Of a stretch of 64,000 nt of DNA, positions 1 through 64,000 are shown piece by piece. Source of the stretch: Chryseobacterium herbae (GTDB taxonomy: Bacteria; Bacteroidota; Bacteroidia; Flavobacteriales; Weeksellaceae); assembly GCF_025154075.1 (NCBI RefSeq), contig NZ_JAOAMU010000003.1, positions 459,713-523,712 on the forward strand, read 5' to 3'. The position numbers were made by a program, and so were the translations under genes. Position 1 is the stretch's first letter, and every line of letters starts with the position of its first letter. The notes under the pieces were generated by a model that worked only from the letters and a program-made list of their open reading frames with translations, was not told the DNA's origin and ran no database searches.

Positions 1-416
1 TGTGTATAGCCATCAGCCTGAATAGGCAGGTTGTGATCCGAGATACTGGCTAAAATAGTAACATCCTTTGAAAGACGACCGGAGATCTGAAGGTCCATAG
101 AACTCTGTACAGACTGCCCCTGGTTGTTACCGAAAGTAATCCCACGGATAATGGAGCCTTTTGAATTCAGTTCCCCTAAAAATCTTTTCTTATCGTTTTT
201 GGCAAGTACAGCTTCGTCTACGATTATTTTGTTATTGGTTCTTACGAAATCAAGAGTGTCCTTCGCAAAAATGTCCTGTTCAAATCTTGCGGCAAGAATA
301 CTGTCTTTCTTGATACTGTCCTTCGGAATGTTTGGATTTTTCCACGAAAATATTTGTGCATGAGCCGAAAATATGCCCATGAAAAATAAACCGATCAGAA
401 GAAAAAAATTGCGCAA
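1..416 (-). CDS. Outer-membrane/secreted protein of unknown function, N-terminal part (runs off the window)
   Basis: The minus frame is open from the window edge to about 425, so only the first ~138 residues are visible. The first ATG (380) would begin inside a signal peptide. A TTG at 414-416 instead gives a complete one: [20 protein letters not shown], then Q. I therefore choose the TTG start. The exported part contains the segments [29 protein letters not shown] and [14 protein letters not shown], which I associate with large flavobacterial outer-membrane proteins of unknown role. Exported location is well supported; function is not. It diverges from the T9SS cargo gene at 566. Confidence 0.6.
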
Positions 417-500
417 GTCGTTAAAAATAATTCGTAAAAATAACTAAAAAATGTTAATAGTTAGGGTTTTAGCATTATTAACAAAAAATTAACCTAATTA

Positions 501-532
501 TTGTATAGGGCGAAAAAAATCAAGTAATTTAG
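501..532 (+). promoter_or_regulatory. Bacteroidota-type promoter of the 566 gene
   Basis: A -33 TTG (501-503) and a -7 TAATTTAG (525-532; consensus TAnnTTTG) are separated by 21 bp, the normal spacing for the primary sigma factor of this phylum. The translation start lies 33 bp downstream. Confidence 0.6.
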
Positions 533-565
533 CCACGGAAATTATTAATTATTAAATTTTAAATC

Positions 566-1300
566 ATGAAAAAACTTTATTCGTTATTTGCTGTAGCATT
601 TTTGGCAGCATCATTCTCTGCACAAGGAACCGAATCTTTTACTAATGTAACTGCGCCAGCTAATTCTTATGCAGGAGGGAATTATACCGGAGATAATAAT
701 GTAAGCTGGACTTTTGCTGGTGCAAGAAAAGTGACTTCTACAGATAATATTACAGCAACTTCAGTTGGTTTTGATAGTAGTGGTACAAGAAGCGTTAGCG
801 CAAGTTCAGGAGCAAATGGAGTTGGAAGTGTTACATATACTGTCAGATCTTATTTCACAGGCGGGACTGCAGCTAACAGAACAATTCAGGTGTATGTAAA
901 TGGAACTATGTATGAAACATTTACATTATCGGCAATGTCTACAAATTATACGAGAACAGTAAGTGCGAATGTGCCAGGAAACGTAACTATCGAATTTAGG
1001 TCTACGGGCTCAAGACAAATAGTATTAGATGATGTTTCATGGACATCCGCAGGAGCTCTTGGAGTTGCAGACAGCAAAGGAAGAAAAGAAGTATTCATTA
1101 AAAATACTTCAGTTGATCAAGAAATTCATTTCGGTTTAAAAGCGGACGTTAAAATTTTCAATGTTAACGGACAACTTATTAAAACTGCATCTGTTAATGA
1201 AAATGGAACTTTAAACGTAATAGATCTTCAAAGGGGGATTTATATTGTAGCCGGAAATATTAATGGTAAAGCGGTTTCTGAGAAAATAATTAAAAGGTAA
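566..1300 (+). CDS. T9SS type A sorting domain-containing secreted protein
   Basis: This 244-aa protein has a Sec signal peptide (residues 1-20, ending SFSAQ). A Ser/Thr/Gly/Asn-rich beta-sandwich module follows (about 22-160, with YTGDNNVSWTFAGAR and IVLDDVSW). The C-terminal ~70 residues are a type A T9SS sorting domain (KADVKIFNVNGQLIK, GIYIVAGNING, ending KIIKR). Such modules sit on flavobacterial secreted nucleases and adhesins, but no catalytic domain is present here, so its activity is unknown. Export by the T9SS with removal of the tail is expected from the family. The next gene carries a similar tail. Confidence 0.85.
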   Translation: MKKLYSLFAVAFLAASFSAQGTESFTNVTAPANSYAGGNYTGDNNVSWTFAGARKVTSTDNITATSVGFDSSGTRSVSASSGANGVGSVTYTVRSYFTGGTAANRTIQVYVNGTMYETFTLSAMSTNYTRTVSANVPGNVTIEFRSTGSRQIVLDDVSWTSAGALGVADSKGRKEVFIKNTSVDQEIHFGLKADVKIFNVNGQLIKTASVNENGTLNVIDLQRGIYIVAGNINGKAVSEKIIKR

Positions 1301-1323
1301 TTTTAATTAATTGTTAAATATAT

Positions 1324-1355
1324 ACCGTCATTTTAGTAAAGTGACGGTTTTTTTG
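1324..1355 (+). terminator. Rho-independent terminator after the 566 gene
   Basis: The stem ACCGTCA (1324-1330) pairs with TGACGGT (1342-1348) across an 11-nt loop and is followed by a run of T. Confidence 0.75.
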
Positions 1356-1389
1356 TATTTTTATCCTATAAATTTAAAAACTTTTTATA

Positions 1390-2253
1390 ATGAAAAAAAT
1401 CTTTACTGTTTTAGGATTAATTTCCGCTACTGCATTTATGAATGCTCAGATTGTGATCAATGAAGTATATGGAGGTGGGGGAAACTCAGGATCTACATAC
1501 AAAAATGATTTTGTAGAATTGAAAAATATAGGGTCTACTCCAGTTACTTTATCAGGTGCTACTTTACAATATGCTTCTGCTGCAAATGCTTTTAATCAAT
1601 ATCATCCTTTACCCGCTATTACATTAAATCCTGGGCAAAAGTACTTAATACAAGAAAGCGCAGGTGCAGGAGGTACAACCAATTTACCAACACCAGATTA
1701 TATTGCACCGGTTCCCACTAACTTTGGTTCCGGAACAAATACAGGAGCTGGATTTGCTATGGCGGCAGGGGCAGGGAAAATTGTTTTAGCAAATAATGGG
1801 GTACAGGTTGTAAGTCCTACTGATTCTAATGTGGTAGATTTTGTTGGCTATGGAACAACAGCGAATATATTCGAAGGTACAGGACCGGCTCCAGCTCCAT
1901 CAGCTGCGAATTCAGTTGCAAGAATTTCAGGTGATACGAATAATAATGCTGCAGATTTTGTTGCTGGAGCTCCAACTCCACAAAATACAACTTCAGGTTC
2001 ACTAGCTGTTTCTGACGTACAAAATGCTAAAGCTGGAAACTTCGTAAAAAACACTTTCGTAAAAAGCGACGAAATCACTTTCGGTGCTGATGTGAAAGAT
2101 GTAAAAGTTTACAACACGTTCGGACAGGTGGTGAAGTCTGCTTCTGTAAAACAAAACGGAACGGTAAACGTTTCTGAGTTAGCAAAAGGAAACTACATCG
2201 TAACAGGAACTGTAAACAACGAGCCAGTATCTCAGAAGATCTTAAAAGATTAA
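1390..2253 (+). CDS. Lamin-tail (LTD) domain protein with T9SS sorting domain
   Basis: This 287-aa secreted protein begins with a signal peptide (MKKIFTVLGLISATAFMNA). An LTD domain follows directly (IVINEVYGGGGNSG at 21-34, NDFVELKNIGSTPV, and a later VVDFVGYGT). The last ~70 residues are a T9SS type A tail (DVKVYNTFGQVVKSASV, ending QKILKD). LTD modules in Bacteroidota accompany extracellular nucleases and other surface proteins, but none is fused here, so binding or adhesion is only a guess. The tail closely resembles that of the upstream neighbour, suggesting two cargo proteins of one secretion route. Confidence 0.9.
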   Translation: MKKIFTVLGLISATAFMNAQIVINEVYGGGGNSGSTYKNDFVELKNIGSTPVTLSGATLQYASAANAFNQYHPLPAITLNPGQKYLIQESAGAGGTTNLPTPDYIAPVPTNFGSGTNTGAGFAMAAGAGKIVLANNGVQVVSPTDSNVVDFVGYGTTANIFEGTGPAPAPSAANSVARISGDTNNNAADFVAGAPTPQNTTSGSLAVSDVQNAKAGNFVKNTFVKSDEITFGADVKDVKVYNTFGQVVKSASVKQNGTVNVSELAKGNYIVTGTVNNEPVSQKILKD

Positions 2254-2277
2254 TTTTTTAGTTTCTTTAATGAATAT

Positions 2278-2318
2278 AAGCTCGGGCCATTTCGAAGAAA
2301 TGGCCCGAGCTTTTTTAT
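2278..2318 (+). terminator. Strong Rho-independent terminator after the LTD gene
   Basis: A perfect 16-bp stem (2278-2293 with 2297-2312, loop GAA) is followed by a T run. It is one of the strongest hairpins in the window. Confidence 0.9.
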
Positions 2319-2654
2319 AGAATCATTCTTTATAATATATTTTTGTTTGAAATATATCAGTTAATACTTCGTATAGTTTATAATATATTTCTTTTTGGGG
2401 TTATTCTTTGATGATCCTTGTTTTTGTGGTATTGTTTTTGATATATTCCCTATACAGATAAAAGCCAATGGCTTTCGTCTGAACCGGATGAAATAAATCT
2501 GTTGAAAAGAATTTAAAAGTTAGTTTTCAATATAACATGTTAAAAGAAGCAGCTGTACCTTACAGTTGCTTTTTTATTTAAACCAAGTTTATGGAACTAT
2601 TAAAATGAATGCTTAATAGTAAATTCGATCCTCCATCTTCTTTCTTCCAACTCC
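2319..2654. other. Intergenic gap with an orphan reading frame and a second hairpin
   Basis: The gap separates converging transcripts. A hairpin with a T run lies at 2547-2575 (AAGCAGCTGTA pairs with TACAGTTGCTT, one G-T pair, loop CCT). On the minus strand 2401-2526 is open without a start codon and reads like a real C-terminus (STDLFHPVQTKAIGFYLYRE, ending RIIKE). A Cys-free 'CCATCTTCTTTCTTCCAACTCC' style low-complexity patch abuts the next stop codon. No complete gene was found. Confidence 0.4.
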
Positions 2655-5477
2655 TTAATACCAACCTCTTCTGGCTGCGTTGATGACCGCTCCAAGATTA
2701 AGGACAAGAGTATATCTGATTCGTTTAGCATAATCCTTAAAAGAAGGTTCAAAACCTAAGGACGATTGTATCGGGAAATAAACTTCCAGGAAATCAGGAA
2801 TCACTCTTACTTTAATACCGGTGTCCCAGATGAATTCTGTCGGACGGCTTTTGTTTTTATACATTCCGACATCCGCATACACATGAAATATCTTCCAGAC
2901 ACTTGAGTCTACATTCAGAGAAGTGATCCATTGATTGACAGATCCGGGAAGAAAAGATTTAAATCCTCCGTCAGCTAAGATAAATTGTTGAGAGAGAAGA
3001 CCACTGTTGGCACTTTCACCCAAAAGATTGTAGGAGAAAGAATAGTTTGAAACCCTTGAGATTCCATAGTTGAACATATTATTCCTAGTTTCATTCCTTA
3101 CGAAATAACCAGCGAATAACCTGACGCTTAATTTCTGTTTAGGAGCAAATTCCCATCTGTAAAACCCTTCAGCGGTTATCTTATTAAAGTCTTCCATGCC
3201 CTGAGTGCTTAAACTCAGGCTTTTTTCATGGATCATCTGGCTGTCACTATATCCATATCCGGCGGTCCACAGATTGTATTTGCCATAATCTCTATTGGCA
3301 ACCATTCGCGGACTCAGATCTCTTTCCAGATAATTGTAAGAAAACCCAATACTTCTGCTCACCGTACTTCTAGGATTTTTTCTAAAACTGAAACTCGAAA
3401 ATATAGAACCTTTTCTGTAAGCCAATCCATAATCGTAGTGGAAATAAGATCCCGACACTCCAAAAGTAATACTTCTGAAAATGCTTTCAGCGGGAAGAAA
3501 AGAGTAGGAGACAGCTCCCGATCCTGTCAGTTTTCCGGTTCCGGTACTATACGTTGGAGTAAATGAATAGAGGAACTTTTGATCGAAGAACGACTGATTT
3601 TTTAAATTCACTCCCAAAAGGAATTTATCATACGTATTATTAAAACGTACCCTTGGACTGATGTATATCTCGTTGTATTCAGGATTGGGAATATCCTTAA
3701 TCAGCTTGAATTTTATTTTTTTTGCATTCGAAAACAATCCTTTTGCATACAGGAAATTGTCTCTGTATTTAGATTCAGGGAAAATATATCCGCTGTTAAG
3801 TGTTACTTTATGAATATCTTCTGAAGCCGGAAGAGCGAAATTGGTAACCTGCTCGTTTTGTTCCGTATTTATCCAGTAAGATTTTTTCTCACCTTCACTG
3901 GTTTGGGTTTCCAACTTTACGGGAATTGGAGAATCTGTATTTTTTGCGATTTCAATATTAAGAGAATCATCTTCTTTTCGGACATTTTTCAGTCTGAAGT
4001 TAACTCTGTTCTTTTGTTTTAAAAAATCTGAGAGATACGCTGATGTTTTGTCTTTTTCAGCTAGCTCCTTCAGGAATTCTTCAGGATTGATTTTTCTGTC
4101 CGTATTTTTGGCGATATAATCTTGCACAATGCTGTTGAAATGATCATAGCCCATTTTTTCTGCCGTATAGTTGAACAGACTTCCCGTTTCAAAACTGCTG
4201 ACGGCCATATCATTAAAGTTGCTCAAAACCGTGAATTTTTCACTGATCTTCTGATCCAGATTCTGAGACATGATATATTGATACGATAATCCGTAACGGT
4301 CGATAAGTTTCACCTGGGAAGCATGGAATAGTTTCAGAGGTTTTACCCCGAAAATTTTTGTTTCCGGAAGATTACCCAATAATTTGGTGTCTTTGTAAAA
4401 CTTTTGAAGGTACTGGATTTCCAGATATGATTTTAAACCGTTCTTAAACCAGTGATGTTCCTGCTTATCTGCAATAATGCTTTCGTCAAGGATCTTTTTT
4501 GTGATGATTCCAAAATAATCGAGGTCTGTCTTTTCAGTATCCGTGAACAGTTGAAATCTGAATTTCCAGAAAGCAATATCATTATTCCCGAAGAAATCTT
4601 CCGACGACCTGAATTTATCAGATATAAAAAGATTTTTCGGAAGGAAACCTATCTTTTCTTTAATAAATTTTAGATGTAAAGGAAGGTAAAATTCAAGATT
4701 CTGCTTTTCTTCCGGCTTCAGGTTATATCCGAATTTGATTTCGGTTTCTGATCCATCCACACTGACTTTTATAGAAGGAAGTCCATTTTGTGCAATTACG
4801 AATTCAGGATCGGAGTCAAGATACCCCTTAAATGAATTCATCTGAACCTGTGGAAGGTTACCTTCAATAAAACTGTTGGGAGGAAGATCGAAATTAACGG
4901 TCCAGAAAGTGTTGAAACTCACAGACTCTTCAATATCATGATAATTTCTTTTAGAAATATTGTCCGGATCAAAATGATCCGGAACAATAAAGAAATATTT
5001 TAATGCCGTCATTTTATCAGCTGTACCATAGCCTGTAAATTTCTTATCAGGAAGGGACATGCTGTAATGAAGCTGTAATGTAATGCTTTCGCCAGGCTTT
5101 AGAGCCTCTGTTAAAGGAAAAAAAATATTTTCATCCGCCTTGGAGTTCACCGGAACCGCCTGTTGTGCTGAATTTTTGATCTCTAAATCCAGAAGTTTAC
5201 CAAGTTGTTCTGGTTTTGCAAAATGAAGGTCACTGCTGCGGTCTTCCAGTTTTCTGTAAACCAGGGATGTCCCTTTTTTGTTATAAGCAGAAACCCAATT
5301 GAGAAGTTTCACCGAATGCAGGTCTTTATCGGAATGATTGTAATACACAATTTCCTGATTAACCTCCAGCGTTTTTCTGTCGGCTGATAATTTTGCTTCA
5401 ATATATATGCTGTCTTTTTGCCCGGAAACCTGTACAATTCCCCAAAACAAAACAAGGCATGTGGTGATCTTTTTCAA
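2655..5477 (-). CDS. M1-peptidase-like outer-membrane protein lacking the HExxH motif
   Basis: This 940-aa protein has a signal peptide (1-19). Its N-terminal half is organised like M1 aminopeptidases (beta-rich domain to ~250, helical gluzincin-like region ~280-510). Its C-terminal ~350 residues have alternating aromatic strands like an outer-membrane beta-barrel (ISPRVRFNNTYDKFLLGV, ending INAARRGWY). At the expected active site I read HHWFKNGLKSYLE (341-353): the distal Glu context remains but the HExxH zinc motif is absent. A non-catalytic or altered role at the outer membrane is inferred. It lies downstream of the UMP synthase gene on the same strand, with 54 bp between them. Confidence 0.7.
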   Translation of the reverse strand: MKKITTCLVLFWGIVQVSGQKDSIYIEAKLSADRKTLEVNQEIVYYNHSDKDLHSVKLLNWVSAYNKKGTSLVYRKLEDRSSDLHFAKPEQLGKLLDLEIKNSAQQAVPVNSKADENIFFPLTEALKPGESITLQLHYSMSLPDKKFTGYGTADKMTALKYFFIVPDHFDPDNISKRNYHDIEESVSFNTFWTVNFDLPPNSFIEGNLPQVQMNSFKGYLDSDPEFVIAQNGLPSIKVSVDGSETEIKFGYNLKPEEKQNLEFYLPLHLKFIKEKIGFLPKNLFISDKFRSSEDFFGNNDIAFWKFRFQLFTDTEKTDLDYFGIITKKILDESIIADKQEHHWFKNGLKSYLEIQYLQKFYKDTKLLGNLPETKIFGVKPLKLFHASQVKLIDRYGLSYQYIMSQNLDQKISEKFTVLSNFNDMAVSSFETGSLFNYTAEKMGYDHFNSIVQDYIAKNTDRKINPEEFLKELAEKDKTSAYLSDFLKQKNRVNFRLKNVRKEDDSLNIEIAKNTDSPIPVKLETQTSEGEKKSYWINTEQNEQVTNFALPASEDIHKVTLNSGYIFPESKYRDNFLYAKGLFSNAKKIKFKLIKDIPNPEYNEIYISPRVRFNNTYDKFLLGVNLKNQSFFDQKFLYSFTPTYSTGTGKLTGSGAVSYSFLPAESIFRSITFGVSGSYFHYDYGLAYRKGSIFSSFSFRKNPRSTVSRSIGFSYNYLERDLSPRMVANRDYGKYNLWTAGYGYSDSQMIHEKSLSLSTQGMEDFNKITAEGFYRWEFAPKQKLSVRLFAGYFVRNETRNNMFNYGISRVSNYSFSYNLLGESANSGLLSQQFILADGGFKSFLPGSVNQWITSLNVDSSVWKIFHVYADVGMYKNKSRPTEFIWDTGIKVRVIPDFLEVYFPIQSSLGFEPSFKDYAKRIRYTLVLNLGAVINAARRGWY

Positions 5478-5531
5478 TATCCTGTGATAAAGCCCAAATA
5501 TAAACTTATTTTGAATATATTCAACAGCGTT

Positions 5532-6911
5532 TTAGCCTTGGATACTGTTTTTTTGCAAAGAATTAACATACGCGTTCCAGCCCTCGTTTTTATAGGTAAT
5601 AGCAGCCGTTTCAGGATCATCAGATTTATAAATTCCTCTGCCTACAATGATGAAATCGGAATGAAGCATTTTGAAGACGTGTTCAGGCGTATTGTACTGT
5701 TGTCCTTTTCCATCTCCTGAATCTGCAAGGTTAACACCCGGAGTGAAAAGCAACAACTCTTCAGGAATCTGATTCTGAGATACCCCACCGATTACGTTTG
5801 GATGTGATAATGCCACTTTCAGAGCCTCTTCACGGTAAGTGGCCGTCGTCAATGCACCTTTGGAAGACATTCCTACAATAGCCACAACTCCTACATTTTT
5901 AAAGCAGTCTAAAGATTCAAATCCTCCGATCACCTGCGAGGTCACGAAATCTGCCCAGTCTGAAATTTTAAATACACCGCTGGTAAACTGAAGTTCCTGC
6001 GTGTTGCCGATATCTGCAAACTTTCTGTCCTCCATCAGTAAAAACTGGTGTTTTTCAGCCAATGCTTTTAACGGAAGAATTGTTTTTTCGTAGTCAAAAT
6101 CTGAAATGATGTCAATATGCGTTTTCAGTGCAATCACGTGAGGGCCTACTTTTTCAGCAAGAGCAAGTAATTCCTGTGTCGTGGTAACATCTGCAGATGC
6201 AATCAGGTTTGATTTTTTAGCCAAAGTCGTTTCAAGTAATTTTTTAGAAACAGAATGTTGTGCGTGCGCAAGTTTCTGCTCGTAAGAACTTCTTGTCTTT
6301 TCTTCAAACTGAATATGGTTCCCCTGAAGGAAATCCTGGATTCTTTTTACTTCCTCGTCAGACAGTTCTCCCGTTTCCTGAAGAATAACACACACCTCAG
6401 AAATATTGAAAAGAGTATGAACTCTGTACCCTTTGCTTTCCAATAACTGTTTTCCGCCTTGCTCTCTATCCAGAACCACAACGATGTCAGCTACTTTCAG
6501 GTCTTCCTGTTCTACCTCTGCGATGGTTTCCACAAGAGATTTTCCGGAAGTGATCACATCCTCCACCAAAAGACAGTTTTGTCCTTTCTGATAAATTCCT
6601 TCGATCAGCTTTTTCGTTCCGTAGTTTTTGGCTTCTTTTCTTTTAATAATTAATGGAATATAACTTTCCAAAGACATTGCAGTAGCCATCGGAAGCGCTG
6701 CATAAGGTACCCCGCAGATTAGATCAAAATTATCCAGAGGAAGCATCTCCAACAGATAATTAGCCAGATTTTTTAAAATTTTCGGGTCTGAAGCCAAAGG
6801 TCTCAGGTCTACATAGAACGGACTTTCGATACCGCTTTTCAAGGTAAACCTTCCGAATTTGATGATGCCCAGCTTGTAGCACTCTAAGAAAAATTCTTTT
6901 TTACTTTCCAT
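5532..6911 (-). CDS. pyrE-pyrF: Bifunctional orotate phosphoribosyltransferase / OMP decarboxylase (UMP synthase)
   Basis: This 459-aa fusion performs the last two steps of UMP synthesis: orotate + PRPP to OMP, then decarboxylation to UMP. The OPRT domain (1 to ~185) carries the PRPP motif LLVEDVITSGKS (114-125) and VVVLDREQGG. The OMP decarboxylase domain (~215-455) has the catalytic DxKxxD array at D295, K297 and D300 (MEDRKFADIGNT) and the phosphate-binding end FIIVGRGIY. The order PyrE then PyrF and the decarboxylase sequence type match eukaryotic UMPS rather than separate proteobacterial enzymes. No other pyr gene is nearby. Confidence 0.95.
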   Translation of the reverse strand: MESKKEFFLECYKLGIIKFGRFTLKSGIESPFYVDLRPLASDPKILKNLANYLLEMLPLDNFDLICGVPYAALPMATAMSLESYIPLIIKRKEAKNYGTKKLIEGIYQKGQNCLLVEDVITSGKSLVETIAEVEQEDLKVADIVVVLDREQGGKQLLESKGYRVHTLFNISEVCVILQETGELSDEEVKRIQDFLQGNHIQFEEKTRSSYEQKLAHAQHSVSKKLLETTLAKKSNLIASADVTTTQELLALAEKVGPHVIALKTHIDIISDFDYEKTILPLKALAEKHQFLLMEDRKFADIGNTQELQFTSGVFKISDWADFVTSQVIGGFESLDCFKNVGVVAIVGMSSKGALTTATYREEALKVALSHPNVIGGVSQNQIPEELLLFTPGVNLADSGDGKGQQYNTPEHVFKMLHSDFIIVGRGIYKSDDPETAAITYKNEGWNAYVNSLQKNSIQG

Positions 6912-6983
6912 TATTTTTTATTAGATACTGCAAATTTAATGATTTGAAATAAGGCTTAAAAATTTATCCGTCATTTGTCAATA

Positions 6984-7016
6984 AAAAACCATCCCGAAAT
7001 GTTTCAGGATGGCTTT
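6984..7016 (-). terminator. Terminator after the ykvA-like gene
   Basis: On the minus strand, CCATCCTGAAA pairs with TTTCGGGATGG across a short loop and is followed by TTTTTT. It closes the transcript running from aroC to the YkvA gene. Confidence 0.75.
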
Positions 7017-7035
7017 AGAATATTTCTGTAAATTA

Positions 7036-7377
7036 TTATTTTACAATTTCTGCGTCAATAACTTTTGTGCCGTTCAGCCTCTGTTCAGCTTCCCACAGTA
7101 AGAATTTATCCACTTCTTTGATCAGCTTTGGAATCGTAAGCGATAAAACCGCTAAGTCATCCATGACACCCAAAACAGGGACAGCAAATTCAGGAAGAAG
7201 GTCAATAGGGGAGATCACATATAAAAGTCCCAGAAGCGGAAGAATAATATCAATGGATCTCATCGGATATTCTCCTTTTCTCCATAGTTTTACCATTCTG
7301 AAGATATCAGGAATTTTTTTTACGAAACCTTTGTGGCTGATGGCTTCTTTTGCAAGATTCAATTTTGAATATTTCAT
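7036..7377 (-). CDS. YkvA/DUF1232 family small membrane protein
   Basis: The protein has 113 aa. The DUF1232 signature is the hydrophobic stretch IILPLLGLLYVISPIDLLPE followed by GVMDDLAVLSLTIP (about 44-83), typical of YkvA proteins. The family is widespread and its molecular role is not settled. It has a short cationic N-terminus and one or two membrane segments. It is the last gene of the minus-strand run aroC, thioredoxin-like, TlpA-like, ykvA, although the 84-bp gap to the TlpA-like gene may hide its own promoter. Confidence 0.85.
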   Translation of the reverse strand: MKYSKLNLAKEAISHKGFVKKIPDIFRMVKLWRKGEYPMRSIDIILPLLGLLYVISPIDLLPEFAVPVLGVMDDLAVLSLTIPKLIKEVDKFLLWEAEQRLNGTKVIDAEIVK

Positions 7378-7461
7378 TTTGTGTTTAGTTTTAATAAATT
7401 TTTCAACACAGTAAATTTCGCAAATTTTATACCAATAAACTATAAAATTTAGTTAAATAAA

Positions 7462-8001
7462 TTACTTGATGATATTATCAATGAACTGATGCACAGTCTC
7501 TGTGTTCCAATCTCTGTAGGCATCCTCCTTTATGATGATCCTTCCATGCTGATCGATAAGAAATGTGGTAGGAAATACTTTCGGAAGTATTTTTTCTGAG
7601 ATTGGACTTTGAGCAATATACACAGGAACGTTATAATTATTTTCCTTTAAAAACTTTACGACCGCCTCTTCCTTGTCATTCATCGCAATAAGGACAAAAT
7701 CTACATTTCCTTTTCTTGAATCATATAACTTCTGAATGGTAGGCCATTCTTTTCTGCACGGCGGGCACCAGGTTCCCCAGAAATTCAGGAAAATAGGTTT
7801 GTTCTTAAAAGCCTTAAGATTCGTACTCGGTACATTGATTCCTTTCAACTCAACATCATAATCCTCTTCACTTACATGCACGGCATTTTCAATTGTAGCG
7901 ATCGGAAAAAACTGATCTCTCAGGTATTCCTTTAATCCCGGGACAAAAGCGACCACACCAATAATGATGATAAGGACAATATAAATGATATTCTTTTTCA
8001 T
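7462..8001 (-). CDS. TlpA/ResA-like membrane-anchored thiol-disulfide oxidoreductase
   Basis: This 179-aa protein has an N-terminal membrane anchor (about 5-21) and a periplasm-facing thioredoxin fold. The redox motif is WCPPC (C79, C82) in FLNFWGTWCPPCRKEW. The cis-proline loop is KVFPTTFLID. Family members reduce periplasmic disulfides, for example in cytochrome c maturation or general oxidative stress; the substrate cannot be read from sequence. It follows the thioredoxin-family gene at 8050 with a 48-bp gap. Confidence 0.9.
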   Translation of the reverse strand: MKKNIIYIVLIIIIGVVAFVPGLKEYLRDQFFPIATIENAVHVSEEDYDVELKGINVPSTNLKAFKNKPIFLNFWGTWCPPCRKEWPTIQKLYDSRKGNVDFVLIAMNDKEEAVVKFLKENNYNVPVYIAQSPISEKILPKVFPTTFLIDQHGRIIIKEDAYRDWNTETVHQFIDNIIK

Positions 8002-8049
8002 GCGTTGATCTTTACTGTTATTTTAAGCCGTATGGAATTCAATCTGTAA

Positions 8050-8613
8050 TTATAATAATTCTAAAATCTCCTGAACTGAATCCTTGCCTCTGTTTTTGGC
8101 ATAATACAATTGAAGATCGTTGTAAAAATTATCTTTAGGGTAAGCTTCTGGATCGGCCTTGTGCTTCATTAAAAGTTCGTATCCGTATTTTGGGCGGGGT
8201 CCCCATGAATTTTTCACATTGAAATCCTTGTCCAGAATAATCACTTTTGGGATTGATTCCGTACCGTTGGTCATAAACTGACCGATCAGACTTTTATCAC
8301 TATCTCTAAGGAAAATTTTCACCTCATTGTGCCCTTGGAAAAAGGTAACAAGAGCAGGAACGGTAGCACTGGCATCGCCGCACCACGCTTCTGAAATGAT
8401 GAGAATCTTTCCTTCAAAATTCTTGGCGGCTAATTCTTTTAACTGTTCTTCATCCGGAACATACTTTTTAAGTGTTCGGTCCATTCTCTGAAGTCCCAGT
8501 TCGTAATATTGTTTATATTCGGTTTCCTGTTGGTTGGAAGGATTTTCCAGTCTTTCTTTTCCGATGCGGATATATTCTTCAAAAGAGATACCCTGATCCC
8601 AGTAATTTTTCAT
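8050..8613 (-). CDS. Cytoplasmic thioredoxin-fold protein with a CGDA active-site variant
   Basis: This 187-aa protein has no signal peptide. The thioredoxin-like core starts near residue 68 with ILIISEAWCGDASATVP: the usual CxxC is C78-G-D-A81, so only the N-terminal cysteine is kept. The cis-proline region is ESIPKVIILDKD. Monothiol variants of this kind are common in flavobacteria and annotated simply as thioredoxin family. A dithiol reductase role is unlikely; monothiol or chaperone activity is inferred. It is placed 15 bp after aroC, probably in the same transcript. Confidence 0.8.
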   Translation of the reverse strand: MKNYWDQGISFEEYIRIGKERLENPSNQQETEYKQYYELGLQRMDRTLKKYVPDEEQLKELAAKNFEGKILIISEAWCGDASATVPALVTFFQGHNEVKIFLRDSDKSLIGQFMTNGTESIPKVIILDKDFNVKNSWGPRPKYGYELLMKHKADPEAYPKDNFYNDLQLYYAKNRGKDSVQEILELL

Positions 8614-8628
8614 TACTAAAGTATTTTA

Positions 8629-9699
8629 TTAAAAATTGTTAATGTTTCTCGTTTTATTGATCAAAAACAGGTCAGCCAGTACAAATGCGGCTAAGCTTTC
8701 CACTACAGGAACTGCTCTTGGCACTACACATGGATCATGACGTCCTTTTCCTTCTACAGTCACCGGATTTCCGTATTTGTCTACACTGTCCTGAGGTCTT
8801 AAAATAGTAGCCACAGGTTTGAACGCCGCACGGAAGTAAATATCCATTCCGTTGGAAATTCCTCCCTGGATTCCTCCTGAAAGATTGGATTTCGTCGTAA
8901 AATCAGTATTGAAAGCATCATTGTGCTCCTTTCCGGTCATTTTTGCTCCGCAGAAACCACTTCCGTATTCAAATCCTTTGCAGGCGTTGATATTCAGCAT
9001 TGCTTTGCCCAATTCAGCCTGAAGTTTTGAAAATATAGGTTCTCCAATACCCACAGGAACGTTTTTGATCACGCACGTCACTGTTCCGCCAATGGTGTTG
9101 CCTTCCTTTTTGATTTCTTTAATCCTTTCGATCATTCTTTCTGCAGTTTCAGCGTCCGGACAACGTACATCATTGCTTTCCGTTTTGGAAAAATCCAGTG
9201 CCTGATAAGGTTTTTCACAGAAAATATCGCCTACGGAAGAAACATAAGCATTGATCTCGATACCCGATAAAAGCTGTTTAGCCAATGCTCCGGCAACGAC
9301 CCAGTTGATGGTTTCCCTTGCTGATGATTTTCCTCCTCCGCGATAATCTCTTATTCCAAATTTCTGGTCATATGTGAAATCTGCATGACTCGGACGATAC
9401 GAATCTGCAATATGATCGTAGTCCTTAGACTTCTGATTTTCATTTTCTATAATAAAACCGATTGGCGTACCTGTAGTTTTTCCCTCAAAGATTCCGGAAA
9501 GGAATTTTACTGTGTCGCTTTCCTTCCTTTGAGTAACTATCGCAGACTGGCCAGGCTTTCTACGATCCAATTCATATTGAATTTTATCGAAATCTACCGT
9601 TAATCCTGCCGGAAAATTATTGATGATACCGCCGTAAGCCACGCCGTGACTTTCTCCAAATGTTGTAAGACTGAGAAGATTACCTAATGTGTTGAACAT
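8629..9699 (-). CDS. aroC: Chorismate synthase
   Basis: The 356-aa enzyme converts EPSP to chorismate, the last shikimate step, with reduced FMN as cofactor. The three family signatures are present: [10 protein letters not shown] (15-24), [13 protein letters not shown] (118-130) and [16 protein letters not shown] near 320. Length is normal. It is first in a four-gene minus-strand run with two thioredoxin-fold genes. The 50-bp gap to the upstream membrane-protein gene leaves room for its own promoter. Confidence 0.97.
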
Positions 9700-9749
9700 G
9701 ATACAAAATTACCTATTTTTCTTCAGATAATAAAGTTTCTGGATTTGTT

Positions 9750-11408
9750 CTATTTATCAGTGTTTTTGATATTATTGATAACGTTCTCCAACTCCTTTTT
9801 TTCCTGTGGGGTGAGTTTTTTCCAGATCAATCCTTTTTTGATATTTTTTTCGTCGATGTATTGTGGGAAAATTCCTAATTGTGCATCATCAAGAACATAT
9901 CCGGAAGAAATAGCAGGAAGAGGCGTGTCAAAATTAAAAGGGTAATCTTTTGATACATTGAACTTTAAATTTCCTGTCTGAAACGTTTCAAATTTGTTGT
10001 AATGATAGGTCGAAGGTTTATAAAGCTGTTCTTTTTTGAATCCCGACATGAAACTTCCGGGCCTAAAACTTGGAACATACTGACGGATAAAGTTTGGAAA
10101 ACTTAAAACACCAATCACCAGAAAACTTAATGTAGAGCAAAAAACAAGTGAATTTCTTTTATTAAACTGAATGAACAAAATAAAAAATATGACAAAAAAC
10201 ACGTCGATAAAAAAGCGGTATTGTGCCGAAAAAGCCAATACCAGCATACTTTTTATTAACAGTGATATACAAATTAAGGTGATGATCTTTTTCTTTTTAA
10301 GGATAGCAAAAACAGAGAATAACGCTAAACTCAGGATGAAAAGAATATTAATCTTTGATTTAATTCCTTCCAGCGAAAACCAGTTTCTGACCGCATCATA
10401 AGAAGAAAATTTTTGAATTTCTTCATAGGTATACTGCATATCGTACGTTTTCTGAATAGCATATTGAGAAGAGATTTTTAAAACCTCAGGATTAGGTTTC
10501 CAGTTGAATCCAAGATCGCCTACAGCAACAGGAAATACCGGATATCCAAATGTCCATATGTTTTTAATAAAGAATAGAAGAAGGATAAGAATTCCGAAGA
10601 GGGAATGTTTATAATTGGGTTTAAAGATAAACATTGAACAGAGAAAAACGAAAATGGGAAGCCAGATCATCGTAGGCTTTATAGAAAAGATGAAGACAGA
10701 GTAGGCGAATAAAAGACTGATGTTTTTATTTCCTTTTATGATTTCATTTAAGATAATTAATGATAAAGTGATCACCGGAAGATCGGGGCTGGGAGACTGC
10801 GAAAAAAGCAACAGTACCGGAACAAAGCAAAGCTGTATCCAACTTTTTCTTTCAAAAATATAAAGAGTGTAAATGATCAGCAGAATAGCATTCATCCTTA
10901 AAAAAGGATCTGAGAAGCCGGAAAATCCTGCCTGAAAAATATGCCATACAGACATTTGTCCCAACGTAAGATCCAGATTGGAAATACCTTTAATCAGACC
11001 AAATTCTGTAAGCCATTTGATCGTGGGAACATAATATCCAAAATGATCCAATATATAAGGATAAAAAGAGCTTGCATATACAATGATCAGTGAAATTCCA
11101 CCAATCAGAAAAGTATCTTTCTTTGAGAATTTATAGAATTCCAGATAGAGTTTCTTGATGAAGAAGAATGAAACTCCCACCAATGCGAAAGGAATTTCTA
11201 CATATATAGTAAAAGGAATGAAGAATGCAAACACAGTCCAGATTAAACTAAGTCCTAATATTCCTGTTAAAATATTTCCCGAAATTCCGTTAAATAAAGT
11301 ACCTGTGAATCTTTCCACGATTTTTCCCCAGCCTGCGAGAACCGGGAGAATGAGAACCGAAGAAAGTAAAAGTAACATCATAAAAAAAGATTGCCTAAAA
11401 ATAAGCAA
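9750..11408 (-). CDS. Large polytopic membrane protein, LIC_10190-like / GT-C-like
   Basis: This 552-aa protein has roughly a dozen hydrophobic segments. After the second segment cluster it shows DHFGYYVPTIKWLTEFGLIK followed by GISNLDLTLGQMSVWHIF, a pattern resembling the LIC_10190 membrane family and, more distantly, GT-C glycosyltransferases whose acidic residues lie in the first loop. The C-terminal ~110 residues are soluble. A role in transferring a lipid-linked sugar is only a guess. It is separated from aroC by 50 bp and from the lipoprotein gene upstream by 24 bp. Confidence 0.6.
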   Translation of the reverse strand: MLIFRQSFFMMLLLLSSVLILPVLAGWGKIVERFTGTLFNGISGNILTGILGLSLIWTVFAFFIPFTIYVEIPFALVGVSFFFIKKLYLEFYKFSKKDTFLIGGISLIIVYASSFYPYILDHFGYYVPTIKWLTEFGLIKGISNLDLTLGQMSVWHIFQAGFSGFSDPFLRMNAILLIIYTLYIFERKSWIQLCFVPVLLLFSQSPSPDLPVITLSLIILNEIIKGNKNISLLFAYSVFIFSIKPTMIWLPIFVFLCSMFIFKPNYKHSLFGILILLLFFIKNIWTFGYPVFPVAVGDLGFNWKPNPEVLKISSQYAIQKTYDMQYTYEEIQKFSSYDAVRNWFSLEGIKSKINILFILSLALFSVFAILKKKKIITLICISLLIKSMLVLAFSAQYRFFIDVFFVIFFILFIQFNKRNSLVFCSTLSFLVIGVLSFPNFIRQYVPSFRPGSFMSGFKKEQLYKPSTYHYNKFETFQTGNLKFNVSKDYPFNFDTPLPAISSGYVLDDAQLGIFPQYIDEKNIKKGLIWKKLTPQEKKELENVINNIKNTDK

Positions 11409-11432
11409 TCTTTAAATGTTATCGTGAAAATA

Positions 11433-11984
11433 TTAATTACGCGGTTGAACTCTTCCGTCTTTTCTGTCCCCGGCTCTACCGATCGTATAACCGGTTGCAC
11501 CACCAACTACACCGCCAATCACGGCTCCAAGGCCTCTGTTTTTCTTAGCAACAATAGCTCCTAAGGCGGCACCACCTACGGCACCAATAGCGGTTCCTTT
11601 AGCGGCTTTACTCCATCCTTTCTTCTTTTGGGTGGTTCCTTGTGAAGAACTGTTTCCGTTATCTGCATAGGTACCGCCTCCTGAATTAGAGTTGGATCCT
11701 CTGTCTCTATATATTGTCTTTGTTTCTCTTATGATCTGAGGTTTTGAATTGGCTACAGCAGCAGCCTGAGATTTTTTACTTTCTGAGATGCTGTCTACCT
11801 TTTTCTGTGCCTCGTACACTAATTTTTCTTTCTCTATGGCCAGCTTTTGTTTTTCTATATCAAGCTGTCTGGCCTGAAATTCAAGTTTCTGCTCTTCGAG
11901 AGATTTTTCAGCTGTCCTGTCGTCTTTCTTACAGGCTGTCAGTAAAAAAACTGATAAAAGACCTGTTAATACTATCTTTCTCAT
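11433..11984 (-). CDS. Glycine-zipper lipoprotein with coiled-coil stalk
   Basis: The 183-aa precursor has the lipobox LLTAC (Cys18). A charged coiled-coil region (about 28-70, repeats such as EKQKLAIEKEKLVYEAQKK) and a Ser/Asn/Gly linker follow. A C-terminal glycine-zipper segment, AIGAVGGAALGAIVAKK and AVIGGVVGGATGYTIG, comes next. Glycine zippers insert in or line membranes, so it is probably an outer-membrane-associated lipoprotein. Function is unknown. It lies 24 bp upstream of the polytopic membrane protein gene on the same strand. Confidence 0.8.
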   Translation of the reverse strand: MRKIVLTGLLSVFLLTACKKDDRTAEKSLEEQKLEFQARQLDIEKQKLAIEKEKLVYEAQKKVDSISESKKSQAAAVANSKPQIIRETKTIYRDRGSNSNSGGGTYADNGNSSSQGTTQKKKGWSKAAKGTAIGAVGGAALGAIVAKKNRGLGAVIGGVVGGATGYTIGRAGDRKDGRVQPRN

Positions 11985-12205
11985 AATTCAAATTTTAATA
12001 AGTAGTCTGAGCCAAAACGGCAACAACTTCCTTTGTATTTTCAATTATGAAGCCAAAAATTAGTTAAGGAATGTTAAAATATTAAATCTTTACATAAAAC
12101 CTACTTTTCGTGCTCGGTCACCATGTGCAGCTTCTCCCTGAGGGTCGGGGTTGGAATGTAATTTTAAGTTAATTAAAGGTTTTTATTCAGTTCACATGAA
12201 TTAGT

Positions 12206-12213
12206 TACTTTTG
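12206..12213 (+). promoter_or_regulatory. -7 element TACTTTTG before the 12234 gene
   Basis: This is a full match to TAnnTTTG, 20 bp before the ATG. No clear TTG is found at the expected -33 position, so strength is uncertain. Confidence 0.4.
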
Positions 12214-12233
12214 AAATACCAAATTACTTTAAT

Positions 12234-12683
12234 ATGAAAATAGCAATTTTTAAAACAATGGCTTTTGTGGCTTTGTCGGTTGCAGCAGTATCGTGCTCTT
12301 CCAATGATGATATGATGACGGATGTTAAGCCTCAGGCAAATTCGGAAGTCTCTAAAGAAGCTTCAAAAACGAATACCTACAAAGTGAGATTCGGTCTTAT
12401 TTCTTTGGATGGAACCAAAACGCTTTCAGGAAATCATGATGTAGGAAGCTTTCTTGCTGAGAATACTGTGACAGGAGAAGTGTTTGATACTTATTATGGT
12501 GGCGGTTTCCAAACGCTTCCGGGGTATTATGACGGGATTCCGGCCGGAACTTACACGTTTTCTGCTATGCAGGGACAAGGTGGATGGACAGGCTATGGAT
12601 CACTGACAGGAACTGTGTCTGATACGCAGGTAGATGCTGACGGGTATGTTACCGTATATATTCCGGTGACCTGGGCTGAATAA
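12234..12683 (+). CDS. Small lipoprotein of unknown function
   Basis: The 149-aa precursor has a signal peptide with lipobox AAVSC (Cys21), followed by an acidic linker (SSNDDMMTDVKPQ). The remaining ~105 residues are rich in Gly, Thr and aromatic residues (TYYGGGFQTLPGYYDGIP, AGTYTFSAMQGQGGW) and look like a small beta-sandwich. I recognise no family. It is probably a monocistronic, surface- or periplasm-exposed lipoprotein. Confidence 0.75.
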   Translation: MKIAIFKTMAFVALSVAAVSCSSNDDMMTDVKPQANSEVSKEASKTNTYKVRFGLISLDGTKTLSGNHDVGSFLAENTVTGEVFDTYYGGGFQTLPGYYDGIPAGTYTFSAMQGQGGWTGYGSLTGTVSDTQVDADGYVTVYIPVTWAE

Positions 12684-12829
12684 TCTGTGGTAAAAATATT
12701 TACATCCATTTTGAAGATCCTCACCGAAGGTTTTTTTTAATGAATTCATAGATATAAGTGGTTTTTATTCACAGTGTGTGGAAATTTATATTAAATTTAA
12801 CATTATAAAAAACTGAAAAACTATTAATT

Positions 12830-13003
12830 ATGGATATCTATGACCATTCATTTATTCTGAAACTTATTATTTTGTTTATCTTATCAATGCTCATTATTTT
12901 AGGATGTTATTTGATTCTTAAAAAAATCAACCATAAATCTGACTTTTGGTGCTATAGTTATGATTTCCCTTACTGGAAAAAGTACAGTAAAAAAAGATAT
13001 TAG
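12830..13003 (+). CDS. 57-aa single-pass membrane protein, hypothetical
   Basis: The frame begins ATG GAT ATC TAT GAC CAT and ends TAG. It encodes a short N-terminus, one strongly hydrophobic segment (about 8-30, IILFILSMLIILGCYLIL) and a basic, aromatic tail ending KKYSKKRY. Its composition is typical of genuine small membrane proteins and the start is preceded by the A/T-rich context seen for other genes here. It resembles no family I know. A hairpin follows at 13072-13091. Confidence 0.5.
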   Translation: MDIYDHSFILKLIILFILSMLIILGCYLILKKINHKSDFWCYSYDFPYWKKYSKKRY

Positions 13004-13045
13004 GACATTAACTGTCTACGAATTCTGTTTGGATTTTTCTAAATA

Positions 13046-13098
13046 GATTTTTTTCATCATTTGTGTTTTTAGGCCTCCTTGATTGGGGGCCATTTCAT
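13046..13098 (+). terminator. Hairpin with conserved 22-nt preamble (copy 1)
   Basis: GGCCTCC (13072-13078) pairs with GGGGGCC (13085-13091) over a 6-nt loop. The 22-nt preamble TTTTTTCATCATTTGTGTTT(TT) is repeated exactly at 14325-14346 before a second, similar hairpin. The T run after this copy is weak (ATTTCATTTC). Confidence 0.45.
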
Positions 13099-13124
13099 TT
13101 CTGTTTTATTCTTTTTGATGGGTA

Positions 13125-13155
13125 ATAAAAAAGCTTCTCATTCCTGAGAAGCCTT
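13125..13155 (-). terminator. Terminator after the GT2 gene
   Basis: On the minus strand, GCTTCTCA (13145-13152 complement) pairs with TGAGAAGC (13133-13140 complement) and is followed by TTTTTTA. It lies just past the glycosyltransferase stop codon. Confidence 0.75.
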
Positions 13156-13161
13156 AATCAA

Positions 13162-13989
13162 TTATATGTTGAAAGTCACTTTTACTTTATTAATCAGCCG
13201 GTGAAGCTTTTGGGTCTGATAGTCCAGGAGCTCGTAGATTTCCTGTGCATTGGTATATACATCCGGAACGATCTTATTATTGATTTTGCTGATGCCACGT
13301 CTTTTCATCGTATCGTGAATCACTTTGGCAAAAGATTCTTTTGCTCCCTGTTTGAAACTCTGTTGGGAAATGCCATTAGAGTGTAATCTGTACAGATAGA
13401 GTGGTTCTTTGATGTATTTTATGCTGCCATGTTCCAGAATTTTCAGGTAGAGATCCTGGTCTACGGCACTTTTTAAAAGGGGATTAATGCCGGAAGTTTT
13501 CATGTAAGTTTCTTTTTTAAAGGTAAAGAAGTGAGCAAATTGCGTAGGACAATTAAAAAAATATCGGCTGTTGTAGATCTGTTTGGTGCTTGCAAATATT
13601 TTTTCCTGATTTAGATTTTCATCACACAGCATCATCTGGGAATAGGTGGCTGTAATATCAGTTTTTGCAAATTCTTCAGCTGTTTTTTCTAAAGCGTCGG
13701 GATAAAGGGCGTCATCAGGATCTACATAAGCGCAGATTTCTCCTTCCGCATACTTCATACATTCTCTTTTCGTATAGCCACAGCCCTGATTAATGGCATT
13801 TCTGTATATTCTGAAACGGGAATCATTTTGTATAATGCCCTCAATTCGTTCCACAGAATCATCAGTAGATGCGTCATCAACAATTATAACTTCCCAGTTT
13901 CCGTATGTCTGGCTGATCAACGAGTTATAACAGTCTCTAAAGTATTTACCATTGTTGTAATGGGCTATAAGAATAGAGAATTTTATCAC
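13162..13989 (-). CDS. Family 2 glycosyltransferase
   Basis: This 275-aa protein has a GT-A fold. Nucleotide-sugar binding is indicated by FSILIAHYNNGKY at the N-terminus, VIIVDDASTDDS (34-45) and the metal-binding DxD-type motif YVDPDDAL (88-95). The C-terminal ~60 residues are helical and basic. GT2 enzymes build polysaccharides or glycolipids; the acceptor is unknown. It stands alone with a 1-kb non-coding region upstream and its own terminator. Confidence 0.9.
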   Translation of the reverse strand: MIKFSILIAHYNNGKYFRDCYNSLISQTYGNWEVIIVDDASTDDSVERIEGIIQNDSRFRIYRNAINQGCGYTKRECMKYAEGEICAYVDPDDALYPDALEKTAEEFAKTDITATYSQMMLCDENLNQEKIFASTKQIYNSRYFFNCPTQFAHFFTFKKETYMKTSGINPLLKSAVDQDLYLKILEHGSIKYIKEPLYLYRLHSNGISQQSFKQGAKESFAKVIHDTMKRRGISKINNKIVPDVYTNAQEIYELLDYQTQKLHRLINKVKVTFNI

Positions 13990-14324
13990 GTTATATTGAA
14001 TTAAATACCAGTGTAAAATTATGAAATAAAATAATTGAAAAACATAACCTCGATCATGGGATATCTGATATTTTTTTTGTATTTTTTGGAATTATGGTGT
14101 GTGATGTTTGTTGATAATTGTTTATTGATTAGAATAATTTAAATTGGTTTAAATCATCTAATGATAAGATTATGTGTATGAGTTCCGGACTTTAAATTCG
14201 TATTACAGAAAATAAACAGACCAAAAGCATACTTTATGACTGTACTCATAAAATAGGAAAACTAAAATAGAGTATTTTTGACCGTAAGATTAAACGATAG
14301 ATAATTATTTATACATTATAAAAA

Positions 14325-14382
14325 TTTTTTCATCATTTGTGTTTTTTGAGGCCTCCATTTTTGGGGGCTTTTTATTTTTTGG
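14325..14382 (+). terminator. Terminator with conserved 22-nt preamble (copy 2)
   Basis: GCCTCC (14351-14356) pairs with GGGGGC (14363-14368) and is followed by TTTTTATTTTTT. It shares its preamble with the hairpin at 13046. A -7 match TATTTTTG lies upstream at 14273-14280, so a ~90-nt RNA is possible. Confidence 0.55.
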
Positions 14383-14422
14383 ACATTCTTATGAACGGTT
14401 TTTTTTTAACTCATTTAAAACA

Positions 14423-14456
14423 AAAACTCCCCGTTAAAAGGAGAGTTAAAAAAGTA
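14423..14456 (-). terminator. Minus-strand terminator with no gene in front of it
   Basis: On the minus strand AACTCTCC pairs with GGGGAGTT around TTTTAAC and is followed by TTTGTTTT. Upstream on that strand, a TATATTTA-type -7 element lies at about 14540, which would give an RNA of roughly 110 nt. No reading frame lies between. Confidence 0.4.
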
Positions 14457-14571
14457 TAGATCAAAAAAAATTAAGGTTAAAAAATTTCCCAATCTTAAAA
14501 TTTGGAAAAAAATATAAAGGGAAAATGGAAGCAGGTTTGTTATAAATATAAAAGAAAGGTGGTTATTTGTT

Positions 14572-14616
14572 TATGATCCGGATCATAGATAGTAATTTGA
14601 TATCGTTCTAAATTTC
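14572..14616 (+). promoter_or_regulatory. FNR-like box with class II spacing to a -7 element
   Basis: TATGATCCGGATCATA (14572-14587) is a perfect 16-bp palindrome containing TGAT-N4-ATCA, the FNR core. Its centre is 29.5 bp upstream of TAAATTTC (14609-14616), a one-mismatch -7 element, placing the box near -41.5. The same spacing occurs at 16496-16540. No gene starts downstream before a terminator. Confidence 0.5.
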
Positions 14617-14620
14617 ATTG

Positions 14621-14882
14621 GAAATCTGTAAGTTATGTCCTTTTTACATAATCGGTACCGGATTTAAACTTTCTATTATGCGATGGGTTTTCCTGTTTTC
14701 ATCGTCGATTGGAATTCTAAATTAAAATCTCCTCAAAAATAATAACTTCCAAAAAATATAGAAAAGTATTTTCTCTGAAAGCAACTTTGGCACGATTTTT
14801 CAATATATGAAGCAACTCATGTTTAATTTGAGTTTTCATGGTTATTAGTTTTTATCCCCAGAGCAATCTGGGGATTTTTTTT
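14621..14882 (+). ncRNA. Candidate FNR-controlled small RNA
   Basis: This is the interval between the predicted start below the FNR-like promoter and the terminator TCCCCAGA / TCTGGGGA followed by nine T. No reading frame above 20 codons exists. The segment just before the terminator can form AACTCA/TGAGTT. Boundaries are inferred from promoter and terminator only. Confidence 0.3.
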
Positions 14883-14884
14883 TG
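14850..14884 (+). terminator. Strong terminator in the non-coding region
   Basis: An 8-bp perfect stem, TCCCCAGA and TCTGGGGA with loop GCAA, is followed by a run of nine T. The nearest plus-strand gene lies downstream of it, so it must end a non-coding transcript or prevent read-through. Confidence 0.75.
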
Positions 14885-14982
14885 TATACTATCAGGGTGA
14901 AATTTTGCTGTTTATAGTAGATTTTTAACGGAATCGCTGTCAGACATAAAAATAATCATGTTAAATAATTGAAAGATTGTAA

Positions 14983-14990
14983 TAGATTTG
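14983..14990 (+). promoter_or_regulatory. -7 element TAGATTTG before the serine hydrolase gene
   Basis: It fully matches TAnnTTTG, 32 bp before the ATG. No convincing -33 TTG is seen at the usual distance. Confidence 0.4.
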
Positions 14991-15022
14991 ATTTTCAGTT
15001 GTTTTATATATAAAAATAAGCC

Positions 15023-16471
15023 ATGAGAATTTACCTTTTTATTGTATCATTACTCATTTCTTTGTCCTCTTTTGCTCAAAATATAAGTTCTCAGGTCGAT
15101 GAAATCATTCATCGGGAGATGAAAACGAGGCGGATTCCCGGAGCACAAATCGCCGTCGTTCAAAACGGGAAGATTGTTTTAAGTAAATCGTATGGAATTG
15201 CTAACGTTCAGGATCAGATTGCAGTTGACAACAATACTATTTTTCCTCTTAATTCGAATACAAAAATTTTTACAGGAGTGGCTGTCATGCAGTTGGTTGA
15301 GCAGGGTAAAATAAAGCTGGATGCCCCTGTCAATACCTATTTAAATGGCTTACCTGCAGAATGGCAGAAAATAACGATTGATCAACTTTTAACCCATGTT
15401 TCAGGACTCCCTGATATGCTGAAACTTTTTGATCCTGTAACGGGAAATGTAGGCCCGTTAAGAACTGAAGAAGCCATTTTTGAAAAGCTTAAAACCAATC
15501 CTATGGAATTCAAAACAGGGGAGCAGTTCAGTTATAATCAAACCAATTATTATTTACTGGGAAAAGTTATTGAAAAACTTACCAATCGATCATTTGCAGA
15601 CTTTTTTGAAGAAAAACAGTTTAAAACGGCCCATTTAGAGAATACCGTTTTTGGAGATTCCAGAGACATAATTCCACATTATGCACCCAGCTACGGTTAT
15701 AGAAATTTTTTCGACGGAAAAAGAATAAACGAGGATAAATTGGTTAATAATTATTACGAATTCCCGGATTTCACCCGTACAAGCGCCGGCCTTAACAGTA
15801 CTTCCGAAGATCTCGCCAACTGGATTATTGCCCTGCAAAGTGGTAAAATATTACAAAAATCTTCAACAGTAGATCTGATGTGGTCTCCGGGGAAGTTCAA
15901 TAACGGAAAGCCTACAGAATGGGTAAGGGGCTGGGGAATTGCGAAGCTTAGAGAAAATCACAAAGCAATCGGAATGTCCGGTGGAAACAGATCTGTTCTG
16001 CTTATTTATCCGGATGATCATTTAGCGGTTATTATATTGACCAATTTAGGAGGAAGCGCCCCGGAAGATTTCATTGAAGAAATTGCAGGATGCTATATCC
16101 CGGATATTATTAAAGCGGATCCTTTAACCTATCTTCGGAAAAATCTGCAGAAGATAGGATATGAAAATGCCATAGATTTTGTAAAGGCTGAGAAAAAGAA
16201 GAATCCGGATTTTCAGCCGCAGGAAGTGGAACTTAATAATTGGGGATATCGTTTGCTCGCTACCAATCAGAAAAAAGAAGCATTGGCTGTTTTTAAGCTC
16301 AATGCCTATTTATATCCTGACAGCTGGAATGTATATGACAGCTACGGTGAAATTTTGTTAAAAACCGGCGATAAAAATAAAGCGGTCGAAATGTATAAAA
16401 AGTCTATCGACTTAAATCCGGATAATGAAAATGGAAAGCAAATTTTAAAAGAAATTCAGGCTCAAAATTGA
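15023..16471 (+). CDS. Exported serine hydrolase, beta-lactamase class C/esterase family, with C-terminal TPR
   Basis: This 482-aa protein has a signal peptide (1-18, ending SSFAQ). The catalytic domain (~21-350) has the SxxK nucleophile motif SNTK (S78, K81) and the tyrosine loop FSYNQTNY (Tyr171), where the usual Asn of the YxN motif reads Gln. A tail of ~100 residues follows with two TPR-like repeats (WGYRLLATNQKKEALAVFKL, EILLKTGDKNKAVEMYKKSI). Such proteins include D-aminopeptidases and esterases as well as beta-lactamases, so antibiotic hydrolysis should not be assumed. It is monocistronic. Confidence 0.85.
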   Translation: MRIYLFIVSLLISLSSFAQNISSQVDEIIHREMKTRRIPGAQIAVVQNGKIVLSKSYGIANVQDQIAVDNNTIFPLNSNTKIFTGVAVMQLVEQGKIKLDAPVNTYLNGLPAEWQKITIDQLLTHVSGLPDMLKLFDPVTGNVGPLRTEEAIFEKLKTNPMEFKTGEQFSYNQTNYYLLGKVIEKLTNRSFADFFEEKQFKTAHLENTVFGDSRDIIPHYAPSYGYRNFFDGKRINEDKLVNNYYEFPDFTRTSAGLNSTSEDLANWIIALQSGKILQKSSTVDLMWSPGKFNNGKPTEWVRGWGIAKLRENHKAIGMSGGNRSVLLIYPDDHLAVIILTNLGGSAPEDFIEEIAGCYIPDIIKADPLTYLRKNLQKIGYENAIDFVKAEKKKNPDFQPQEVELNNWGYRLLATNQKKEALAVFKLNAYLYPDSWNVYDSYGEILLKTGDKNKAVEMYKKSIDLNPDNENGKQILKEIQAQN

Positions 16472-16495
16472 AAATGATAAAACAAGCAGATTCTT

Positions 16496-16540
16496 TATGA
16501 TCAGGGTCATAAGATGGATGTTGGCTATGGATTAATTTAG
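16496..16540 (+). promoter_or_regulatory. Second FNR-like box with the same spacing to a -7 element
   Basis: TATGATCAGGGTCATA (16496-16511) matches the 14572 palindrome at 14 of 16 positions and keeps TGAT-N4-GTCA. Its centre is again 29.5 bp upstream of a -7 element, TAATTTAG (16533-16540). The box also shares the flanking TTTATGATC context with the first. Confidence 0.5.
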
Positions 16541-16544
16541 CCTT

Positions 16545-16611
16545 ATTTATGATCATTCATTCCCAATCGTTTAGTACTTACAATTCTTCCCGCAATGGGA
16601 AGTTTTTTTTT
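16545..16611 (+). ncRNA. Candidate FNR-controlled small RNA, about 67 nt
   Basis: It extends from the predicted start below the second FNR-like promoter to a terminator (CTTCCC at 16586-16591, GGGAAG at 16597-16602, then nine T). There is no reading frame inside. Endpoints are inferred. Confidence 0.35.
16586..16611 (+). terminator. Terminator of the candidate small RNA
   Basis: A 6-bp GC-rich stem with loop GCAAT is followed by nine T. It lies 115 bp past the serine hydrolase stop, which it may also serve. Confidence 0.75.
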
Positions 16612-17015
16612 GTTCACCATTTCCTGATTGAAATTATCAGAAAATGGGTAAGGTTTTTATTAGCGTGATAATAGTTTGCTCAAGAAACAGGCTGTTTACA
16701 GATAATTAATGAGTCTGTTTTTTGAAACATTATATTGACGGGATCAAAGCATTCATCGTTCTTCTTATGCATTTAAAAAATATTATGCATGATTCAATAG
16801 TGTATAAATTATTATATGATTAATTTTGATGAAAATTAATTTAAATATTGTGGATTATTTCTTTAAAATAATCTACTTTTATTCATAATAATAAAAACAC
16901 ATAATGAAAGGCTTGACAACAAGTGAATTAGTATATCATAACCGTATGATGCTAATGTTTATCGTATAAAGACACAAATTAAAAACAATTAAAACTTCAC
17001 TAAAAAAATCAATTT

Positions 17016-17744
17016 ATGAAGAAAATTTTTTCGATTTTTTACATTTGTACCTCTGTGCTAGGTTTTGCGCAGGTTGGTATTAACACTTCAAATCCACAAA
17101 CTGTATTTCATGTGGACGGAGGAAAGGACAATCCTATAACAGGAGCACCCACAGCGACACAACAGCTTAATGATTTTGTGGTTACGGCTGCCGGGAACGT
17201 TGGAATAGGTTTGATCGCTCCACAAAAAAAGCTGGATATAGATGCTGGTAATGCAAGTCTCAGAATTAGAAATCTGCCCCAGCAAATTCCTGATGACCAT
17301 GATTTTCTTACGATCAATACAACAAATGGAGACGTGGTAGCAACCCGGTATGTTTATACAACAACCATTACTGTAGCGGCGGCGGCAAATGGAACAGTGA
17401 CCATTCCAGCCAGTATAAGCATTCCAAACGGAATGTTGGTAGTTAAAACTAATAATACATGCGGAGCAAACATGATTACGAATTTTATTTATTCGGATAT
17501 TTCTCTTGGATATGCAACATCCATTGCAGGTGATAAAGTGGGCACTTCAACGATTGCCCCTATACCAAGCAGTGGAGGAGGTTCCGGCGTGTGGTCTGTT
17601 AAGTTCCCGGGAACTGTAACCTGTGCCACAGGAAATGCTACCCAGTTTGATTTTACGGTTTCAAAACCTACAGCCAGCAGCTATTTGATTGTAAACAACG
17701 GCAATATAGCACGAACCTATGTGGTGACTATTTTCCGTTTGTAG
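17016..17744 (+). CDS. Secreted 242-aa protein of unknown function, tandem copy 1
   Basis: A signal peptide (1-18, ending GFAQ) precedes the repeat-like opening VGINTSNPQTVFHVDG and the stretch FVVTAAGNVGIGLIAPQKKL. These are typical of flavobacterial surface proteins annotated hypothetical and reminiscent of tail-fibre-like or adhesin stalks. The C-terminal half is a beta-rich domain with conserved cysteines (NNTCGANM, TVTCATG) ending NGNIARTYVVTIFRL. There is no T9SS sorting domain. The next gene has the same length and architecture, indicating local duplication. Confidence 0.75.
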   Translation: MKKIFSIFYICTSVLGFAQVGINTSNPQTVFHVDGGKDNPITGAPTATQQLNDFVVTAAGNVGIGLIAPQKKLDIDAGNASLRIRNLPQQIPDDHDFLTINTTNGDVVATRYVYTTTITVAAAANGTVTIPASISIPNGMLVVKTNNTCGANMITNFIYSDISLGYATSIAGDKVGTSTIAPIPSSGGGSGVWSVKFPGTVTCATGNATQFDFTVSKPTASSYLIVNNGNIARTYVVTIFRL

Positions 17745-17896
17745 TCTTTCGATCCCAAAAAGAGCAGGCTCTCATAAGATTTATTTCATTGAAGAAATAG
17801 TCTGGTAAAGCTGTGTTCAGTTAATATTATATCGACTGAAAGCCTTATGGGAATTCAAAAATTACAGGTTTCTGATTTTTACAAAAAAATAAAATT

Positions 17897-18625
17897 ATGA
17901 AGAAATTATATATCATACTTTATATACTCATATCTTTTCTGAGTTATGCGCAATTTGGTATTAATACAACCAATACTCAGGGATTATTCCATATAGATGC
18001 TGCAAAGGACAATTCTGTTTCTGGAGTTCCTACAGCAGGTCAGCAGGCCAATGATTTTATCATTACATCATCTGGAAATGCGGGAATTGGAACCGTATCT
18101 CCGCAAAGAAAATTAGATGTTGATGCCAATAATCAGAGTCTGCGGATTCAGAATCTGCTCCGTCAGGTTCCTGCAGATCATGACCTATTGATAAGAGGAG
18201 GAGCTACCGGTGATGTAACTACAGCAAAATACAGCTATTCTATAAACAGTACAAGTATATTGCCGGGAGCAAGCGGTACTGTTACAATACCTGCTGCAGT
18301 CAATATTCCAGCGGGAATGCTGATTGTAAGATCTGGGAATGCGTGCGGAAGAACAATGATTTCTACTTATATGTACTCTGATATAGCACTTGGATATTTA
18401 AGTGCTGTTGCCAGGGACAAAGTAGGAACTGTAATAAGCTCTGCAGGCGGAGCCGGAACATCAGCCACCTGGGGACTTCAGTTTGCCAATGTAACCGGTT
18501 GTGCTGATGGTGGAGGAGCTACCCAATTTGACTATACCCTGGTTAAAACGGCTGCTAATACATATACCATTACCAATAATGGAAATATAGCCAGAACATA
18601 TACTTTTACGGTGTTCCGTTTATAA
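17897..18625 (+). CDS. Secreted 242-aa protein of unknown function, tandem copy 2
   Basis: It is a paralogue of the 17016 protein, also 242 aa, with the same order: signal peptide (ending SYAQ), FGINTTNTQGLFHIDA, FIITSSGNAGIGTVSPQRKL, conserved cysteines (GNACGRTM, TGCADGG) and ending NGNIARTYTFTVFRL. By eye the two agree at more than half of their positions. Both copies keep an intact frame. The gap of 152 bp between them has no obvious terminator, so they may be co-transcribed. Confidence 0.75.
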   Translation: MKKLYIILYILISFLSYAQFGINTTNTQGLFHIDAAKDNSVSGVPTAGQQANDFIITSSGNAGIGTVSPQRKLDVDANNQSLRIQNLLRQVPADHDLLIRGGATGDVTTAKYSYSINSTSILPGASGTVTIPAAVNIPAGMLIVRSGNACGRTMISTYMYSDIALGYLSAVARDKVGTVISSAGGAGTSATWGLQFANVTGCADGGGATQFDYTLVKTAANTYTITNNGNIARTYTFTVFRL

Positions 18626-18649
18626 ATGACTTTTTTGAATAATAATAGT

Positions 18650-18676
18650 AAATCCCGTTTCAAACGGGATTTTTTA
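18650..18676 (+). terminator. Terminator after the tandem pair
   Basis: AATCCCGTTT (18651-18660) pairs with AAACGGGATT (18662-18671), followed by TTTTT. Confidence 0.8.
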
Positions 18677-18741
18677 TGGGAATTATATTTAAAGAAAATA
18701 AAGAATGAAGGGAAATATGTAACTGGTAAAGTACTCCAATG

Positions 18742-18771
18742 AAAAACCCCTCTAAAAAAGAAGGGTTTAAA
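18742..18771 (-). terminator. Terminator after the 18775 peptide gene
   Basis: On the minus strand AAACCCTTCT pairs with AGAGGGGTTT (one G-T pair) over a T-rich loop, then TTTTTC. It starts a few bases past the peptide stop codon. Confidence 0.7.
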
Positions 18772-18774
18772 TTA

Positions 18775-18948
18775 TTAAGGCTTAACTTTCGGAACACAAC
18801 CACATGCACAATCCCAGATATCCTGGTCTGGAAAGCATGCACCTACTGCCTGACACATATAAATGTATCCAACTCGGCAATAAGGAACTGCACCTCCACC
18901 GGCAACATTTTTTAAATCTTCTCTCGTTAGCTTTTTGAAATTTTTCAT
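18775..18948 (-). CDS. Double-glycine-leader Cys-rich peptide (bacteriocin-like), 57 aa
   Basis: The leader MKNFKKLTREDLKNVAGG resembles double-glycine leaders cut by C39 peptidase ABC transporters. The predicted mature peptide (~39 aa) has six cysteines and the motif WDCACGC. It is a paralogue of the peptide at 19365, sharing C-x-x-G, C-x-A-x-G-x-C, WDC-x-CGC-x-P spacing and an upstream promoter block. In Chryseobacterium such small genes are generally labelled bacteriocin-like; activity is untested. No modification enzyme or exporter is adjacent. Confidence 0.8.
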   Translation of the reverse strand: MKNFKKLTREDLKNVAGGGAVPYCRVGYIYMCQAVGACFPDQDIWDCACGCVPKVKP

Positions 18949-18973
18949 AGTTAAGTATTTATTCGTTAGATTT

Positions 18974-18981
18974 CAAATATA
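18974..18981 (-). promoter_or_regulatory. -7 element TATATTTG of the 18775 peptide gene
   Basis: This consensus TAnnTTTG lies 26 bp upstream of the ATG. The ~80 bp around it are nearly the same as those upstream of the 19365 gene (18950-19030 versus 19555-19640), showing that the promoter was duplicated with the gene. Confidence 0.55.
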
Positions 18982-19261
18982 GCAATATTCCATTGATGGG
19001 GAATTAACTTTTTTAAAGAATTTTATTATGTTAAATTCGATTAATAATGGAAAAAATAATATAAAATGTAGTATGTGGTTAATTATTTTTTAAATTCTTT
19101 GCAGATTATGATTAGTAGATTTTATCAAGGTTTCGGCAGATATAAGAAAAGATACCACAAAAGTCACGATTTATGGATTTAATATATTCAACGGCATAAA
19201 CCTTGGATATAAAAAACCGCATCACTAATAGTATATCTTTCTCAAAAAAATTACAGTTTTG

Positions 19262-19288
19262 TCTCCCGTGCCCCGGGAGGTTTTTTTA
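19262..19288 (+). terminator. Orphan plus-strand terminator
   Basis: CTCCCG (19263-19268) pairs with CGGGAG (19274-19279), loop TGCCC, followed by seven T. Confidence 0.65.
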
Positions 19289-19335
19289 TTTTCCAAGTTT
19301 GTCTCGGTAAAGGCTGGCTTTAAAAGAAGGAAAAT

Positions 19336-19362
19336 GAAAAACCCTCTAAAAAGAGGGCTTTG
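19336..19362 (-). terminator. Terminator after the 19365 peptide gene
   Basis: On the minus strand CCCTCT pairs with AGAGGG over TTTT and is followed by TTTTTC. Confidence 0.7.
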
Positions 19363-19364
19363 AT

Positions 19365-19553
19365 TTATCTTGGAAAAGGAAGTGTGTTCACAGGATAGCA
19401 TCCACACAGACAATCCCATTGATCGAAGTTTTCATCACATATTCCAAGAGCCTCACATCTCCAAATAGCTCCCCTAGGGCATGTCGGAACATTAGGACCT
19501 CCGCCTTTCAATTGCTTTAATTCTTCTCTTGAGATTTTCTTTAAATTTTTCAT
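19365..19553 (-). CDS. Double-glycine-leader Cys-rich peptide (bacteriocin-like), 62 aa
   Basis: An upstream in-frame ATG exists, but the ATG at 19553 gives the standard leader MKNLKKISREELKQLKGG and lies correctly below the promoter, so it is chosen. The predicted mature part (~44 aa) has six cysteines with the motif WDCLCGC and a proline-rich end. It is clearly a paralogue of the peptide at 18775. Like all peptides of this set it is small, leader-bearing and cysteine-paired, consistent with an exported disulfide-linked product. Confidence 0.8.
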   Translation of the reverse strand: MKNLKKISREELKQLKGGGPNVPTCPRGAIWRCEALGICDENFDQWDCLCGCYPVNTLPFPR

Positions 19554-19580
19554 AGTTAAGTATTTAATTCGTTTAGGTCC

Positions 19581-19588
19581 CAAATATA
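19581..19588 (-). promoter_or_regulatory. -7 element TATATTTG of the 19365 peptide gene
   Basis: A consensus element 28 bp upstream of the chosen ATG, inside the promoter block shared with the 18775 gene. Confidence 0.55.
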
Positions 19589-19689
19589 ATAATATTCCAA
19601 TAATGGAGAATTAATTTTTTAAAGAAAATTATTATGTTAATTTGATATATTGGTGAAATTGATTTTAAATATAGGATGTATAAAAAACA

Positions 19690-19722
19690 AAAAACCTCTA
19701 ATTATTTTAATTAGAGGTTTTA
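19690..19722 (-). terminator. Terminator after tRNA-Cys
   Basis: AACCTCTAATT pairs with AATTAGAGGTT around ATTTT; on the minus strand a T-rich tract follows. It lies a few bases past the tRNA 3' end. Confidence 0.7.
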
Positions 19723-19725
19723 AAG

Positions 19726-19796
19726 AGGTACCTAGCGGATTCGAACCGCTGTAGATGGTGTTGCAGACCACTGCCTAGCCGCTCGGCCAAAGTACC
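19726..19796 (-). tRNA. tRNA-Cys (GCA)
   Basis: The 71-nt cloverleaf has acceptor stem GGTACTT/AGGTACC, an anticodon loop CTGCAAC (anticodon GCA), the T-loop GGTTCGAATCC and discriminator U73, as expected for tRNA-Cys. CCA is not encoded. There is only one T-G wobble in the acceptor stem. Confidence 0.95.
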
Positions 19797-19819
19797 ATTT
19801 TTACCATTTTTGAGGTGTG

Positions 19820-19848
19820 CAAATATAGCAAAAATTCTTAATGAACAA
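19820..19848 (-). promoter_or_regulatory. Promoter of tRNA-Cys
   Basis: On the minus strand TTG (19846-19848) and TATATTTG (19820-19827) are 18 bp apart, 23 bp upstream of the tRNA. Confidence 0.5.
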
Positions 19849-19863
19849 AAATTTTTAAATAAT

Positions 19864-20343
19864 TTATTTCGCTCCAATGCTGTTGATATCGCTTTTTAGC
19901 TGTCTTTCAGCATCATAATTTTTAATGTTGATGACACGGGTATTGCTCCAACTGTCATGAAGCCCATTTTCTCCTAAAAATGAAAGCTGATCAACTACTA
20001 TAATTCCTCTTATCATATTTCTTAAAAAATAATCTCCTACAGATGGTTTTTGGCCATCGGTCATAATCACTTTTGTACCCGTAATCAGTTTCCCCAAGCT
20101 TCTCCCGCCGGTTAAAGCTTCCACTAAAAAAGAAAATAATGCATAGGAAATAATACCGAGCAATCTTAACGCAAGGTCATGTGCATTGGCTAGCCATTCT
20201 CCGTAAGCAGGGTTGATGACAGTCAGTAGCATCAGAATGATAAAAAATACGATATAAAATGCAACAAGATCAATCATATAATTGGCAAATCTTGCGCCTT
20301 TGGAAGCCCGATGTCTATCGATTATCTGTAAATATTTTCTCAT
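19864..20343 (-). CDS. RDD family membrane protein
   Basis: This 159-aa protein opens with the RDD signature ASKGARFANYMIDLV, where Arg and Asp lie at the start of the first membrane segment. A second segment (about 62-80) follows, then the conserved GGRSLGKLITGTKVI loop and the FLRNMIRGIIVVDQLSF segment. RDD proteins are small integral membrane proteins of mostly unknown function, some implicated in transport. It is the last gene, 19 bp after the DUF4403 gene, of the thr-folB minus-strand run. Confidence 0.85.
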   Translation of the reverse strand: MRKYLQIIDRHRASKGARFANYMIDLVAFYIVFFIILMLLTVINPAYGEWLANAHDLALRLLGIISYALFSFLVEALTGGRSLGKLITGTKVIMTDGQKPSVGDYFLRNMIRGIIVVDQLSFLGENGLHDSWSNTRVINIKNYDAERQLKSDINSIGAK

Positions 20344-20362
20344 GGATTAGTTTTTTATAAAT

Positions 20363-21763
20363 TTAAATTCCGTTGAGTATTAGTTTTAAAGTAGCGTTGG
20401 TTTCAATGACCGCAGTGATTCCCGATTCGTTTAAAAGAATGCTGCCGGGTTTCAGATTGTAAACCCGGCCGTTCATTTTTAAACCTTTGTAATATTCTTT
20501 GTTAAACGCGTCTTCAATACTTTTCTTCGAGGCCAGTTCAAGATCCTGAGTCGGAATTCCGTACTCATCTTCAATCATTTTCACGATCTTTCCTTTAAAG
20601 AGCAGCGTAGCGGTTTTTTGAAGGATATTGGCGGTTTTCAGATTGAATTTCGTATTGGAAAGCACAATCTTCTTTTTCGTTTCGTCATAAACAGGGATTC
20701 CGGAGATCAGCGCTTTACCATTCACATAACCTTCCGTTTCAGCCTCAATAATCACCCTTCCGTCCAAACCATAAACCCTGATGTCTTTGATCTTCACCTT
20801 AGAACCTCTCACGTCATATTCTTTGTTCATGAACATATTTCTTGCAATATTCGTTGCCTCGGAAAAAGGAACATTAGCGGTGGTTTGAAGAAGAAATTTA
20901 TCCGCTAAAACAGGAACAAGAGTAAAATTACCTGCTGATTTTACGTTGGGTGATGCAGCTGGCTTGCTTCCGGTAAATGTTTCCGAATAAATATCCATTC
21001 CGATATTCGTGGTGATCTCATTGCCATAGAACTTCAATGGAGTAATATTGACACCTACCGGACTTATTTTCAGCCAGGTATTATATTCCTCCGAAATATT
21101 AAAAGGCTGTGAAAAGACATTCCAGGCCATTACCGCATATTGCTGAAAATTAAGTTGGGCATTCATCTGCTGATCAATCGTTTTGGCGAATTTTCCCTGC
21201 TGTTCTTTCAGGCTTTTTTCTACCAGTGATGTGATTGGAATCTGGATTTTACCATAGTTGAGAACAGGTTTTGTTACCCATCTGAAACCATTAGGCTGCG
21301 TATTGGTAGAAATCGTCCAGTTATTGTTAAAATTGATTGTTGTGTTAAAGGACATCACCGTTTCAAAAGTCGTGTTCTGGTACGAATACACGCCCAAAGT
21401 ACCGATCCCTTTTTCTGCCCATATTTTCAACGGAACTTCTATCAATAGATTTTGACTCGTTCCGCCTACCAGACGGATAGGACGGGTTTTCCAGACTTTT
21501 ACTTTGAACTGATCGTTGTTGTTATCCGTATAGGAATCATCCTGAAATACCAGTTCTTTTACCGAAGCATTGATCATGTTACTGATCTCAGAAAGCGGAA
21601 TGGTAACCGGCATGGTGATGCTGGATCTGATCTTCGGAAAATTATACGTTGGCGTATCACCTGCAGTCTGACCGAAAACTACGGCAAAACTTAATAAAAA
21701 TAATAATTTGATGGATTTCAATGCTTTATGTTTTTTTAGTGAAAATAAAAAATTATTGGTCAC
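20363..21763 (-). CDS. DUF4403 family exported protein
   Basis: The 466-aa protein has an N-terminal signal or anchor (about 16-32, KSIKLLFLLSFAVVFG). A long beta-rich body matches the DUF4403 layout: IPLSEISNMINASVKELVF near the start, repeated lipid-binding-like strands and a C-terminal TLKLILNG. Function is unknown; resemblance to lipid-transfer (BPI/SMP-like) folds has been suggested for such proteins and would fit a periplasmic role. Its start overlaps the end of folB by 11 bp, indicating translational coupling. Confidence 0.75.
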   Translation of the reverse strand: MTNNFLFSLKKHKALKSIKLLFLLSFAVVFGQTAGDTPTYNFPKIRSSITMPVTIPLSEISNMINASVKELVFQDDSYTDNNNDQFKVKVWKTRPIRLVGGTSQNLLIEVPLKIWAEKGIGTLGVYSYQNTTFETVMSFNTTINFNNNWTISTNTQPNGFRWVTKPVLNYGKIQIPITSLVEKSLKEQQGKFAKTIDQQMNAQLNFQQYAVMAWNVFSQPFNISEEYNTWLKISPVGVNITPLKFYGNEITTNIGMDIYSETFTGSKPAASPNVKSAGNFTLVPVLADKFLLQTTANVPFSEATNIARNMFMNKEYDVRGSKVKIKDIRVYGLDGRVIIEAETEGYVNGKALISGIPVYDETKKKIVLSNTKFNLKTANILQKTATLLFKGKIVKMIEDEYGIPTQDLELASKKSIEDAFNKEYYKGLKMNGRVYNLKPGSILLNESGITAVIETNATLKLILNGI

Positions 21764-22124
21764 CGGGTTTGAAACTTTTTTCCAGTTCGATGCTTGCGCC
21801 TTTCATTTCGCCCTGCATCGGTGGGGAAGTTTTTGTAATTTTCAATTTGATGTAAGAAATCTGAGGAAAACTTTCATGAATCTTCATCGTAATTCTTCCC
21901 GCTACATGTTCCAGTAATTTAGATTTGATAGCCATTTCCTGATGAATGATTCCGTTGATATCAGCATAACTGATCGTATCATTCAGATCATCCGTTTCAG
22001 CGGCTTTCCAAAGATCCGTGTGCAGTTCAGCATTTAAAATATAATAGGTGCCGATGATGTTTTCTTCGGGAAGAACCCCGTGGTACGCATATATTTTTAC
22101 ATCTTCAAGAGAGATCTTGCTCAT
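21753..22124 (-). CDS. folB: Dihydroneopterin aldolase
   Basis: The 123-aa enzyme cleaves 7,8-dihydroneopterin to 6-hydroxymethyl-7,8-dihydropterin and glycolaldehyde in folate synthesis. Landmarks: IYAYHGVLPEEN (11-22) with the active-site Tyr/Glu region, SYADINGIIHQEM, and KLLEHVAGRITMKI. Its ATG overlaps the thrC stop (ATGA, 4 bp) and its end overlaps the DUF4403 gene, so it is embedded in the threonine operon without an obvious metabolic link. Confidence 0.93.
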   Translation of the reverse strand: MSKISLEDVKIYAYHGVLPEENIIGTYYILNAELHTDLWKAAETDDLNDTISYADINGIIHQEMAIKSKLLEHVAGRITMKIHESFPQISYIKLKITKTSPPMQGEMKGASIELEKSFKPGDQ

Positions 22125-23434
22125 TGTTCGTGATTTTTATTCAGCAAAAATCGTTTTAATTCTTCAAAATCTGCATGTATTTCTACAGTTTTTTTCTCCT
22201 TTTTCATCAGATCGTTCAATGCTTCAGGAATCTCAATCTTAATAGACGTTGCTTTTTCTACTGCTTCAGGGAATTTCACCGGATGAGCAGTTCCCAGAAT
22301 AAATCCTTTTTTACCTGGATGTTCATTCAGATATTGTTCGAGGGAAGTAAAGGCAACCGCGCCGTGAGGGTCAAGAATATAGCCGTACTTTTCATAAACT
22401 TCCGCAATAGTTTTCAGTGTAGATTCATCATCTACAGAATATCCCGAGATCATGTTTTTCAAATCTTCAAACTGATGCCCAAAAAGTTCAAGGATTCTGG
22501 TGAAATTGCTTGGGTCTCCCACATCCATGGCATTAGATAAAGTAGCGACTGCTTTTTTAGGATGATATTCATTTGATTTCAGATAATCCGGAACCACATC
22601 ATTTTCATTACAGGCAGCTATAAAATGTTCGGCCGGAAGTCCTCGGAAATAAGCCAAAAGTCCTGCACAGATGTTCCCGAAATTTCCACTTGGAACACAG
22701 ATAACAGGATCTGTATTTTCCCGCTGTTGCCATTGTTTTAAGGCTAATACATAATAAATCTGCTGAGGAAGCCATCTAGCAATATTAATAGAATTGGCTG
22801 AAGTTAAAAACAATTCGGAATTAATGCTTTCATCTGAAAAAGCCTGCTTTACAAGATGCTGACAGTCATCAAAATTTCCGTCTACTTCCAATGCAGAAAT
22901 ATTTCCACCCAGTGCGGTAAGCTGCTTTTCCTGAACCGGACTCACCCTGTTTTTAGGATAAAGGATAACCACATTGATTCCCGGAACGTTATAAAACCCA
23001 TGGGCAACAGCTCCTCCTGTATCACCGGAAGTGGCAACCAAAACCGTTACTTTTTTATCCTGATCTTTCAGAAAATACGACAGGCAACGGCTCATAAATC
23101 TAGCACCGACATCTTTAAAGGCTAAGGTCGGTCCATGGAAAAGTTCCAGAACGGATATCTGCTCATTGATTTTTTTCAAAGGAATGTCAAAGCTGACTGT
23201 TTCTGCAGCAATTTTCTTTAATTCTTCCACTGGAATTTCGTCCCCGATAAGATCTTTCATGCATCGGAATGCAATTTCTTCATCAGAATAAAGATGCAGA
23301 TTGGAGATGAATTCTTCATCAAATTGAGGAATAGTTTCCGGGAAAAACAATCCTTTCTGGCTACCCTGGCTTTTTATAGTGGCCGTTTTAAAATCAACGG
23401 TTTCCTGGTTGTCTTTTAAATTATAATACTTCAT
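22121..23434 (-). CDS. thrC: Threonine synthase
   Basis: This 437-aa PLP enzyme converts O-phosphohomoserine to threonine. The PLP lysine is K107 in GPTLAFKDVGARFMSR, followed by VATSGDTGGAVAHGF (phosphate-binding) and CVPSGNFGNICAG. An upstream ATG (23473) would add 13 residues and overlap thrB. I prefer the ATG at 23434 because MKYYNLKD is the usual family start and leaves a 10-bp gap to thrB, as between thrA and thrB. Confidence 0.95.
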   Translation of the reverse strand: MKYYNLKDNQETVDFKTATIKSQGSQKGLFFPETIPQFDEEFISNLHLYSDEEIAFRCMKDLIGDEIPVEELKKIAAETVSFDIPLKKINEQISVLELFHGPTLAFKDVGARFMSRCLSYFLKDQDKKVTVLVATSGDTGGAVAHGFYNVPGINVVILYPKNRVSPVQEKQLTALGGNISALEVDGNFDDCQHLVKQAFSDESINSELFLTSANSINIARWLPQQIYYVLALKQWQQRENTDPVICVPSGNFGNICAGLLAYFRGLPAEHFIAACNENDVVPDYLKSNEYHPKKAVATLSNAMDVGDPSNFTRILELFGHQFEDLKNMISGYSVDDESTLKTIAEVYEKYGYILDPHGAVAFTSLEQYLNEHPGKKGFILGTAHPVKFPEAVEKATSIKIEIPEALNDLMKKEKKTVEIHADFEELKRFLLNKNHEQ

Positions 23435-23444
23435 TGTCCTTGCT

Positions 23445-24386
23445 TTATTGGTTTTCATCATTAATTTCTTCAACGATTTCGATTCCCGCAGGATTTATTT
23501 TTGAAATGTATACAAAACTTTCAATCTCAATTTCGTCATACACCGACTTCATCAGCTGAGTAATTCTTTCTGCCGTTTCTTTGGTCTCTGCCAGCATAAA
23601 AATGGATGGCCCGGAACCTGAAATTCCACCGCCGAGCGCTCCAGCTTCTAAACTTTTCATTTTAATTTCATCAAATTTTGGAATCAAAATACTACGGATA
23701 GGTTCTATCAATACATCATTGAGGCTTCGTCCGATCAATGGAATGTCGTTTTTTAAAATTCCCGCGACCAGTCCTGCGATATTTCCCCACTGTTCTACCG
23801 CATCCTTCAGGAGGATATTTTTCTTTAAGATCTGTCGTGCATCGGAAGTCTTCACTTCAACCTGAGGATGTACAGCTGCCACAAACAGATTGGGAGTACT
23901 CAACGGAATAATATCAATAGGAGAGGAGGATTTCACCAATGTGATGCCGCCATAAATGCACGGTGCAATATTATCGGCATGACGCACTCCTGAGGCCAGT
24001 TCTTCCCCAAACATAGCGAAGTGAACCAGTTCTTCATTTGACAGAATATTTCCTAACAAAACATTGGCCCCAAAAGCGGCTCCTGCGGCACTTGCCGCAC
24101 TGGAACCAAGCCCGCTGCCCGGCTTAATATGTTTGCGGATCGTTACTTCAAAACCTTTCGTCAGCTTGAGATGTTGCTGGATATTCTGCAGAACAACGCC
24201 CGCCACATTTTGAGAAGGATTTTCCGGAAGCCCGAAATGATCTTCATGTCTGATAATGATCTCCGGGCTGTCCAGTAATTTCAGTTCCATTTCGTCGTAT
24301 GGCTCATGGATGGCCATTCCAAGGATATCAAATCCGCAAACGAGATTGGCGACGGTGGCCGGAACTTTTATTTTTATTTTTTTCAT
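23445..24386 (-). CDS. thrB: Homoserine kinase
   Basis: The 313-aa GHMP-family kinase phosphorylates homoserine for threonine synthase. The ATP-binding GHMP motif is PGSGLGSSAASAAGAAF (89-105), and the C-terminal motif GALGGGISGSGPSIFML is present. It lies 10 bp after thrA and 10 bp before thrC, forming a classical thrABC operon. Confidence 0.97.
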   Translation of the reverse strand: MKKIKIKVPATVANLVCGFDILGMAIHEPYDEMELKLLDSPEIIIRHEDHFGLPENPSQNVAGVVLQNIQQHLKLTKGFEVTIRKHIKPGSGLGSSAASAAGAAFGANVLLGNILSNEELVHFAMFGEELASGVRHADNIAPCIYGGITLVKSSSPIDIIPLSTPNLFVAAVHPQVEVKTSDARQILKKNILLKDAVEQWGNIAGLVAGILKNDIPLIGRSLNDVLIEPIRSILIPKFDEIKMKSLEAGALGGGISGSGPSIFMLAETKETAERITQLMKSVYDEIEIESFVYISKINPAGIEIVEEINDENQ

Positions 24387-24396
24387 ACTATTTATT

Positions 24397-26844
24397 TTAA
24401 ACGGATCTTATAATATCTGCAAAAACACCACTGGCAGTGACTTCAGCTCCCGCACCGGCACCTTTTACCACAAGAGGCTGCTCAGAATATCTTAAAGTTT
24501 TAAAGATGACGATATTGTCTTTACCATAAAGATGATACAAATCGCTGTCCGGAGCGGCGTGCTGCAGTCCGACTTTGGCTTTTCCGTCTTTAAAATCAGC
24601 GGTATATTTTAAAATTTTGCCTTCTTTTTGGGCATCATTCAGTAAACTTTTGAAATGATCTTCATACTCGGTAAGTTTGAGATAAAAGTCTTCCACACTT
24701 CCCTGAAGACATTCCTCGGGAAGGAAGCTTTCATTTTCAATTTCATCAAACTGAAGGGCATATCCGGCTTCTCTGGCTAAAATTAAAATCTTGCGGGCGA
24801 CATCAATTCCTGTAAGATCCAAACGCGGATCTGGTTCAGTATAGCCTTCTTTCTGAGCTTGGGCAACCACTTCAGAGAATGTTCTGCTTCCATCATAATT
24901 ATTGAAAACAAAATTTAAAGTTCCACTTAGAACCGCCTGAATAGATGTGATTTTGTCGCCACTTTTCATTAAATCATTAATAGTTCCAATCACGGGAAGT
25001 CCGGCGCCTACATTGGTTTCAAAGTAAAAATTGCAGTTATGATTTCGGGCAGTACGTTTTAAGGTTTTATACTGTTCAAAATCTGAAGAAGCTGCGATTT
25101 TGTTGCAGGCGACAATATTCACACTCCTTTTTAATAAATCTTCATACACTTCTGGGACCGATGAACTGGCGGTTACATCTATAAATACCGAGTTCCGGAG
25201 ATTCCGTGAAATGATTTCGTCTGCAAATCCATGGATAGAAGCTTCAATCGCTTCTTGATTCCAATTGTTGAATTCACGTTCAGAAATTCCATGATCAGAA
25301 AAGAACATCCTCCGGCTGTTTGAAATTCCGGCAATTCTTAAATTGATCAAATGATTTTCCTGCAGATAATTGTTCTGTTCATAAATTTGCTGCACCAATT
25401 TTGAACCCACATTTCCAGTTCCACAGATATAAAGATGGACCTGTTTTATTTCCGATTCAAAAAACTCTTCATGTAAAATGTTGACCGCTTTTCTGGTGTC
25501 TTTTTCAGAAATAACGATGCTGATATTCCTTTCAGAAGATCCCTGGGCAATAGCTCTGATATTGATCCCGTTATTTCCCAGACATCCGAACATCTTGGCA
25601 CTGATACCGCTTCTGTTTTTCATGTTTTCTCCAACCAGAGCCACAATTGAAAGCCCGGTTTCTATTTTTACAGGAGCCATTCGCTGTAGCTGTATATCGT
25701 CTTCAAAAGCTGCATTCACCACATTTTCGGCATGAAACACCTCTTTTTCATTGACAGCAATAGTAATGGAATGTTCCGAAGATCCCTGAGTAATAAGAAT
25801 CACATTTATTTTTTCAAAACTCAGGCACTGGAAAAGCTTTGCTGAAATTCCCGGAATTCCTACCATTCCGCTTCCTTCCAGAGTAAGAAGAGCAATATGA
25901 CTCATATTCGAAACTCCGGCTGCAGGTTGTTTTTCATTTTCAGACTTATTGAGATTGTGGGAAACCAAAGTTCCATAGGCTTCCGGATCAAATGTATTTT
26001 TGATCTTAAGGTCAATATTTTTCGCCATGACAGGCTGTATGGAAGGTGGATAGAGAACCTTAGCTCCAAAATGAGAGAGTTCCATCGCTTCATGATAAGA
26101 AATCTCAGGAATAGGTTTGGCGTTGGATGCCAGTCTCGGATCTGCAGTCATCATACCGCTTACGTCGGTCCAGATCTGGAGTTCCTCAACAGACACAGCT
26201 GCTGCAATGATGGATGCAGTATAATCTGAACCGCCACGTCCTAATGTGGTGGCATTGCCATTATTATCTTTAGCTATAAAACCGGGTGCAACAATGATTT
26301 GGTTTTGATGAGCAGCGATATAGTTTTTGAGATTTTCGTCTGTGGAGTCAAAATCTACCTTAGCATGAGCAAAATTGCTGTCGGTTCTGATCAGTTCAGC
26401 TGAATTCATCCAAAGACTGTCCAGTCCTTCGTGCTGAAGCCGTGCTGCTATAATATTTGAAGAGAGAAATTCACCGTAGGAAGTGATTCTGTCCCTTATT
26501 TTATCTGTGAATTCACCTAATACAAAGATTCCGTTGTAGATATCTTCCATATCATTGCAATGTTTTTTAACGAAGCTCAGCCATGAGCTCTGCTCTAAAA
26601 TAGGGATCAGTTCTTTGACGAGATCAAGGTGTTTTTCTTCAATATTTTTGATGATCGGGATATAATTTTCGTCTTTAACAGCAGCATATTCTGCCGCTTT
26701 TATAAGACTGTCAGTAATTCCATGAAGGGCTGAAACGACAACGATAATCCTGTTCTGTGAAGATTCTTTTTTGATAATATGTTCTGCCAGAAGAATATTC
26801 CGGGCATTGGCGACAGATGTACCGCCGAATTTTAAGACTTTCAT
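24397..26844 (-). CDS. thrA: Bifunctional aspartokinase / homoserine dehydrogenase
   Basis: This 815-aa fusion catalyses the first and third steps of the aspartate pathway. The aspartokinase domain (1 to ~290) starts with VLKFGGTSVANA and has TLGRGGSDYTASIIA. A double ACT region (~310-455) with paired GIPGISAKLF and RSGISAKMFG repeats is the likely threonine-binding site. The NAD(P)-dependent homoserine dehydrogenase domain (~465-815) has YICGTGNVGSKL and GTLNFVFNNYDGS. It heads thrABC-folB-DUF4403 and is preceded by a Thr/Ile-rich leader peptide. Confidence 0.97.
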   Translation of the reverse strand: MKVLKFGGTSVANARNILLAEHIIKKESSQNRIIVVVSALHGITDSLIKAAEYAAVKDENYIPIIKNIEEKHLDLVKELIPILEQSSWLSFVKKHCNDMEDIYNGIFVLGEFTDKIRDRITSYGEFLSSNIIAARLQHEGLDSLWMNSAELIRTDSNFAHAKVDFDSTDENLKNYIAAHQNQIIVAPGFIAKDNNGNATTLGRGGSDYTASIIAAAVSVEELQIWTDVSGMMTADPRLASNAKPIPEISYHEAMELSHFGAKVLYPPSIQPVMAKNIDLKIKNTFDPEAYGTLVSHNLNKSENEKQPAAGVSNMSHIALLTLEGSGMVGIPGISAKLFQCLSFEKINVILITQGSSEHSITIAVNEKEVFHAENVVNAAFEDDIQLQRMAPVKIETGLSIVALVGENMKNRSGISAKMFGCLGNNGINIRAIAQGSSERNISIVISEKDTRKAVNILHEEFFESEIKQVHLYICGTGNVGSKLVQQIYEQNNYLQENHLINLRIAGISNSRRMFFSDHGISEREFNNWNQEAIEASIHGFADEIISRNLRNSVFIDVTASSSVPEVYEDLLKRSVNIVACNKIAASSDFEQYKTLKRTARNHNCNFYFETNVGAGLPVIGTINDLMKSGDKITSIQAVLSGTLNFVFNNYDGSRTFSEVVAQAQKEGYTEPDPRLDLTGIDVARKILILAREAGYALQFDEIENESFLPEECLQGSVEDFYLKLTEYEDHFKSLLNDAQKEGKILKYTADFKDGKAKVGLQHAAPDSDLYHLYGKDNIVIFKTLRYSEQPLVVKGAGAGAEVTASGVFADIIRSV

Positions 26845-26907
26845 CTATGATGTATTTGAGATTGGAGAAAAGCGAATGTTTGCTCTTTTAAAAAAAAGAG
26901 TATGGGT

Positions 26908-26952
26908 GCAGGAAATGATATGTGAAAATGTACCCCGCTACGGGGTAGATGT
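26908..26952 (-). promoter_or_regulatory. Hairpin over the leader stop codon, putative attenuator of thrA
   Basis: On the minus strand TACCCCG and CGGGGTA form a perfect 7-bp stem whose 3-nt loop TAG is the leader peptide's stop codon (26938-26940). The 3' arm could alternatively pair with TGCACCC about 20 nt downstream. The T run after it is weak, so whether it terminates transcription or blocks translation cannot be read from sequence. Confidence 0.4.
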
Positions 26953-27045
26953 TGTAGATGTAATCGTTGATGTAGAAACAGAAGATAGTCCCGAAATAAG
27001 TAATTCCGGTGTAGAAATATCTGATATGTTTCTTAGAAAGTTCAT
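26938..27045 (-). CDS. thrL: thr operon leader peptide, 35 aa
   Basis: This ORF lies 93 bp upstream of thrA. The peptide begins MNFLRNISDISTPELL, and its last 11 residues are TSTITSTTSTP: six Thr and one Ile. The same bias, Thr plus Ile codons just before the stop, defines the enterobacterial thrL attenuator, although the sequence is unrelated. A hairpin overlaps its stop codon. A -7 match TACATTTG on the minus strand (27057-27064) lies just upstream. Starvation for charged tRNA-Thr or tRNA-Ile would stall ribosomes here; regulation of thrABC by attenuation is my inference. Confidence 0.65.
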   Translation of the reverse strand: MNFLRNISDISTPELLISGLSSVSTSTITSTTSTP

Positions 27046-27056
27046 TCTTTACGGAA

Positions 27057-27064
27057 CAAATGTA
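27057..27064 (-). promoter_or_regulatory. -7 element TACATTTG of the thr operon
   Basis: It fully matches TAnnTTTG on the minus strand, 11 bp before the leader ATG, implying a very short 5' untranslated region. No TTG is found at -33. Confidence 0.4.
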
Positions 27065-27152
27065 CAAATTATTTTGAGATGGCCATATTAATTAATGGTA
27101 TATATCTGTATTATTTAATTCATAATAAAGAGAAATATATTAGGTTTTAAGC

Positions 27153-27183
27153 TTTGTTTTTCCAGTAAAACTGCTATATTTAG
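27153..27183 (+). promoter_or_regulatory. Promoter of the first plus-strand peptide gene
   Basis: TTTG (27153-27156) and TATATTTA (27175-27182) are spaced by 18 bp. The same -7 octamer TATATTTA recurs before the peptide genes at 28710 (28681-28688), 28961 (28934-28941) and 29297 (29265-29272). Confidence 0.55.
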
Positions 27184-27207
27184 GCGTTAAAATAAAACAA
27201 AATAAAC

Positions 27208-27411
27208 ATGAAGAATTTAAAAAAAATGACCCGAAAACATTTGGGAATGATTAATGGAGCTGCTGCTTCCAATTGTAATAGCTGCCCTAAAGGCGGATTT
27301 GGTCCTGGTGGCTCTGCAGCAGGCTATACCTATTCATGCGAGGATTATTATGAACTTGTTACGGCACGTTGCAGTACCTGCGTTATTGTTAGCTCGGCGT
27401 GTTTCCAATAA
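27208..27411 (+). CDS. Double-glycine-leader Cys-rich peptide, subfamily A, 67 aa
   Basis: The leader is MKNLKKMTRKHLGMINGA, with a GA instead of GG at the predicted cleavage site, then AASNCNSCPKGGFGPGG and a C-terminal CEDYYELV...C..C.V...C pattern. There are six cysteines. It shares the layout C-x2-CP, aromatic-G-x-G/P, SC-x2-Y/F-x-A/E-L, C, V-x-V, C with the peptides at 28290, 28961 and 29297, so I place it in subfamily A. It has its own promoter and terminator. Function is unknown; a bacteriocin-like or signalling peptide is inferred from the leader. Confidence 0.8.
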   Translation: MKNLKKMTRKHLGMINGAAASNCNSCPKGGFGPGGSAAGYTYSCEDYYELVTARCSTCVIVSSACFQ

Positions 27412-27433
27412 CCGAAATATAAAAGAAATTAAA

Positions 27434-27463
27434 GAGACTGTCTGAAAAGGCAGTCTTTTTTTA
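27434..27463 (+). terminator. Terminator after the 27208 peptide gene
   Basis: GACTGTCT (27436-27443) pairs with AGGCAGTC (27448-27455), loop GAAA, then seven T. Confidence 0.85.
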
Positions 27464-27622
27464 TGCAGAATAACGGTAATCACCCAAAATGGATCACTTA
27501 CTTAATATTCAGCTACACCTGTGAATTCTGGTTTTGTTTTGAAGTCTGTACGTTTCATATTTGTCTAACATATCAACAGAGTGTGAAAAATAACAACAAT
27601 AGTAATTTAAACTCAGAATATT

Positions 27623-27796
27623 ATGAAAAAATTTAAAAAACTTTCCAGAAAAGAATTAAAAACGGTGGCGGGTGCCGGCATAGATTGTGGTCCTTTCCCA
27701 TGTGTCTGCATTTATACCCATTATTGGTGTGAATATGCGAAGAAATGTATTCCCAAAGGAATCTATTGTGGAAAAATTCCGGTGGAAGTAGAATAG
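27623..27796 (+). CDS. Double-glycine-leader Cys-rich peptide, singleton, 57 aa
   Basis: The leader is MKKFKKLSRKELKTVAGAG, cleaved presumably after GA or AG. The mature ~38 aa are GIDCGPFPCVCIYTHYW then a second cysteine group ending CGKIPVEVE, with six cysteines. The core differs from the other peptides here. A TAATTTA element lies upstream (about 27604). It begins a run of four closely spaced peptide genes (gaps 41, 31 and 34 bp), probably one transcript. Confidence 0.75.
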   Translation: MKKFKKLSRKELKTVAGAGIDCGPFPCVCIYTHYWCEYAKKCIPKGIYCGKIPVEVE

Positions 27797-27837
27797 TGAT
27801 TGTCATTAAATGTATCATTAAAAACCAAGAGATCAAT

Positions 27838-28053
27838 ATGAAAAATGCAAATAAAATATCAAGAGAAAAACTCAAAAATATTACTGGCGGCTATGGCTAT
27901 ATTTTAATTAACTGTAATACGCCAAATGGAGGTTTTACGAAGTGCAGTGTTCTGCGGGACATTCAAGTTTGTCCGCCGGTTTATCAAGTTTGTACTGCCA
28001 GTAATTGCCTTGAAGGTGGAGGATGCGGCATGCCCGGCCTTGAAATAAAATAG
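27838..28053 (+). CDS. Double-glycine-leader Cys-rich peptide, singleton, 71 aa
   Basis: The ATG at 27838 is preferred over an upstream in-frame ATG at 27745, which would lie inside the preceding gene, because it yields the leader MKNANKISREKLKNITGG. The mature part (~53 aa) starts YGYILINCNTPNGGFTKC and has six cysteines and a Gly-rich end (CLEGGGCGMPG). There is no close paralogue in the window. It is second in the four-gene run. Confidence 0.75.
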   Translation: MKNANKISREKLKNITGGYGYILINCNTPNGGFTKCSVLRDIQVCPPVYQVCTASNCLEGGGCGMPGLEIK

Positions 28054-28084
28054 TAAATTAAAAATTTGCGTAATACCAATCATT

Positions 28085-28255
28085 ATGAAAAACCTGAAAA
28101 AACTTTCAAGAGAACAAAAAAGTAAAATCAGCGGTGGGTTTACTGAGTTTCAAATCGAAACCTGTGGCGGTGCTGCTTATGTATGTTTCCGTGGAGGCGG
28201 TGCCTGGGGATGCTGGAGAAAACCCGGTGGAACCTGTTATCCTCCGATGGTGTAA
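28085..28255 (+). CDS. Double-glycine-leader peptide, subfamily B copy 1, 56 aa
   Basis: The leader is MKNLKKLSREQKSKISGG. The mature ~38 aa contain FQIETCGGA, YVCFRGGGAWGCWRKPGG and a final Cys: four cysteines, with Gly- and Trp-rich character typical of small pore-forming or antimicrobial peptides. It matches the peptide at 28710 at 49 of 56 positions. It is third in the four-gene run; its duplicate has a separate promoter. Confidence 0.8.
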   Translation: MKNLKKLSREQKSKISGGFTEFQIETCGGAAYVCFRGGGAWGCWRKPGGTCYPPMV

Positions 28256-28289
28256 TTAATAAAACTATATCAATCTCAAAAAAAATATT

Positions 28290-28490
28290 ATGAAAAAATT
28301 ATCAAAAGAGCAATTGAAAAGCATCAACGGTGCCGCTTGCCCAGGAGGATGTCCTTATCCTGCGGGAACTACTTTCGGTCCTCCGGGATCCGGTGCTACC
28401 CGAAACTGCCAGCAATATAATGCTTTGAGCGACTGCTGTAAAGGTCAGTATCTTGTACATATGGGTTGCGTAGGTCCAATTGTTAACTAA
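28290..28490 (+). CDS. Double-glycine-leader Cys-rich peptide, subfamily A, 66 aa
   Basis: The leader MKKLSKEQLKSINGA ends in a GA site. The mature region is ACPGGCPYPAGTTFGPPG then RNCQQYNALSDCCKG and a C-terminal GCVGPIVN: six cysteines, including an adjacent CC pair also found in the 28961 peptide. It is last of the four-gene run; a structured T-rich 3' segment follows (28501-28622). Confidence 0.8.
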   Translation: MKKLSKEQLKSINGAACPGGCPYPAGTTFGPPGSGATRNCQQYNALSDCCKGQYLVHMGCVGPIVN

Positions 28491-28500
28491 TCCGGACTGA

Positions 28501-28622
28501 AAGAGCAGAGGTGGAAGAAGTTTCTTCGATTATAATTATGGGGGTTTAAAAATAGGAGTAACGAAGCTGAGACTAATTATTTTACCAGCTTTTACATCTC
28601 CCGTCTCCGCTCTTTTATTTTT
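28501..28622 (+). terminator. Branched terminator-like structure after the peptide run
   Basis: An outer stem AAAGAGC (28501-28507) and GCTCTTT (28610-28616) encloses two inner hairpins, GAAGA/TCTTC (28515-28528) and AAGCTG/CAGCTT (28565-28592). It is followed by TATTTTTC. It is larger than a simple terminator and could be a structured RNA element. Confidence 0.4.
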
Positions 28623-28680
28623 CTATCTTAATTCATTATTTCTCAAACATATAATATTTCATCATTCAGGGATAAAATAC

Positions 28681-28688
28681 TATATTTA
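28681..28688 (+). promoter_or_regulatory. -7 element TATATTTA of the 28710 peptide gene
   Basis: It is the same octamer as before the 27208, 28961 and 29297 genes, here preceded by GATAAAATAC, which recurs almost exactly (GATAAAATGAT) before the 29297 gene. Confidence 0.5.
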
Positions 28689-28709
28689 TGAAACAAAATA
28701 AAAATTAAT

Positions 28710-28880
28710 ATGAAAAATTTCAAAAAACTCTCAAGAGAACAAAAAAGTAAGATCAGTGGTGGAATTACCGATTTTCAGATTGAAACCTGCGGAGGTGCTG
28801 GCTACGTATGTTTCCGTGGAGGCGGTGCCTGGGGCTGCTGGAGAAAACCTGGAGGTATCTGTTATGCACCAATGCTGTAA
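28710..28880 (+). CDS. Double-glycine-leader peptide, subfamily B copy 2, 56 aa
   Basis: A near-duplicate of the peptide at 28085: the seven differences are conservative and all four cysteines, the leader SREQKSKISGG and the core CFRGGGAWGCWRKPGG are unchanged. Divergence is concentrated near the leader junction (FTEF versus ITDF) and the last residues. Selection to keep the core is suggested but needs codon analysis. It has its own -7 element. Confidence 0.8.
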   Translation: MKNFKKLSREQKSKISGGITDFQIETCGGAGYVCFRGGGAWGCWRKPGGICYAPML

Positions 28881-28933
28881 TTAAAAAATGCTCTGCTTTT
28901 AATGATATTTTCCATGGATCAGGTTTAAAATCA

Positions 28934-28941
28934 TATATTTA
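28934..28941 (+). promoter_or_regulatory. -7 element TATATTTA of the 28961 peptide gene
   Basis: The recurrent octamer lies 19 bp before the ATG, without a clear -33 TTG. Confidence 0.45.
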
Positions 28942-28960
28942 TAAACCAAAACAAATTAAT

Positions 28961-29155
28961 ATGAAAAATCTGAAAAAATTAAACAGAGCAATTTTGAAAT
29001 CGGTTAATGGTGGAAATGTCTGTTATGAAAACTGTCCTCCAGGACCTTATGGACCAGGACCGGATTACCCAAGATCATGCGATGATTTTAATGCTTTACC
29101 TGAATGCTGTAAATTACGGGTAAAAGTAGATTATCTATGTTCCGGACCATTATAA
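28961..29155 (+). CDS. Double-glycine-leader Cys-rich peptide, subfamily A, 64 aa
   Basis: A longer in-frame start at 28808 lies inside the previous gene and is rejected; the ATG at 28961 gives the leader MKNLKKLNRAILKSVNGG. The mature ~46 aa read NVCYENCPPGPYGPGPD, then SCDDFNALPECCKLRVKV and LCSGPL, with six cysteines. It aligns with the 28290 peptide (C-x3-CP, Y-G-P, C-x2-F/Y-NAL, CC). Confidence 0.8.
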   Translation: MKNLKKLNRAILKSVNGGNVCYENCPPGPYGPGPDYPRSCDDFNALPECCKLRVKVDYLCSGPL

Positions 29156-29162
29156 GTATAAG

Positions 29163-29193
29163 AAAGCACTGTTTTAAGGATAGTGCTTTTTTC
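29163..29193 (+). terminator. Terminator after the 28961 peptide gene
   Basis: AAAGCACT (29163-29170) pairs with AGTGCTTT (29182-29189), followed by TTT. Confidence 0.75.
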
Positions 29194-29264
29194 GTCTTTT
29201 AAAGGAGTATTCTAAGTATTTGATTTTTTTTAATATGTATATCACCTGTGTGGGATAAAATGAT

Positions 29265-29272
29265 TATATTTA
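29265..29272 (+). promoter_or_regulatory. -7 element TATATTTA of the 29297 peptide gene
   Basis: The recurrent octamer lies 24 bp before the ATG, after GATAAAATGAT. Confidence 0.45.
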
Positions 29273-29296
29273 AAACTCAAAAAAATTAAAATTATC

Positions 29297-29503
29297 ATGA
29301 AAAATTTAAAAAAATTAAACAGAAAAGAGTTGGGTAAAGTAAACGGAGCAGCGGGTCCATCAAGATGTTCAGGATGTCCTCAAAATGCTACTTTTGGAGA
29401 TGGACCTGAATATAAGTATCCATGTTCAGCTTATCAGGGACTTGCAGATCAGTGTAAAATGTGTGTTCTTGTAAGTATGGAGTGTGTAAATCCTGAATTA
29501 TAA
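29297..29503 (+). CDS. Double-glycine-leader Cys-rich peptide, subfamily A, 68 aa
   Basis: The leader MKNLKKLNRKELGKVNGA ends in a GA site. The mature ~50 aa are AGPSRCSGCPQNATFGDGP then YPCSAYQGLADQCKMCVLVS and ECVNPEL, with six cysteines. It is closest to the 27208 peptide in having the split C-K-M-C pair rather than CC. It is monocistronic, with its own -7 element and a strong bidirectional terminator shared with nadA. Confidence 0.8.
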   Translation: MKNLKKLNRKELGKVNGAAGPSRCSGCPQNATFGDGPEYKYPCSAYQGLADQCKMCVLVSMECVNPEL

Positions 29504-29549
29504 AAAAAGGTACTGTTTTCTAAACATTTAGAAAACAGTACCTTTTTTA
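29503..29549. terminator. Bidirectional terminator between the peptide cluster and nadA
   Basis: GGTACTGTTTTCTAAA (29509-29524) pairs perfectly with its complement at 29527-29542; A run before and T run after allow termination from both sides. Confidence 0.9.
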
Positions 29550-29563
29550 CTATTTATTTTTAA

Positions 29564-30583
29564 TTATTTGATGCTTTTTGAAAGATCCAGCATCGCTTCA
29601 ATAGGTTTCAGAGCTCTTAAACGAAGCTCTTCGTCAATAAGGATTTCCGGAAGTTCATATTTCATGCACAAATACAATTTTTCCATCGTATTCCGTTTCA
29701 TGTAGAAACATTCCGAACAGTTACAGCTTTCGTCAAAAACCAAAGCAGGAATCAGTTCTTTGTGCGGCGCACGTTTTCTCATTTCGTGAAGAATTCCTTC
29801 CTCAGTAGCGATAATGAATTTCTGACAGTCATCTTTCTCAACAAAATTCAACAGGGCAGAAGTAGACCCGATGAAGTGAGCCAGTTTCAGAACTGCTTCT
29901 TCACTTTCAGGGTGTGCAATCATTTTGGCATCGGGATTGTCAGCCAGCTGCTGAGCAATTCTTTCCATAGAAAATGCCTCATGTACTACACAACTTCCAT
30001 CCCAAAGGATCATATCACGACCGGTTTTTTTAGATAAATATCTTCCTAAATTTTTATCTGGCGCAAAAATGATGGGTCTGTCGGTTGGTAAAGCTTCAAT
30101 CACGGTTTCAGCATTTGAACTGGTTACGATGATGTCACTTTCTGCTTTTGTTTCCGCATTACAATTGATGTACGTAGCGATCAGGGCATTCGGGTGCTGC
30201 TCACGCATCTTCCTAAGGCCTTCTCCTGAACATCCGTCTGCCAGAGAACATCCTGCCATAGTATCAGGAAGAACTACTTTTTTAGTTGGGTTCAGAATTT
30301 TAGCGGCTTCAGCCATGAAATGTACCCCGCAGAATACGATCATGTCTGCATTGGTATCTTTGGCCTGTCTGGCCAGCTGTAAAGAATCTCCCAGGAAATC
30401 AGCGATATCCTGAATTTCTCCCGGCTGGTAATAATGGGCAAGGATCACCGCATTTTTTTCTTCTTTAAGCTTCAGAATAGCTTTCACTAATTCTTCTCCT
30501 TGAGGAATCGCTATATCTTTTATATCCAGAAATCCTCTTACGGGAATCGCAGATTTAGCTTTTTCTAATGTTTCGGTACTCAT
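29564..30583 (-). CDS. nadA: Quinolinate synthase
   Basis: The 339-aa [4Fe-4S] enzyme condenses iminoaspartate and dihydroxyacetone phosphate to quinolinate in NAD synthesis. It has the three pseudo-symmetric NadA domains with cluster cysteines in VFCGVHFMAEAAK, the GCSLADGCSG loop and the C-terminal SCNCSECFYMKRN. AHYYQPGEIQDIADFLGDSL is the substrate-binding opening. No nadB or nadC lies in the window; it appears monocistronic. Confidence 0.96.
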   Translation of the reverse strand: MSTETLEKAKSAIPVRGFLDIKDIAIPQGEELVKAILKLKEEKNAVILAHYYQPGEIQDIADFLGDSLQLARQAKDTNADMIVFCGVHFMAEAAKILNPTKKVVLPDTMAGCSLADGCSGEGLRKMREQHPNALIATYINCNAETKAESDIIVTSSNAETVIEALPTDRPIIFAPDKNLGRYLSKKTGRDMILWDGSCVVHEAFSMERIAQQLADNPDAKMIAHPESEEAVLKLAHFIGSTSALLNFVEKDDCQKFIIATEEGILHEMRKRAPHKELIPALVFDESCNCSECFYMKRNTMEKLYLCMKYELPEILIDEELRLRALKPIEAMLDLSKSIK

Positions 30584-30597
30584 ATCAACCTCAAATT

Positions 30598-30700
30598 TTT
30601 GATTATAGAAGTTAGAGTTTAGAAATTAGAAGTTAGAGCTTCGATGTGTCTTAAATGGGTATAACGGCACAACTAACCTCTAATTTCTAGCTTCTAGTTT
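30598..30700. repeat. Intergenic repeat family A, inverted arms, overlapping the gmk stop codon
   Basis: The left arm (about 30607-30638) is built of TTAGAAG/TTAGAGT units, and the right arm (about 30670-30700) is the near-complement (CTAATTTCTAGCTTCTAG). Together they form a large imperfect hairpin. The last codons of gmk (AGA AAC TAG) lie in the right arm. Related units occur at 31262-31340 and 53515-53615. Confidence 0.65.
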
Positions 30701-31260
30701 CTTTCTATAAATTTTTTTATTAAACTTTCTATTTCTTTTTTTGCTTCATCAAGATCGGTATTGATCACGATCCTGTCAAACTCTTTCGCATAGGTCATTT
30801 CTTCTCCGGCCTTTGCTACTCGGGTTTTGATGGTTTCTGCATCATCTGTGTTTCTGGAGATCAATCTTCGTTCCAATTCTTCTATGGAAGGCGGTTCAAT
30901 GAAAATAGACAGGGCTTTTTCTCCAAAATATTTTTTTAAAGAAATTCCTCCTTTTACGTCCACATCAAAGATCACCACTTTTCCCTGATTCCAGATCTTT
31001 TCCACTTCAGATTTTAAAGTACCGTAATATTTGTCAGTATACACTTCTTCATATTCTACAAAAGCATCTTCCGCTATTTTCTGTCTGAATTCATCCGGAC
31101 TTAAAAAATGATAATCTACGGCATGGGCTTCACTTCCTCTCGGCTGTCTTGTCGTGCATGAGATAGAAAATGCCAGTTCAGGAAATGTTTCCAGAGAATG
31201 TCTTACTAATGTAGTTTTTCCGCTTCCAGACGGCGCTGAAAATATGATTACTTTATCCAT
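30694..31260 (-). CDS. gmk: Guanylate kinase
   Basis: The 188-aa enzyme phosphorylates GMP to GDP. The P-loop FSAPSGSGKTTLVRHSLE (7-24), the GMP-binding SCTTRQPRGSEAHAVDYHF, the IFDVDVKGG motif and the lid with RLISRNTDD are all present. Its last two residues and stop codon are contributed by an intergenic repeat. It is probably co-transcribed with yicC upstream (70-bp gap, also filled by a repeat). Confidence 0.97.
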   Translation of the reverse strand: MDKVIIFSAPSGSGKTTLVRHSLETFPELAFSISCTTRQPRGSEAHAVDYHFLSPDEFRQKIAEDAFVEYEEVYTDKYYGTLKSEVEKIWNQGKVVIFDVDVKGGISLKKYFGEKALSIFIEPPSIEELERRLISRNTDDAETIKTRVAKAGEEMTYAKEFDRIVINTDLDEAKKEIESLIKKFIERN

Positions 31261-31261
31261 T

Positions 31262-31330
31262 TAGATTAGAGATTTTTAGATTAGAGACAAGAGAATAAAA
31301 TCTCTGATCTCTTGTCTATAGGTCTATGGT
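31262..31330. repeat. Intergenic repeat of the TTAGATTAGAG type with a hairpin
   Basis: TTAGATTAGAGA units are followed by AGACAAGAGA (about 31283), which pairs with TCTCTTGTCT (about 31307). It fills the whole gmk-yicC gap. Confidence 0.55.
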
Positions 31331-32188
31331 CTATAATACGTTTAACGTCTGTTCTTTAATTTTTTCCAAATCATCTTTCATCATGACCACCAGTTTCTGG
31401 ATTTCTGCATGATTGGCTTTTGAGCCTAAAGTATTGATTTCTCTTCCGATCTCCTGAGAAATAAAACCAAGTTTTTTTCCGTTGAAATCTTCATTGTCCA
31501 TTACTTCTTTGTAGTACTTCAAATGCTGGGTAAGTCTTACTTTTTCCTCTGCAATATCAAGTTTCTCTGTGAAATAAGCCATTTCCTGATAGAAACGCGT
31601 CTCGTCTACGTTTTCAAACTCTTTTAAAGATTTCTGATAACGTTCTTTTACAGCAATGATTCTCTCTTCTTCAAAAGGAATAACTTCTAAAAGGTATTTG
31701 TCAATATTCCGGATATTTCTTTCCAGTTCTTCGTGTAAGATACCTCCTTCCGTTTTTCTGAATTCCATGAAACGGTCTACCGCTGCATGAACGATTTTTG
31801 CCAGAGCCTCCCATTCGCCTTCCGTAAGTTCGTCAGGTCTTGAAGAGATCGCATCCGGAAGTCTTACCGCCATTTTCAGGTATTCAAAGTCCGGGCCGTC
31901 CGAAGCGATGTTACGAAGCTCATTCATATAAGAGTCAATTAAACTCCTGTTGATTTTCACGTCGTTTGTCTCTTCCAGATTCTCCAGATTGATGTAGCAG
32001 TCTACCTTTCCACGGATAATTCTGTCGTTAAGGATTTTTCTGATCTCGAATTCCTTTTCTTTATAACGTAAAGGAACTTTAATATTTAAATCAAAGCTTT
32101 TGCTGTTCAAGGATTTAATATCTATTGAGATCTTTTTCCCTTCAAAAACACCTTCGGCTCTGCCGAATCCGGTCATTGATAAAATCAT
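31331..32188 (-). CDS. yicC: YicC family endoribonuclease
   Basis: This 285-aa protein starts with MILSMTGFGRAEG, the conserved YicC opening, followed by SIDIKSLNSKSFDLN and a long helical middle. It ends with the family tail GFISQEIGREINTLGSKAN. YicC homologues are RNases acting on small RNAs in E. coli; the same role here is by homology. It precedes gmk on the same strand, a conserved gene order. It diverges from miaA with 43 bp between starts. Confidence 0.93.
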   Translation of the reverse strand: MILSMTGFGRAEGVFEGKKISIDIKSLNSKSFDLNIKVPLRYKEKEFEIRKILNDRIIRGKVDCYINLENLEETNDVKINRSLIDSYMNELRNIASDGPDFEYLKMAVRLPDAISSRPDELTEGEWEALAKIVHAAVDRFMEFRKTEGGILHEELERNIRNIDKYLLEVIPFEEERIIAVKERYQKSLKEFENVDETRFYQEMAYFTEKLDIAEEKVRLTQHLKYYKEVMDNEDFNGKKLGFISQEIGREINTLGSKANHAEIQKLVVMMKDDLEKIKEQTLNVL

Positions 32189-32203
32189 AGTTTTTTATTG
32201 TTG

Positions 32204-32211
32204 TACAAAGA
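32204..32211 (-). promoter_or_regulatory. -7 element TATCTTTG of yicC-gmk
   Basis: A full TAnnTTTG match on the minus strand, 15 bp before the yicC ATG, in the 43-bp yicC-miaA gap. Confidence 0.45.
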
Positions 32212-32231
32212 TAAACATTTAAATTAGCACT

Positions 32232-33143
32232 GTGAAAAAATTGATTTCTGTTGTAGGCCCCACCGGAATAGGTAAAACGAGACTGGCCATTGATCTGGCC
32301 AACCATTTCAATACGGAAATTGTTTCCTGTGATTCCCGTCAGTTTTTTAAAGAAATGAAAATAGGTACTGCATCACCTTCGGAAGAAGAGCTGGCGCAGG
32401 CACCTCATCATTTTATCGGGAACCTTTCGGTTCAGGAATATTATTCTATCGGGCAGTATGAGGAAGATGCTTTAAAAAAACTCAATGAACTTTTTGTGAA
32501 TCATGACACCGTCATTCTGGTAGGTGGAAGTATGATGTATGAAAAAGCGGTAATTGAAGGGCTCAATGATCTTCCTGAAGCTGATGAAAACAACCAGAAG
32601 AAACTTCAGGAAATACTGGATACGGAAGGAATCGAAAAACTTCAAAACATTTTAAAAGAGCTCGATCCCGAGTATTTTGAAGTGGTGGATTTTCACAATC
32701 ACCGAAGACTTTTACGCGCTATTGATGTGATCTGGCAGACGGATAAAACATATTCTGAACAGATTGCTGTTTCTCAGGATTCCAGAGATTTCAACGTGAT
32801 CCGTATCGGAATTAAAGCTCCGAGAGAAGAACTGTACGACCGAATCAACAGAAGGGTAGATATCATGATGGAGAAAGGGCTTTTGGCTGAGGCTGAAAGT
32901 TTGGAAGCATATAAAGACCTTACGGCATTGAAAACGGTTGGATATTCCGAACTGTTCAAATATTTTGATGGGGAATGGGATCTTGATTTTGCCGTTTCCG
33001 AGATCAAAAAAAACAGCCGCAGATATGCAAAACGTCAGCTGACATGGTACAGAAAAGCGGATGATATTCACTATCTGTCATTGGGGTATTCACAAGAAGA
33101 TTTTGATCATTTAATTGAATTTATTTCCACTTCAAATCAATAG
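32232..33143 (+). CDS. miaA: tRNA dimethylallyltransferase
   Basis: The 303-aa enzyme adds dimethylallyl to A37 of tRNAs reading UNN codons. It starts at GTG (32232-32234) rather than ATG; KKLISVVGPTGIGKTRLAID with the P-loop GPTGIGKT (9-16) must be included. Other landmarks are SCDSRQFFKEMKIGTA, FIGNLSVQEYYSIGQYE, LVGGSMMY and the C-terminal KRQLTWYRK. Length is typical. Confidence 0.96.
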   Translation: MKKLISVVGPTGIGKTRLAIDLANHFNTEIVSCDSRQFFKEMKIGTASPSEEELAQAPHHFIGNLSVQEYYSIGQYEEDALKKLNELFVNHDTVILVGGSMMYEKAVIEGLNDLPEADENNQKKLQEILDTEGIEKLQNILKELDPEYFEVVDFHNHRRLLRAIDVIWQTDKTYSEQIAVSQDSRDFNVIRIGIKAPREELYDRINRRVDIMMEKGLLAEAESLEAYKDLTALKTVGYSELFKYFDGEWDLDFAVSEIKKNSRRYAKRQLTWYRKADDIHYLSLGYSQEDFDHLIEFISTSNQ

Positions 33144-33260
33144 AAAATTCCTTCTATTTTAAAAATAATATCAGTTTATAAAAAGTTTTATCGTTTTTTT
33201 TTATTTAAATTGGGCTTGAAAATAGAACCATTTCTAAACACAATTTAAATCAATTGAATT

Positions 33261-33878
33261 ATGAAAAAACTAATTATATCGGGTTTGATACCTCTGATGA
33301 TCTTCACAAGCTGTGAAAGAGCTTCCAGTCAGGAAACCCAAAAGGAGAATGTTAAAAATAATGTTCAGAGTATTGAAAACCCATTGGGCATTCCCCTCCC
33401 TTCAGAAATCAGCAGTACAGAAACGGTATGCATTCTGTTGCGTCATGCAGAAAAAGAAAACGTTGGAACAGATCCTGATCTTACCAATGCAGGTAAGCTG
33501 AGAGCGGACGAATTGAAACGTTTGCTGGGAAATGTTCATATAGATAATATTTATACTACAGCATACAATCGTACACGCCAAACAGCCATTCCACTGGCAG
33601 AGAGTAAAGGAATTGTTATTAAAGAATATGCGCCGGCTGCTACTATTGCTGCCACTCAAGTATTTATTAACAACATTCTTGCACAAAATCAAGGAAAAGT
33701 TGTTGTTATTATCGGCCATTCCAATACAGTTCCTGAAATGGTAAAAGTATTGAGTAATAATGCGTTGAATGTGACCATCAGTGAGACACAGTTTGATAAT
33801 ATATTTATTACGAAAAACTCTGCAGCAGCGGGATCTGTGTTTGCTGTTCAAAAAAAGTTTGGACAAAGTACACCATAA
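33261..33878 (+). CDS. Histidine phosphatase family lipoprotein
   Basis: The 205-aa precursor has lipobox MIFTSC (Cys18). The phosphoglycerate-mutase-type domain has the RHG-like motif LLRHAEKEN (R61, H62 the phospho-acceptor), DLTNAGKLRADELKRLL, the second arginine in YNRTRQTAIPLAE and the catalytic IIGHSNTVPEMVK. It is therefore a probable phosphomonoesterase facing the periplasm or cell surface; the substrate is unknown. Monocistronic. Confidence 0.88.
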   Translation: MKKLIISGLIPLMIFTSCERASSQETQKENVKNNVQSIENPLGIPLPSEISSTETVCILLRHAEKENVGTDPDLTNAGKLRADELKRLLGNVHIDNIYTTAYNRTRQTAIPLAESKGIVIKEYAPAATIAATQVFINNILAQNQGKVVVIIGHSNTVPEMVKVLSNNALNVTISETQFDNIFITKNSAAAGSVFAVQKKFGQSTP

Positions 33879-33887
33879 GACCTGAGC

Positions 33888-33928
33888 TTTATTAAAAAAT
33901 GCGGTCCCTGAAAAGAGACCGCACTAAA
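33888..33928 (-). terminator. Terminator of the RND efflux operon
   Basis: On the minus strand TGCGGTC pairs with GACCGCA across an 8-10-nt loop and is followed by TTTTTTA. Confidence 0.75.
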
Positions 33929-33947
33929 AACAATATAATTAAATTTA

Positions 33948-35360
33948 CTACTTCCAACCGCCGCCAAGAGCTCTGTAAAGATCTACAATGCTGCTCAGTC
34001 TCTGTCTTTTTACAGACGCAAGATTCAGTTCAGCCTGCAGAGAATTTCCCTGAGCTGTAATCACTTCTAAGTAATTGGCCATACCGCCTTTGTAAAGCAT
34101 TTCTGCACTTTTTATTCCGTTTTTCAACGTGGTTACCTGATCTGTTGCTTTCTGTTCCTGAACTTTTAAACTTTCATTAGAAACCAAAGCATCGGAAACT
34201 TCACCTACTGCATTTAAAACAGACTGACGGAATGCCAGCACATTTTTCTCTCTCTGGATTTTAGCTACGTTAAGATCCGTTTTCAATTGTCTTTTCTGGA
34301 AAATAGGCTGAGTAATTCCACCCAATACAGACCCGAACAAAGAAGCCGGAATCTGGAACCAGTTGTCAATTTTAAATGAATTCACACCTCCGTTAGCTGT
34401 AATTTTCAAAGCAGGATACATATTAGCCTGAGCAATTCCAACCATTGAATTGGACTCCAGCAGAACCAGTTCCTGCTGACGGACATCCGGACGACGGCTT
34501 ACCATCGCTGCAGGAAGACCCGTTGAAATATTCTGTGGAAGGGAAGTATCAGACATTTCAATCGTTCTGTTCACTTTATTTGGATTTTCACCCACAAGAA
34601 TACTTAAAGCATTTTCCTGGATGGCAATATTTTGCTCCAACTGAGTGATCAGAAGTTCTGTAGATTGTTTCTGAGCTGTTGCCTGCTGAACCCCTAAAGA
34701 AGTGGTATCTCCACTTTGCCACATTTTTTCAGTAATGGAAAGCGTATTGGTACTTAATTCCAGATTTGATTTTGCGATCTGAATCTGTTTGTCAAGCATC
34801 AATAGATTATAATATCCCTGTGCGATAGCTGCTACGACCTGTGTCTGGACAGCTTTTGTCGCTTCGTAGGTCTGCAGATACTGCATTCTTGAAACTTCCT
34901 GCTGGTTTTTAATTTTCCCCCAGATATCCGCTTCCCATGAAAGGTTGAAGGCTGCATTATAATCCTCAACATGGCTCTGACCTAAAAATGAATTTAAGCT
35001 TTTTCCGTTCATGCTGTTTTCAGAAGGTTTTGAAATTTGCGCTGAAACGGCAAAACCTACATCAGGATACTGAAGATATTTGGCCTGTTTCAGTTTCTCC
35101 TGTGAAGAAGCGACCTGTTTTAAAGCAATCTGAAGATCATAGTTATTTTTAATTCCTTTTTCAATCAAATCCTGTAAAATAGGATCGCTGAAAAACTGTT
35201 TCCATTCCAAATTGGCAATACTCGCTGTATCAGCAGTAGCCGTGTACTGGAACTTTTCCGGAAGCTGTAGGTCAGGTTCGGTGTAAGCCAGTTTGGACAC
35301 ACACGACACCGCGCCTAGAGCTAATATAAGGGTTAAGATAAAATTCTTAATTCTTTTCAT
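33948..35360 (-). CDS. RND efflux outer-membrane channel lipoprotein (OprM/NodT type)
   Basis: The ATG at 35360 gives a 470-aa lipoprotein with signal peptide KNFILTLILALGAVSC; an upstream ATG (35390) would add ten residues before the signal peptide and is less likely. The TolC-like duplicated structure is visible (DLQIALKQVASSQEKLKQA, QVVAAIAQGYYNLLMLDKQI, RRPDVRQQELVLLESNSMVG, NAVGEVSDALVSNESL). It forms the outer-membrane exit of the tripartite pump encoded just upstream. Confidence 0.93.
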   Translation of the reverse strand: MKRIKNFILTLILALGAVSCVSKLAYTEPDLQLPEKFQYTATADTASIANLEWKQFFSDPILQDLIEKGIKNNYDLQIALKQVASSQEKLKQAKYLQYPDVGFAVSAQISKPSENSMNGKSLNSFLGQSHVEDYNAAFNLSWEADIWGKIKNQQEVSRMQYLQTYEATKAVQTQVVAAIAQGYYNLLMLDKQIQIAKSNLELSTNTLSITEKMWQSGDTTSLGVQQATAQKQSTELLITQLEQNIAIQENALSILVGENPNKVNRTIEMSDTSLPQNISTGLPAAMVSRRPDVRQQELVLLESNSMVGIAQANMYPALKITANGGVNSFKIDNWFQIPASLFGSVLGGITQPIFQKRQLKTDLNVAKIQREKNVLAFRQSVLNAVGEVSDALVSNESLKVQEQKATDQVTTLKNGIKSAEMLYKGGMANYLEVITAQGNSLQAELNLASVKRQRLSSIVDLYRALGGGWK

Positions 35361-35512
35361 AGTATTAAATAGACTTTTAGTTGAATACAAAACTTTGAGA
35401 GGTTTTGGTAAAGCAAAGAGGTCTTTAGTAGGAGAATACTTTGCTTTTTTTATGATATTAGTTTGAATAGTTGCTTCTCTATGAGTCTCAAAGTTTTGTA
35501 TATCAATATATA

Positions 35513-38500
35513 TTAATGAGCTGTGGTTAGAAGTTCTTCTTCCAATTTCTGTCTTTGAAGTCTTTTATTTTTTCTGCTCGGCATTTTTTCATGCAGATAC
35601 TGGAAAATCACATACAATACCGGGATGATGAAAATCCCGAATATCACTCCTGTCAGCATTCCTCCTACAGTACTGTACCCGATAGAGTGGTTACCTTTTG
35701 CTGAAGCTCCCTGCGTCCATACCAATGGAAGCATTCCCACGATAAAGGCGAAAGAGGTCATCAGGATCGGTCTCAAACGTAATCTTGAAGCCTGCAGTGC
35801 AGATTCAATCAGACTCTTACCTGCTTTTCTTCTCTGAACAGCAAATTCTACAATCAGGATGGCATTTTTAGCCAATAGCCCGACGAGCATGATTAATCCA
35901 ACCTGAACGTAAATATTGTTATCAATTCCAGCTAGCCCCGTGAAAGCAAATACTCCGAATATCCCTGTAGGAATGGTAAGAATAATTGCAAACGGAAGGA
36001 TGTAGCTTTCGTACTGAGCTGCCAGAAGGAAGTACACAAACAAGATACTTAAAAGGAAGACAAATACCGTCTGACCACCTGTTTTGATTTCTTCACGTGT
36101 GATTCCCGTCCATTCGTAACCATAACCTCTAGGAAGTGACTGTTTTGCAACTTCTTCTACCGCTTTAATCGCATCTCCGGTACTGTATCCAGGTTTTGGA
36201 GTTCCGTTGATCGTTACTGCGTTGAACAGGTTATTTCTTGTTACCGTTTCAGGTCCGAAGGTTCTCTTTAAGGTTACCAGTGTTTTCGCCGGAACCATTT
36301 CTCCTGATTTATTCTTTACATAAATCCCTTCCAGAGAATTGATATCTGTACGGTAAGGAATATCTGCCTGAGCCATTACTCTGTAGTATTTTCCGAATCT
36401 GTTGAAATCTGAAACGAAACTACTTCCGTAATAGATCTGCATCGTCTGCATCAGTTCTGTGATAGAAACACCCAGCTGATTGGCTTTGTCAGCATCTACA
36501 TCAATTGTATACTGAGGATTTCCTGCGGCATACGTGGTAAAAGCAAATGCAATCTCCGGACGTTTCATCAGTTCCCCGATGAAGGCCTGAGTTGTTGTTC
36601 CCAATTGCTCAAAAGAGCTGTTCGTTTTATCCTGAAGCATAAACTCAAAACCGGAAACGTTACCAAATCCCTGTACGGTTGGGAAGTTGAAGAAGAACGC
36701 GTTTGCATCTTTTACCTGACTTACTTTTCCTGTCAGAGTAGCTGCGATCTGATCCGGATCTTTCATCTCGCCACGTTTATCATAATCTTTAAGTTTAATG
36801 AAACCTGCAGAATAAGGAGAAGCGTTGGCATTACTGATGAAGTTCATTCCATCCGCTACCCAAAGGTGGTTCGTAGCTTTTTCACCGTTGATGATCTTGT
36901 CAATCTGTGCCGTAGCTCTGTGCGTTCTTTCCAGTGAACTTCCCGGAGGTGTGTTAACTGCATAAAGAACAAATCCCTGGTCTTCGGTAGGAATAAATCC
37001 TGACGGTGCTTTTTTAATTAAGAAAACACTTGCAGCGGTAATAACTACCAGACCTCCTATCGCAACCCATTTATTTTTAATTAAAAATTTAAGGCTATAG
37101 ATATATTTTCGGGTCATATTATTGAAGGCCACATTAAATGCGTTGAAGAATCTTGCTCCAAAGCCTGTTTTATGACCGTGTTCTCCATGTTCTCCCTGAG
37201 GATCTTTTAGGAACATCGCACATAAAGCCGGACTCAATGTCAAGGCGTTCACTGCAGAAATCAGGATGGCAATTACCAGAGTAAAGGCAAACTGTCTGTA
37301 GAACACCCCTGCTGGACCCTGCATGAAACCTACCGGAATAAATACGGCACACATCACCAAAGTAATGGAGATAATAGCCCCGGAAATTTCACTCATAGAG
37401 TTCGTCGTTGCCTGATCTACTGCCATTCCTGTCTGTTCCATTTTGGAATGGACGGCTTCCACTACAACGATGGCATCATCCACCACAATACCGATGGCGA
37501 GTACCAGTGCAAACAACGTAAGCATGTTGATACTGAAACCAAACAGCTGCAGGAAGAAGAACGTTCCGATGATCGCAACGGGTACCGCAATAGCCGGAAT
37601 CAATGTAGATCTGAAATCCTGAAGGAAAATATACACAACCAGAAATACCAGAATAAATGCAATCACCAAAGTTTCAACAACCTGATGGATAGAAGCATCA
37701 AGGAAGTCCTTAGAATTGTACATGATGATAGGCTCAACTCCTTTTGGAAGGGTAGTTTTCATCTGATCAACCTGTTTTTCAATTTCAGTTAAAATTTCAT
37801 TCGCGTTGGAACCTGCCGTCTGCAGAATAGCAAATCCGGCAACCGGTTTTCCGTCTACTCTGTTGGTCGCTGTATAAGTATAAGAACCGAATTCTACTCT
37901 CGCTACATCTTTTAATCGTAAGAATGATCCGTCATTGTTCGCTTTAATGGCGATATTTTCATAATCTTCATTCTTGCTTAGTTTTCCTTTATATTTAAGG
38001 ATATACTCATACGTTTCCTTACTTCCCTGGCCCAAACGTCCCGGAGCAGCTTCAAGGTTGTGATCTTTAACTGCCGCAAGCACTTCCTGTGGAGAAAGAT
38101 TGTTGGCTGCCAGTCTGTCCGGTTTCAGCCAGAGTCTCATGGAATAATCTCTCGTTCCGAAAACCTGAGCTTGCGCAACTCCCGGAATACGCTGTATCTG
38201 TGGAATTACGTTGATTTTAAGGTAATTCTGTAAGAAAAGTTCATCGTACTGTTTTGGATCATCACTGCTCAGTCCCATGAACATAATCATACTGTTCTGA
38301 ACTTTCTGCGTGGAAATCCCCGCCTGTACCACTTCCTGAGGAAGCTGGCTCATAGCTTTCGATACCCTGTTCTGTACGTTTACTGCAGCATTATCGGCAT
38401 CAGCCCCCTGTTTGAAATATACGCTCAGGGTCATCGTACCGTCGTTACTGGAATTGGAGGTCATATAGGTCATGTTCTCCACTCCGTTCACTGCTTCTTC

Positions 38501-38695
38501 AATAGGGGTGGCTACCGAACGGGCAACTACTTCAGCATTAGCTCCAGGATAGAAAGCCGTTACCTGAACACTCGGTGGAGCAATATCGGGAAAGAGGGCA
38601 ATCGGTAAATTAAAGAGGGACAGTGCCCCCAATAATAGGAGTATTATGGAGATGACCGTTGAAAGTACCGGTCTTTCTATAAATTGTTTTAACAT
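35513..38695 (-). CDS. RND efflux permease, HAE1 (AcrB/MexB) family
   Basis: The 1060-aa inner-membrane pump has 12 membrane segments. Landmarks: FIERPVLSTVISIILLLLGA at the N-terminus, the proton-relay aspartates in GIVVDDAIVVVEAV (TM4), GFIPTEDQGFV, and AKNAILIVEFAVQRRKAGKS near TM11. Full length and without frameshift. This family typically exports hydrophobic drugs, dyes or detergents. It is separated by 40 bp from the adaptor gene and by 152 bp from the outer-membrane channel gene. Confidence 0.96.
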   Translation of the reverse strand: MLKQFIERPVLSTVISIILLLLGALSLFNLPIALFPDIAPPSVQVTAFYPGANAEVVARSVATPIEEAVNGVENMTYMTSNSSNDGTMTLSVYFKQGADADNAAVNVQNRVSKAMSQLPQEVVQAGISTQKVQNSMIMFMGLSSDDPKQYDELFLQNYLKINVIPQIQRIPGVAQAQVFGTRDYSMRLWLKPDRLAANNLSPQEVLAAVKDHNLEAAPGRLGQGSKETYEYILKYKGKLSKNEDYENIAIKANNDGSFLRLKDVARVEFGSYTYTATNRVDGKPVAGFAILQTAGSNANEILTEIEKQVDQMKTTLPKGVEPIIMYNSKDFLDASIHQVVETLVIAFILVFLVVYIFLQDFRSTLIPAIAVPVAIIGTFFFLQLFGFSINMLTLFALVLAIGIVVDDAIVVVEAVHSKMEQTGMAVDQATTNSMSEISGAIISITLVMCAVFIPVGFMQGPAGVFYRQFAFTLVIAILISAVNALTLSPALCAMFLKDPQGEHGEHGHKTGFGARFFNAFNVAFNNMTRKYIYSLKFLIKNKWVAIGGLVVITAASVFLIKKAPSGFIPTEDQGFVLYAVNTPPGSSLERTHRATAQIDKIINGEKATNHLWVADGMNFISNANASPYSAGFIKLKDYDKRGEMKDPDQIAATLTGKVSQVKDANAFFFNFPTVQGFGNVSGFEFMLQDKTNSSFEQLGTTTQAFIGELMKRPEIAFAFTTYAAGNPQYTIDVDADKANQLGVSITELMQTMQIYYGSSFVSDFNRFGKYYRVMAQADIPYRTDINSLEGIYVKNKSGEMVPAKTLVTLKRTFGPETVTRNNLFNAVTINGTPKPGYSTGDAIKAVEEVAKQSLPRGYGYEWTGITREEIKTGGQTVFVFLLSILFVYFLLAAQYESYILPFAIILTIPTGIFGVFAFTGLAGIDNNIYVQVGLIMLVGLLAKNAILIVEFAVQRRKAGKSLIESALQASRLRLRPILMTSFAFIVGMLPLVWTQGASAKGNHSIGYSTVGGMLTGVIFGIFIIPVLYVIFQYLHEKMPSRKNKRLQRQKLEEELLTTAH

Positions 38696-38735
38696 AAGAA
38701 GTTTATTTTTTTAAGTCTTCTGTATTCGGAATAGA

Positions 38736-39896
38736 TTACAAAGGTCTGGCTCTCAACAAGCTGTCGGCAGAGATTGCTTTCGGCTTGATAGAAGCACCAT
38801 CCTTCAAAGCTCCGATTCCGGTGTACACGATTTTTTCTCCTGGAGCTACTCCTTCAGAAATAAAGTAGTAGTTTTCTGTTTTTCCTGAGACTTTAATCGG
38901 CTTGCTGGTTACTTTGTTGTCTTTACCTAAGATATATACGTAGGTTTTGTCCTGAATTTCAAAAGTAGATTCCTGTGGAATGATCAGGGCATTGGAAAGC
39001 ATCTGAGGCATACGCACTCTTCCTGTATTTCCTGTTCTTAAAGCTCCCTGTGCATTAGGGAAAACGGCACGAACGCTGATGGCTCCTGTAGTTTTGTCAA
39101 ACTGACCATCTACAATGCTCATTTTTCCTTTTTGAGGGTAAGTGCTGTTGTCTGCAATCACCAGATCTACCATTGGCATATTCTTCAGCTTTTCATCTAA
39201 AGTTGCTCCCGGATATTTCTTCTGAAATGCGATAAAATCCAGTTCACTTAAAGAGAAGTAAGCATAAATTTCGCTGATGTCCGATAGCAACGTCAATGGA
39301 TTAACATCTGTTCTTGAGATCAGGCTTCCTTTTTTGAAAGGAATTCTTCCGATGTATCCGCTTACCGGTGCTGTGATCGTTGTAAATCCTACATTGATTC
39401 TTGCATTTCCTACTGAAGCTCTGGCTTGTGATGAAGCGGCAACAGCAGCAGCATAATTAGCTTTTGCGGTTTTAAGCTGTACGTCGGAAACTACTTTTGC
39501 GGCTACTAACGGCTGAAGTCTGTCAACTTCCACTTTAGCTTTCTCAATATTGGCATTGGCAGCCTGAAGATTGGCCTGCGCCATATTCACCTGCTCGCCA
39601 TACGCTCTTGAATCTATTTTAAATAATGGCTGTCCGGCTCTTACGTAAGAACCTTCCTCCACATAGATTCTGTCCAGGTATCCGTCTACCTGAGATCTGA
39701 TCTCTACATTGTTTTTACCTTCCAGTGCGGTAGGAAATTCCTGATATGTTGTGGCTGGAGATGTGATCACGGTGTAAACCGGAAGTTCCGGAGCAGGCGG
39801 TGCTGCATTGGAACCTTCTGCTGCTTGGGTACAGTTCTGCAAAAGGATAATACTTGATATAAGTATGATAAACCTTATTTTTCCAGATATTTTCAT
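38736..39896 (-). CDS. RND efflux periplasmic adaptor lipoprotein (AcrA/MexA type)
   Basis: The 386-aa precursor has a signal peptide with LLQNC lipobox (Cys22). Domains in order: lipoyl/barrel-sandwich halves (NNVEIRSQVDGYLDRIYVEE and TTITAPVSGYIGRIPFKKGS) around an alpha-hairpin (~95-165), beta-barrel (LSDISEIYAYFSLSELDF) and membrane-proximal domain. It is first in the adaptor-permease-channel operon, downstream of three operator copies for the neighbouring TetR protein. Confidence 0.95.
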   Translation of the reverse strand: MKISGKIRFIILISSIILLQNCTQAAEGSNAAPPAPELPVYTVITSPATTYQEFPTALEGKNNVEIRSQVDGYLDRIYVEEGSYVRAGQPLFKIDSRAYGEQVNMAQANLQAANANIEKAKVEVDRLQPLVAAKVVSDVQLKTAKANYAAAVAASSQARASVGNARINVGFTTITAPVSGYIGRIPFKKGSLISRTDVNPLTLLSDISEIYAYFSLSELDFIAFQKKYPGATLDEKLKNMPMVDLVIADNSTYPQKGKMSIVDGQFDKTTGAISVRAVFPNAQGALRTGNTGRVRMPQMLSNALIIPQESTFEIQDKTYVYILGKDNKVTSKPIKVSGKTENYYFISEGVAPGEKIVYTGIGALKDGASIKPKAISADSLLRARPL

Positions 39897-39969
39897 TGTG
39901 GGTTTATTTTTTTTAATGAAGTGTTAGATTTAAGTAATAATGTCTTTTAAATTAATTCTGGTATATTTC

Positions 39970-39982
39970 CTAACGGTGTTAA
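39970..39982. promoter_or_regulatory. TetR operator copy 1 (CTAACGGTGTTAA)
   Basis: Copy 1 of a near-palindromic CTAACrGTGTTA motif lies 74 bp upstream of the adaptor ATG, inside a ~40-bp direct repeat shared with 40215-40255 (GGTATATTTCCTAACGGTG, then TTAAT and a poly-A stretch). Confidence 0.6.
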
Positions 39983-40109
39983 TATTTAGTTCAAAAAAAA
40001 ATACAGAATTTTTAATAAAGGGTCAGATCGTCATTTTCATAAGTGCTGTCTGTTTTTAATGTTGAAATGTATATATAAAATGAGGTGTATTAATTGTGTG
40101 TTAATTTAT

Positions 40110-40122
40110 CTAACAGTGTTAA
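40110..40122. promoter_or_regulatory. TetR operator copy 2 (CTAACAGTGTTAA)
   Basis: This copy has A in place of the central G, making CTAACAGTGTTA the most symmetric form (TAACA-TGTTA). Confidence 0.55.
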
Positions 40123-40223
40123 GTAGATAGTAAAAGCTGTCCTGAAATTTTAAATTATAGTTTCCATGTTACTTTTTTTAATTTTTTAACTGAATATTTT
40201 ACTGATATTCGGTGGTATATTTC

Positions 40224-40236
40224 CTAACGGTGTTAA
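40224..40236. promoter_or_regulatory. TetR operator copy 3 (CTAACGGTGTTAA)
   Basis: This copy shares the extended direct repeat with copy 1. It lies just past the tetR stop codon, and is 340 bp upstream of the adaptor start. Confidence 0.55.
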
Positions 40237-40255
40237 TTTTTGATTCAAAAAAAAT

Positions 40256-40852
40256 TTACAAAGACTTAACGAAAGCAGAAACCGTTTCGTCTAAAGTCGT
40301 TTTATTCATCGTAGAAGGAATATCTGTATTTCGCATCATCATAATAGAGATCAAACCGTGTACCGCTGAAAATAGAGCGTGTGACATATGACAGGCATTG
40401 TCCGGATTGGATCCGTTCTTCTTAATGATGTTGAAGGTACACTCATAGATCAGGTCCTGAAATGACGAAAATTCTTCTTTCATCTGGCCCTTACCACTAC
40501 ACTGCATTCCCAAACCGAACATCAGCTGATAGTATTCTTTATTCTTAAAAGCGAAATCCCAGTAGGCATCTACTATAGCAGTAAGCTGCTCTTCCGGAGT
40601 TTCGAATTTCTGCTGAGCTTTTAATAACTCTATATGAAGACAATGAAAACCGTTGATAGAAATTTCATACAAAATAGCTTCTTTGTTTTCAAAATAATCA
40701 TATACTACAGGAGCACTGTACTCAATGGCATCTGCAATCTTACGCATTGACAATGAAGCCCAGCCCTCAGTTTTAGCCAAACCGAAAGCAGCCTGCAAAA
40801 TATTTGCACGTATGGATTCTTTCTCTCTTTGGCGACGTTCATGTAAGCCCAT
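40256..40852 (-). CDS. TetR/AcrR family repressor, likely of the efflux operon
   Basis: The 198-aa regulator has a TetR HTH near the N-terminus: RANILQAAFGLAKTEGWASL, then SMRKIADAIEYSAPVVYDYF (about 36-56). The ligand-binding domain is helical and divergent (about 60-198), so the inducer is unknown. Operator-like CTAACGGTGTTAG motifs flank the gene on both sides, including at 40865 just upstream of its own start, consistent with autoregulation and control of the pump. Confidence 0.9.
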   Translation of the reverse strand: MGLHERRQREKESIRANILQAAFGLAKTEGWASLSMRKIADAIEYSAPVVYDYFENKEAILYEISINGFHCLHIELLKAQQKFETPEEQLTAIVDAYWDFAFKNKEYYQLMFGLGMQCSGKGQMKEEFSSFQDLIYECTFNIIKKNGSNPDNACHMSHALFSAVHGLISIMMMRNTDIPSTMNKTTLDETVSAFVKSL

Positions 40853-40864
40853 GATTTTTATTTA

Positions 40865-40877
40865 CTAACGGTGTTAG
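40865..40877. promoter_or_regulatory. TetR operator copy 4 (CTAACGGTGTTAG)
   Basis: A perfect CTAAC/GTTAG arm pair begins 13 bp upstream of the tetR ATG, in position for autorepression. Confidence 0.6.
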
Positions 40878-41203
40878 CAAAACTACAAACTTTTAAGTAT
40901 ATCTTCCAAATAATATTTGATAATTAACATAAGTTGGGGTGAAGATATTTCAGTTTTTATAGTGATGAAAGGAAGTCAGAAGCTCGAAGAGGGAAGTTAT
41001 TGAAGTCCAAATATATGAATACGAGAGGTGTGCTATTAATATTTTTTAAAACTACTTCAATACATATATCGGAGAAACTGTTAAATACTTACCGTCTAAT
41101 AGTAACTTCCATCCTCCAGCTTCCATCTTCCAATCTTTTAATCTTAATTTCTTTCCTGAACTTTGGTTAATTAACATTTAACGCAAGTTTATAAATTCCT
41201 GAA
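40878..41203. other. Intergenic gap, no gene
   Basis: It holds low-complexity CTTCCATCCTCCAGCTTCCA-type units (about 41107-41140), related to the dispersed intergenic repeats of this window. No reading frame was found. Confidence 0.4.
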
Positions 41204-41234
41204 TTGGCTTATATTAAAAGAAACTTTATATTTG
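41204..41234 (+). promoter_or_regulatory. Promoter of the 41255 gene
   Basis: TTG (41204-41206), 20 bp, TATATTTG (41227-41234): a fully canonical Bacteroidota promoter. It shows that a longer upstream reading frame beginning at the same TTG is not translated. Confidence 0.7.
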
Positions 41235-41254
41235 CGATAAAGAAAATAAAGGAT

Positions 41255-41809
41255 ATGAATACTCCCTCAAATATGCTGGCTCTGGGAACCAAGGCTCCGT
41301 TTTTCGAGCTTCCGAACCCTTCAAAAACTAATGAGATCCAATCTCTGGAAGATCTGAAAGGTGAGAAAGGAACACTGGTGATCTTTATGTGCAACCACTG
41401 TCCGTTTGTGCTTCACGTGATCGACAAGATCAACGAATTGTATGAAGACTATAATGAAAAAGGGATTGAATTCATTGCAATCAATGCCAATGATGTAGAA
41501 AAATATCCGGCTGATTCTCCGGAAAAAATGATAGAATTCCAGATTGAAAGAAATTTTGATTTCCCATATCTGTATGACGAAAGCCAGGCCGTAGCCAAAG
41601 CTTATGATGCAGCTTGTACACCGGACTTCTATTTCTTTGATGATAAATTAGACCTGATCTACAGAGGACAGATGGATGATTCAAGACCCGGAAACAACAA
41701 AGATGTAACCGGAGAAGATCTGATCATCGCTTTCGAAAACCTACTTTTGGGTGGGCCACAGGAAGAGATCCAGAAACCAAGCATGGGATGCAATATCAAA
41801 TGGAAGTAA
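41255..41809 (+). CDS. Thioredoxin-fold/peroxiredoxin-like protein with CNHCP motif
   Basis: The ATG at 41255 (184 aa) lies 21 bp below the promoter. The domain is AhpC/TSA- or TlpA-like: LGTKAPFFELPNPSK at the start, VIFMCNHCPFVLHVIDKINE with the CxxC-type motif C-N-H-C, then ACTPDFYFFDDKLDL (cis-Pro) and RGQMDDSRPG. It has no signal peptide, so is cytoplasmic. This family is widespread in Bacteroidota and its partners are not defined. Confidence 0.88.
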   Translation: MNTPSNMLALGTKAPFFELPNPSKTNEIQSLEDLKGEKGTLVIFMCNHCPFVLHVIDKINELYEDYNEKGIEFIAINANDVEKYPADSPEKMIEFQIERNFDFPYLYDESQAVAKAYDAACTPDFYFFDDKLDLIYRGQMDDSRPGNNKDVTGEDLIIAFENLLLGGPQEEIQKPSMGCNIKWK

Positions 41810-41849
41810 TACGATGAATGGTTGAATATTTTTAACCGTCATATATAAG

Positions 41850-41885
41850 TATAAAGCTGTTCTTTTTTAAGAGCAGCTTTTTTGT
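41850..41885 (+). terminator. Terminator after the 41255 gene
   Basis: AAAGCTGTTCTT and AAGAGCAGCTTT pair with one wobble, followed by TTTTG. Confidence 0.8.
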
Positions 41886-41944
41886 GCGCAAACATCTGTG
41901 TCAATCTTTAAAATCTGCTAGAGACTTTTTCAATATCATAAATA

Positions 41945-42110
41945 AACGAGCTCATCATTTTATTTCCCGCAGATCTCACGGATCCCGCAGATCTTTAGGA
42001 ATCATTATCTGTGAAATTTGCGTGATCTGTGGGAAATAAAAATACCTTAACTTATTACAATCCTTATATGCAAGATGCTTCGACTCCGCTCAGCATGACA
42101 GGGGACACGT
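41945..42110. repeat. Intergenic repeats: inverted TTTCCCGCAGATC element and CTTCGACTCCGCTCAGCATG element
   Basis: TTTATTTCCCGCAGATC (about 41958) pairs with GATCTGTGGGAAATAAA (about 42023) to make a long hairpin, with a second copy of CCCGCAGATC inside. Just downstream TTCGACTCCGCTCAGCATGA (about 42079) is a separate element of a type scattered in many flavobacterial genomes by recollection. No gene was seen. Confidence 0.5.
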
Positions 42111-42123
42111 TAAGAGGATATTT

Positions 42124-43029
42124 TTAAAAGCCAGCTGTAATTTTCACCTCTTTTTCAACCTTCAGATCCACATTTACTTTATTGTGCGAGAAATTCTTTA
42201 TAAACTCAGAAGGCGTTTTCTCCGTATACTTTTTAAACATCCGGTTAAAATAAGTCACATTATTAAATCCACAGCTGTAGCTGCATTCTGAAATACTCTT
42301 ATCCTGAGCCATCAGCAGGCAGGCTTTATTGATACGGTACCGGTTCACAAATTCTGTAAAAGTGATCTGCGTCGCTTTTTTGAAAAAGTTACAGAAAGCC
42401 GGCAATGTAAGGTTGGCGAGCCTGGCTACATCTTCAATATTGATTTCCTTATCATAATTATGTTCTACGTAAGTGAAAATATTTTCCAGTCTCGTCTTGT
42501 TTTTTGAGATAATGGTATACGGCATGATTTCCTTGTTCAAAAGATCATAATCCTTACATTTTGAAAGTTCAAACAAAATCTCAAGCAGCAGCAGATATCT
42601 TTTATAACCTTCCGATTCCAGCATGAGTTTCAGTTTGGGAAGCATTACTTTTTTAATCTTATGATGAAAATGAATTCCGTATTTTGAAAGTTCCAGAAGA
42701 TTTTTAATTGATCGGGCTTCCACTTCCTGTTCCGGAAACTGAAGAATCTCTTCTCTGAACTGAAGCACGATTTCTTCATGCGGATCCGTAGAATTTAGGC
42801 CAAATCCTGAATGCGGAATATTGGAACCTATCAACACCAGATCTCCGTTCGTATAATTGCTTTTGTGATAGCCAACATGACGGGTTCCGTTCCCGGAAAT
42901 GACACACACCAGTTCGATTTCAGGATGGTAATGATACTCCCACTTGAACTCGCAGATCGGCGAATTGTTGTGCAGAGTGCGGAAAGAACTCTTTTCGCTC
43001 GTAATGATTCTTTCAAAACTGACTTTCAT
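42124..43029 (-). CDS. AraC family transcriptional regulator
   Basis: This 301-aa protein has an N-terminal cupin-like sensor domain (CEFKWEYHYHPEIELVCVIS, GDLVLIGSNIPHS) and a C-terminal pair of HTH motifs (INIEDVARLANLTLPAFCNF; SISECSYSCGFNNVTYFNRMF). It diverges from an MFS transporter-trehalase-TonB receptor operon, so it probably senses the sugar taken up by it. A 12-bp palindrome, TATATTAATATA (43065-43076), in the intergenic gap is a candidate binding site. Confidence 0.9.
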   Translation of the reverse strand: MKVSFERIITSEKSSFRTLHNNSPICEFKWEYHYHPEIELVCVISGNGTRHVGYHKSNYTNGDLVLIGSNIPHSGFGLNSTDPHEEIVLQFREEILQFPEQEVEARSIKNLLELSKYGIHFHHKIKKVMLPKLKLMLESEGYKRYLLLLEILFELSKCKDYDLLNKEIMPYTIISKNKTRLENIFTYVEHNYDKEINIEDVARLANLTLPAFCNFFKKATQITFTEFVNRYRINKACLLMAQDKSISECSYSCGFNNVTYFNRMFKKYTEKTPSEFIKNFSHNKVNVDLKVEKEVKITAGF

Positions 43030-43064
43030 CTCATTAATCGTATTTATTCAATAAAAATACTAAT

Positions 43065-43076
43065 TATATTAATATA
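43065..43076. promoter_or_regulatory. 12-bp palindrome in the AraC/MFS gap
   Basis: TATATTAATATA is a perfect palindrome between the divergent genes. It could be an operator, but AT-only palindromes arise easily in this DNA. Confidence 0.25.
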
Positions 43077-43143
43077 GTTCAAATATTGATTTATTGTGTT
43101 AAATTAATGTTAACCTAAATGCTTCTATCTTAGCCGACAAGAA

Positions 43144-44382
43144 ATGATCTCCATGAAAAATTTCAATATTAAAGCCGTCCTGTTTTTGAACTATTTTGTT
43201 TTCGCGATTCTTTTGAATTCCGTGGGAACAGTTATTCTGCAGGTACAGCAAAACTTCGGAATCTCAAAATCTTCAGCCAGTATTCTGGAAGGATTTAAGG
43301 ATCTTCCGATTGCTATATGTTCATTTATTCTGGCGTCATTTCTACCCAAAATAGGGATCAAAAATTCCATGCTTATCGCCCTTTTTTTGGTGAGCTGCAT
43401 GTGTTTTGTGATGCCGTTTTCCAATGATTTTTGGTTTTTCAAACTGCTGTTTGCCATTGTAGGGGTTTCATTTGCATTAATAAAAATCTCGGTTTTTACT
43501 TCTATTGGTCTTGTGACAAATACCGATAAAGAACATTCAAGCTTTATGGGCTTTCTGGAAGGATTCTTTATGATCGGTGTATTAGCGGGAAATGTGCTTT
43601 TCAGTTTGTTTATTGATGATCATAATCCGAAATCTACCCAATGGCTTAATGTATATTGGGTACTGGGAGCCGTTTCTACCTTGTCCTTCTTGTTTTTATT
43701 CTTTTCAAAATTAAATGAAACAGAAGCTAAAAGTGAGAAAACGGATTTATTAGGTGATTTGAAAAACAGCATCAGCTTATTCAGTTATAAAAAAGTATTG
43801 TTTTTTCTCCTGTGTGCCTTCTTATTTGTATTGGTAGAACAGAGTTTCCAGACATGGACGCCGACTTTTTATAAAGAAATTCTAAAACTTCCGACTTCCA
43901 TGAGTATTCAGGCCGGAGCCGTTTTAGCCGGAGCTTTTGCGCTGGGGAGATTTTTATCAGGCTTTTTCTCCAAGAAATTCAGCTGGATCTATGTGGTTTC
44001 TTTCTGCGTGATTGGTTTTGCGATAAGTATTATTCTGGTTCTGCCATTAACCCACAATATTCAGATTGATAAAGGAACAGGTTGGTTCAATGCTCCGCTT
44101 GTCGTGTATTTATTTCCTTTGATGGGAGGTTTGCTGGCACCGATTTATCCAAGTATCAATTCTGTGATTCTGGCATCCATTCCAAAATATTTACACAGTG
44201 CGATGGCCGGACTGATTGTGGTTTTTTCTGCAATCGGAGGAACAATTGGTTCTATGATCACTGGTTTTGTTTTCCAGGAATTCAGTGGACAGCAGGCGTT
44301 TTATCTTTCATTGATCCCGCTTTCACTGCTGATCATTTCAGCTATTTTCATGAATAAATTAAAAATAAATCCTAAGAAATAA
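43144..44382 (+). CDS. MFS sugar transporter
   Basis: The 412-aa protein has 12 membrane segments and a family layout resembling FucP/sugar MFS permeases (GISKSSASILEGFKDLPIAI, YWVLGAVSTLSFLF, FPLMGGLLAPIYPSINSVIL). Start may be the second ATG (43153), since the first gives MISMKNFN. It is the first gene of the trehalase cluster; only 2 bp separate it from the trehalase gene. Trehalose or a breakdown product is the inferred substrate. Confidence 0.85.
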   Translation: MISMKNFNIKAVLFLNYFVFAILLNSVGTVILQVQQNFGISKSSASILEGFKDLPIAICSFILASFLPKIGIKNSMLIALFLVSCMCFVMPFSNDFWFFKLLFAIVGVSFALIKISVFTSIGLVTNTDKEHSSFMGFLEGFFMIGVLAGNVLFSLFIDDHNPKSTQWLNVYWVLGAVSTLSFLFLFFSKLNETEAKSEKTDLLGDLKNSISLFSYKKVLFFLLCAFLFVLVEQSFQTWTPTFYKEILKLPTSMSIQAGAVLAGAFALGRFLSGFFSKKFSWIYVVSFCVIGFAISIILVLPLTHNIQIDKGTGWFNAPLVVYLFPLMGGLLAPIYPSINSVILASIPKYLHSAMAGLIVVFSAIGGTIGSMITGFVFQEFSGQQAFYLSLIPLSLLIISAIFMNKLKINPKK

Positions 44383-44384
44383 TA

Positions 44385-45863
44385 ATGAATAAACAGCTTT
44401 ACATAAACGAAATCCAGACTCTTTTTGATGATGTACAGAGAGCAGAGATCTTTGAAGACCAGAAGATGATGACTGATGCCGTTCCCATGTTTCCTGTTTC
44501 GGAAATCAATGCGGACTATGAAAAGAAAAAAGGAAGTCAGGGATTTGATCTGAAAGATTTTGTAACGGCGAATTTTGATTTCCTGGGAGCGAAAATTTCT
44601 ATCCATAGAGAAGGCCAGCTGCCGATCGAGCAACATATCGAAAAACTTTGGGATGAACTAACCCATACTGCTTATGAGGAGAAAGGAACATTACTGAAAC
44701 TTCCGAAGCCTTATATCGTACCGGGAGGACGTTTCAATGAATTCTTTTACTGGGACAGCTATTTCATTATGCTTGGATTACAGGTTTCGGGGAGAACAGA
44801 AATGATGGAGAATATTGTAGAAAACTGTTCTTATTTAATTCAGAATGTAGGATTTGTTCCGAATGCGAGCAGAACCCATTTCCTGAGCCGTTCGCAGCCA
44901 CCATACTTTTCGCTGATGCTGGATCTTCTGTTTGAAACTAATGGTGACGAAAAAATTTACACCAAATATCACGATACTTTAGAGAAGGAATATGCTTTCT
45001 GGATGAATGGGGAAGAATGGCTGGAGAACGATTCCAGCGTAAAAAGAGTAGCGAAAACGAAGAACGGAGATCTTCTGAACCGTTATTATGATGCAGAAAA
45101 TGCACCCCGCCCTGAAAGCTATCTGATCGATATTGAAGACAGCGACAATGCAGGCGAAGAATTTTACAGAAATATAAGAAGTGCCTGTGAATCCGGCTGG
45201 GATTTTTCCAGCAGATGGTTTGCAGACGGCGAACATATACAGACGATAGAAACACTGAATATTGCAGAAGTGGATCTGAACAGCCTTCTATGGCATTTGG
45301 AGAAAACACTGGCCAAATCTTCAGCACTTCTGAATCTGACAGAAAAAGAAAATTATTTTACTCAAAGAGCAGCAGGACGCAGACAGATGATCAACACTTA
45401 CTTTTGGGATGAAAACACTGAATGTTATAAAGATTATCACTTAAAAAAACACAAAAACACACCGTCTGAACATATTGCTGCTCTTTACCCATTATTTTTG
45501 GGACTGGCAGACGAGGCACAGGCTGAATCTGTTGCCCAGCATATTAAAGATAAATTCCTTTATCAGGGAGGTCTTGTAACGACTACAAAGAAAACCGGCC
45601 AGCAGTGGGATCTTCCTAATGCATGGGCACCATATCAGTGGTTAGGTTACAAAGCAATGAAGAATTATGGTTTCGATGAACTGGCTGAGGAAATTAAAAA
45701 TAACTGGTGTAAGAATGTGGAAAGAGTCTACAGCAACACTGGAAAATTAATGGAAAAATACAATGCATTAGACACGGAAACCATTGCGGGAGGAGGAGAG
45801 TACCCGAATCAGGACGGATTCGGATGGACAAATGGAGTCTATCTCAAATTAAAACAAAACTAA
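44385..45863 (+). CDS. treF: Alpha,alpha-trehalase, GH37
   Basis: The 492-aa enzyme hydrolyses trehalose to two glucose molecules. Both GH37 signatures are present: PGGRFNEFFYWDSYF (113-127) and QWDLPNAWAPYQW near 405. The Gly-rich loop GGGEYPNQDGFGW lies close to the end. There is no signal peptide, so it is cytoplasmic, and imported trehalose must be cleaved inside the cell, consistent with the adjacent permease and TonB receptor. Confidence 0.95.
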   Translation: MNKQLYINEIQTLFDDVQRAEIFEDQKMMTDAVPMFPVSEINADYEKKKGSQGFDLKDFVTANFDFLGAKISIHREGQLPIEQHIEKLWDELTHTAYEEKGTLLKLPKPYIVPGGRFNEFFYWDSYFIMLGLQVSGRTEMMENIVENCSYLIQNVGFVPNASRTHFLSRSQPPYFSLMLDLLFETNGDEKIYTKYHDTLEKEYAFWMNGEEWLENDSSVKRVAKTKNGDLLNRYYDAENAPRPESYLIDIEDSDNAGEEFYRNIRSACESGWDFSSRWFADGEHIQTIETLNIAEVDLNSLLWHLEKTLAKSSALLNLTEKENYFTQRAAGRRQMINTYFWDENTECYKDYHLKKHKNTPSEHIAALYPLFLGLADEAQAESVAQHIKDKFLYQGGLVTTTKKTGQQWDLPNAWAPYQWLGYKAMKNYGFDELAEEIKNNWCKNVERVYSNTGKLMEKYNALDTETIAGGGEYPNQDGFGWTNGVYLKLKQN

Positions 45864-45881
45864 CTATATAAAAATCATGCT

Positions 45882-48338
45882 ATGAAAAAAAGATCGATAT
45901 TTTTAATGGCTGCCACCGCTACGCTTTATTTTAACAACGCGTACGCCCAGGAAACTCCTCAGGATTCCATCAAGACGTCATCCATAGACCAGATCGTTAT
46001 TACCGGAAACTCCGGCCCGAAAAAGAAAATAGAATCCAGTACCGCTATCTCTACGTTTACGGCAAAAGAGATCCAGAAGCAGAATCCTATCAGTGCAGCC
46101 GCTCTTTTACAGAGGGTTCCGGGATTTGCTGTGGAAACTTCCGGTGGTGAAGTGGGTAACAACCTTTTTGCAAGAGGAATTCCTTCTGCAGGAGCTTATG
46201 AATTCGTGCAGGTTCAGGAAGACGGACTTCCAGTGTTTGAAGACGGAGCACTTCAGTTTGCGAATGCAGATAATTTTTTCCGTGTAGATAATACGGTGAG
46301 CCGTCTGGAAGCGCTGAGAGGTGGTTCAGGTTCCATTTATGCAAACAATTCTCCCGGAGGATTGATCAACTTTATTTCCAAAGAAGGGAGTAATGATTTT
46401 AAAGGTACGGCTAAGCTTGAAACCAGTACTTACGGCCTGATGCGTACAGATATTAATGTAGGCGGGGCTTTGGTCCAGGATAAACTTTTCTTTAACGTTG
46501 GCGGATTCTACAGAACAGATAACGGAATCAGAAAAACAGGTTTCAGAGCCAATAATGGCGGACAGATCAGAATGAACCTAAAGTATGTCTTTGATAAAGG
46601 CTATGCTAAAGTCTACTACAAAAAACTGGATGACCGGAATACATTCTACCTTCCGATTCCTTTATTACAAGACGGAAACGACCTTAAGGAATTTCCCGGT
46701 TTTAATGCCAATTATGGAACCTACAGCTACAGAGGAGTAAGTCAGCTTAATATTCCACAGGCCGGCGGCGGATTTTTTAAGAGAGATCTTGAAAACGGAA
46801 TTCACCCGAAAGTAGATGTTGTAGGAGCAGAATTTAAATATGATCTTGGAAATAATTTCAGCGTTCTGAACAAGACGAGATATACCAATATCAATATGGA
46901 GTATACGGGAATGTTCCCTGCAGGAGCTCCAAAACTGGCTTCTGATTATGCTACCGGTGCTATAAAAGACGGTGGTTTGGGAATGAGCAATTATCAGTAT
47001 TCTCTGGTGAGCAATGGGGCTTTGGTGAATCCTCAGTATATACAGAAATTAGGATTCTGGGCTATTGATAAGCAGATGAATAATTTTGTCAATGATTTAC
47101 AGTTCAATTATAAATTTGACAAAGGAAGTGTGACGGCCGGTTTCTATAAATCAAACTGGAAATCTCATCAGTACTGGAACTGGAGCAATGTTTTAGCAAC
47201 TGCTTCAGACAAACCGGAACTTTTAAATTTGGTGAATCCGTCTATGGGCCCTTCAGATACAGGATATTCTCAGACCTACAATGGGGTAAAAGATATGTCT
47301 TTCCTGATCAGAGATTCACAGATCCAGGGAAGTCTTAATGATGCTTATCTGAATTTTGATTATAATGTTACAGAAGACTTAAGCCTTAATGCAGGAATGC
47401 GTTACAGCCGTGATTACTATAAAGGATACAAAGTCAATACAACAACAGCCAATCTTAATAATTCAGGTTTAACAACTGACGGAACCCACAGCTTTGCAAC
47501 AACTACGGCAGATGATAATATGGCAGTATTGGGTAATCAGTATACGTATTGGAATTATGATATCAATAAAGTGTCTTACACATTGGCAGCCAATTATAAG
47601 CTTAACAAAGGAAATGCGGTATACGCCCGCTTCTCTCATGGTTTCAGATCTCCAAATGAAGAAGCTTACTATAATAATATAAGTGATCTGAGCGCTATTA
47701 AAGCGGTTGACACCAATCAGCTAGAAGTGGGTTACAAATATTATTCACGTACTTTCGATATCGGAATCATTCCTTTCTATTCTACGCTTAAAAACCTTTC
47801 ATTTACAGATGTATTCTCAGACGGAACTTCAGAAAATAAATTCGCCAACACAACGAACTTCGGGGTAGAAATCGAAGGATACACCAGACTTTTCAATAAT
47901 ATCCTTGAAGTGACTTTCAACGGAACGATTCAGAATCCGAAATACAAAGATTTTGTCGGGAAAAATGCAGACGGAACTACCTTTGACTACGACGGAAACA
48001 TCGTAAGAAGAATGCCTAAGTTCTATTTCAATATTTCTCCTGCAGTGAATATCACAAAAGAATGGAGAGCTTACGTAAGTATGAACTACTATGGAAAACG
48101 TTTCCAGAACGAAGGAAATACGGATGATAATGTTCTTCCGGCTTTCACTGAAGTAGGCGCAGGAATGTCCTACCAGTTAGGAAAAATACGTTTTGCGGTA
48201 GACGGAACCAATATCTTTAACACGATTGGCATTACAGAAGGAGATCCAAGATCCCAGACTGCAGCCGGAACGAATATCAGAATGGCAAGACCAATCATGG
48301 GAGCTGCTGCAAGAGCATCTATCACACTTGATTTTTAA
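45882..48338 (+). CDS. TonB-dependent outer-membrane receptor, likely trehalose-cluster importer
   Basis: The 818-aa protein has a signal peptide (1-23, ending NAYAQ). A TonB-box-like SIDQIVITGN follows, then a plug domain (SAAALLQRVPGFAVETSGG, RLEALRGGSGSIYANNSPGG) and a 22-strand barrel ending ARASITLDF with the terminal Phe. It lacks a SusD partner and a carboxypeptidase-D-like repeat, so it is a classical receptor rather than SusC type. It lies 18 bp after the trehalase gene, in the same operon. Confidence 0.92.
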   Translation: MKKRSIFLMAATATLYFNNAYAQETPQDSIKTSSIDQIVITGNSGPKKKIESSTAISTFTAKEIQKQNPISAAALLQRVPGFAVETSGGEVGNNLFARGIPSAGAYEFVQVQEDGLPVFEDGALQFANADNFFRVDNTVSRLEALRGGSGSIYANNSPGGLINFISKEGSNDFKGTAKLETSTYGLMRTDINVGGALVQDKLFFNVGGFYRTDNGIRKTGFRANNGGQIRMNLKYVFDKGYAKVYYKKLDDRNTFYLPIPLLQDGNDLKEFPGFNANYGTYSYRGVSQLNIPQAGGGFFKRDLENGIHPKVDVVGAEFKYDLGNNFSVLNKTRYTNINMEYTGMFPAGAPKLASDYATGAIKDGGLGMSNYQYSLVSNGALVNPQYIQKLGFWAIDKQMNNFVNDLQFNYKFDKGSVTAGFYKSNWKSHQYWNWSNVLATASDKPELLNLVNPSMGPSDTGYSQTYNGVKDMSFLIRDSQIQGSLNDAYLNFDYNVTEDLSLNAGMRYSRDYYKGYKVNTTTANLNNSGLTTDGTHSFATTTADDNMAVLGNQYTYWNYDINKVSYTLAANYKLNKGNAVYARFSHGFRSPNEEAYYNNISDLSAIKAVDTNQLEVGYKYYSRTFDIGIIPFYSTLKNLSFTDVFSDGTSENKFANTTNFGVEIEGYTRLFNNILEVTFNGTIQNPKYKDFVGKNADGTTFDYDGNIVRRMPKFYFNISPAVNITKEWRAYVSMNYYGKRFQNEGNTDDNVLPAFTEVGAGMSYQLGKIRFAVDGTNIFNTIGITEGDPRSQTAAGTNIRMARPIMGAAARASITLDF

Positions 48339-48358
48339 ACTTATATTTATTTTCTTCA

Positions 48359-48400
48359 TAAAAAAACCGTCAGGATATTTCCTGGCGGTTTTGATTTTTT
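48359..48400 (+). terminator. Terminator of the trehalose operon
   Basis: AAAACCG(T)CAGGA pairs with TCCTG(G)CGGTTTT; a T-rich segment follows. Confidence 0.75.
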
Positions 48401-48411
48401 GTGGGAGGAAG

Positions 48412-48684
48412 ATGTCAGATGCTAGATTTCAGACATGAGACACGAGACACTAGACTGAGATTAGAAAATGTCAATGGTGAATTTTGCTTCGCAAGTGAAA
48501 AGTGAATTTTAGCAATTCATAAAGTTTCGGGATGCGGGATGCGGGTTTCGTGATTCGGGTTTTTCTAGTATCGAGTTTCGAACTAGCAACTGTCAACCAG
48601 CAACCAAACTCCCCACCCATATACTCTAAAACTCTCATACTCTCTAACTTGGAACTCGAAAAACCCGCATCCCGTATCTCGAAA
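48412..48684. repeat. Intergenic repeat family B, copy 1
   Basis: A ~270-bp composite of short motifs: GATGTCAGATGCTAG, TTTTGCTTCGCAAGTG, GGGATGCGGGATGCGGG, TAGCAACTGTCAACCAGC, ATACTCTAAAACTCTC and CCCGCATCCCG. Related combinations, sometimes inverted, fill 54267-54480, 60325-60456 and 61428-61680. It ends directly at the stop codon of the MBL gene. Confidence 0.7.
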
Positions 48685-49323
48685 CTATTTAAAAAACGGA
48701 TTATACTGCTTCTCAAACCCTATTGTCGTAGGATTTCCGTGGCCTGAGAATACCTGAGTTTCATCATCAAGAATAAATAGTTTATTGGTAATACCTTCGA
48801 TCAGTTGTTCGTAGTTTCCTTTATAAAGGTCGGTTCTTCCGATGCTGCCTTCGAAAAGAACATCGCCGGAGATCATGAATTTCTGCTGGTCATTATGGTA
48901 CACAACGCTGCCCGGAGAATGTCCCGGAACGTGGTAGATTTTAAATTGTTCTCCATCCAGTTCAAGCACGTCGCCTTCATTGATGTAGGTAATATCTGCT
49001 TTTACGGGATCAACCGTGAATCCGAATCTCATTCCGCTGGCCTGAAGCATATCAAGTACATCCTGATCTTCCTGATGCATGTGAACAGGAACTTTGAAGG
49101 TGTCAAAAGCCCATTGAAGGCCTAAAACGTGGTCGATGTGAGCATGGGTCAGAAGAATCTTCTCGATCTTCAGTCCGTTTTCAGAAATAAAGCTTTTTAT
49201 CGCTTTGGTTTCCTGCTCATTCATATTTCCCGGATCGATCAGCCAGGCGTTTTTATTTTCGTTGTAAAGGATGTATGTGTTTTCGCTCGCAAAATTGAAT
49301 ACGAAGCCCTGAATCTGAAGCAT
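48685..49323 (-). CDS. MBL-fold metallo-hydrolase (glyoxalase II-like)
   Basis: The 212-aa enzyme has the metal-binding THAHIDHVLG motif (H60, H62, D64, H65), a later VPGHSPGSVVYH histidine and FSGHGNPTTIG. Length and layout match small thioesterase-type MBL hydrolases; hydrolysis of S-lactoylglutathione is not implied since these bacteria often lack glutathione. There is no signal peptide. It diverges from the DUF5103 gene. Confidence 0.88.
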   Translation of the reverse strand: MLQIQGFVFNFASENTYILYNENKNAWLIDPGNMNEQETKAIKSFISENGLKIEKILLTHAHIDHVLGLQWAFDTFKVPVHMHQEDQDVLDMLQASGMRFGFTVDPVKADITYINEGDVLELDGEQFKIYHVPGHSPGSVVYHNDQQKFMISGDVLFEGSIGRTDLYKGNYEQLIEGITNKLFILDDETQVFSGHGNPTTIGFEKQYNPFFK

Positions 49324-49393
49324 AACTGGATTTTTTTATTTCAAAAATACGATATTATTAAGAAAATCCCGATTTTTCGTTATCTTCGTCATA

Positions 49394-50608
49394 ATGAAAA
49401 CTTTGCGAATACTTTTACTTTCTTTGGGCGGACTGGTTTTTGGTCAGAATATTCAGAGCATTCAACTTTTTAATCCGCAGACGAACGATGAAACACCTGT
49501 TATCAGGTTCGGTGAGCAGTTGGTTTTAAGCTTTGATGATCTTACGAATGCCAGCGAAATCTACAGATATACGATCAAGCATTACGACAGAAACTGGAAT
49601 GATGACAACCTGTTTTTTACAGAAATGGCAACCGGAAGTTTAAACGGACTTCTGGATCAGTTCCAATATTCTTTTAATACGCTGCAGGCTTACACCCATT
49701 ATAAGCTTACATTCCCGAATGATAAAATACAACCGAAGATTTCAGGAAATTTTGAGCTGATTGTTTATAAAGATTCAGCAGATAGACCTCTTTTCAAAAG
49801 ACGTTTTTATCTGGTGGAAGATGTGGCAACCGTCGCTTTGAATATCTCAAGAATTGCAGATGCCAGAAATCCCAATGTGAATCAAAGGGTAGAAGTAAAA
49901 GCCACTTCAAAAACAGGAGATCTTTCCTCTAATGTCAATTCAATGACGTTGAATGTAATGCAGAACAACAACCCAAATGTAGTAGTTAATAGTTTGAAAC
50001 CAAGCGCAACCTTAGGAAATCAGCTGCTTTTTCAACAGATGAACTTAACATTTCCCGGGAATAACGAATTCTATTATTTCGATAACAAGAATATGAATAT
50101 GGCCGCAGATATGGTGAGAGCTACAGAATTGAAAGACGGCGTCAACCAAACTTATCTGCATCCAATATGGGCTTTTCCATTAAATTATCAATATCAGCCT
50201 GACGTAAACGGAGCGTGGTTCTTCAGAAGAAATGATTTGGGACTGGAAAGAAATGCTGAAAGAGAAGCCGATTATTCTTGGGTATATTTTTCTCTGGATT
50301 CCGATCCTGTGGATAAGGAAATCTATGTACTGGGAGGTTTTAACAATTTTATGCCAAGCAAAGAAAACCAGATGCAGTACGATGCAGCCAATAAAAAATA
50401 TGTAGCCAAAATATTTCTGAAACAAGGTTTTTACAACTACATCCTCGCTACCAAAGAAAGCGACGGTTCGCTGAACTTCGGAGAGGTGAATGGTAATTTC
50501 TGGCAGACGGAAAATCTGTATCAGGCGTTTTTATATTATGCTCCTTTCGGACGTAATTACGACGGGTTGATGGGATATGGAGAATTCAGAACTCCGATTG
50601 GAAAATAA
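49394..50608 (+). CDS. DUF5103 / type IX secretion system plug protein
   Basis: The 404-aa exported protein has a signal peptide (1-18, ending VFGQN). Family landmarks: IQSIQLFNPQTNDETPVIRF, ASEIYRYTIKHYDRNWNDD, ADRPLFKRRFYLVED, the C-terminal IYVLGGFNNFMPSKENQM and NYILATKESDGSL. Members are annotated as the plug protein of the SprA (Sov) translocon, closing its extracellular or periplasmic gate. It complements the two T9SS cargo genes at the start of the window. Confidence 0.85.
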   Translation: MKTLRILLLSLGGLVFGQNIQSIQLFNPQTNDETPVIRFGEQLVLSFDDLTNASEIYRYTIKHYDRNWNDDNLFFTEMATGSLNGLLDQFQYSFNTLQAYTHYKLTFPNDKIQPKISGNFELIVYKDSADRPLFKRRFYLVEDVATVALNISRIADARNPNVNQRVEVKATSKTGDLSSNVNSMTLNVMQNNNPNVVVNSLKPSATLGNQLLFQQMNLTFPGNNEFYYFDNKNMNMAADMVRATELKDGVNQTYLHPIWAFPLNYQYQPDVNGAWFFRRNDLGLERNAEREADYSWVYFSLDSDPVDKEIYVLGGFNNFMPSKENQMQYDAANKKYVAKIFLKQGFYNYILATKESDGSLNFGEVNGNFWQTENLYQAFLYYAPFGRNYDGLMGYGEFRTPIGK

Positions 50609-50632
50609 AATTTACATTAATTTGTTTAAATA

Positions 50633-50669
50633 TTAGGAGGTACTCATTATGGGTGCCTCTTTTTTATTG
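50633..50669 (+). terminator. Terminator after the DUF5103 gene
   Basis: GAGGTAC...CAT pairs with ATGG...GTGCCTC, followed by TTTTTTA. Confidence 0.7.
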
Positions 50670-50689
50670 TGGATATGATTTGTGATATT

Positions 50690-51085
50690 TTTAACCACAG
50701 ATTTCTCAGATGTACACAGATGATTGTGGATATTTGTGTAGATCATTTGTGGTATTTGTGTTTAAAATAATCCTGTCTATAAAAACAGGCTGTATGAATA
50801 TTCTTTTTTAACCACAGATTTCACAGATTTCACAGATGTTTGTGGATATTTGTGCAGATCGTTTGCGGTATTTGTGTTTCAGAACTAACCACCCGTCCAA
50901 AATTCTTTGAATTTTTTAAAACTTAAGTGTACTTCTTATACATTATATATTCAACTTAGAAAACTTAAGTGTTCAAAAACTTTTGTGCCTTTTGTGGTTA
51001 ATGAATTTTTAACCACAGATTTCACAGATGATTGTGGATATTTGTGAAAATCATTTGTGGCATTTGTGTTTAAAATAATCAGTTA
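50690..51085 (+). repeat. Three-copy intergenic repeat family C
   Basis: Three ~75-bp copies (about 50692-50767, 50808-50879, 51007-51080) share TTAACCACAGATTTC, ACAGATG, TTGTGGATATTTGTG and TTTGTGGTATTTGTGTTT. Each copy can fold, since CCACAGAT is complementary to ATTTGTGG. The copies are separated by unrelated spacers of different size. There is no gene in this 500-bp gap. Confidence 0.75.
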
Positions 51086-51086
51086 A

Positions 51087-51120
51087 TAAAAAAGGAACTG
51101 TATCAAACAGCTCCTTATAT
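51087..51120 (-). terminator. Terminator after hemH
   Basis: On the minus strand GGAGCTGTTT pairs with ACAGTTCC and is followed by TTTTTTA. Confidence 0.7.
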
Positions 51121-51121
51121 T

Positions 51122-52150
51122 TTAAACCAGATAAAAATCATTCAGTTTTTCTTCACAAAGTATCTTGACGACATCAATCCAGCGGTCTTCATCATTCAGA
51201 CAAGGAATGTAATGGAAGTTTTCTCCACCACCATGCTCAAACTGTTCTTTGCCTTCTACTGAAATTTCTTCCAGAGTTTCCAGGCAGTCCGAAACGAAAG
51301 CAGGGCACACAATGGCCAGATTTTTTACCCCTTTTTTAGGGATCGTTTCTAATGTTTCATCCGTATAAGGTTCTATCCATTTGTCTTTTCCCAATCTTGA
51401 CTGGAAAGAAACAATGGTTTTTTCTTTGGAAAGACCCATCTTAGCAATTACGGCTTCAGTCGTTTTATAGCACTGATGTCTGTAGCAATAGGCATTGTGA
51501 GTATCCACCTGGCTGTTGATACAGTTAGCATCGTCAATTTTACAGGTCTTTGACGGATCTGTTTTGTAAAGATGTCTTTCCGGAACCCCGTGGTAGGAGA
51601 ACTGTAAAGCATCAAAGTTTTCAGGAAGTTTTTCCTTGATACTTTCTGCCAGACAGTTGATGTAAATATCCCTGTTGTAGAAAGGCTGTATATAATTGAT
51701 TTTTACTTTCGGAAATTTCTTTTTACGGACTTCTTCTGCTTTTTCAATCACTGTTTCCGTAGTACTCATCGCGTATTGCGGATAAAGAGGAAACAGAACG
51801 ATCTCTGAAACGCCCTGATCAACTAACTTTTGAATTCCCGCTTCAATACTGGGTTGAGCATATCTCATCCCGATTTCTACGGGAACATCCACTATTTTTT
51901 GAAGTTTCTTCCGGATCTTTTCAGTGATGACGACCAAAGGGGAGCCTTCATCTGTCCAAACTGTTTTATAGGCTTCTGCAGATTTTGCGGGTCTTGTTTT
52001 AAGAATAACTCCCTGAACCAGCAATGCACGGAAAATCCATCGGTAGTCAATTACCCTTTCATCCATCAAAAACTCGTCAAGATATTCCTTTACATCATTC
52101 ACTGCCGTGGATCTTGGCGATCCCAGATTTACTAATAGAATTCCCTTCAT
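51122..52150 (-). CDS. hemH: Ferrochelatase
   Basis: The 342-aa enzyme inserts Fe2+ into protoporphyrin IX. Landmarks: LVNLGSPRSTAVNDVKEYLD at the N-terminus, FSYHGVPERHLYK with the catalytic His, and the C-terminal CPAFVSDCLETLEEI with the conserved Glu. It is the last gene of a run nfu, lipoprotein, hemH with gaps of 3 and 6 bp, so iron-sulfur assembly and heme synthesis may be co-transcribed. Confidence 0.96.
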   Translation of the reverse strand: MKGILLVNLGSPRSTAVNDVKEYLDEFLMDERVIDYRWIFRALLVQGVILKTRPAKSAEAYKTVWTDEGSPLVVITEKIRKKLQKIVDVPVEIGMRYAQPSIEAGIQKLVDQGVSEIVLFPLYPQYAMSTTETVIEKAEEVRKKKFPKVKINYIQPFYNRDIYINCLAESIKEKLPENFDALQFSYHGVPERHLYKTDPSKTCKIDDANCINSQVDTHNAYCYRHQCYKTTEAVIAKMGLSKEKTIVSFQSRLGKDKWIEPYTDETLETIPKKGVKNLAIVCPAFVSDCLETLEEISVEGKEQFEHGGGENFHYIPCLNDEDRWIDVVKILCEEKLNDFYLV

Positions 52151-52153
52151 TGT

Positions 52154-52600
52154 TTATTTTAGAGTTTGCAATCGTCCATCGATAGTTGGACCATACCTTT
52201 GCTTTAAATGTAAAATATAAACTTCCAGTGCCAAATGTTCTTCTTCTTTGGTCATTCCCAAAGATTTCAAATATTCATCACCCTTTTGAGTTGCTATTTT
52301 TGTATATAATTTGAAATATTCATCATCTGCATCGTAGATGAATTGTTCTCCTTTTAATTTTTTTATTTCGTCGCCGGTTTCTTTGTCCATTTCGTAGTAA
52401 TTGTGGAAATAGTAATCAAGAAAAGTTGTGTTTTTCTTATTTAATTTATCTAAAACCACATCCATCTTTTGAAGGCTGTCTTTCGCTAATTTAGTTTCTA
52501 CCAAATCATCATGAATACCGCTGTTCAATTGAGGTTCTTTCCTGCAGGCAAGAATACTTAAGCTAAGACCTATTAAAAGAAGGAATATTCTCATATCCAA
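52154..52600 (-). CDS. Small lipoprotein of unknown function
   Basis: The 148-aa precursor has lipobox LSILAC (Cys19). The mature part is acidic and helical (KLDKLNKKNTTFLDYYFHNY, then KEEEHLALEVYILHLKQRYG) without a family I recognise. It sits between nfu and hemH with 6 and 3 bp gaps, so it is translationally linked with both. An exported partner of iron or heme handling is a speculation only. Confidence 0.75.
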   Translation of the reverse strand: MDMRIFLLLIGLSLSILACRKEPQLNSGIHDDLVETKLAKDSLQKMDVVLDKLNKKNTTFLDYYFHNYYEMDKETGDEIKKLKGEQFIYDADDEYFKLYTKIATQKGDEYLKSLGMTKEEEHLALEVYILHLKQRYGPTIDGRLQTLK

Positions 52601-52606
52601 ATGATT

Positions 52607-53485
52607 TTATCCGTTCACAGCTTCTACTCTTTCTACCAAATCAGGAACAAATTGTTTTAAAATATTTTCAATTCCGTTTTTCAAAGTAGCAGTAGAACTT
52701 GGACATCCTGAACATGCACCTTGTAGAAGCATTTTTGCGGTTTTATTTTCCTGGTCGTATTCCATCAGGGAAATTTTTCCACCATCGTTTTCTACGGCAG
52801 GAGCTACATATTCATTCAGGATATCTGAAATTTTCTGTTCATCGTCTGTATATTCTCTGTTGATGATTTTTTCAACAGGATTTTCATGAGTCTGAGGTTC
52901 AAGGTTGGATATTTCACCTCCGTTCTGAAGATATTCAGCGATATGACCTCTTACAGCCATCATTACCTGATGCCATTCTACAGAATCATCTCTGGTTACA
53001 GCAACAAAATTATCAGAAATAAAAATTTCTTTAGCGAAATCAAATTCCTTAAAGATCGTCTGGGCTAAAGGAACTCCTTCTGCAGCCTCTCTTGATTTCA
53101 CTTCCACAAAACCGTCAATAAGCATTTTGCTGGAAACGAATTTCATGGCATTAGGGTTAGGCGTCATTTCCGCATAAATCTGATACATTTCCTTCTTCTT
53201 CTGAAGGTAAATTCTCGGATTGGCTAATAATTCATCTTCAATGACATTTTTCAGGCTTTCAGCGACATGTTCCCATTCAATGGTGTCCTGTTTTGCTACC
53301 GCTACAAAATTAGCAGTGATGAAAACTCTTTCCACAAAAGGATAGTTGAAAAGTTCCTGAGCTAAAGGAATTTCTGAAATATCTGAACTTCTGTCCAACT
53401 CTAAAGAGCCCGGGATCAGGTTATAATCCGCGACAAATTTCATCACTTTCGGGTTTTCAGTTGGTTCTATAAGTATCGTACGCAT
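52607..53485 (-). CDS. Nfu-type iron-sulfur carrier with duplicated N-domain
   Basis: The ATG at 53485 gives a 292-aa protein starting MRTILIEPTENPKVMKF; the ATG at 53509 is less likely. It has two Nfu_N domains in tandem: TENPKVMKFVADYNLIPGS (first) and TPNPNAMKFVSSKMLIDGF (second), each followed by PLAQ and an ITANF/ISDNF strand. A C-terminal NifU domain with the cluster motif GACSGCPSSTATL (CxxC) follows. It accepts and delivers [4Fe-4S] clusters. It is first of the nfu-lipoprotein-hemH run. Confidence 0.92.
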   Translation of the reverse strand: MRTILIEPTENPKVMKFVADYNLIPGSLELDRSSDISEIPLAQELFNYPFVERVFITANFVAVAKQDTIEWEHVAESLKNVIEDELLANPRIYLQKKKEMYQIYAEMTPNPNAMKFVSSKMLIDGFVEVKSREAAEGVPLAQTIFKEFDFAKEIFISDNFVAVTRDDSVEWHQVMMAVRGHIAEYLQNGGEISNLEPQTHENPVEKIINREYTDDEQKISDILNEYVAPAVENDGGKISLMEYDQENKTAKMLLQGACSGCPSSTATLKNGIENILKQFVPDLVERVEAVNG

Positions 53486-53514
53486 TTTTTCGTTAAATTT
53501 GAGATACAAAAATA

Positions 53515-53615
53515 CGCAATTAGAAATTAGAAGTTGGAGATTAGAAATTAGATTTTTGCTATCACACTCATTTGAAATTAGAAGTTAGAGTTGAGAAGTT
53601 AGAAATTAGTATGAG
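53515..53615. repeat. Intergenic repeat family A, second locus
   Basis: AGAAATTAGAAGTTGGAG and GAAATTAGAAGTTAGAG units flank a short spacer. They correspond to the left arm of the repeat at 30598. Confidence 0.6.
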
Positions 53616-53730
53616 TAGACGTGTGATTTTCAAATCAATTCATTTTCCGACAAAAAATTAAAAGTTATTTCATGTAATCAGAATTTACATTTTCAAATTA
53701 ACTTATTTTTCAAATTTTCAAATCAAAATT

Positions 53731-54264
53731 ATGGCAATTGTAAAAGAACTTTTAGGAAAAAAACCTCAGATAGGAGAGGGCACATTTTTGGCAGAAACGG
53801 CAACCATTATCGGTGACGTTACCATGGGAGAAAACTGCAGTATCTGGTATAATGCAGTGATAAGAGGCGATGTACATTATATCAAGATGGGCAATAAAGT
53901 GAATGTTCAGGACAATGCCATGCTGCACTGTACCTATCAGAAATACCCTTTAAATATAGGAAATAACGTTTCCATCGGACACAATGCAATCGTTCACGGA
54001 TGTACAATCCATGATAACGTGCTTATTGGTATGGGAGCTATCGTAATGGATGATTGTCTGGTAGAGGAAAATTCTATCGTAGGAGCCGGTTCCGTAGTAA
54101 CGCAGGGAACGCATATCAAATCAGGAGAAGTCTGGGGTGGAGTTCCTGCCAAAAAAATCAAAGACATTTCTGCCCAATTATTGGAAGGAGAAGTGAACAG
54201 AATTGCAGATAATTATGTGAAATATTCTTCCTGGTATAAAGAGAATCTGGAGGTAGGGAGCTAG
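53731..54264 (+). CDS. Gamma-carbonic anhydrase-like hexapeptide protein
   Basis: The 177-aa left-handed beta-helix protein has hexapeptide repeats throughout and metal-ligand histidines in the family pattern HCTYQ, SIGHNAIVHGC. The N-terminal AETATIIGDVTMGENCSIWYNAVIRGDV is characteristic of YrdA/Cam-type proteins. CO2 hydration is possible, but many relatives lack demonstrated activity. Monocistronic. Confidence 0.88.
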   Translation: MAIVKELLGKKPQIGEGTFLAETATIIGDVTMGENCSIWYNAVIRGDVHYIKMGNKVNVQDNAMLHCTYQKYPLNIGNNVSIGHNAIVHGCTIHDNVLIGMGAIVMDDCLVEENSIVGAGSVVTQGTHIKSGEVWGGVPAKKIKDISAQLLEGEVNRIADNYVKYSSWYKENLEVGS

Positions 54265-54266
54265 TT

Positions 54267-54480
54267 CCGAGGTCCGGGTTTTAGAGTTCCGGGTTGGAGA
54301 GTTATGAGTTATGAGTTATGAGTTATGAGTTTGTTGCTGGTTGACAGTTGCTAGTCCGAACCTCGAATCCCGCATCCCGAAACTTGTTAATGCTAAAATT
54401 CATTAAGAGCAAGTCTCATGTCTGACATCTGATATCTAGCATCTGAAGTCTAAAATCTTGATTCTTGGTTCTCAAGTCTT
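54267..54480. repeat. Intergenic repeat family B, copy 2 (inverted order)
   Basis: It contains GTTGCTGGTTGACAGTTGCTAG, the complement of the 48582 motif, plus TCCCGCATCCCGAAAC, ATGTCTGACATCTGATATCTAG and repeated GAGTTATGAGTTATGA. It fills the gap between two convergent genes. Confidence 0.7.
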
Positions 54481-54495
54481 ATCACCCCACAAATA

Positions 54496-54532
54496 GTAAA
54501 AGCTCCATCATATCGATAGAGCTTTTTTAAAA
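54496..54532 (+). terminator. Terminator in the convergent gap
   Basis: AAAAGCTC and GAGCTTTT pair over a 13-nt loop that holds a short ATATCGAT palindrome; T run follows. Confidence 0.65.
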
Positions 54533-54610
54533 TCCTTAGTATAAACTCCTGAGTGAGCTTTGTTGATAATTCAACAGATATATAACCTTTGCTTTGATTT
54601 TTTTCTTTTT

Positions 54611-55060
54611 CTATTGCTCCGGTGTTATGAGCAGGGCTTTTCCAGCGACACACTTGACAGATGTTGGAGGTGTGATCATCATACAGTCCGAAGTGATATT
54701 ATATTTTTCATTGAAGGCCTTTACTTTCTGGGTATATTCTTCGATTCTGGGTGATATTGCAGCTTCTATTTTTTTAGGATAGGCGATGTATTGCTGAGGT
54801 CCTCCGCAGGCTTTGGCTCCCATTGGGGCAAAAGTCCATTCTGATGCATCGGTACATTTTTCTTTGGATGCTTCAGATTCAATGAATGCTTTTAACTTAT
54901 CCAGCTGAGCCTGTTCATATTTTTGACTGTCTTCATCGGCGGGTCTTTCGGAGATATCTTTTGGAAGATTGGCGCTGGTATTTTTTGTTGTATTACATGA
55001 AACGAGGGTAAGTGTAGTACATAATGCCAACAATGGAATATTGATTAAGAATTTTTTCAT
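54611..55060 (-). CDS. Small lipoprotein of unknown function
   Basis: The 149-aa precursor has lipobox TLVSC (Cys22). The mature part has an acidic linker and helix (EQAQLDKLKAFIESEASKEK) and a segment with conserved Cys and Trp (CTDASEWTFAPMGAKACGGP, then CMMITPP). The three or four cysteines could form disulfides. I recognise no family. It is convergent with the gamma-carbonic anhydrase-like gene and divergent from the helicase gene. Confidence 0.7.
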   Translation of the reverse strand: MKKFLINIPLLALCTTLTLVSCNTTKNTSANLPKDISERPADEDSQKYEQAQLDKLKAFIESEASKEKCTDASEWTFAPMGAKACGGPQQYIAYPKKIEAAISPRIEEYTQKVKAFNEKYNITSDCMMITPPTSVKCVAGKALLITPEQ

Positions 55061-55130
55061 TATAAATTTCTTTTCTATTAAAGAATTTTCAAAAGTTATG
55101 CCAAGGTACCAAATTCAAATTCATTTTGCG

Positions 55131-55138
55131 TAATTTTG
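55131..55138 (+). promoter_or_regulatory. -7 element TAATTTTG of the helicase gene
   Basis: A TAnnTTTG match lies 6 bp before the preferred ATG (55144), and inside the longer frame that would begin at TTG 55126, arguing for the ATG. Confidence 0.45.
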
Positions 55139-55143
55139 GAGCG

Positions 55144-57276
55144 ATGAACAATCATTTTTTTGACTTAATAGAGCATACGAACAGAAGTGTTTTTCTTACA
55201 GGAAAAGCCGGAACCGGAAAAACAACCTTCCTTAATGATTTTGTAAAGAAGACGAGGAAAAAGTATATTGTGGTAGCGCCTACGGGCATTGCCGCAATCA
55301 ATGCCGGAGGGGTAACTATCCATTCTATGTTTGGGCTGCCTTTGAGGACTTTTTTACCCACTACGGACCGTATCGATGGAAGATTGGCGAATAATATTGC
55401 CGACCTGATGCCCCATTTTAAATACAGAAAGGACAAACTTAAACTTTTAAGAGAAGTGGAAGTACTTATCATTGATGAGGTTTCCATGCTGAGAGCTGAT
55501 GTTCTCGATATGATGGACTTTTCTCTGAGGTTTATCAGAAGAAATAACCAGCGGTTCGGTGGAGTTCAGATGTTGTTCATTGGTGATCTTTACCAGCTTC
55601 CGCCGGTGGTAAGAGACGAACATATTTTAAAGATTTGTTATCAGTCGCCCTTCTTTTTCGATAGTCATGCCGTGAAGGATATTCCTTTGTTGACCATTGA
55701 ATTGACCAAGGTGTACAGACAGTCGGATGAAAAATTCCTCGATATTCTGAATGCGATCCGTGACGGAGATATTGCCAATATCAATTTTGATGTTCTCAAC
55801 GAAAGATACAATCCTGATTTTAAGGCCGGAACCAATTCCTACGTTTATCTGTGTTCACACAATAGAATGGCGGATGAAATCAACCAGGAAAAACTGGAAG
55901 AGATTGATCTGACAGTGAAAACCTATGAAGCCAAACTTTTTGGAGATTTCAAGGAAAATCAGTTCCCGAACGAACAATTTTTAGAATTAAAGGTTGGGGC
56001 ACAGATCATGTTCATCAGAAATGATATCACCGGAGAAAAAAAATATTTCAACGGAAAGTTAGGTGAAATTATGTCACTTGATGACAACGAAATCAAAGTG
56101 GTTCTCGATGGAAGTGAAAGAGAAATTGTAGTAAAAAGAGAAGTCTGGGAACAGAAAAAATATTTCCTCGACACCGAAAAAAATATCAAAGAAGAAGTTT
56201 TAGGAAGCTTCGAACAGTTCCCGATCAAGCTGGCGTGGGCGGTTAGCATTCATAAAAGCCAGGGACTGACGTTTGATAATGTCATCATTGATGCAGGGAA
56301 AAGTTTTACTGCCGGTCAGGTGTATGTAGCGCTTTCGAGATGCCGTACGCTGGAAGGAATCGTTTTAAAATCCAAAATCACTCCCGAGGTTATTTTTAAG
56401 GACAACAGAATTCTGCAGTTCCAGGGAAATACTCTTGCGAATGATAATGTAGAAGCGATTCTGAACCGTGAAAAATACGATTACAGTATCAAAAAAGTAC
56501 TCCGTACCGTCAACTGTCTGTGGTTCCTGAATGAAGTGGAGGAGTGGAATAAACTTTCCATTACCACGAAAAGCATTGATCATGTAAAAACCAACCAGCT
56601 TTATATTCAGCTGAAACATGAAATTGTTAACCTCGGAAAGATTTTTGAAAAACTGGAAAGAGTCATTTCCCAGAAGGTTAATAATTTTATCGAAAATAAA
56701 GAAGAATGGTCTGAAATTGAAGGTAAAACGAAAGGTGCCGTTAATTTTTTCTTTACAGAAATCAGGGATAAAGTATTCAATCCGCTGAAGGAATTTTATG
56801 CTGAAATCAAAGGAACAAAAGGTTTAAAACAGTACAATGAAGAATTCAGGGAATGGCTGGAAGATACTGAAGAATACCTGAACAGCCTGAAAGAGGTTCA
56901 TCTGTTGGAAACTAAGCTTTTAGATGAAAAAAATGACAAAGAAATCAATTTGAAAATTGCAAAAGTTCCATCACAGGTTTTGACTTTTCAGTTATTTGAG
57001 CAGGGAAAAACCATTGGTGAAATCGCCATGGAAAGAGGTCTCGTGAAAGAAACGGTAATCGGCCATTTAGCAAAATTTGCAGAGCAGGGATTATTGGATA
57101 TTTCAAGAGTCATTACTTCGGATAAGATCAAAGCGTTTGAAAACGAATTCTACAAAAATCCTCATGAAACCCTTACGGAATGGAAGAATGCATTGCCGAA
57201 CGATTTTGAATTCAATGAGATCAGAATTTTGATCAATCATTATACGTTTAAGAAAGAGAAGAATGATTCGATATAA
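55144..57276 (+). CDS. Pif1-like helicase with C-terminal HTH
   Basis: The protein has 710 aa from the ATG at 55144 (a TTG at 55126 would add six residues). Superfamily 1 motifs: Walker A FLTGKAGTGKTTFLNDFV, motif Ia VAPTGIAAINAGG, Walker B VLIIDEVSMLRADVLDMMD, QxxR-type YQLPPVVRD and KLAWAVSIHKSQGLTFDNV. After ~470 residues the C-terminus has a helical extension and an HTH of the RQC/HTH_40 type (LFEQGKTIGEIAMERGLVKE). It probably unwinds DNA in replication or repair. Confidence 0.9.
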   Translation: MNNHFFDLIEHTNRSVFLTGKAGTGKTTFLNDFVKKTRKKYIVVAPTGIAAINAGGVTIHSMFGLPLRTFLPTTDRIDGRLANNIADLMPHFKYRKDKLKLLREVEVLIIDEVSMLRADVLDMMDFSLRFIRRNNQRFGGVQMLFIGDLYQLPPVVRDEHILKICYQSPFFFDSHAVKDIPLLTIELTKVYRQSDEKFLDILNAIRDGDIANINFDVLNERYNPDFKAGTNSYVYLCSHNRMADEINQEKLEEIDLTVKTYEAKLFGDFKENQFPNEQFLELKVGAQIMFIRNDITGEKKYFNGKLGEIMSLDDNEIKVVLDGSEREIVVKREVWEQKKYFLDTEKNIKEEVLGSFEQFPIKLAWAVSIHKSQGLTFDNVIIDAGKSFTAGQVYVALSRCRTLEGIVLKSKITPEVIFKDNRILQFQGNTLANDNVEAILNREKYDYSIKKVLRTVNCLWFLNEVEEWNKLSITTKSIDHVKTNQLYIQLKHEIVNLGKIFEKLERVISQKVNNFIENKEEWSEIEGKTKGAVNFFFTEIRDKVFNPLKEFYAEIKGTKGLKQYNEEFREWLEDTEEYLNSLKEVHLLETKLLDEKNDKEINLKIAKVPSQVLTFQLFEQGKTIGEIAMERGLVKETVIGHLAKFAEQGLLDISRVITSDKIKAFENEFYKNPHETLTEWKNALPNDFEFNEIRILINHYTFKKEKNDSI

Positions 57277-57277
57277 C

Positions 57278-57315
57278 AAAAAAGACTGTCCCAAAAGTGA
57301 GACAGTCTTTTTTTA
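57278..57315. terminator. Bidirectional terminator
   Basis: AAAAAGACTGTC and GACAGTCTTTTT form a 12-bp stem between the converging helicase and 57344 genes. Confidence 0.85.
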
Positions 57316-57343
57316 TTTGTTTAAGAGATCCTGATTGACCCTG

Positions 57344-57772
57344 TTAGCTGTTATTGATCACATCAAAATAAAGCTTCAGATTATCCCAGTTGCTATCACT
57401 CTTTGAATGGTATTTGATAAACCTGTCCTCTCTGTCTTCCAAATCATTGGGAATGTCTATACATTCGCCTGTAATTTTCTGTGTATCCTCCTGCTTGGCG
57501 TAGAAAATGATTTCGTACAGATTTTTGTAAAGCGTTGTTCCGGCAATTTTGATATCAGCCACTTTCATTATTCTCTGAAGGATTTGTACCATCAGCAGTT
57601 GTAAATTGGCCTCATCATTTTCCGTATCATCAAATTTTTGCAATTCAACATACCAACACCAGCTAAACTGGCCCTTGTCGTTATTCTGCATGATACTTTT
57701 ATTCACCCACAACTCAAAAGGTTCATTGTCTACCTTGAGTATTCTTCGGCTAAATTTTACAGCTTCTTCCAC
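57344..57772 (-). CDS. Hypothetical cytoplasmic protein, 142 aa
   Basis: The 142-aa protein has no signal peptide or membrane segment. Composition is balanced and typical of a folded alpha/beta protein (NEPFELWVNKSIMQNN, CWYVELQKFDDTENDEAN, YEIIFYAKQED, NWDNLKLYFDVINN). I recognise no motif or family. It is monocistronic and closed by the bidirectional terminator. ATG (57772) is preceded by no obvious promoter. Confidence 0.6.
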   Translation of the reverse strand: MEEAVKFSRRILKVDNEPFELWVNKSIMQNNDKGQFSWCWYVELQKFDDTENDEANLQLLMVQILQRIMKVADIKIAGTTLYKNLYEIIFYAKQEDTQKITGECIDIPNDLEDREDRFIKYHSKSDSNWDNLKLYFDVINNS

Positions 57773-57917
57773 GTATTTAAATTTTGGAGTTCAAATATAA
57801 TGCAATAATCCAAGTACAAAAAAAATAAAGAAGATTAAATAGTATTCAATAGTTTTTTCTCACAACGCCAATCAGACTTATCAATTACAAAAAGTAACTA
57901 ATGCGATTTTATTGGTT

Positions 57918-57979
57918 TAAATTTGTTTGGTTTTAAACCTAAAATTTAAAATTATGAAATCACCGAGGGTGATTTCATA
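57918..57979 (+). promoter_or_regulatory. -7 element and perfect leader hairpin upstream of the LLM gene
   Basis: TAAATTTG (57918-57925) is followed by the perfect 12-bp inverted repeat TATGAAATCACC / GGTGATTTCATA (57953-57964, 57968-57979, loop GAG), 28 bp before the ATG. It has no T run, so it is more like an operator or mRNA structure than a terminator. Confidence 0.5.
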
Positions 57980-58007
57980 TCGCTTTAAAAAAAAATAAAT
58001 ATCTGAT

Positions 58008-59012
58008 ATGAAAAATTTTGAAATATCGGTGCTTGATCTTGCTCCCGTAAAGCAGGGAAAAAGTATTCACGATACGTTTCAGGACAGTTTATCTTTAGCA
58101 AACCATACTGAACATTTACATTATAAAAGATTCTGGCTTGCGGAGCATCACAATATGGAAAGTATTGCCAGCTCTGCCACCACAGTTCTGATCGGTTTTA
58201 TCGCCAACGGAACAAAAACAATACGTGTAGGATCCGGAGGAATTATGCTTCCGAACCACAGTTCCCTGATCATCGCTGAACAGTTTGGAACCCTCGAATC
58301 TCTTTTTCCGGGAAGAATAGATCTTGGTCTGGGAAGAGCTCCCGGAACAGACGGACTTACCGCCCAGGCTTTAGGAAGAAATCCTGCGATCATCAACAAA
58401 CAGTTTCCAAGACAGATTTTAGAATTGCAGACGTATTTTTCGAAAGACAATTCTGATGCTTTAGTGCGTGCGATTCCCGGCGAAGGTCTGGATATTCCGC
58501 TTTATATTCTGGGGTCCAGTACAGATAGTGCCTGGCTTGCTGCGGAGCTTGGACTTCCGTATGCTTTTGCAGGACATTTTGCTCCGGAACAGATGGAAAT
58601 GGCTTTTAAAATTTACAGAGAGCATTTTCAGCCTTCCGAACAACTGGCTCAACCTTACCTGATGGCGTGTATCAATGGGGTAGCGGCTGAGACTTCAGAA
58701 GAGGCTCACAAGATGTCTACAACGTTGTTCCAGGTATTTATCAACATCATCAGAAATGACCGTAAACCATTTGCTCCGCCAGTAGATGATATGGATGATC
58801 TTTGGTCGCCGATGGAAAAATCGATGGTACTTCAGAAACTGAAATATACGTTGATCGGAAATCAGGCAGCAATAGAAGAACAGCTGAAAGATTTTCAGGA
58901 AAAATTCAATGTGGATGAATTAATTATCAATTCCCATATCTACGATCATCAGAAAAGACTGAGATCTTATGAGATTTTCAGAGAGGCGGCAAACTCTTTA
59001 TCCAAAGCCTAA
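58008..59012 (+). CDS. LLM-class flavin-dependent oxidoreductase
   Basis: The 334-aa luciferase-like TIM-barrel protein has FWLAEHHNMESIASSATTVL (the typical AEHH motif), RVGSGGIMLPNHSSLIIAEQ, FPGRIDLGLGRAPGTD and the C-terminal VDELIINSHIYD. Such group 1 family members use FMN or F420; the substrate is unknown. Full length, no signal peptide. A perfect hairpin lies in its 5' region. The promoter of ribB lies in the 67-bp gap downstream. Confidence 0.9.
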   Translation: MKNFEISVLDLAPVKQGKSIHDTFQDSLSLANHTEHLHYKRFWLAEHHNMESIASSATTVLIGFIANGTKTIRVGSGGIMLPNHSSLIIAEQFGTLESLFPGRIDLGLGRAPGTDGLTAQALGRNPAIINKQFPRQILELQTYFSKDNSDALVRAIPGEGLDIPLYILGSSTDSAWLAAELGLPYAFAGHFAPEQMEMAFKIYREHFQPSEQLAQPYLMACINGVAAETSEEAHKMSTTLFQVFINIIRNDRKPFAPPVDDMDDLWSPMEKSMVLQKLKYTLIGNQAAIEEQLKDFQEKFNVDELIINSHIYDHQKRLRSYEIFREAANSLSKA

Positions 59013-59029
59013 CAAACCATCCATATTAA

Positions 59030-59061
59030 TTGGCAGATGCTCATTTTTATAAGTATCTTTG
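59030..59061 (+). promoter_or_regulatory. Promoter of ribB
   Basis: TTG (59030-59032), 21 bp, TATCTTTG (59054-59061): a canonical match, 18 bp before the ATG. Confidence 0.7.
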
Positions 59062-59079
59062 CACAAATAAAAAGTAAAC

Positions 59080-60201
59080 ATGTCTGATATTAAATTAAAT
59101 ACTATTCCAGAGGCTATTGAAGACCTTAAAAATGGTAAAATAATCATAGTAGTAGATGATGAAGACAGAGAAAACGAAGGAGATTTTCTTTGCGCTGCAG
59201 AATTGACAACGCCAGAAATTATCAATTTTATGGCACTTCACGGAAGAGGACTTATATGCATGCCGCTTCCTGAAAAAAGATGTGACGAGCTTGGTCTTGA
59301 AGTAATGGTAAGCAGAAGCAGTGATCCTAAGGAAACCGCTTTTACCGTATCTGTTGACCTTCTTGGAAACGGAACTTCTACAGGTATTTCTGCCGGAGAC
59401 AGAGCCAAAACCATTTTAGCTTTGATGGATGAAAAATCCAAACCGACAGATTTCATGAGACCTGGTCACATTTTCCCGCTTCGTGCTAGAAAAGGAGGGG
59501 TTTTAAAAAGAGCCGGACATACTGAAGCAGCTATTGATCTGACTCAGTTGGCAGGTTTAAAAGAAGGTGGTGTGATCTGTGAGATCATGAATGACGATGG
59601 TACAATGTCCCGTTTGCCGGAACTTCACGCTTTTGCTCAGAAACATGATATGAAGATAGTTTCCATCGAAGACCTGATTCATTATCAGCTTAAAAAAGGA
59701 AATCTTATCGAAAGACTGGAAGAAAGAAAAGTACAAACAGCTTATGGTGAGTTCGATTTTTTTGCTTTCAGAGAAACTTCGAATGACCAGATCCATTTTG
59801 CTTTAACAAAAGGAGCATGGACGGTTGACGAACCTGTTTTGGTAAGAGTTCAGTCTTCAGATTCATATTTTGATGTATTGACAAGACTTAACAACGGTGA
59901 AAAACCTTTATTGGAAAAAGTAACCAATATGGTGAATGAAGCAGGAAAAGGAGCCGTTATTTTCATCAATAACGTTTCAAATTCTGAAAATACACTGAGA
60001 AAACTTCAGCAATTCCTGAATTATCAGGATGGTCAGGAGCAGCATCCTACGTTAGCTTACAACTACAGAGATTACGGTATTGGTACACAGATCCTGAAAA
60101 ATCTGGGAATCAATAAATTTAAAGTGATCACTCAAAACCCGAATATCAAGCCACAGGTTGGAGGATATGATGTAGAGGTGACAGAGCTTGTTCAGCTTTA
60201 A
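59080..60201 (+). CDS. ribB: 3,4-dihydroxy-2-butanone-4-phosphate synthase with degenerate GTP cyclohydrolase II domain
   Basis: The 373-aa protein has an intact DHBP synthase half (1 to ~205): IIIVVDDEDRENEGDFLCAA (21-40), SAGDRAKTI, RPGHIFPLRARKGGVLKRAG and HTEAAIDLTQLAG. The second half (~210-373) follows the GTP cyclohydrolase II fold and ends with the typical RDYGIGTQILKNLGI, but the zinc-binding CDCG cysteine motif and the GRGIGL-type loop are missing. It probably supplies only the DHBP step of riboflavin synthesis, with GTP cyclohydrolase II elsewhere. Confidence 0.92.
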   Translation: MSDIKLNTIPEAIEDLKNGKIIIVVDDEDRENEGDFLCAAELTTPEIINFMALHGRGLICMPLPEKRCDELGLEVMVSRSSDPKETAFTVSVDLLGNGTSTGISAGDRAKTILALMDEKSKPTDFMRPGHIFPLRARKGGVLKRAGHTEAAIDLTQLAGLKEGGVICEIMNDDGTMSRLPELHAFAQKHDMKIVSIEDLIHYQLKKGNLIERLEERKVQTAYGEFDFFAFRETSNDQIHFALTKGAWTVDEPVLVRVQSSDSYFDVLTRLNNGEKPLLEKVTNMVNEAGKGAVIFINNVSNSENTLRKLQQFLNYQDGQEQHPTLAYNYRDYGIGTQILKNLGINKFKVITQNPNIKPQVGGYDVEVTELVQL

Positions 60202-60271
60202 AAGTGAATCGTTAATTGTGAATTAACTTCGTTGTCAATTTCATTGAAGACGGAAGAAAATATAAATGAAG

Positions 60272-60310
60272 CAAAAAGGTTTAGAAAATTTCTAAACCTT
60301 TTTTATTTTA
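60272..60310 (+). terminator. Terminator after ribB
   Basis: AAAGGTTTAGAAA and TTTCTAAACCTTT pair perfectly, followed by TTTATTTTA. Confidence 0.8.
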
Positions 60311-60324
60311 CTTAAAGATGGATC

Positions 60325-60456
60325 TTTTAGAAATCAGATGTCAGATATCGAATTTCAGATCAGAAGTTTAAGATTTTTTTACATTGAGTTTTGGAACTAG
60401 CAACTGTCAACAAGCAACCAAGTTCCCACTCATATACTCTAAAACTCTTCAACTCC
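60325..60456. repeat. Intergenic repeat family B, copy 3
   Basis: It includes AGATGTCAGATATCG, TAGCAACTGTCAACAAGC (one change from the 48582 motif) and ATACTCTAAAACTCTTC. It ends exactly at the stop codon of fmt. Confidence 0.7.
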
Positions 60457-61401
60457 CTAAAAGCTTATCTCCTCAAAGTTTCTAAATCCATTCAGAAAAT
60501 CCTTTACTGTCATTCTTTTTTTGCCCTCAAGCTGAAGTTCTTGTGGGAAGTAGGCACCGTCTTCCGTATAAATTTTGAATTCATTTTTAGAAATGTCCAA
60601 TGTTCCGGAAGGTTTTCCATGATCCGTGATCTCAAATTTTCCAGCGAATATTTTCAATCCTTTTTCCTCTTCTCCGATTTTTATTGTGGTGAAAGCAGCC
60701 GGATAAGGTGACATTCCAAGGATGAACTGGTGAATTGTTTTTGAAGGAGCTTTCCAGTTGATCCTGGTATCTTCCTTAAATATTTTATAAGCATTTTTAG
60801 GATGCTCAACATGAGGCTGAGGTTTTTCGATAATGGAATTTTCTGCTAAACCGTCCAGAGTTTTTACCACCAGTTTTGAACCCATTTCCATTAATCTGTC
60901 GTGAAGACTTCCTGCATTTTCATCCTGTAAAATGTCCAGTTCCTGCTGAAGAAGAATATTTCCTTCATCTATTTTTTCATTGATGAAAAATGTAGTGGCC
61001 CCGGTTTTTTCTTCACCGTTAATCACTGCGTAATTGATAGGAGCTGCTCCTCTGTAATCAGGAAGCAATGAAGCATGAAGATTGAAAGTTCCCATTTTAG
61101 GCATTTCGAAAAGAACCTTTGGCATCATTCTGAAAGCAACGACTATGAACACATCAGCATCCAGTTTTCTCAGTTCTTCTAAAAATTCAGGGTTTCTCAA
61201 TTTTTCCGGCTGGAAAACAGGAATATTATTTTCGGCGGCGTACACTTTTACCGGAGACTGGTTGATCTTCTGTCCGCGGCCACTGGCTTTATCAGCAACA
61301 GTTACCACACCTACCACTTCATGATCAGACTGATGAATAGCCTCCAAAGAAGTCTTTGCAAACTCCGGAGTTCCTAAAAAAACGACTTTCAATGATTTCA
61401 T
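60457..61401 (-). CDS. fmt: Methionyl-tRNA formyltransferase
   Basis: The 314-aa enzyme formylates initiator Met-tRNA. Landmarks: VVFLGTPEFAKTSLEAI at the start, the formyl-folate-binding FNLHASLLPDYRGAAPINYA motif, ATTFFINEKIDEGNIL and the C-terminal oligonucleotide-binding domain. Both ends of the gene are flanked by repeat family B. Likely monocistronic. Confidence 0.97.
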   Translation of the reverse strand: MKSLKVVFLGTPEFAKTSLEAIHQSDHEVVGVVTVADKASGRGQKINQSPVKVYAAENNIPVFQPEKLRNPEFLEELRKLDADVFIVVAFRMMPKVLFEMPKMGTFNLHASLLPDYRGAAPINYAVINGEEKTGATTFFINEKIDEGNILLQQELDILQDENAGSLHDRLMEMGSKLVVKTLDGLAENSIIEKPQPHVEHPKNAYKIFKEDTRINWKAPSKTIHQFILGMSPYPAAFTTIKIGEEEKGLKIFAGKFEITDHGKPSGTLDISKNEFKIYTEDGAYFPQELQLEGKKRMTVKDFLNGFRNFEEISF

Positions 61402-61427
61402 GGTGCAAAGATAAGGGTTTTTGGGAG

Positions 61428-61680
61428 AGTTTTGGAGTTGGAGGATATTAGAGTTGGAGTGTTTTAGAGTGAGAGAGTCGGAGAGTTTTTAGAGTATACA
61501 AGTTAGTTGCTGGTTGACAGATATTGGTTTGAACCGCAAAACCCGGACCTCGCATCCCGAACCTTTTTTTAACTATTAAAATGAATCTAAATTTCTAGTT
61601 TACCCGATTGGTCTGAAATCTGCTGTCTAAGATTCACCATTCACTTGCGAAGCAAAATTCACAATTGACCATTCACCATT
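61428..61680. repeat. Intergenic repeat family B, copy 4
   Basis: It carries GAGTTTTGGAGTTGGAG and TTTTAGAGTGAGAGAGT units, GTTGCTGGTTGACAG, CCTCGCATCCCGAACC and CTTGCGAAGCAAAATTCAC, the complement of the motif at 48487. It fills the gap between fmt and recQ. Confidence 0.7.
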
Positions 61681-61685
61681 ACTTA

Positions 61686-63593
61686 TTACTCATTATTAAG
61701 CGCATAGGTTCTAAAGTTCAGCATCTTTACTTTTCCTGAGTCTAAGAGAAAGATCAGGTTTTCTAGGATGTTGTTTTTAGAGTGATAGTTGAGCTGGACG
61801 GATAAGTCTTCGATGGTGGAAGGTTTTTTAGCCAACAGATTAATGATCTGCTGGGATATGTTTTTTCCGAAAATGGATTGCTTGTTCTTTTCACAAACTG
61901 AGCACTGGCCACAGTTCTTCGTGTTTTTTTCTCCAAAATAGGCGAGGATGAGTTTCATTTTACAATAATCATTGTTTTCTATGAAGAACTTGATCTCTTC
62001 CCATTTCTGGATTTTATTTTTTTGAATATGCTCAAAAAGTTTCCAATACGCCGCATTGATGGCTCTTTCGTCACGGGGTTTTAGAAATTTAATGCTTGAT
62101 AAAGCACCGTCTACATATTCCAGATAATTTTTCTGCTGAAGTTCTTTCAGACGTTCTTTAATCAGAGGAACGCTTACTCCGATCTTATTGCTGACCTGTT
62201 GCTCGCTGAACATTACCTTATGAGTAGTGATTCCTGACACGGTACGGAGCAGAAGCTCTATGAAATAAGCATCCTTCTGTGGTAGCTGGTCTATTTCTTC
62301 AGCATTAAACAGAAGTTCCAGTGAAGACAGGCTTTTGTTGTCGTTGTGATAGATGATCTCCTGATTGTGCAGGAAATTGAGAACATTGCTGATCTTAGCT
62401 CTCGATAGTCTTGTAAAGTTTTGTATTCCCTGGATATTCAGCTGAAAAACTTTTTCCGGCAGTTCATATTCTGCTACCTGAAAAATAGAGTAGAGGTAAG
62501 TGATGATTTTTAGAAATTCAGCTTTGTTGGGAATCTGATTTTTTAAGATTTCGTCAAAATTGAGCAGTTCCTGTTTGTTCCAAAGGAGAAATGCAAAACT
62601 GTCTTTGCCATCTCTTCCCGCTCTTCCGATTTCCTGATAAAAATTCTCTAATGAAGGTGCAGGAGAGTAATGGATCACAAAGCGTACATTATCTTTGTCT
62701 ATTCCCATTCCAAAGGCATTGGTGGAGATCAGAACATGGTTGTCGCTATTATTCCATTGAGACTGTCTGGTGTTTTTCTCTTTCGTCGTTAATCCGGCAT
62801 GAAAATAATCAACATTTTTAACCTGGTTTTTTTTGAGAAATTCGGCCAGCATTTCTGCGTCTTTTCGGGTTCTTACATAGACGATCCCGGAATCATTATT
62901 GTGTTTTAAGATGTCAAAAACACGTTGGAATTTATCGGAAACTTCATCTAAAAAGATCCTGATATTCTCTCTCCTGAAACTTTTCTGAAAAACAAACGGC
63001 TTTTTTAGTTCCAGCTTATTTTTAATTTCTTCGAGTACTTTTGGAGTTGCTGTAGCTGTTAAAGCCAGACATGGAATTTTTGGATTATTTTTTCTGAATT
63101 CTTTAATATTCTGGTAACTCGGTCTGAAATCCTGACCCCATTCTGAAATACAGTGGGCTTCATCTACAGCAATAAATGACAGCTGAATTTCTTCAATATT
63201 CTGTAGAAACTGGCTGTTGGTCAATCTTTCGGGAGATACATATAGAAGTTTGGTAAGGCCGTCCTTACAACGGTCATAAACTGCTTCCGCATCATATTCA
63301 TCCAGTTCGGAAGATAAGTAGTCCGCCTCTATACCACGGTGCTTCAGTTGGCTTACCTGGTCTTTCATCAAAGCAAGAAGAGGAGAAATCACCAAACAGG
63401 TTCCTTCTTTCAGTAAGGCCGGAAGCTGGTAGCAAAGTGATTTTCCGGCACCGGTAGGCAACAGGACAAGACTGTCTTTTTCATTAATCACCGCATCAAT
63501 GATTTCTTCCTGTGAATCTCTGAAACTGTCATAGCCCCAAAAATATTTTAGGGTATCAAATTTTAATTTTTGGAAATCCTGCTGAGAAATCAT
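61686..63593 (-). CDS. recQ: RecQ family ATP-dependent DNA helicase
   Basis: The 635-aa helicase has Walker A LLPTGAGKSLCYQLPA, DEAH box AVDEAHCISEWGQDFRPSY, ATATPKVLEEI, and motif VI VIHYSPAPSLENFYQEIGRAGRDG. A zinc-binding region has four cysteines (YCKMKLILAYFGEKN, NCGQCSVC) and a winged-helix segment precedes it. There is no HRDC domain; the C-terminus ends in a short helical domain (ISQQIINLLAKKPSTIEDLS). Length is usual for the shorter RecQ type in this class. Confidence 0.93.
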   Translation of the reverse strand: MISQQDFQKLKFDTLKYFWGYDSFRDSQEEIIDAVINEKDSLVLLPTGAGKSLCYQLPALLKEGTCLVISPLLALMKDQVSQLKHRGIEADYLSSELDEYDAEAVYDRCKDGLTKLLYVSPERLTNSQFLQNIEEIQLSFIAVDEAHCISEWGQDFRPSYQNIKEFRKNNPKIPCLALTATATPKVLEEIKNKLELKKPFVFQKSFRRENIRIFLDEVSDKFQRVFDILKHNNDSGIVYVRTRKDAEMLAEFLKKNQVKNVDYFHAGLTTKEKNTRQSQWNNSDNHVLISTNAFGMGIDKDNVRFVIHYSPAPSLENFYQEIGRAGRDGKDSFAFLLWNKQELLNFDEILKNQIPNKAEFLKIITYLYSIFQVAEYELPEKVFQLNIQGIQNFTRLSRAKISNVLNFLHNQEIIYHNDNKSLSSLELLFNAEEIDQLPQKDAYFIELLLRTVSGITTHKVMFSEQQVSNKIGVSVPLIKERLKELQQKNYLEYVDGALSSIKFLKPRDERAINAAYWKLFEHIQKNKIQKWEEIKFFIENNDYCKMKLILAYFGEKNTKNCGQCSVCEKNKQSIFGKNISQQIINLLAKKPSTIEDLSVQLNYHSKNNILENLIFLLDSGKVKMLNFRTYALNNE

Positions 63594-63623
63594 AGGGTAA
63601 AAGTAATAAAAGTATTACAACAA

Positions 63624-63652
63624 AAAAAGCCGTGCAAGGCACGGCTTTGATA
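63624..63652 (-). terminator. Terminator after the OmpA-family gene
   Basis: AAAGCCGTGC and GCACGGCTTT pair over AAG/CTT; on the minus strand seven T follow. Confidence 0.85.
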
Positions 63653-63670
63653 TATTAGCTGATAAGTGTA

Positions 63671-64000
63671 TTATTTAGCTTCGAAGTATACTCTTCTGTT
63701 GGCTCTGTTTTTCCATTCAGGGCATTTAGTAGCTGGTTCACACTCAGGATATTTAAGGTCTTTTTCACCTTTTCCTACTGCGTTGATTTTTCCATTCTGA
63801 ACTCCGTTTTTAATCAAATAATTCTTAACGTTATTTGCTCTTCTTTCAGAAAGTTTCTGGTTGTAAGCGTCAGTACCTCTTGTATCAGTAGCACCGATTA
63901 CACTGTAAGAACCTGTTGAAGAGTTAATATAGTTAACTGCATTATTTAAGATTGGGGTATTTGAAGGTAAAATTCTGTCAGAATTTAAATCAAACTCAAT
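63671..64000 (-). CDS. OmpA family protein, C-terminal part (runs off the window)
   Basis: The visible 109 residues are the peptidoglycan-binding OmpA C-terminal domain: IEFDLNSDRILPSNTPILNN, VNYINSSTGSYSVIGATDTR, the conserved GTDAYNQKLSERRANNVKNYL and GKGEKDLKYPECEPATKCPE, ending RRVYFEAK. A cysteine pair flanks PATK. The N-terminal part lies past the edge, so its full architecture is unknown. It anchors the outer membrane to peptidoglycan. Confidence 0.9.
   Translation of the reverse strand: MEFDLNSDRILPSNTPILNNAVNYINSSTGSYSVIGATDTRGTDAYNQKLSERRANNVKNYLIKNGVQNGKINAVGKGEKDLKYPECEPATKCPEWKNRANRRVYFEAK

Follow-up and report, generated by a model that had tools for sequence, protein, structure and literature searches.

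The enterobacterial thr operon is preceded by a leader (thrL; Rfam Thr_leader) that codes for threonine and isoleucine residues and has hairpins around its end. The stretch of Chryseobacterium herbae DNA analysed here (64,000 nucleotides, referred to as the window) resembles thrL in having a Thr/Ile-coding leader just upstream of thrABC and hairpins around the leader end. The principle, leader-peptide attenuation, is known, but the form found in the window lacks the usual transcription stop signal.

The leader and its operon

The gene order thrA-thrB-thrC was assigned from Pfam matches, with ThrA recognised by an NCBIfam model as well. For thrC the ATG at 23434 was picked by us as the start; the mechanically called ORF opens at a TTG at 23473. 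The genes, the leader and its promoter motif are as follows:

22121..23434, minus strand: thrC, threonine synthase (Pfam)
23445..24386, minus strand: thrB, GHMP kinase (Pfam), homoserine kinase by operon context
24397..26844, minus strand: thrA, bifunctional aspartate kinase/homoserine dehydrogenase (NF006959, 990.6 bits, cut-off 726; Pfam)
26938..27045, minus strand: leader peptide ORF, 35 codons and the stop TAG, peptide MNFLRNISDISTPELLISGLSSVSTSTITSTTSTP
26941..26973, minus strand: presumed sensing codons TSTITSTTSTP, the final 11 codons of the leader
27057..27064, minus strand: -7 promoter element TACATTTG, of the TAnnTTTG type, ending 11 nt before the leader ATG

A preliminary description of this DNA had placed a 35-codon ORF 93 bp before thrA on the same strand, with six Thr codons and one Ile codon among its last 11. 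The position is correct to the base, with 93 nt separating the leader stop from the thrA ATG at 26844, and the codon count also agrees with the sequence, the final 11 codons comprising six Thr, three Ser, one Ile and one Pro. When all ORFs of 20-60 codons in the whole window are considered, with one start per stop (662 ORFs), the leader is the sole ORF with at least five Thr in its final 11 codons. The peptide matches no NCBIfam model. Bacteroidota ribosomes mostly do not use Shine-Dalgarno pairing.

The -7 element that had been noted just upstream of the leader is present at 27064..27057. The motif TAnnTTTG, which we take to be the Bacteroidota -7 promoter consensus, lies 8-12 nt before the ATG in all 74 copies from the genus that have a complete leader (exactly 10 or 11 nt in 70 of them), and outside the genus set it is found within 160 nt upstream of the element in 52 of 58 loci. 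Between the hairpin at the leader stop (H2, below) and thrA, the motif occurs in 9 of these 58 loci and in only one of 75 genus loci. A promoter downstream of the leader, a possibility raised in the preliminary description, finds no support in the latter count, the motif being absent from the interval in 74 of the 75. Since TAnnTTTG precedes the leader and is nearly missing between H2 and thrA, transcription of thrABC most likely starts just before the leader, as far as a motif can tell. The nine other loci with a downstream motif include all five that were parsed from family f27 (L220-L223, L250), in which it lies between the H2-H3 region and thrA, so that a second promoter bypassing the leader may exist there.

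Divergently from the thr operon, the plus strand of the window encodes eight small peptides in a row (27208..29503). Six of them reach the cut-off of NCBIfam NF047798 ('leader_Chryseo', a bacteriocin-like leader domain), and the first and third score below it.

Conservation within and beyond the genus

A full-length fused ThrA is encoded by 75 of 118 genomes of the genus, and one more (G062) has ThrA in pieces. The thrA upstream region contains a complete leader in 74 of the 75; the remaining locus (L063) begins at a contig end, yet keeps the 3' part of the leader, and G062, with its broken ThrA, likewise carries the leader (L212). The 74 complete leaders are 29-43 codons long and their stops lie 86-109 nt from the thrA ATG. 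Over the ten codons that precede the final one, Thr takes 481 of 740 positions, Ser 88 and Ile 68, and the peptide ends in TP in 73 of the 74 leaders and in SP in L022. All four Thr codons are used (ACA 248, ACT 160, ACC 83 and ACG 23 of 514), which points to selection for the amino acid as opposed to a repeat in the DNA. Among the genus leaders the N-terminal half (LRNISDIS) is also well conserved.

The gene thrC is present in the same 76 of 118 genus genomes as thrA. Full-length thrA and thrC are jointly absent from the other 42, which are possible threonine auxotrophs. A second ThrA-like match (about 519 aa, 34-37% identity) was inspected by script at three loci in genomes without thrA, where no Thr/Ile-rich short ORF was detected on the strand of the gene; by eye, the neighbours of this second gene resemble methionine-synthesis genes. 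Two candidate further copies of the element were discarded, namely a second copy in the same genome (L002, 81% over 48 nt), which by eye has no Thr-rich leader, and an exact motif match (L155) that looks unrelated on reading.

For wider searches, covariance models were built from 48 genus sequences (R1) and from 43 sequences (R2). R1 matches 109 of 296 genomes of the family, spread over 5 of 33 genera (E up to 0.01), and 44 of 246 order genomes (E up to 0.05), while R2, at E up to 0.01, matches 77 of 395 genomes drawn from the order and 14 of 395 drawn from the class; these draws of genomes overlap and include the genus, and non-matching genomes are counted whether or not they have thrA. Six of the 14 class matches lie outside the order, five in family f27 and one in f50. 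Where 15 genus genomes listed without an R1 match were searched for ThrA, all proved to be without the full-length protein; a further 167 non-matching genomes of the R1 family search lie outside this comparison. So far the leader RNA has been seen only in Bacteroidota-type genomes.

Fifty-eight matched loci were opened in two batches of 34 and 24, four of them (L137, L138, L152 and L153) from the same genus; the set omits the weak matches G331, G371, G467 and G475 (E 0.01-0.05) and some of the remaining matches. In 56 of the 58, ThrA is the next long ORF. An ATG-started leader is present in 32 of the 34 loci of the first batch (none was found at L144 and L145) and a leader is present in 24 of 24 in the second, where GTG and TTG starts were also allowed. 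The preliminary description had proposed looking for conserved Thr-rich short ORFs before thrA in relatives, and such ORFs are indeed found, in 74 of 75 genus loci and in further genera and families. From one family to another the N-terminal half of the peptide varies, the Thr run and H2 are kept, and the sequence ACATAT downstream of H2 is mostly kept. Directly before the Pro or Leu codon of H2 stands a Thr codon in 73 of 74 genus leaders (Ser in L022) and in 32 of 34 and 24 of 24 opened loci. At L154 (G340, family f9), the gene that comes next after a leader rich in Thr and Ile and a hairpin of the H2 type is thrB-like and not thrA. At L133 (G464), the next ORF after the Thr-rich leader is not thrA but one starting MYKKKIMITQKQIDDLTYKIIGAAIEVHKIMGRG, which by eye looks like a GxxExxY-type protein.

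Hairpins around the end of the leader

The leader transcript has a predicted folding energy of -33.8 kcal/mol (z = -3.73; none of 200 shuffles as good), and its best fold includes three hairpins, which together with an intervening conserved segment make up the element:

26974..27033, minus strand: H1, AGAAACA..TGTTTCT around CCGGAAT-TACTT-ATTTCGG, inside the leader ORF (from the fold)
26931..26947, minus strand: H2, TACCCCG-TAG-CGGGGTA, a stem of 7 bp whose loop is the stop codon (from sequence and fold)
26918..26929, minus strand: single-stranded segment ATTTTCACATAT between H2 and H3 (conserved in two alignments)
26883..26900, minus strand: H3, CTCTTTT-TTTT-AAAAGAG, with a pyrimidine-rich 5' arm, before thrA (from the fold)

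An inner H1 stem of at least 6 bp can be drawn in 72 of 74 genus leaders, where shuffles of whole codons average 17.9 such leaders and never exceed 26, and the outer arms are exact in 58 of the 74. H1 is a possible pause hairpin.

H2 is the 7-bp GC-rich hairpin of the preliminary description and is found as described, with the stop codon as its loop, at 26947..26931. Its 5' arm is built by the last Thr and Pro codons of the leader, and its core, ACCCC..GGGGT, is present in 73 of 74 genus leaders. Across 43 aligned loci 99.5% of its cells are paired, yet H2 is almost invariant and therefore displays little covariation. By eye, three distant leaders (L195, L198 and L199) have ACGGG..CCCGT hairpins at this position with the stop in the loop, which would amount to a compensated change of H2. 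The placing of the stop in the H2 loop is shared by the genus and part of its relatives; in others the stop comes after the hairpin, with peptides that end in TPLG or TPFGV.

Across the genus set the segment ATTTTCACATAT hardly varies, and its ACATAT is altered in distant loci such as L140, L143, L231, L233 and L237. A pseudoknot between the H2 loop and the ACATAT region was considered and dropped, the pairing being present by eye in some loci and absent in others. H3 lies 28-35 nt from the GGGG of H2 in 120 of 133 loci. Five of its six counted pairs have two-sided changes and 93.3% of its cells are paired over the 43 loci; the innermost counted pair fails in 12 of them. The joint covariation score of H2 and H3 is 0.211 against 0.120 for shuffled alignments (a level that none of 500 reached), and sliding gives no more than 0.100, a result that is support and not proof, since the alignment was fitted to the model and kin sequences can beat shuffles without any structure. 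In 57 of 64 distinct H3 stems (from 133 loci, the species not being independent) the 5' arm is the more pyrimidine-rich. At some loci, L135 and L241 among them, the hairpin picked automatically as H3 is doubtful.

A GC-rich hairpin followed by a U-tract, as in the classical attenuators of the E. coli trp/thr type, is not found here. The U run had been called weak from the start, and rightly so, in that a terminator scan of the stretch between the leader and thrA in the window returned 0 sites, against a shuffle mean of 0.3. H3 is not followed by a clear U-tract either; at most 6 of 10 nt are T, a value reached in 11 of 133 loci. In 103 of the 133, the 5' arm and loop of H3 contain a T run of at least five. 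A long-range terminator was considered, in which GGGGUA(UA)..(UA)UACUC pairing would be followed by the U run inside H3. It was dropped as a general rule because T runs there do not exceed 3 in 18 of the 133 loci (including L139, L141 and L142), and because, by eye, loci with GGGGUU after H2 show no matching change in the 5' arm of H3.

The window leader differs from thrL in lacking both an Rfam match and a hairpin with a U-tract, in the position of the stop codon within or next to a hairpin, and in having the conserved ACATAT segment and an AU-rich H3. A search of the whole window with Rfam at gathering scores found a single tRNA and no Thr_leader, and on the leader region two matches to unrelated families, far below gathering scores, were obtained up to E = 1. 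The statement that the locus mirrors the enterobacterial attenuator stands for the leader and hairpins, but not for an intrinsic terminator or a clear U-tract after H3.

Possible modes of control

The leader is conserved, as are its codon bias, its promoter motif, its potential to form H1, H2 and H3 and its linkage to thrA. A short ORF with start and stop lies between the promoter, as placed by motif, and the first structural gene, and codons for the end product are concentrated in this ORF and conserved at the amino-acid level across species. Judged from these sequence features, control of thrABC by the leader peptide is very likely, and transcription attenuation is the likely outcome. The best explanation, and probably the correct one, is ribosome-mediated attenuation, whereby the supply of threonyl-tRNA would set thrABC expression by way of the translating ribosome. 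For the events themselves, that is, stalling of the ribosome, a switch of pairing partners and the premature end of transcription as the outcome, we infer the following course. Transcription would begin a few nt before the leader ATG, and H1 would fold as the leader emerges, where it may pause RNA polymerase and give a ribosome time to catch up. As in classical attenuators, four strands can be named, ACCCC (1), GGGGU (2) and the 5' and 3' arms of H3 (3 and 4). With enough threonine, the ribosome would clear the Thr run, stop at or next to H2 and depart, whereupon H2 would close (1:2), H3 would form (3:4) and most transcripts would stop short of thrABC. When charged threonyl-tRNA is low, the ribosome would stall on the Thr codons that abut and enter the 5' arm of H2, and H2 would be kept from closing; strand 2 (GGGGUA) could pair with the pyrimidine-rich strand 3, H3 would be disturbed and the operon would be expressed.

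The 2:3 pairing was assessed over 99 distinct pairs, with relatedness uncontrolled, and the duplex of strand 2 with its own strand 3 has an energy of -4.72 kcal/mol against -4.44 for swapped partners (2 of 200 as good), a small margin, and -3.79 for shuffled strand 3 (none of 200 as good). In several loci, for example L140, L143, L144, L231 and L237, this pairing is weak or absent. Ribosome-mediated control of threonine synthesis, as originally proposed, is supported in part, by the conserved Thr-rich leader, the motif and the hairpins; the 2:3 switch is a candidate, and ribosome-mediated attenuation as set out above does not account for how transcription would end early with no U-tract after H3.

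It is this last step on which the other explanations chiefly bear. One is that the ribosome on the leader governs Rho-dependent termination or RNase cleavage in the stretch of single strand between H2 and H3 that carries the conserved ACATAT, with H3 protecting the processed end of the thrA transcript. The high conservation of the stretch between the hairpins and the lack of a clear U-tract after H3 speak for such an arrangement, as does the start of the long ORF about 26-137 nt after the element, a distance that varies too widely for H3 to be a likely part of the site where thrA translation starts. Against it stand the lack of direct evidence for sites of Rho or RNase action, the plain intrinsic terminators of four relatives (see below) and the alteration of ACATAT in some distant loci (for example L140, L143, L231, L233 and L237). 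This version is rather unlikely. Its odds overlap with those of ribosome-mediated attenuation, since both have the same sensor and only the output differs. A broader formulation, which we offer tentatively, is that thrABC is controlled by a threonine attenuator that has no terminator and acts through Rho, an RNase or another RNA-binding factor and not through intrinsic termination. Its parts would be a hairpin placed on the last sensing codon and the stop codon, the conserved single-stranded ACATAT and a covarying AU-rich hairpin.

That H2 itself is a weak intrinsic terminator, consisting of the hairpin, a few bases and TTTT and kept open by a ribosome stalled on the last Thr codons, is improbable. 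The Thr run does adjoin H2 and a short T run does follow it, but this run is offset by about 3 nt, the terminator scan gave 0 sites, and the conserved ACATAT and the covarying H3 would be left without explanation. Still more improbable is that the ORF, though conserved, serves to make a functional small protein and has no sensing role. Conservation of LRNISDIS in the genus would suit a protein, yet this N-terminal half differs in other families, which keep the Thr run and H2. Part of the same half also forms H1, and the peptide has no NCBIfam match.

The significance of the locus is that it offers a leader-peptide sensor that is conserved, uniform and open to testing, in a phylum for which, in our judgement, the map of cis-regulatory RNAs is still sparse. 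Should the terminator truly be missing, ribosome-mediated control would have to work through another route of termination or decay; if experiment finds a terminator after all, it would teach what Bacteroidota accept as one. A 2004 FEMS comparative study of attenuators in proteobacteria reportedly extends its predictions to Bacteroidetes/Chlorobi. The literature search, in which most subscription journals were outside the scope, so that absence carries little weight, found nothing closer than the following. In Flavobacterium psychrophilum, strong clues to leader-peptide attenuation upstream of amino-acid biosynthesis operons are described in a 2021 report (PMC9723704), and the window is like this system in being from a flavobacterium and in having a leader peptide upstream of such an operon. 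The main text of that report has 0 occurrences of thrA or threonine, and its tables may or may not include a thrA leader. Short ORFs reminiscent of leader peptides occur in Bacteroides, according to PMC7366714, and PMC1262725 and PMC4833913 concern Actinobacteria and leader-gene spacing. The term 'undocumented', used for the leader at the outset, can be kept to the extent that nothing closer was found for a thrA leader, but not for leader-peptide attenuation in Flavobacterium, which is reported in PMC9723704.

More distant members of the class have leaders of another layout. ThrA (E up to 1e-150) is present in 30 of 149 class genomes, and upstream DNA was taken from 27 of these, the window's own and two already examined being left out. 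By a score of at least six Thr/Ile in the last 14 codons, with at least three Thr, ten of the 27 regions have a leader, against 0.24 expected from shuffles, and 17 do not; two regions with such leaders by eye, L188 and L196, escape the score. Canonical terminators were detected in four of 15 scanned regions (L191, L193, L194 and L197, all of family f55), and L196, from a further family, has a strong hairpin without a U-tract. These leaders resemble that of the window in being Thr/Ile-rich short ORFs (with Met as well in L196) before a bifunctional thrA, but they differ from it in that all five loci have a hairpin of 10-12 bp before thrA, and in four of them a U-tract comes with it. In each of the five, a part of the leader region is complementary to the 5' arm of the hairpin over 5-8 nt, with G-T pairs allowed, which would correspond to the textbook arrangement, although a complement of 5-6 nt is weak evidence for it. 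That such leaders exist in the class speaks for ribosome-mediated attenuation in the window. Convergence with the enterobacterial attenuator had been suggested at the outset; as leaders before thrA occur widely in the class, they may be old. They are a theme of the class, of which the form in the window is one variant. By eye, the thrA leaders of L196, L198, L199, L200, L204 and L205 contain codons for Met in addition to Thr and Ile, as might be expected if several amino acids of the aspartate family exerted control together.
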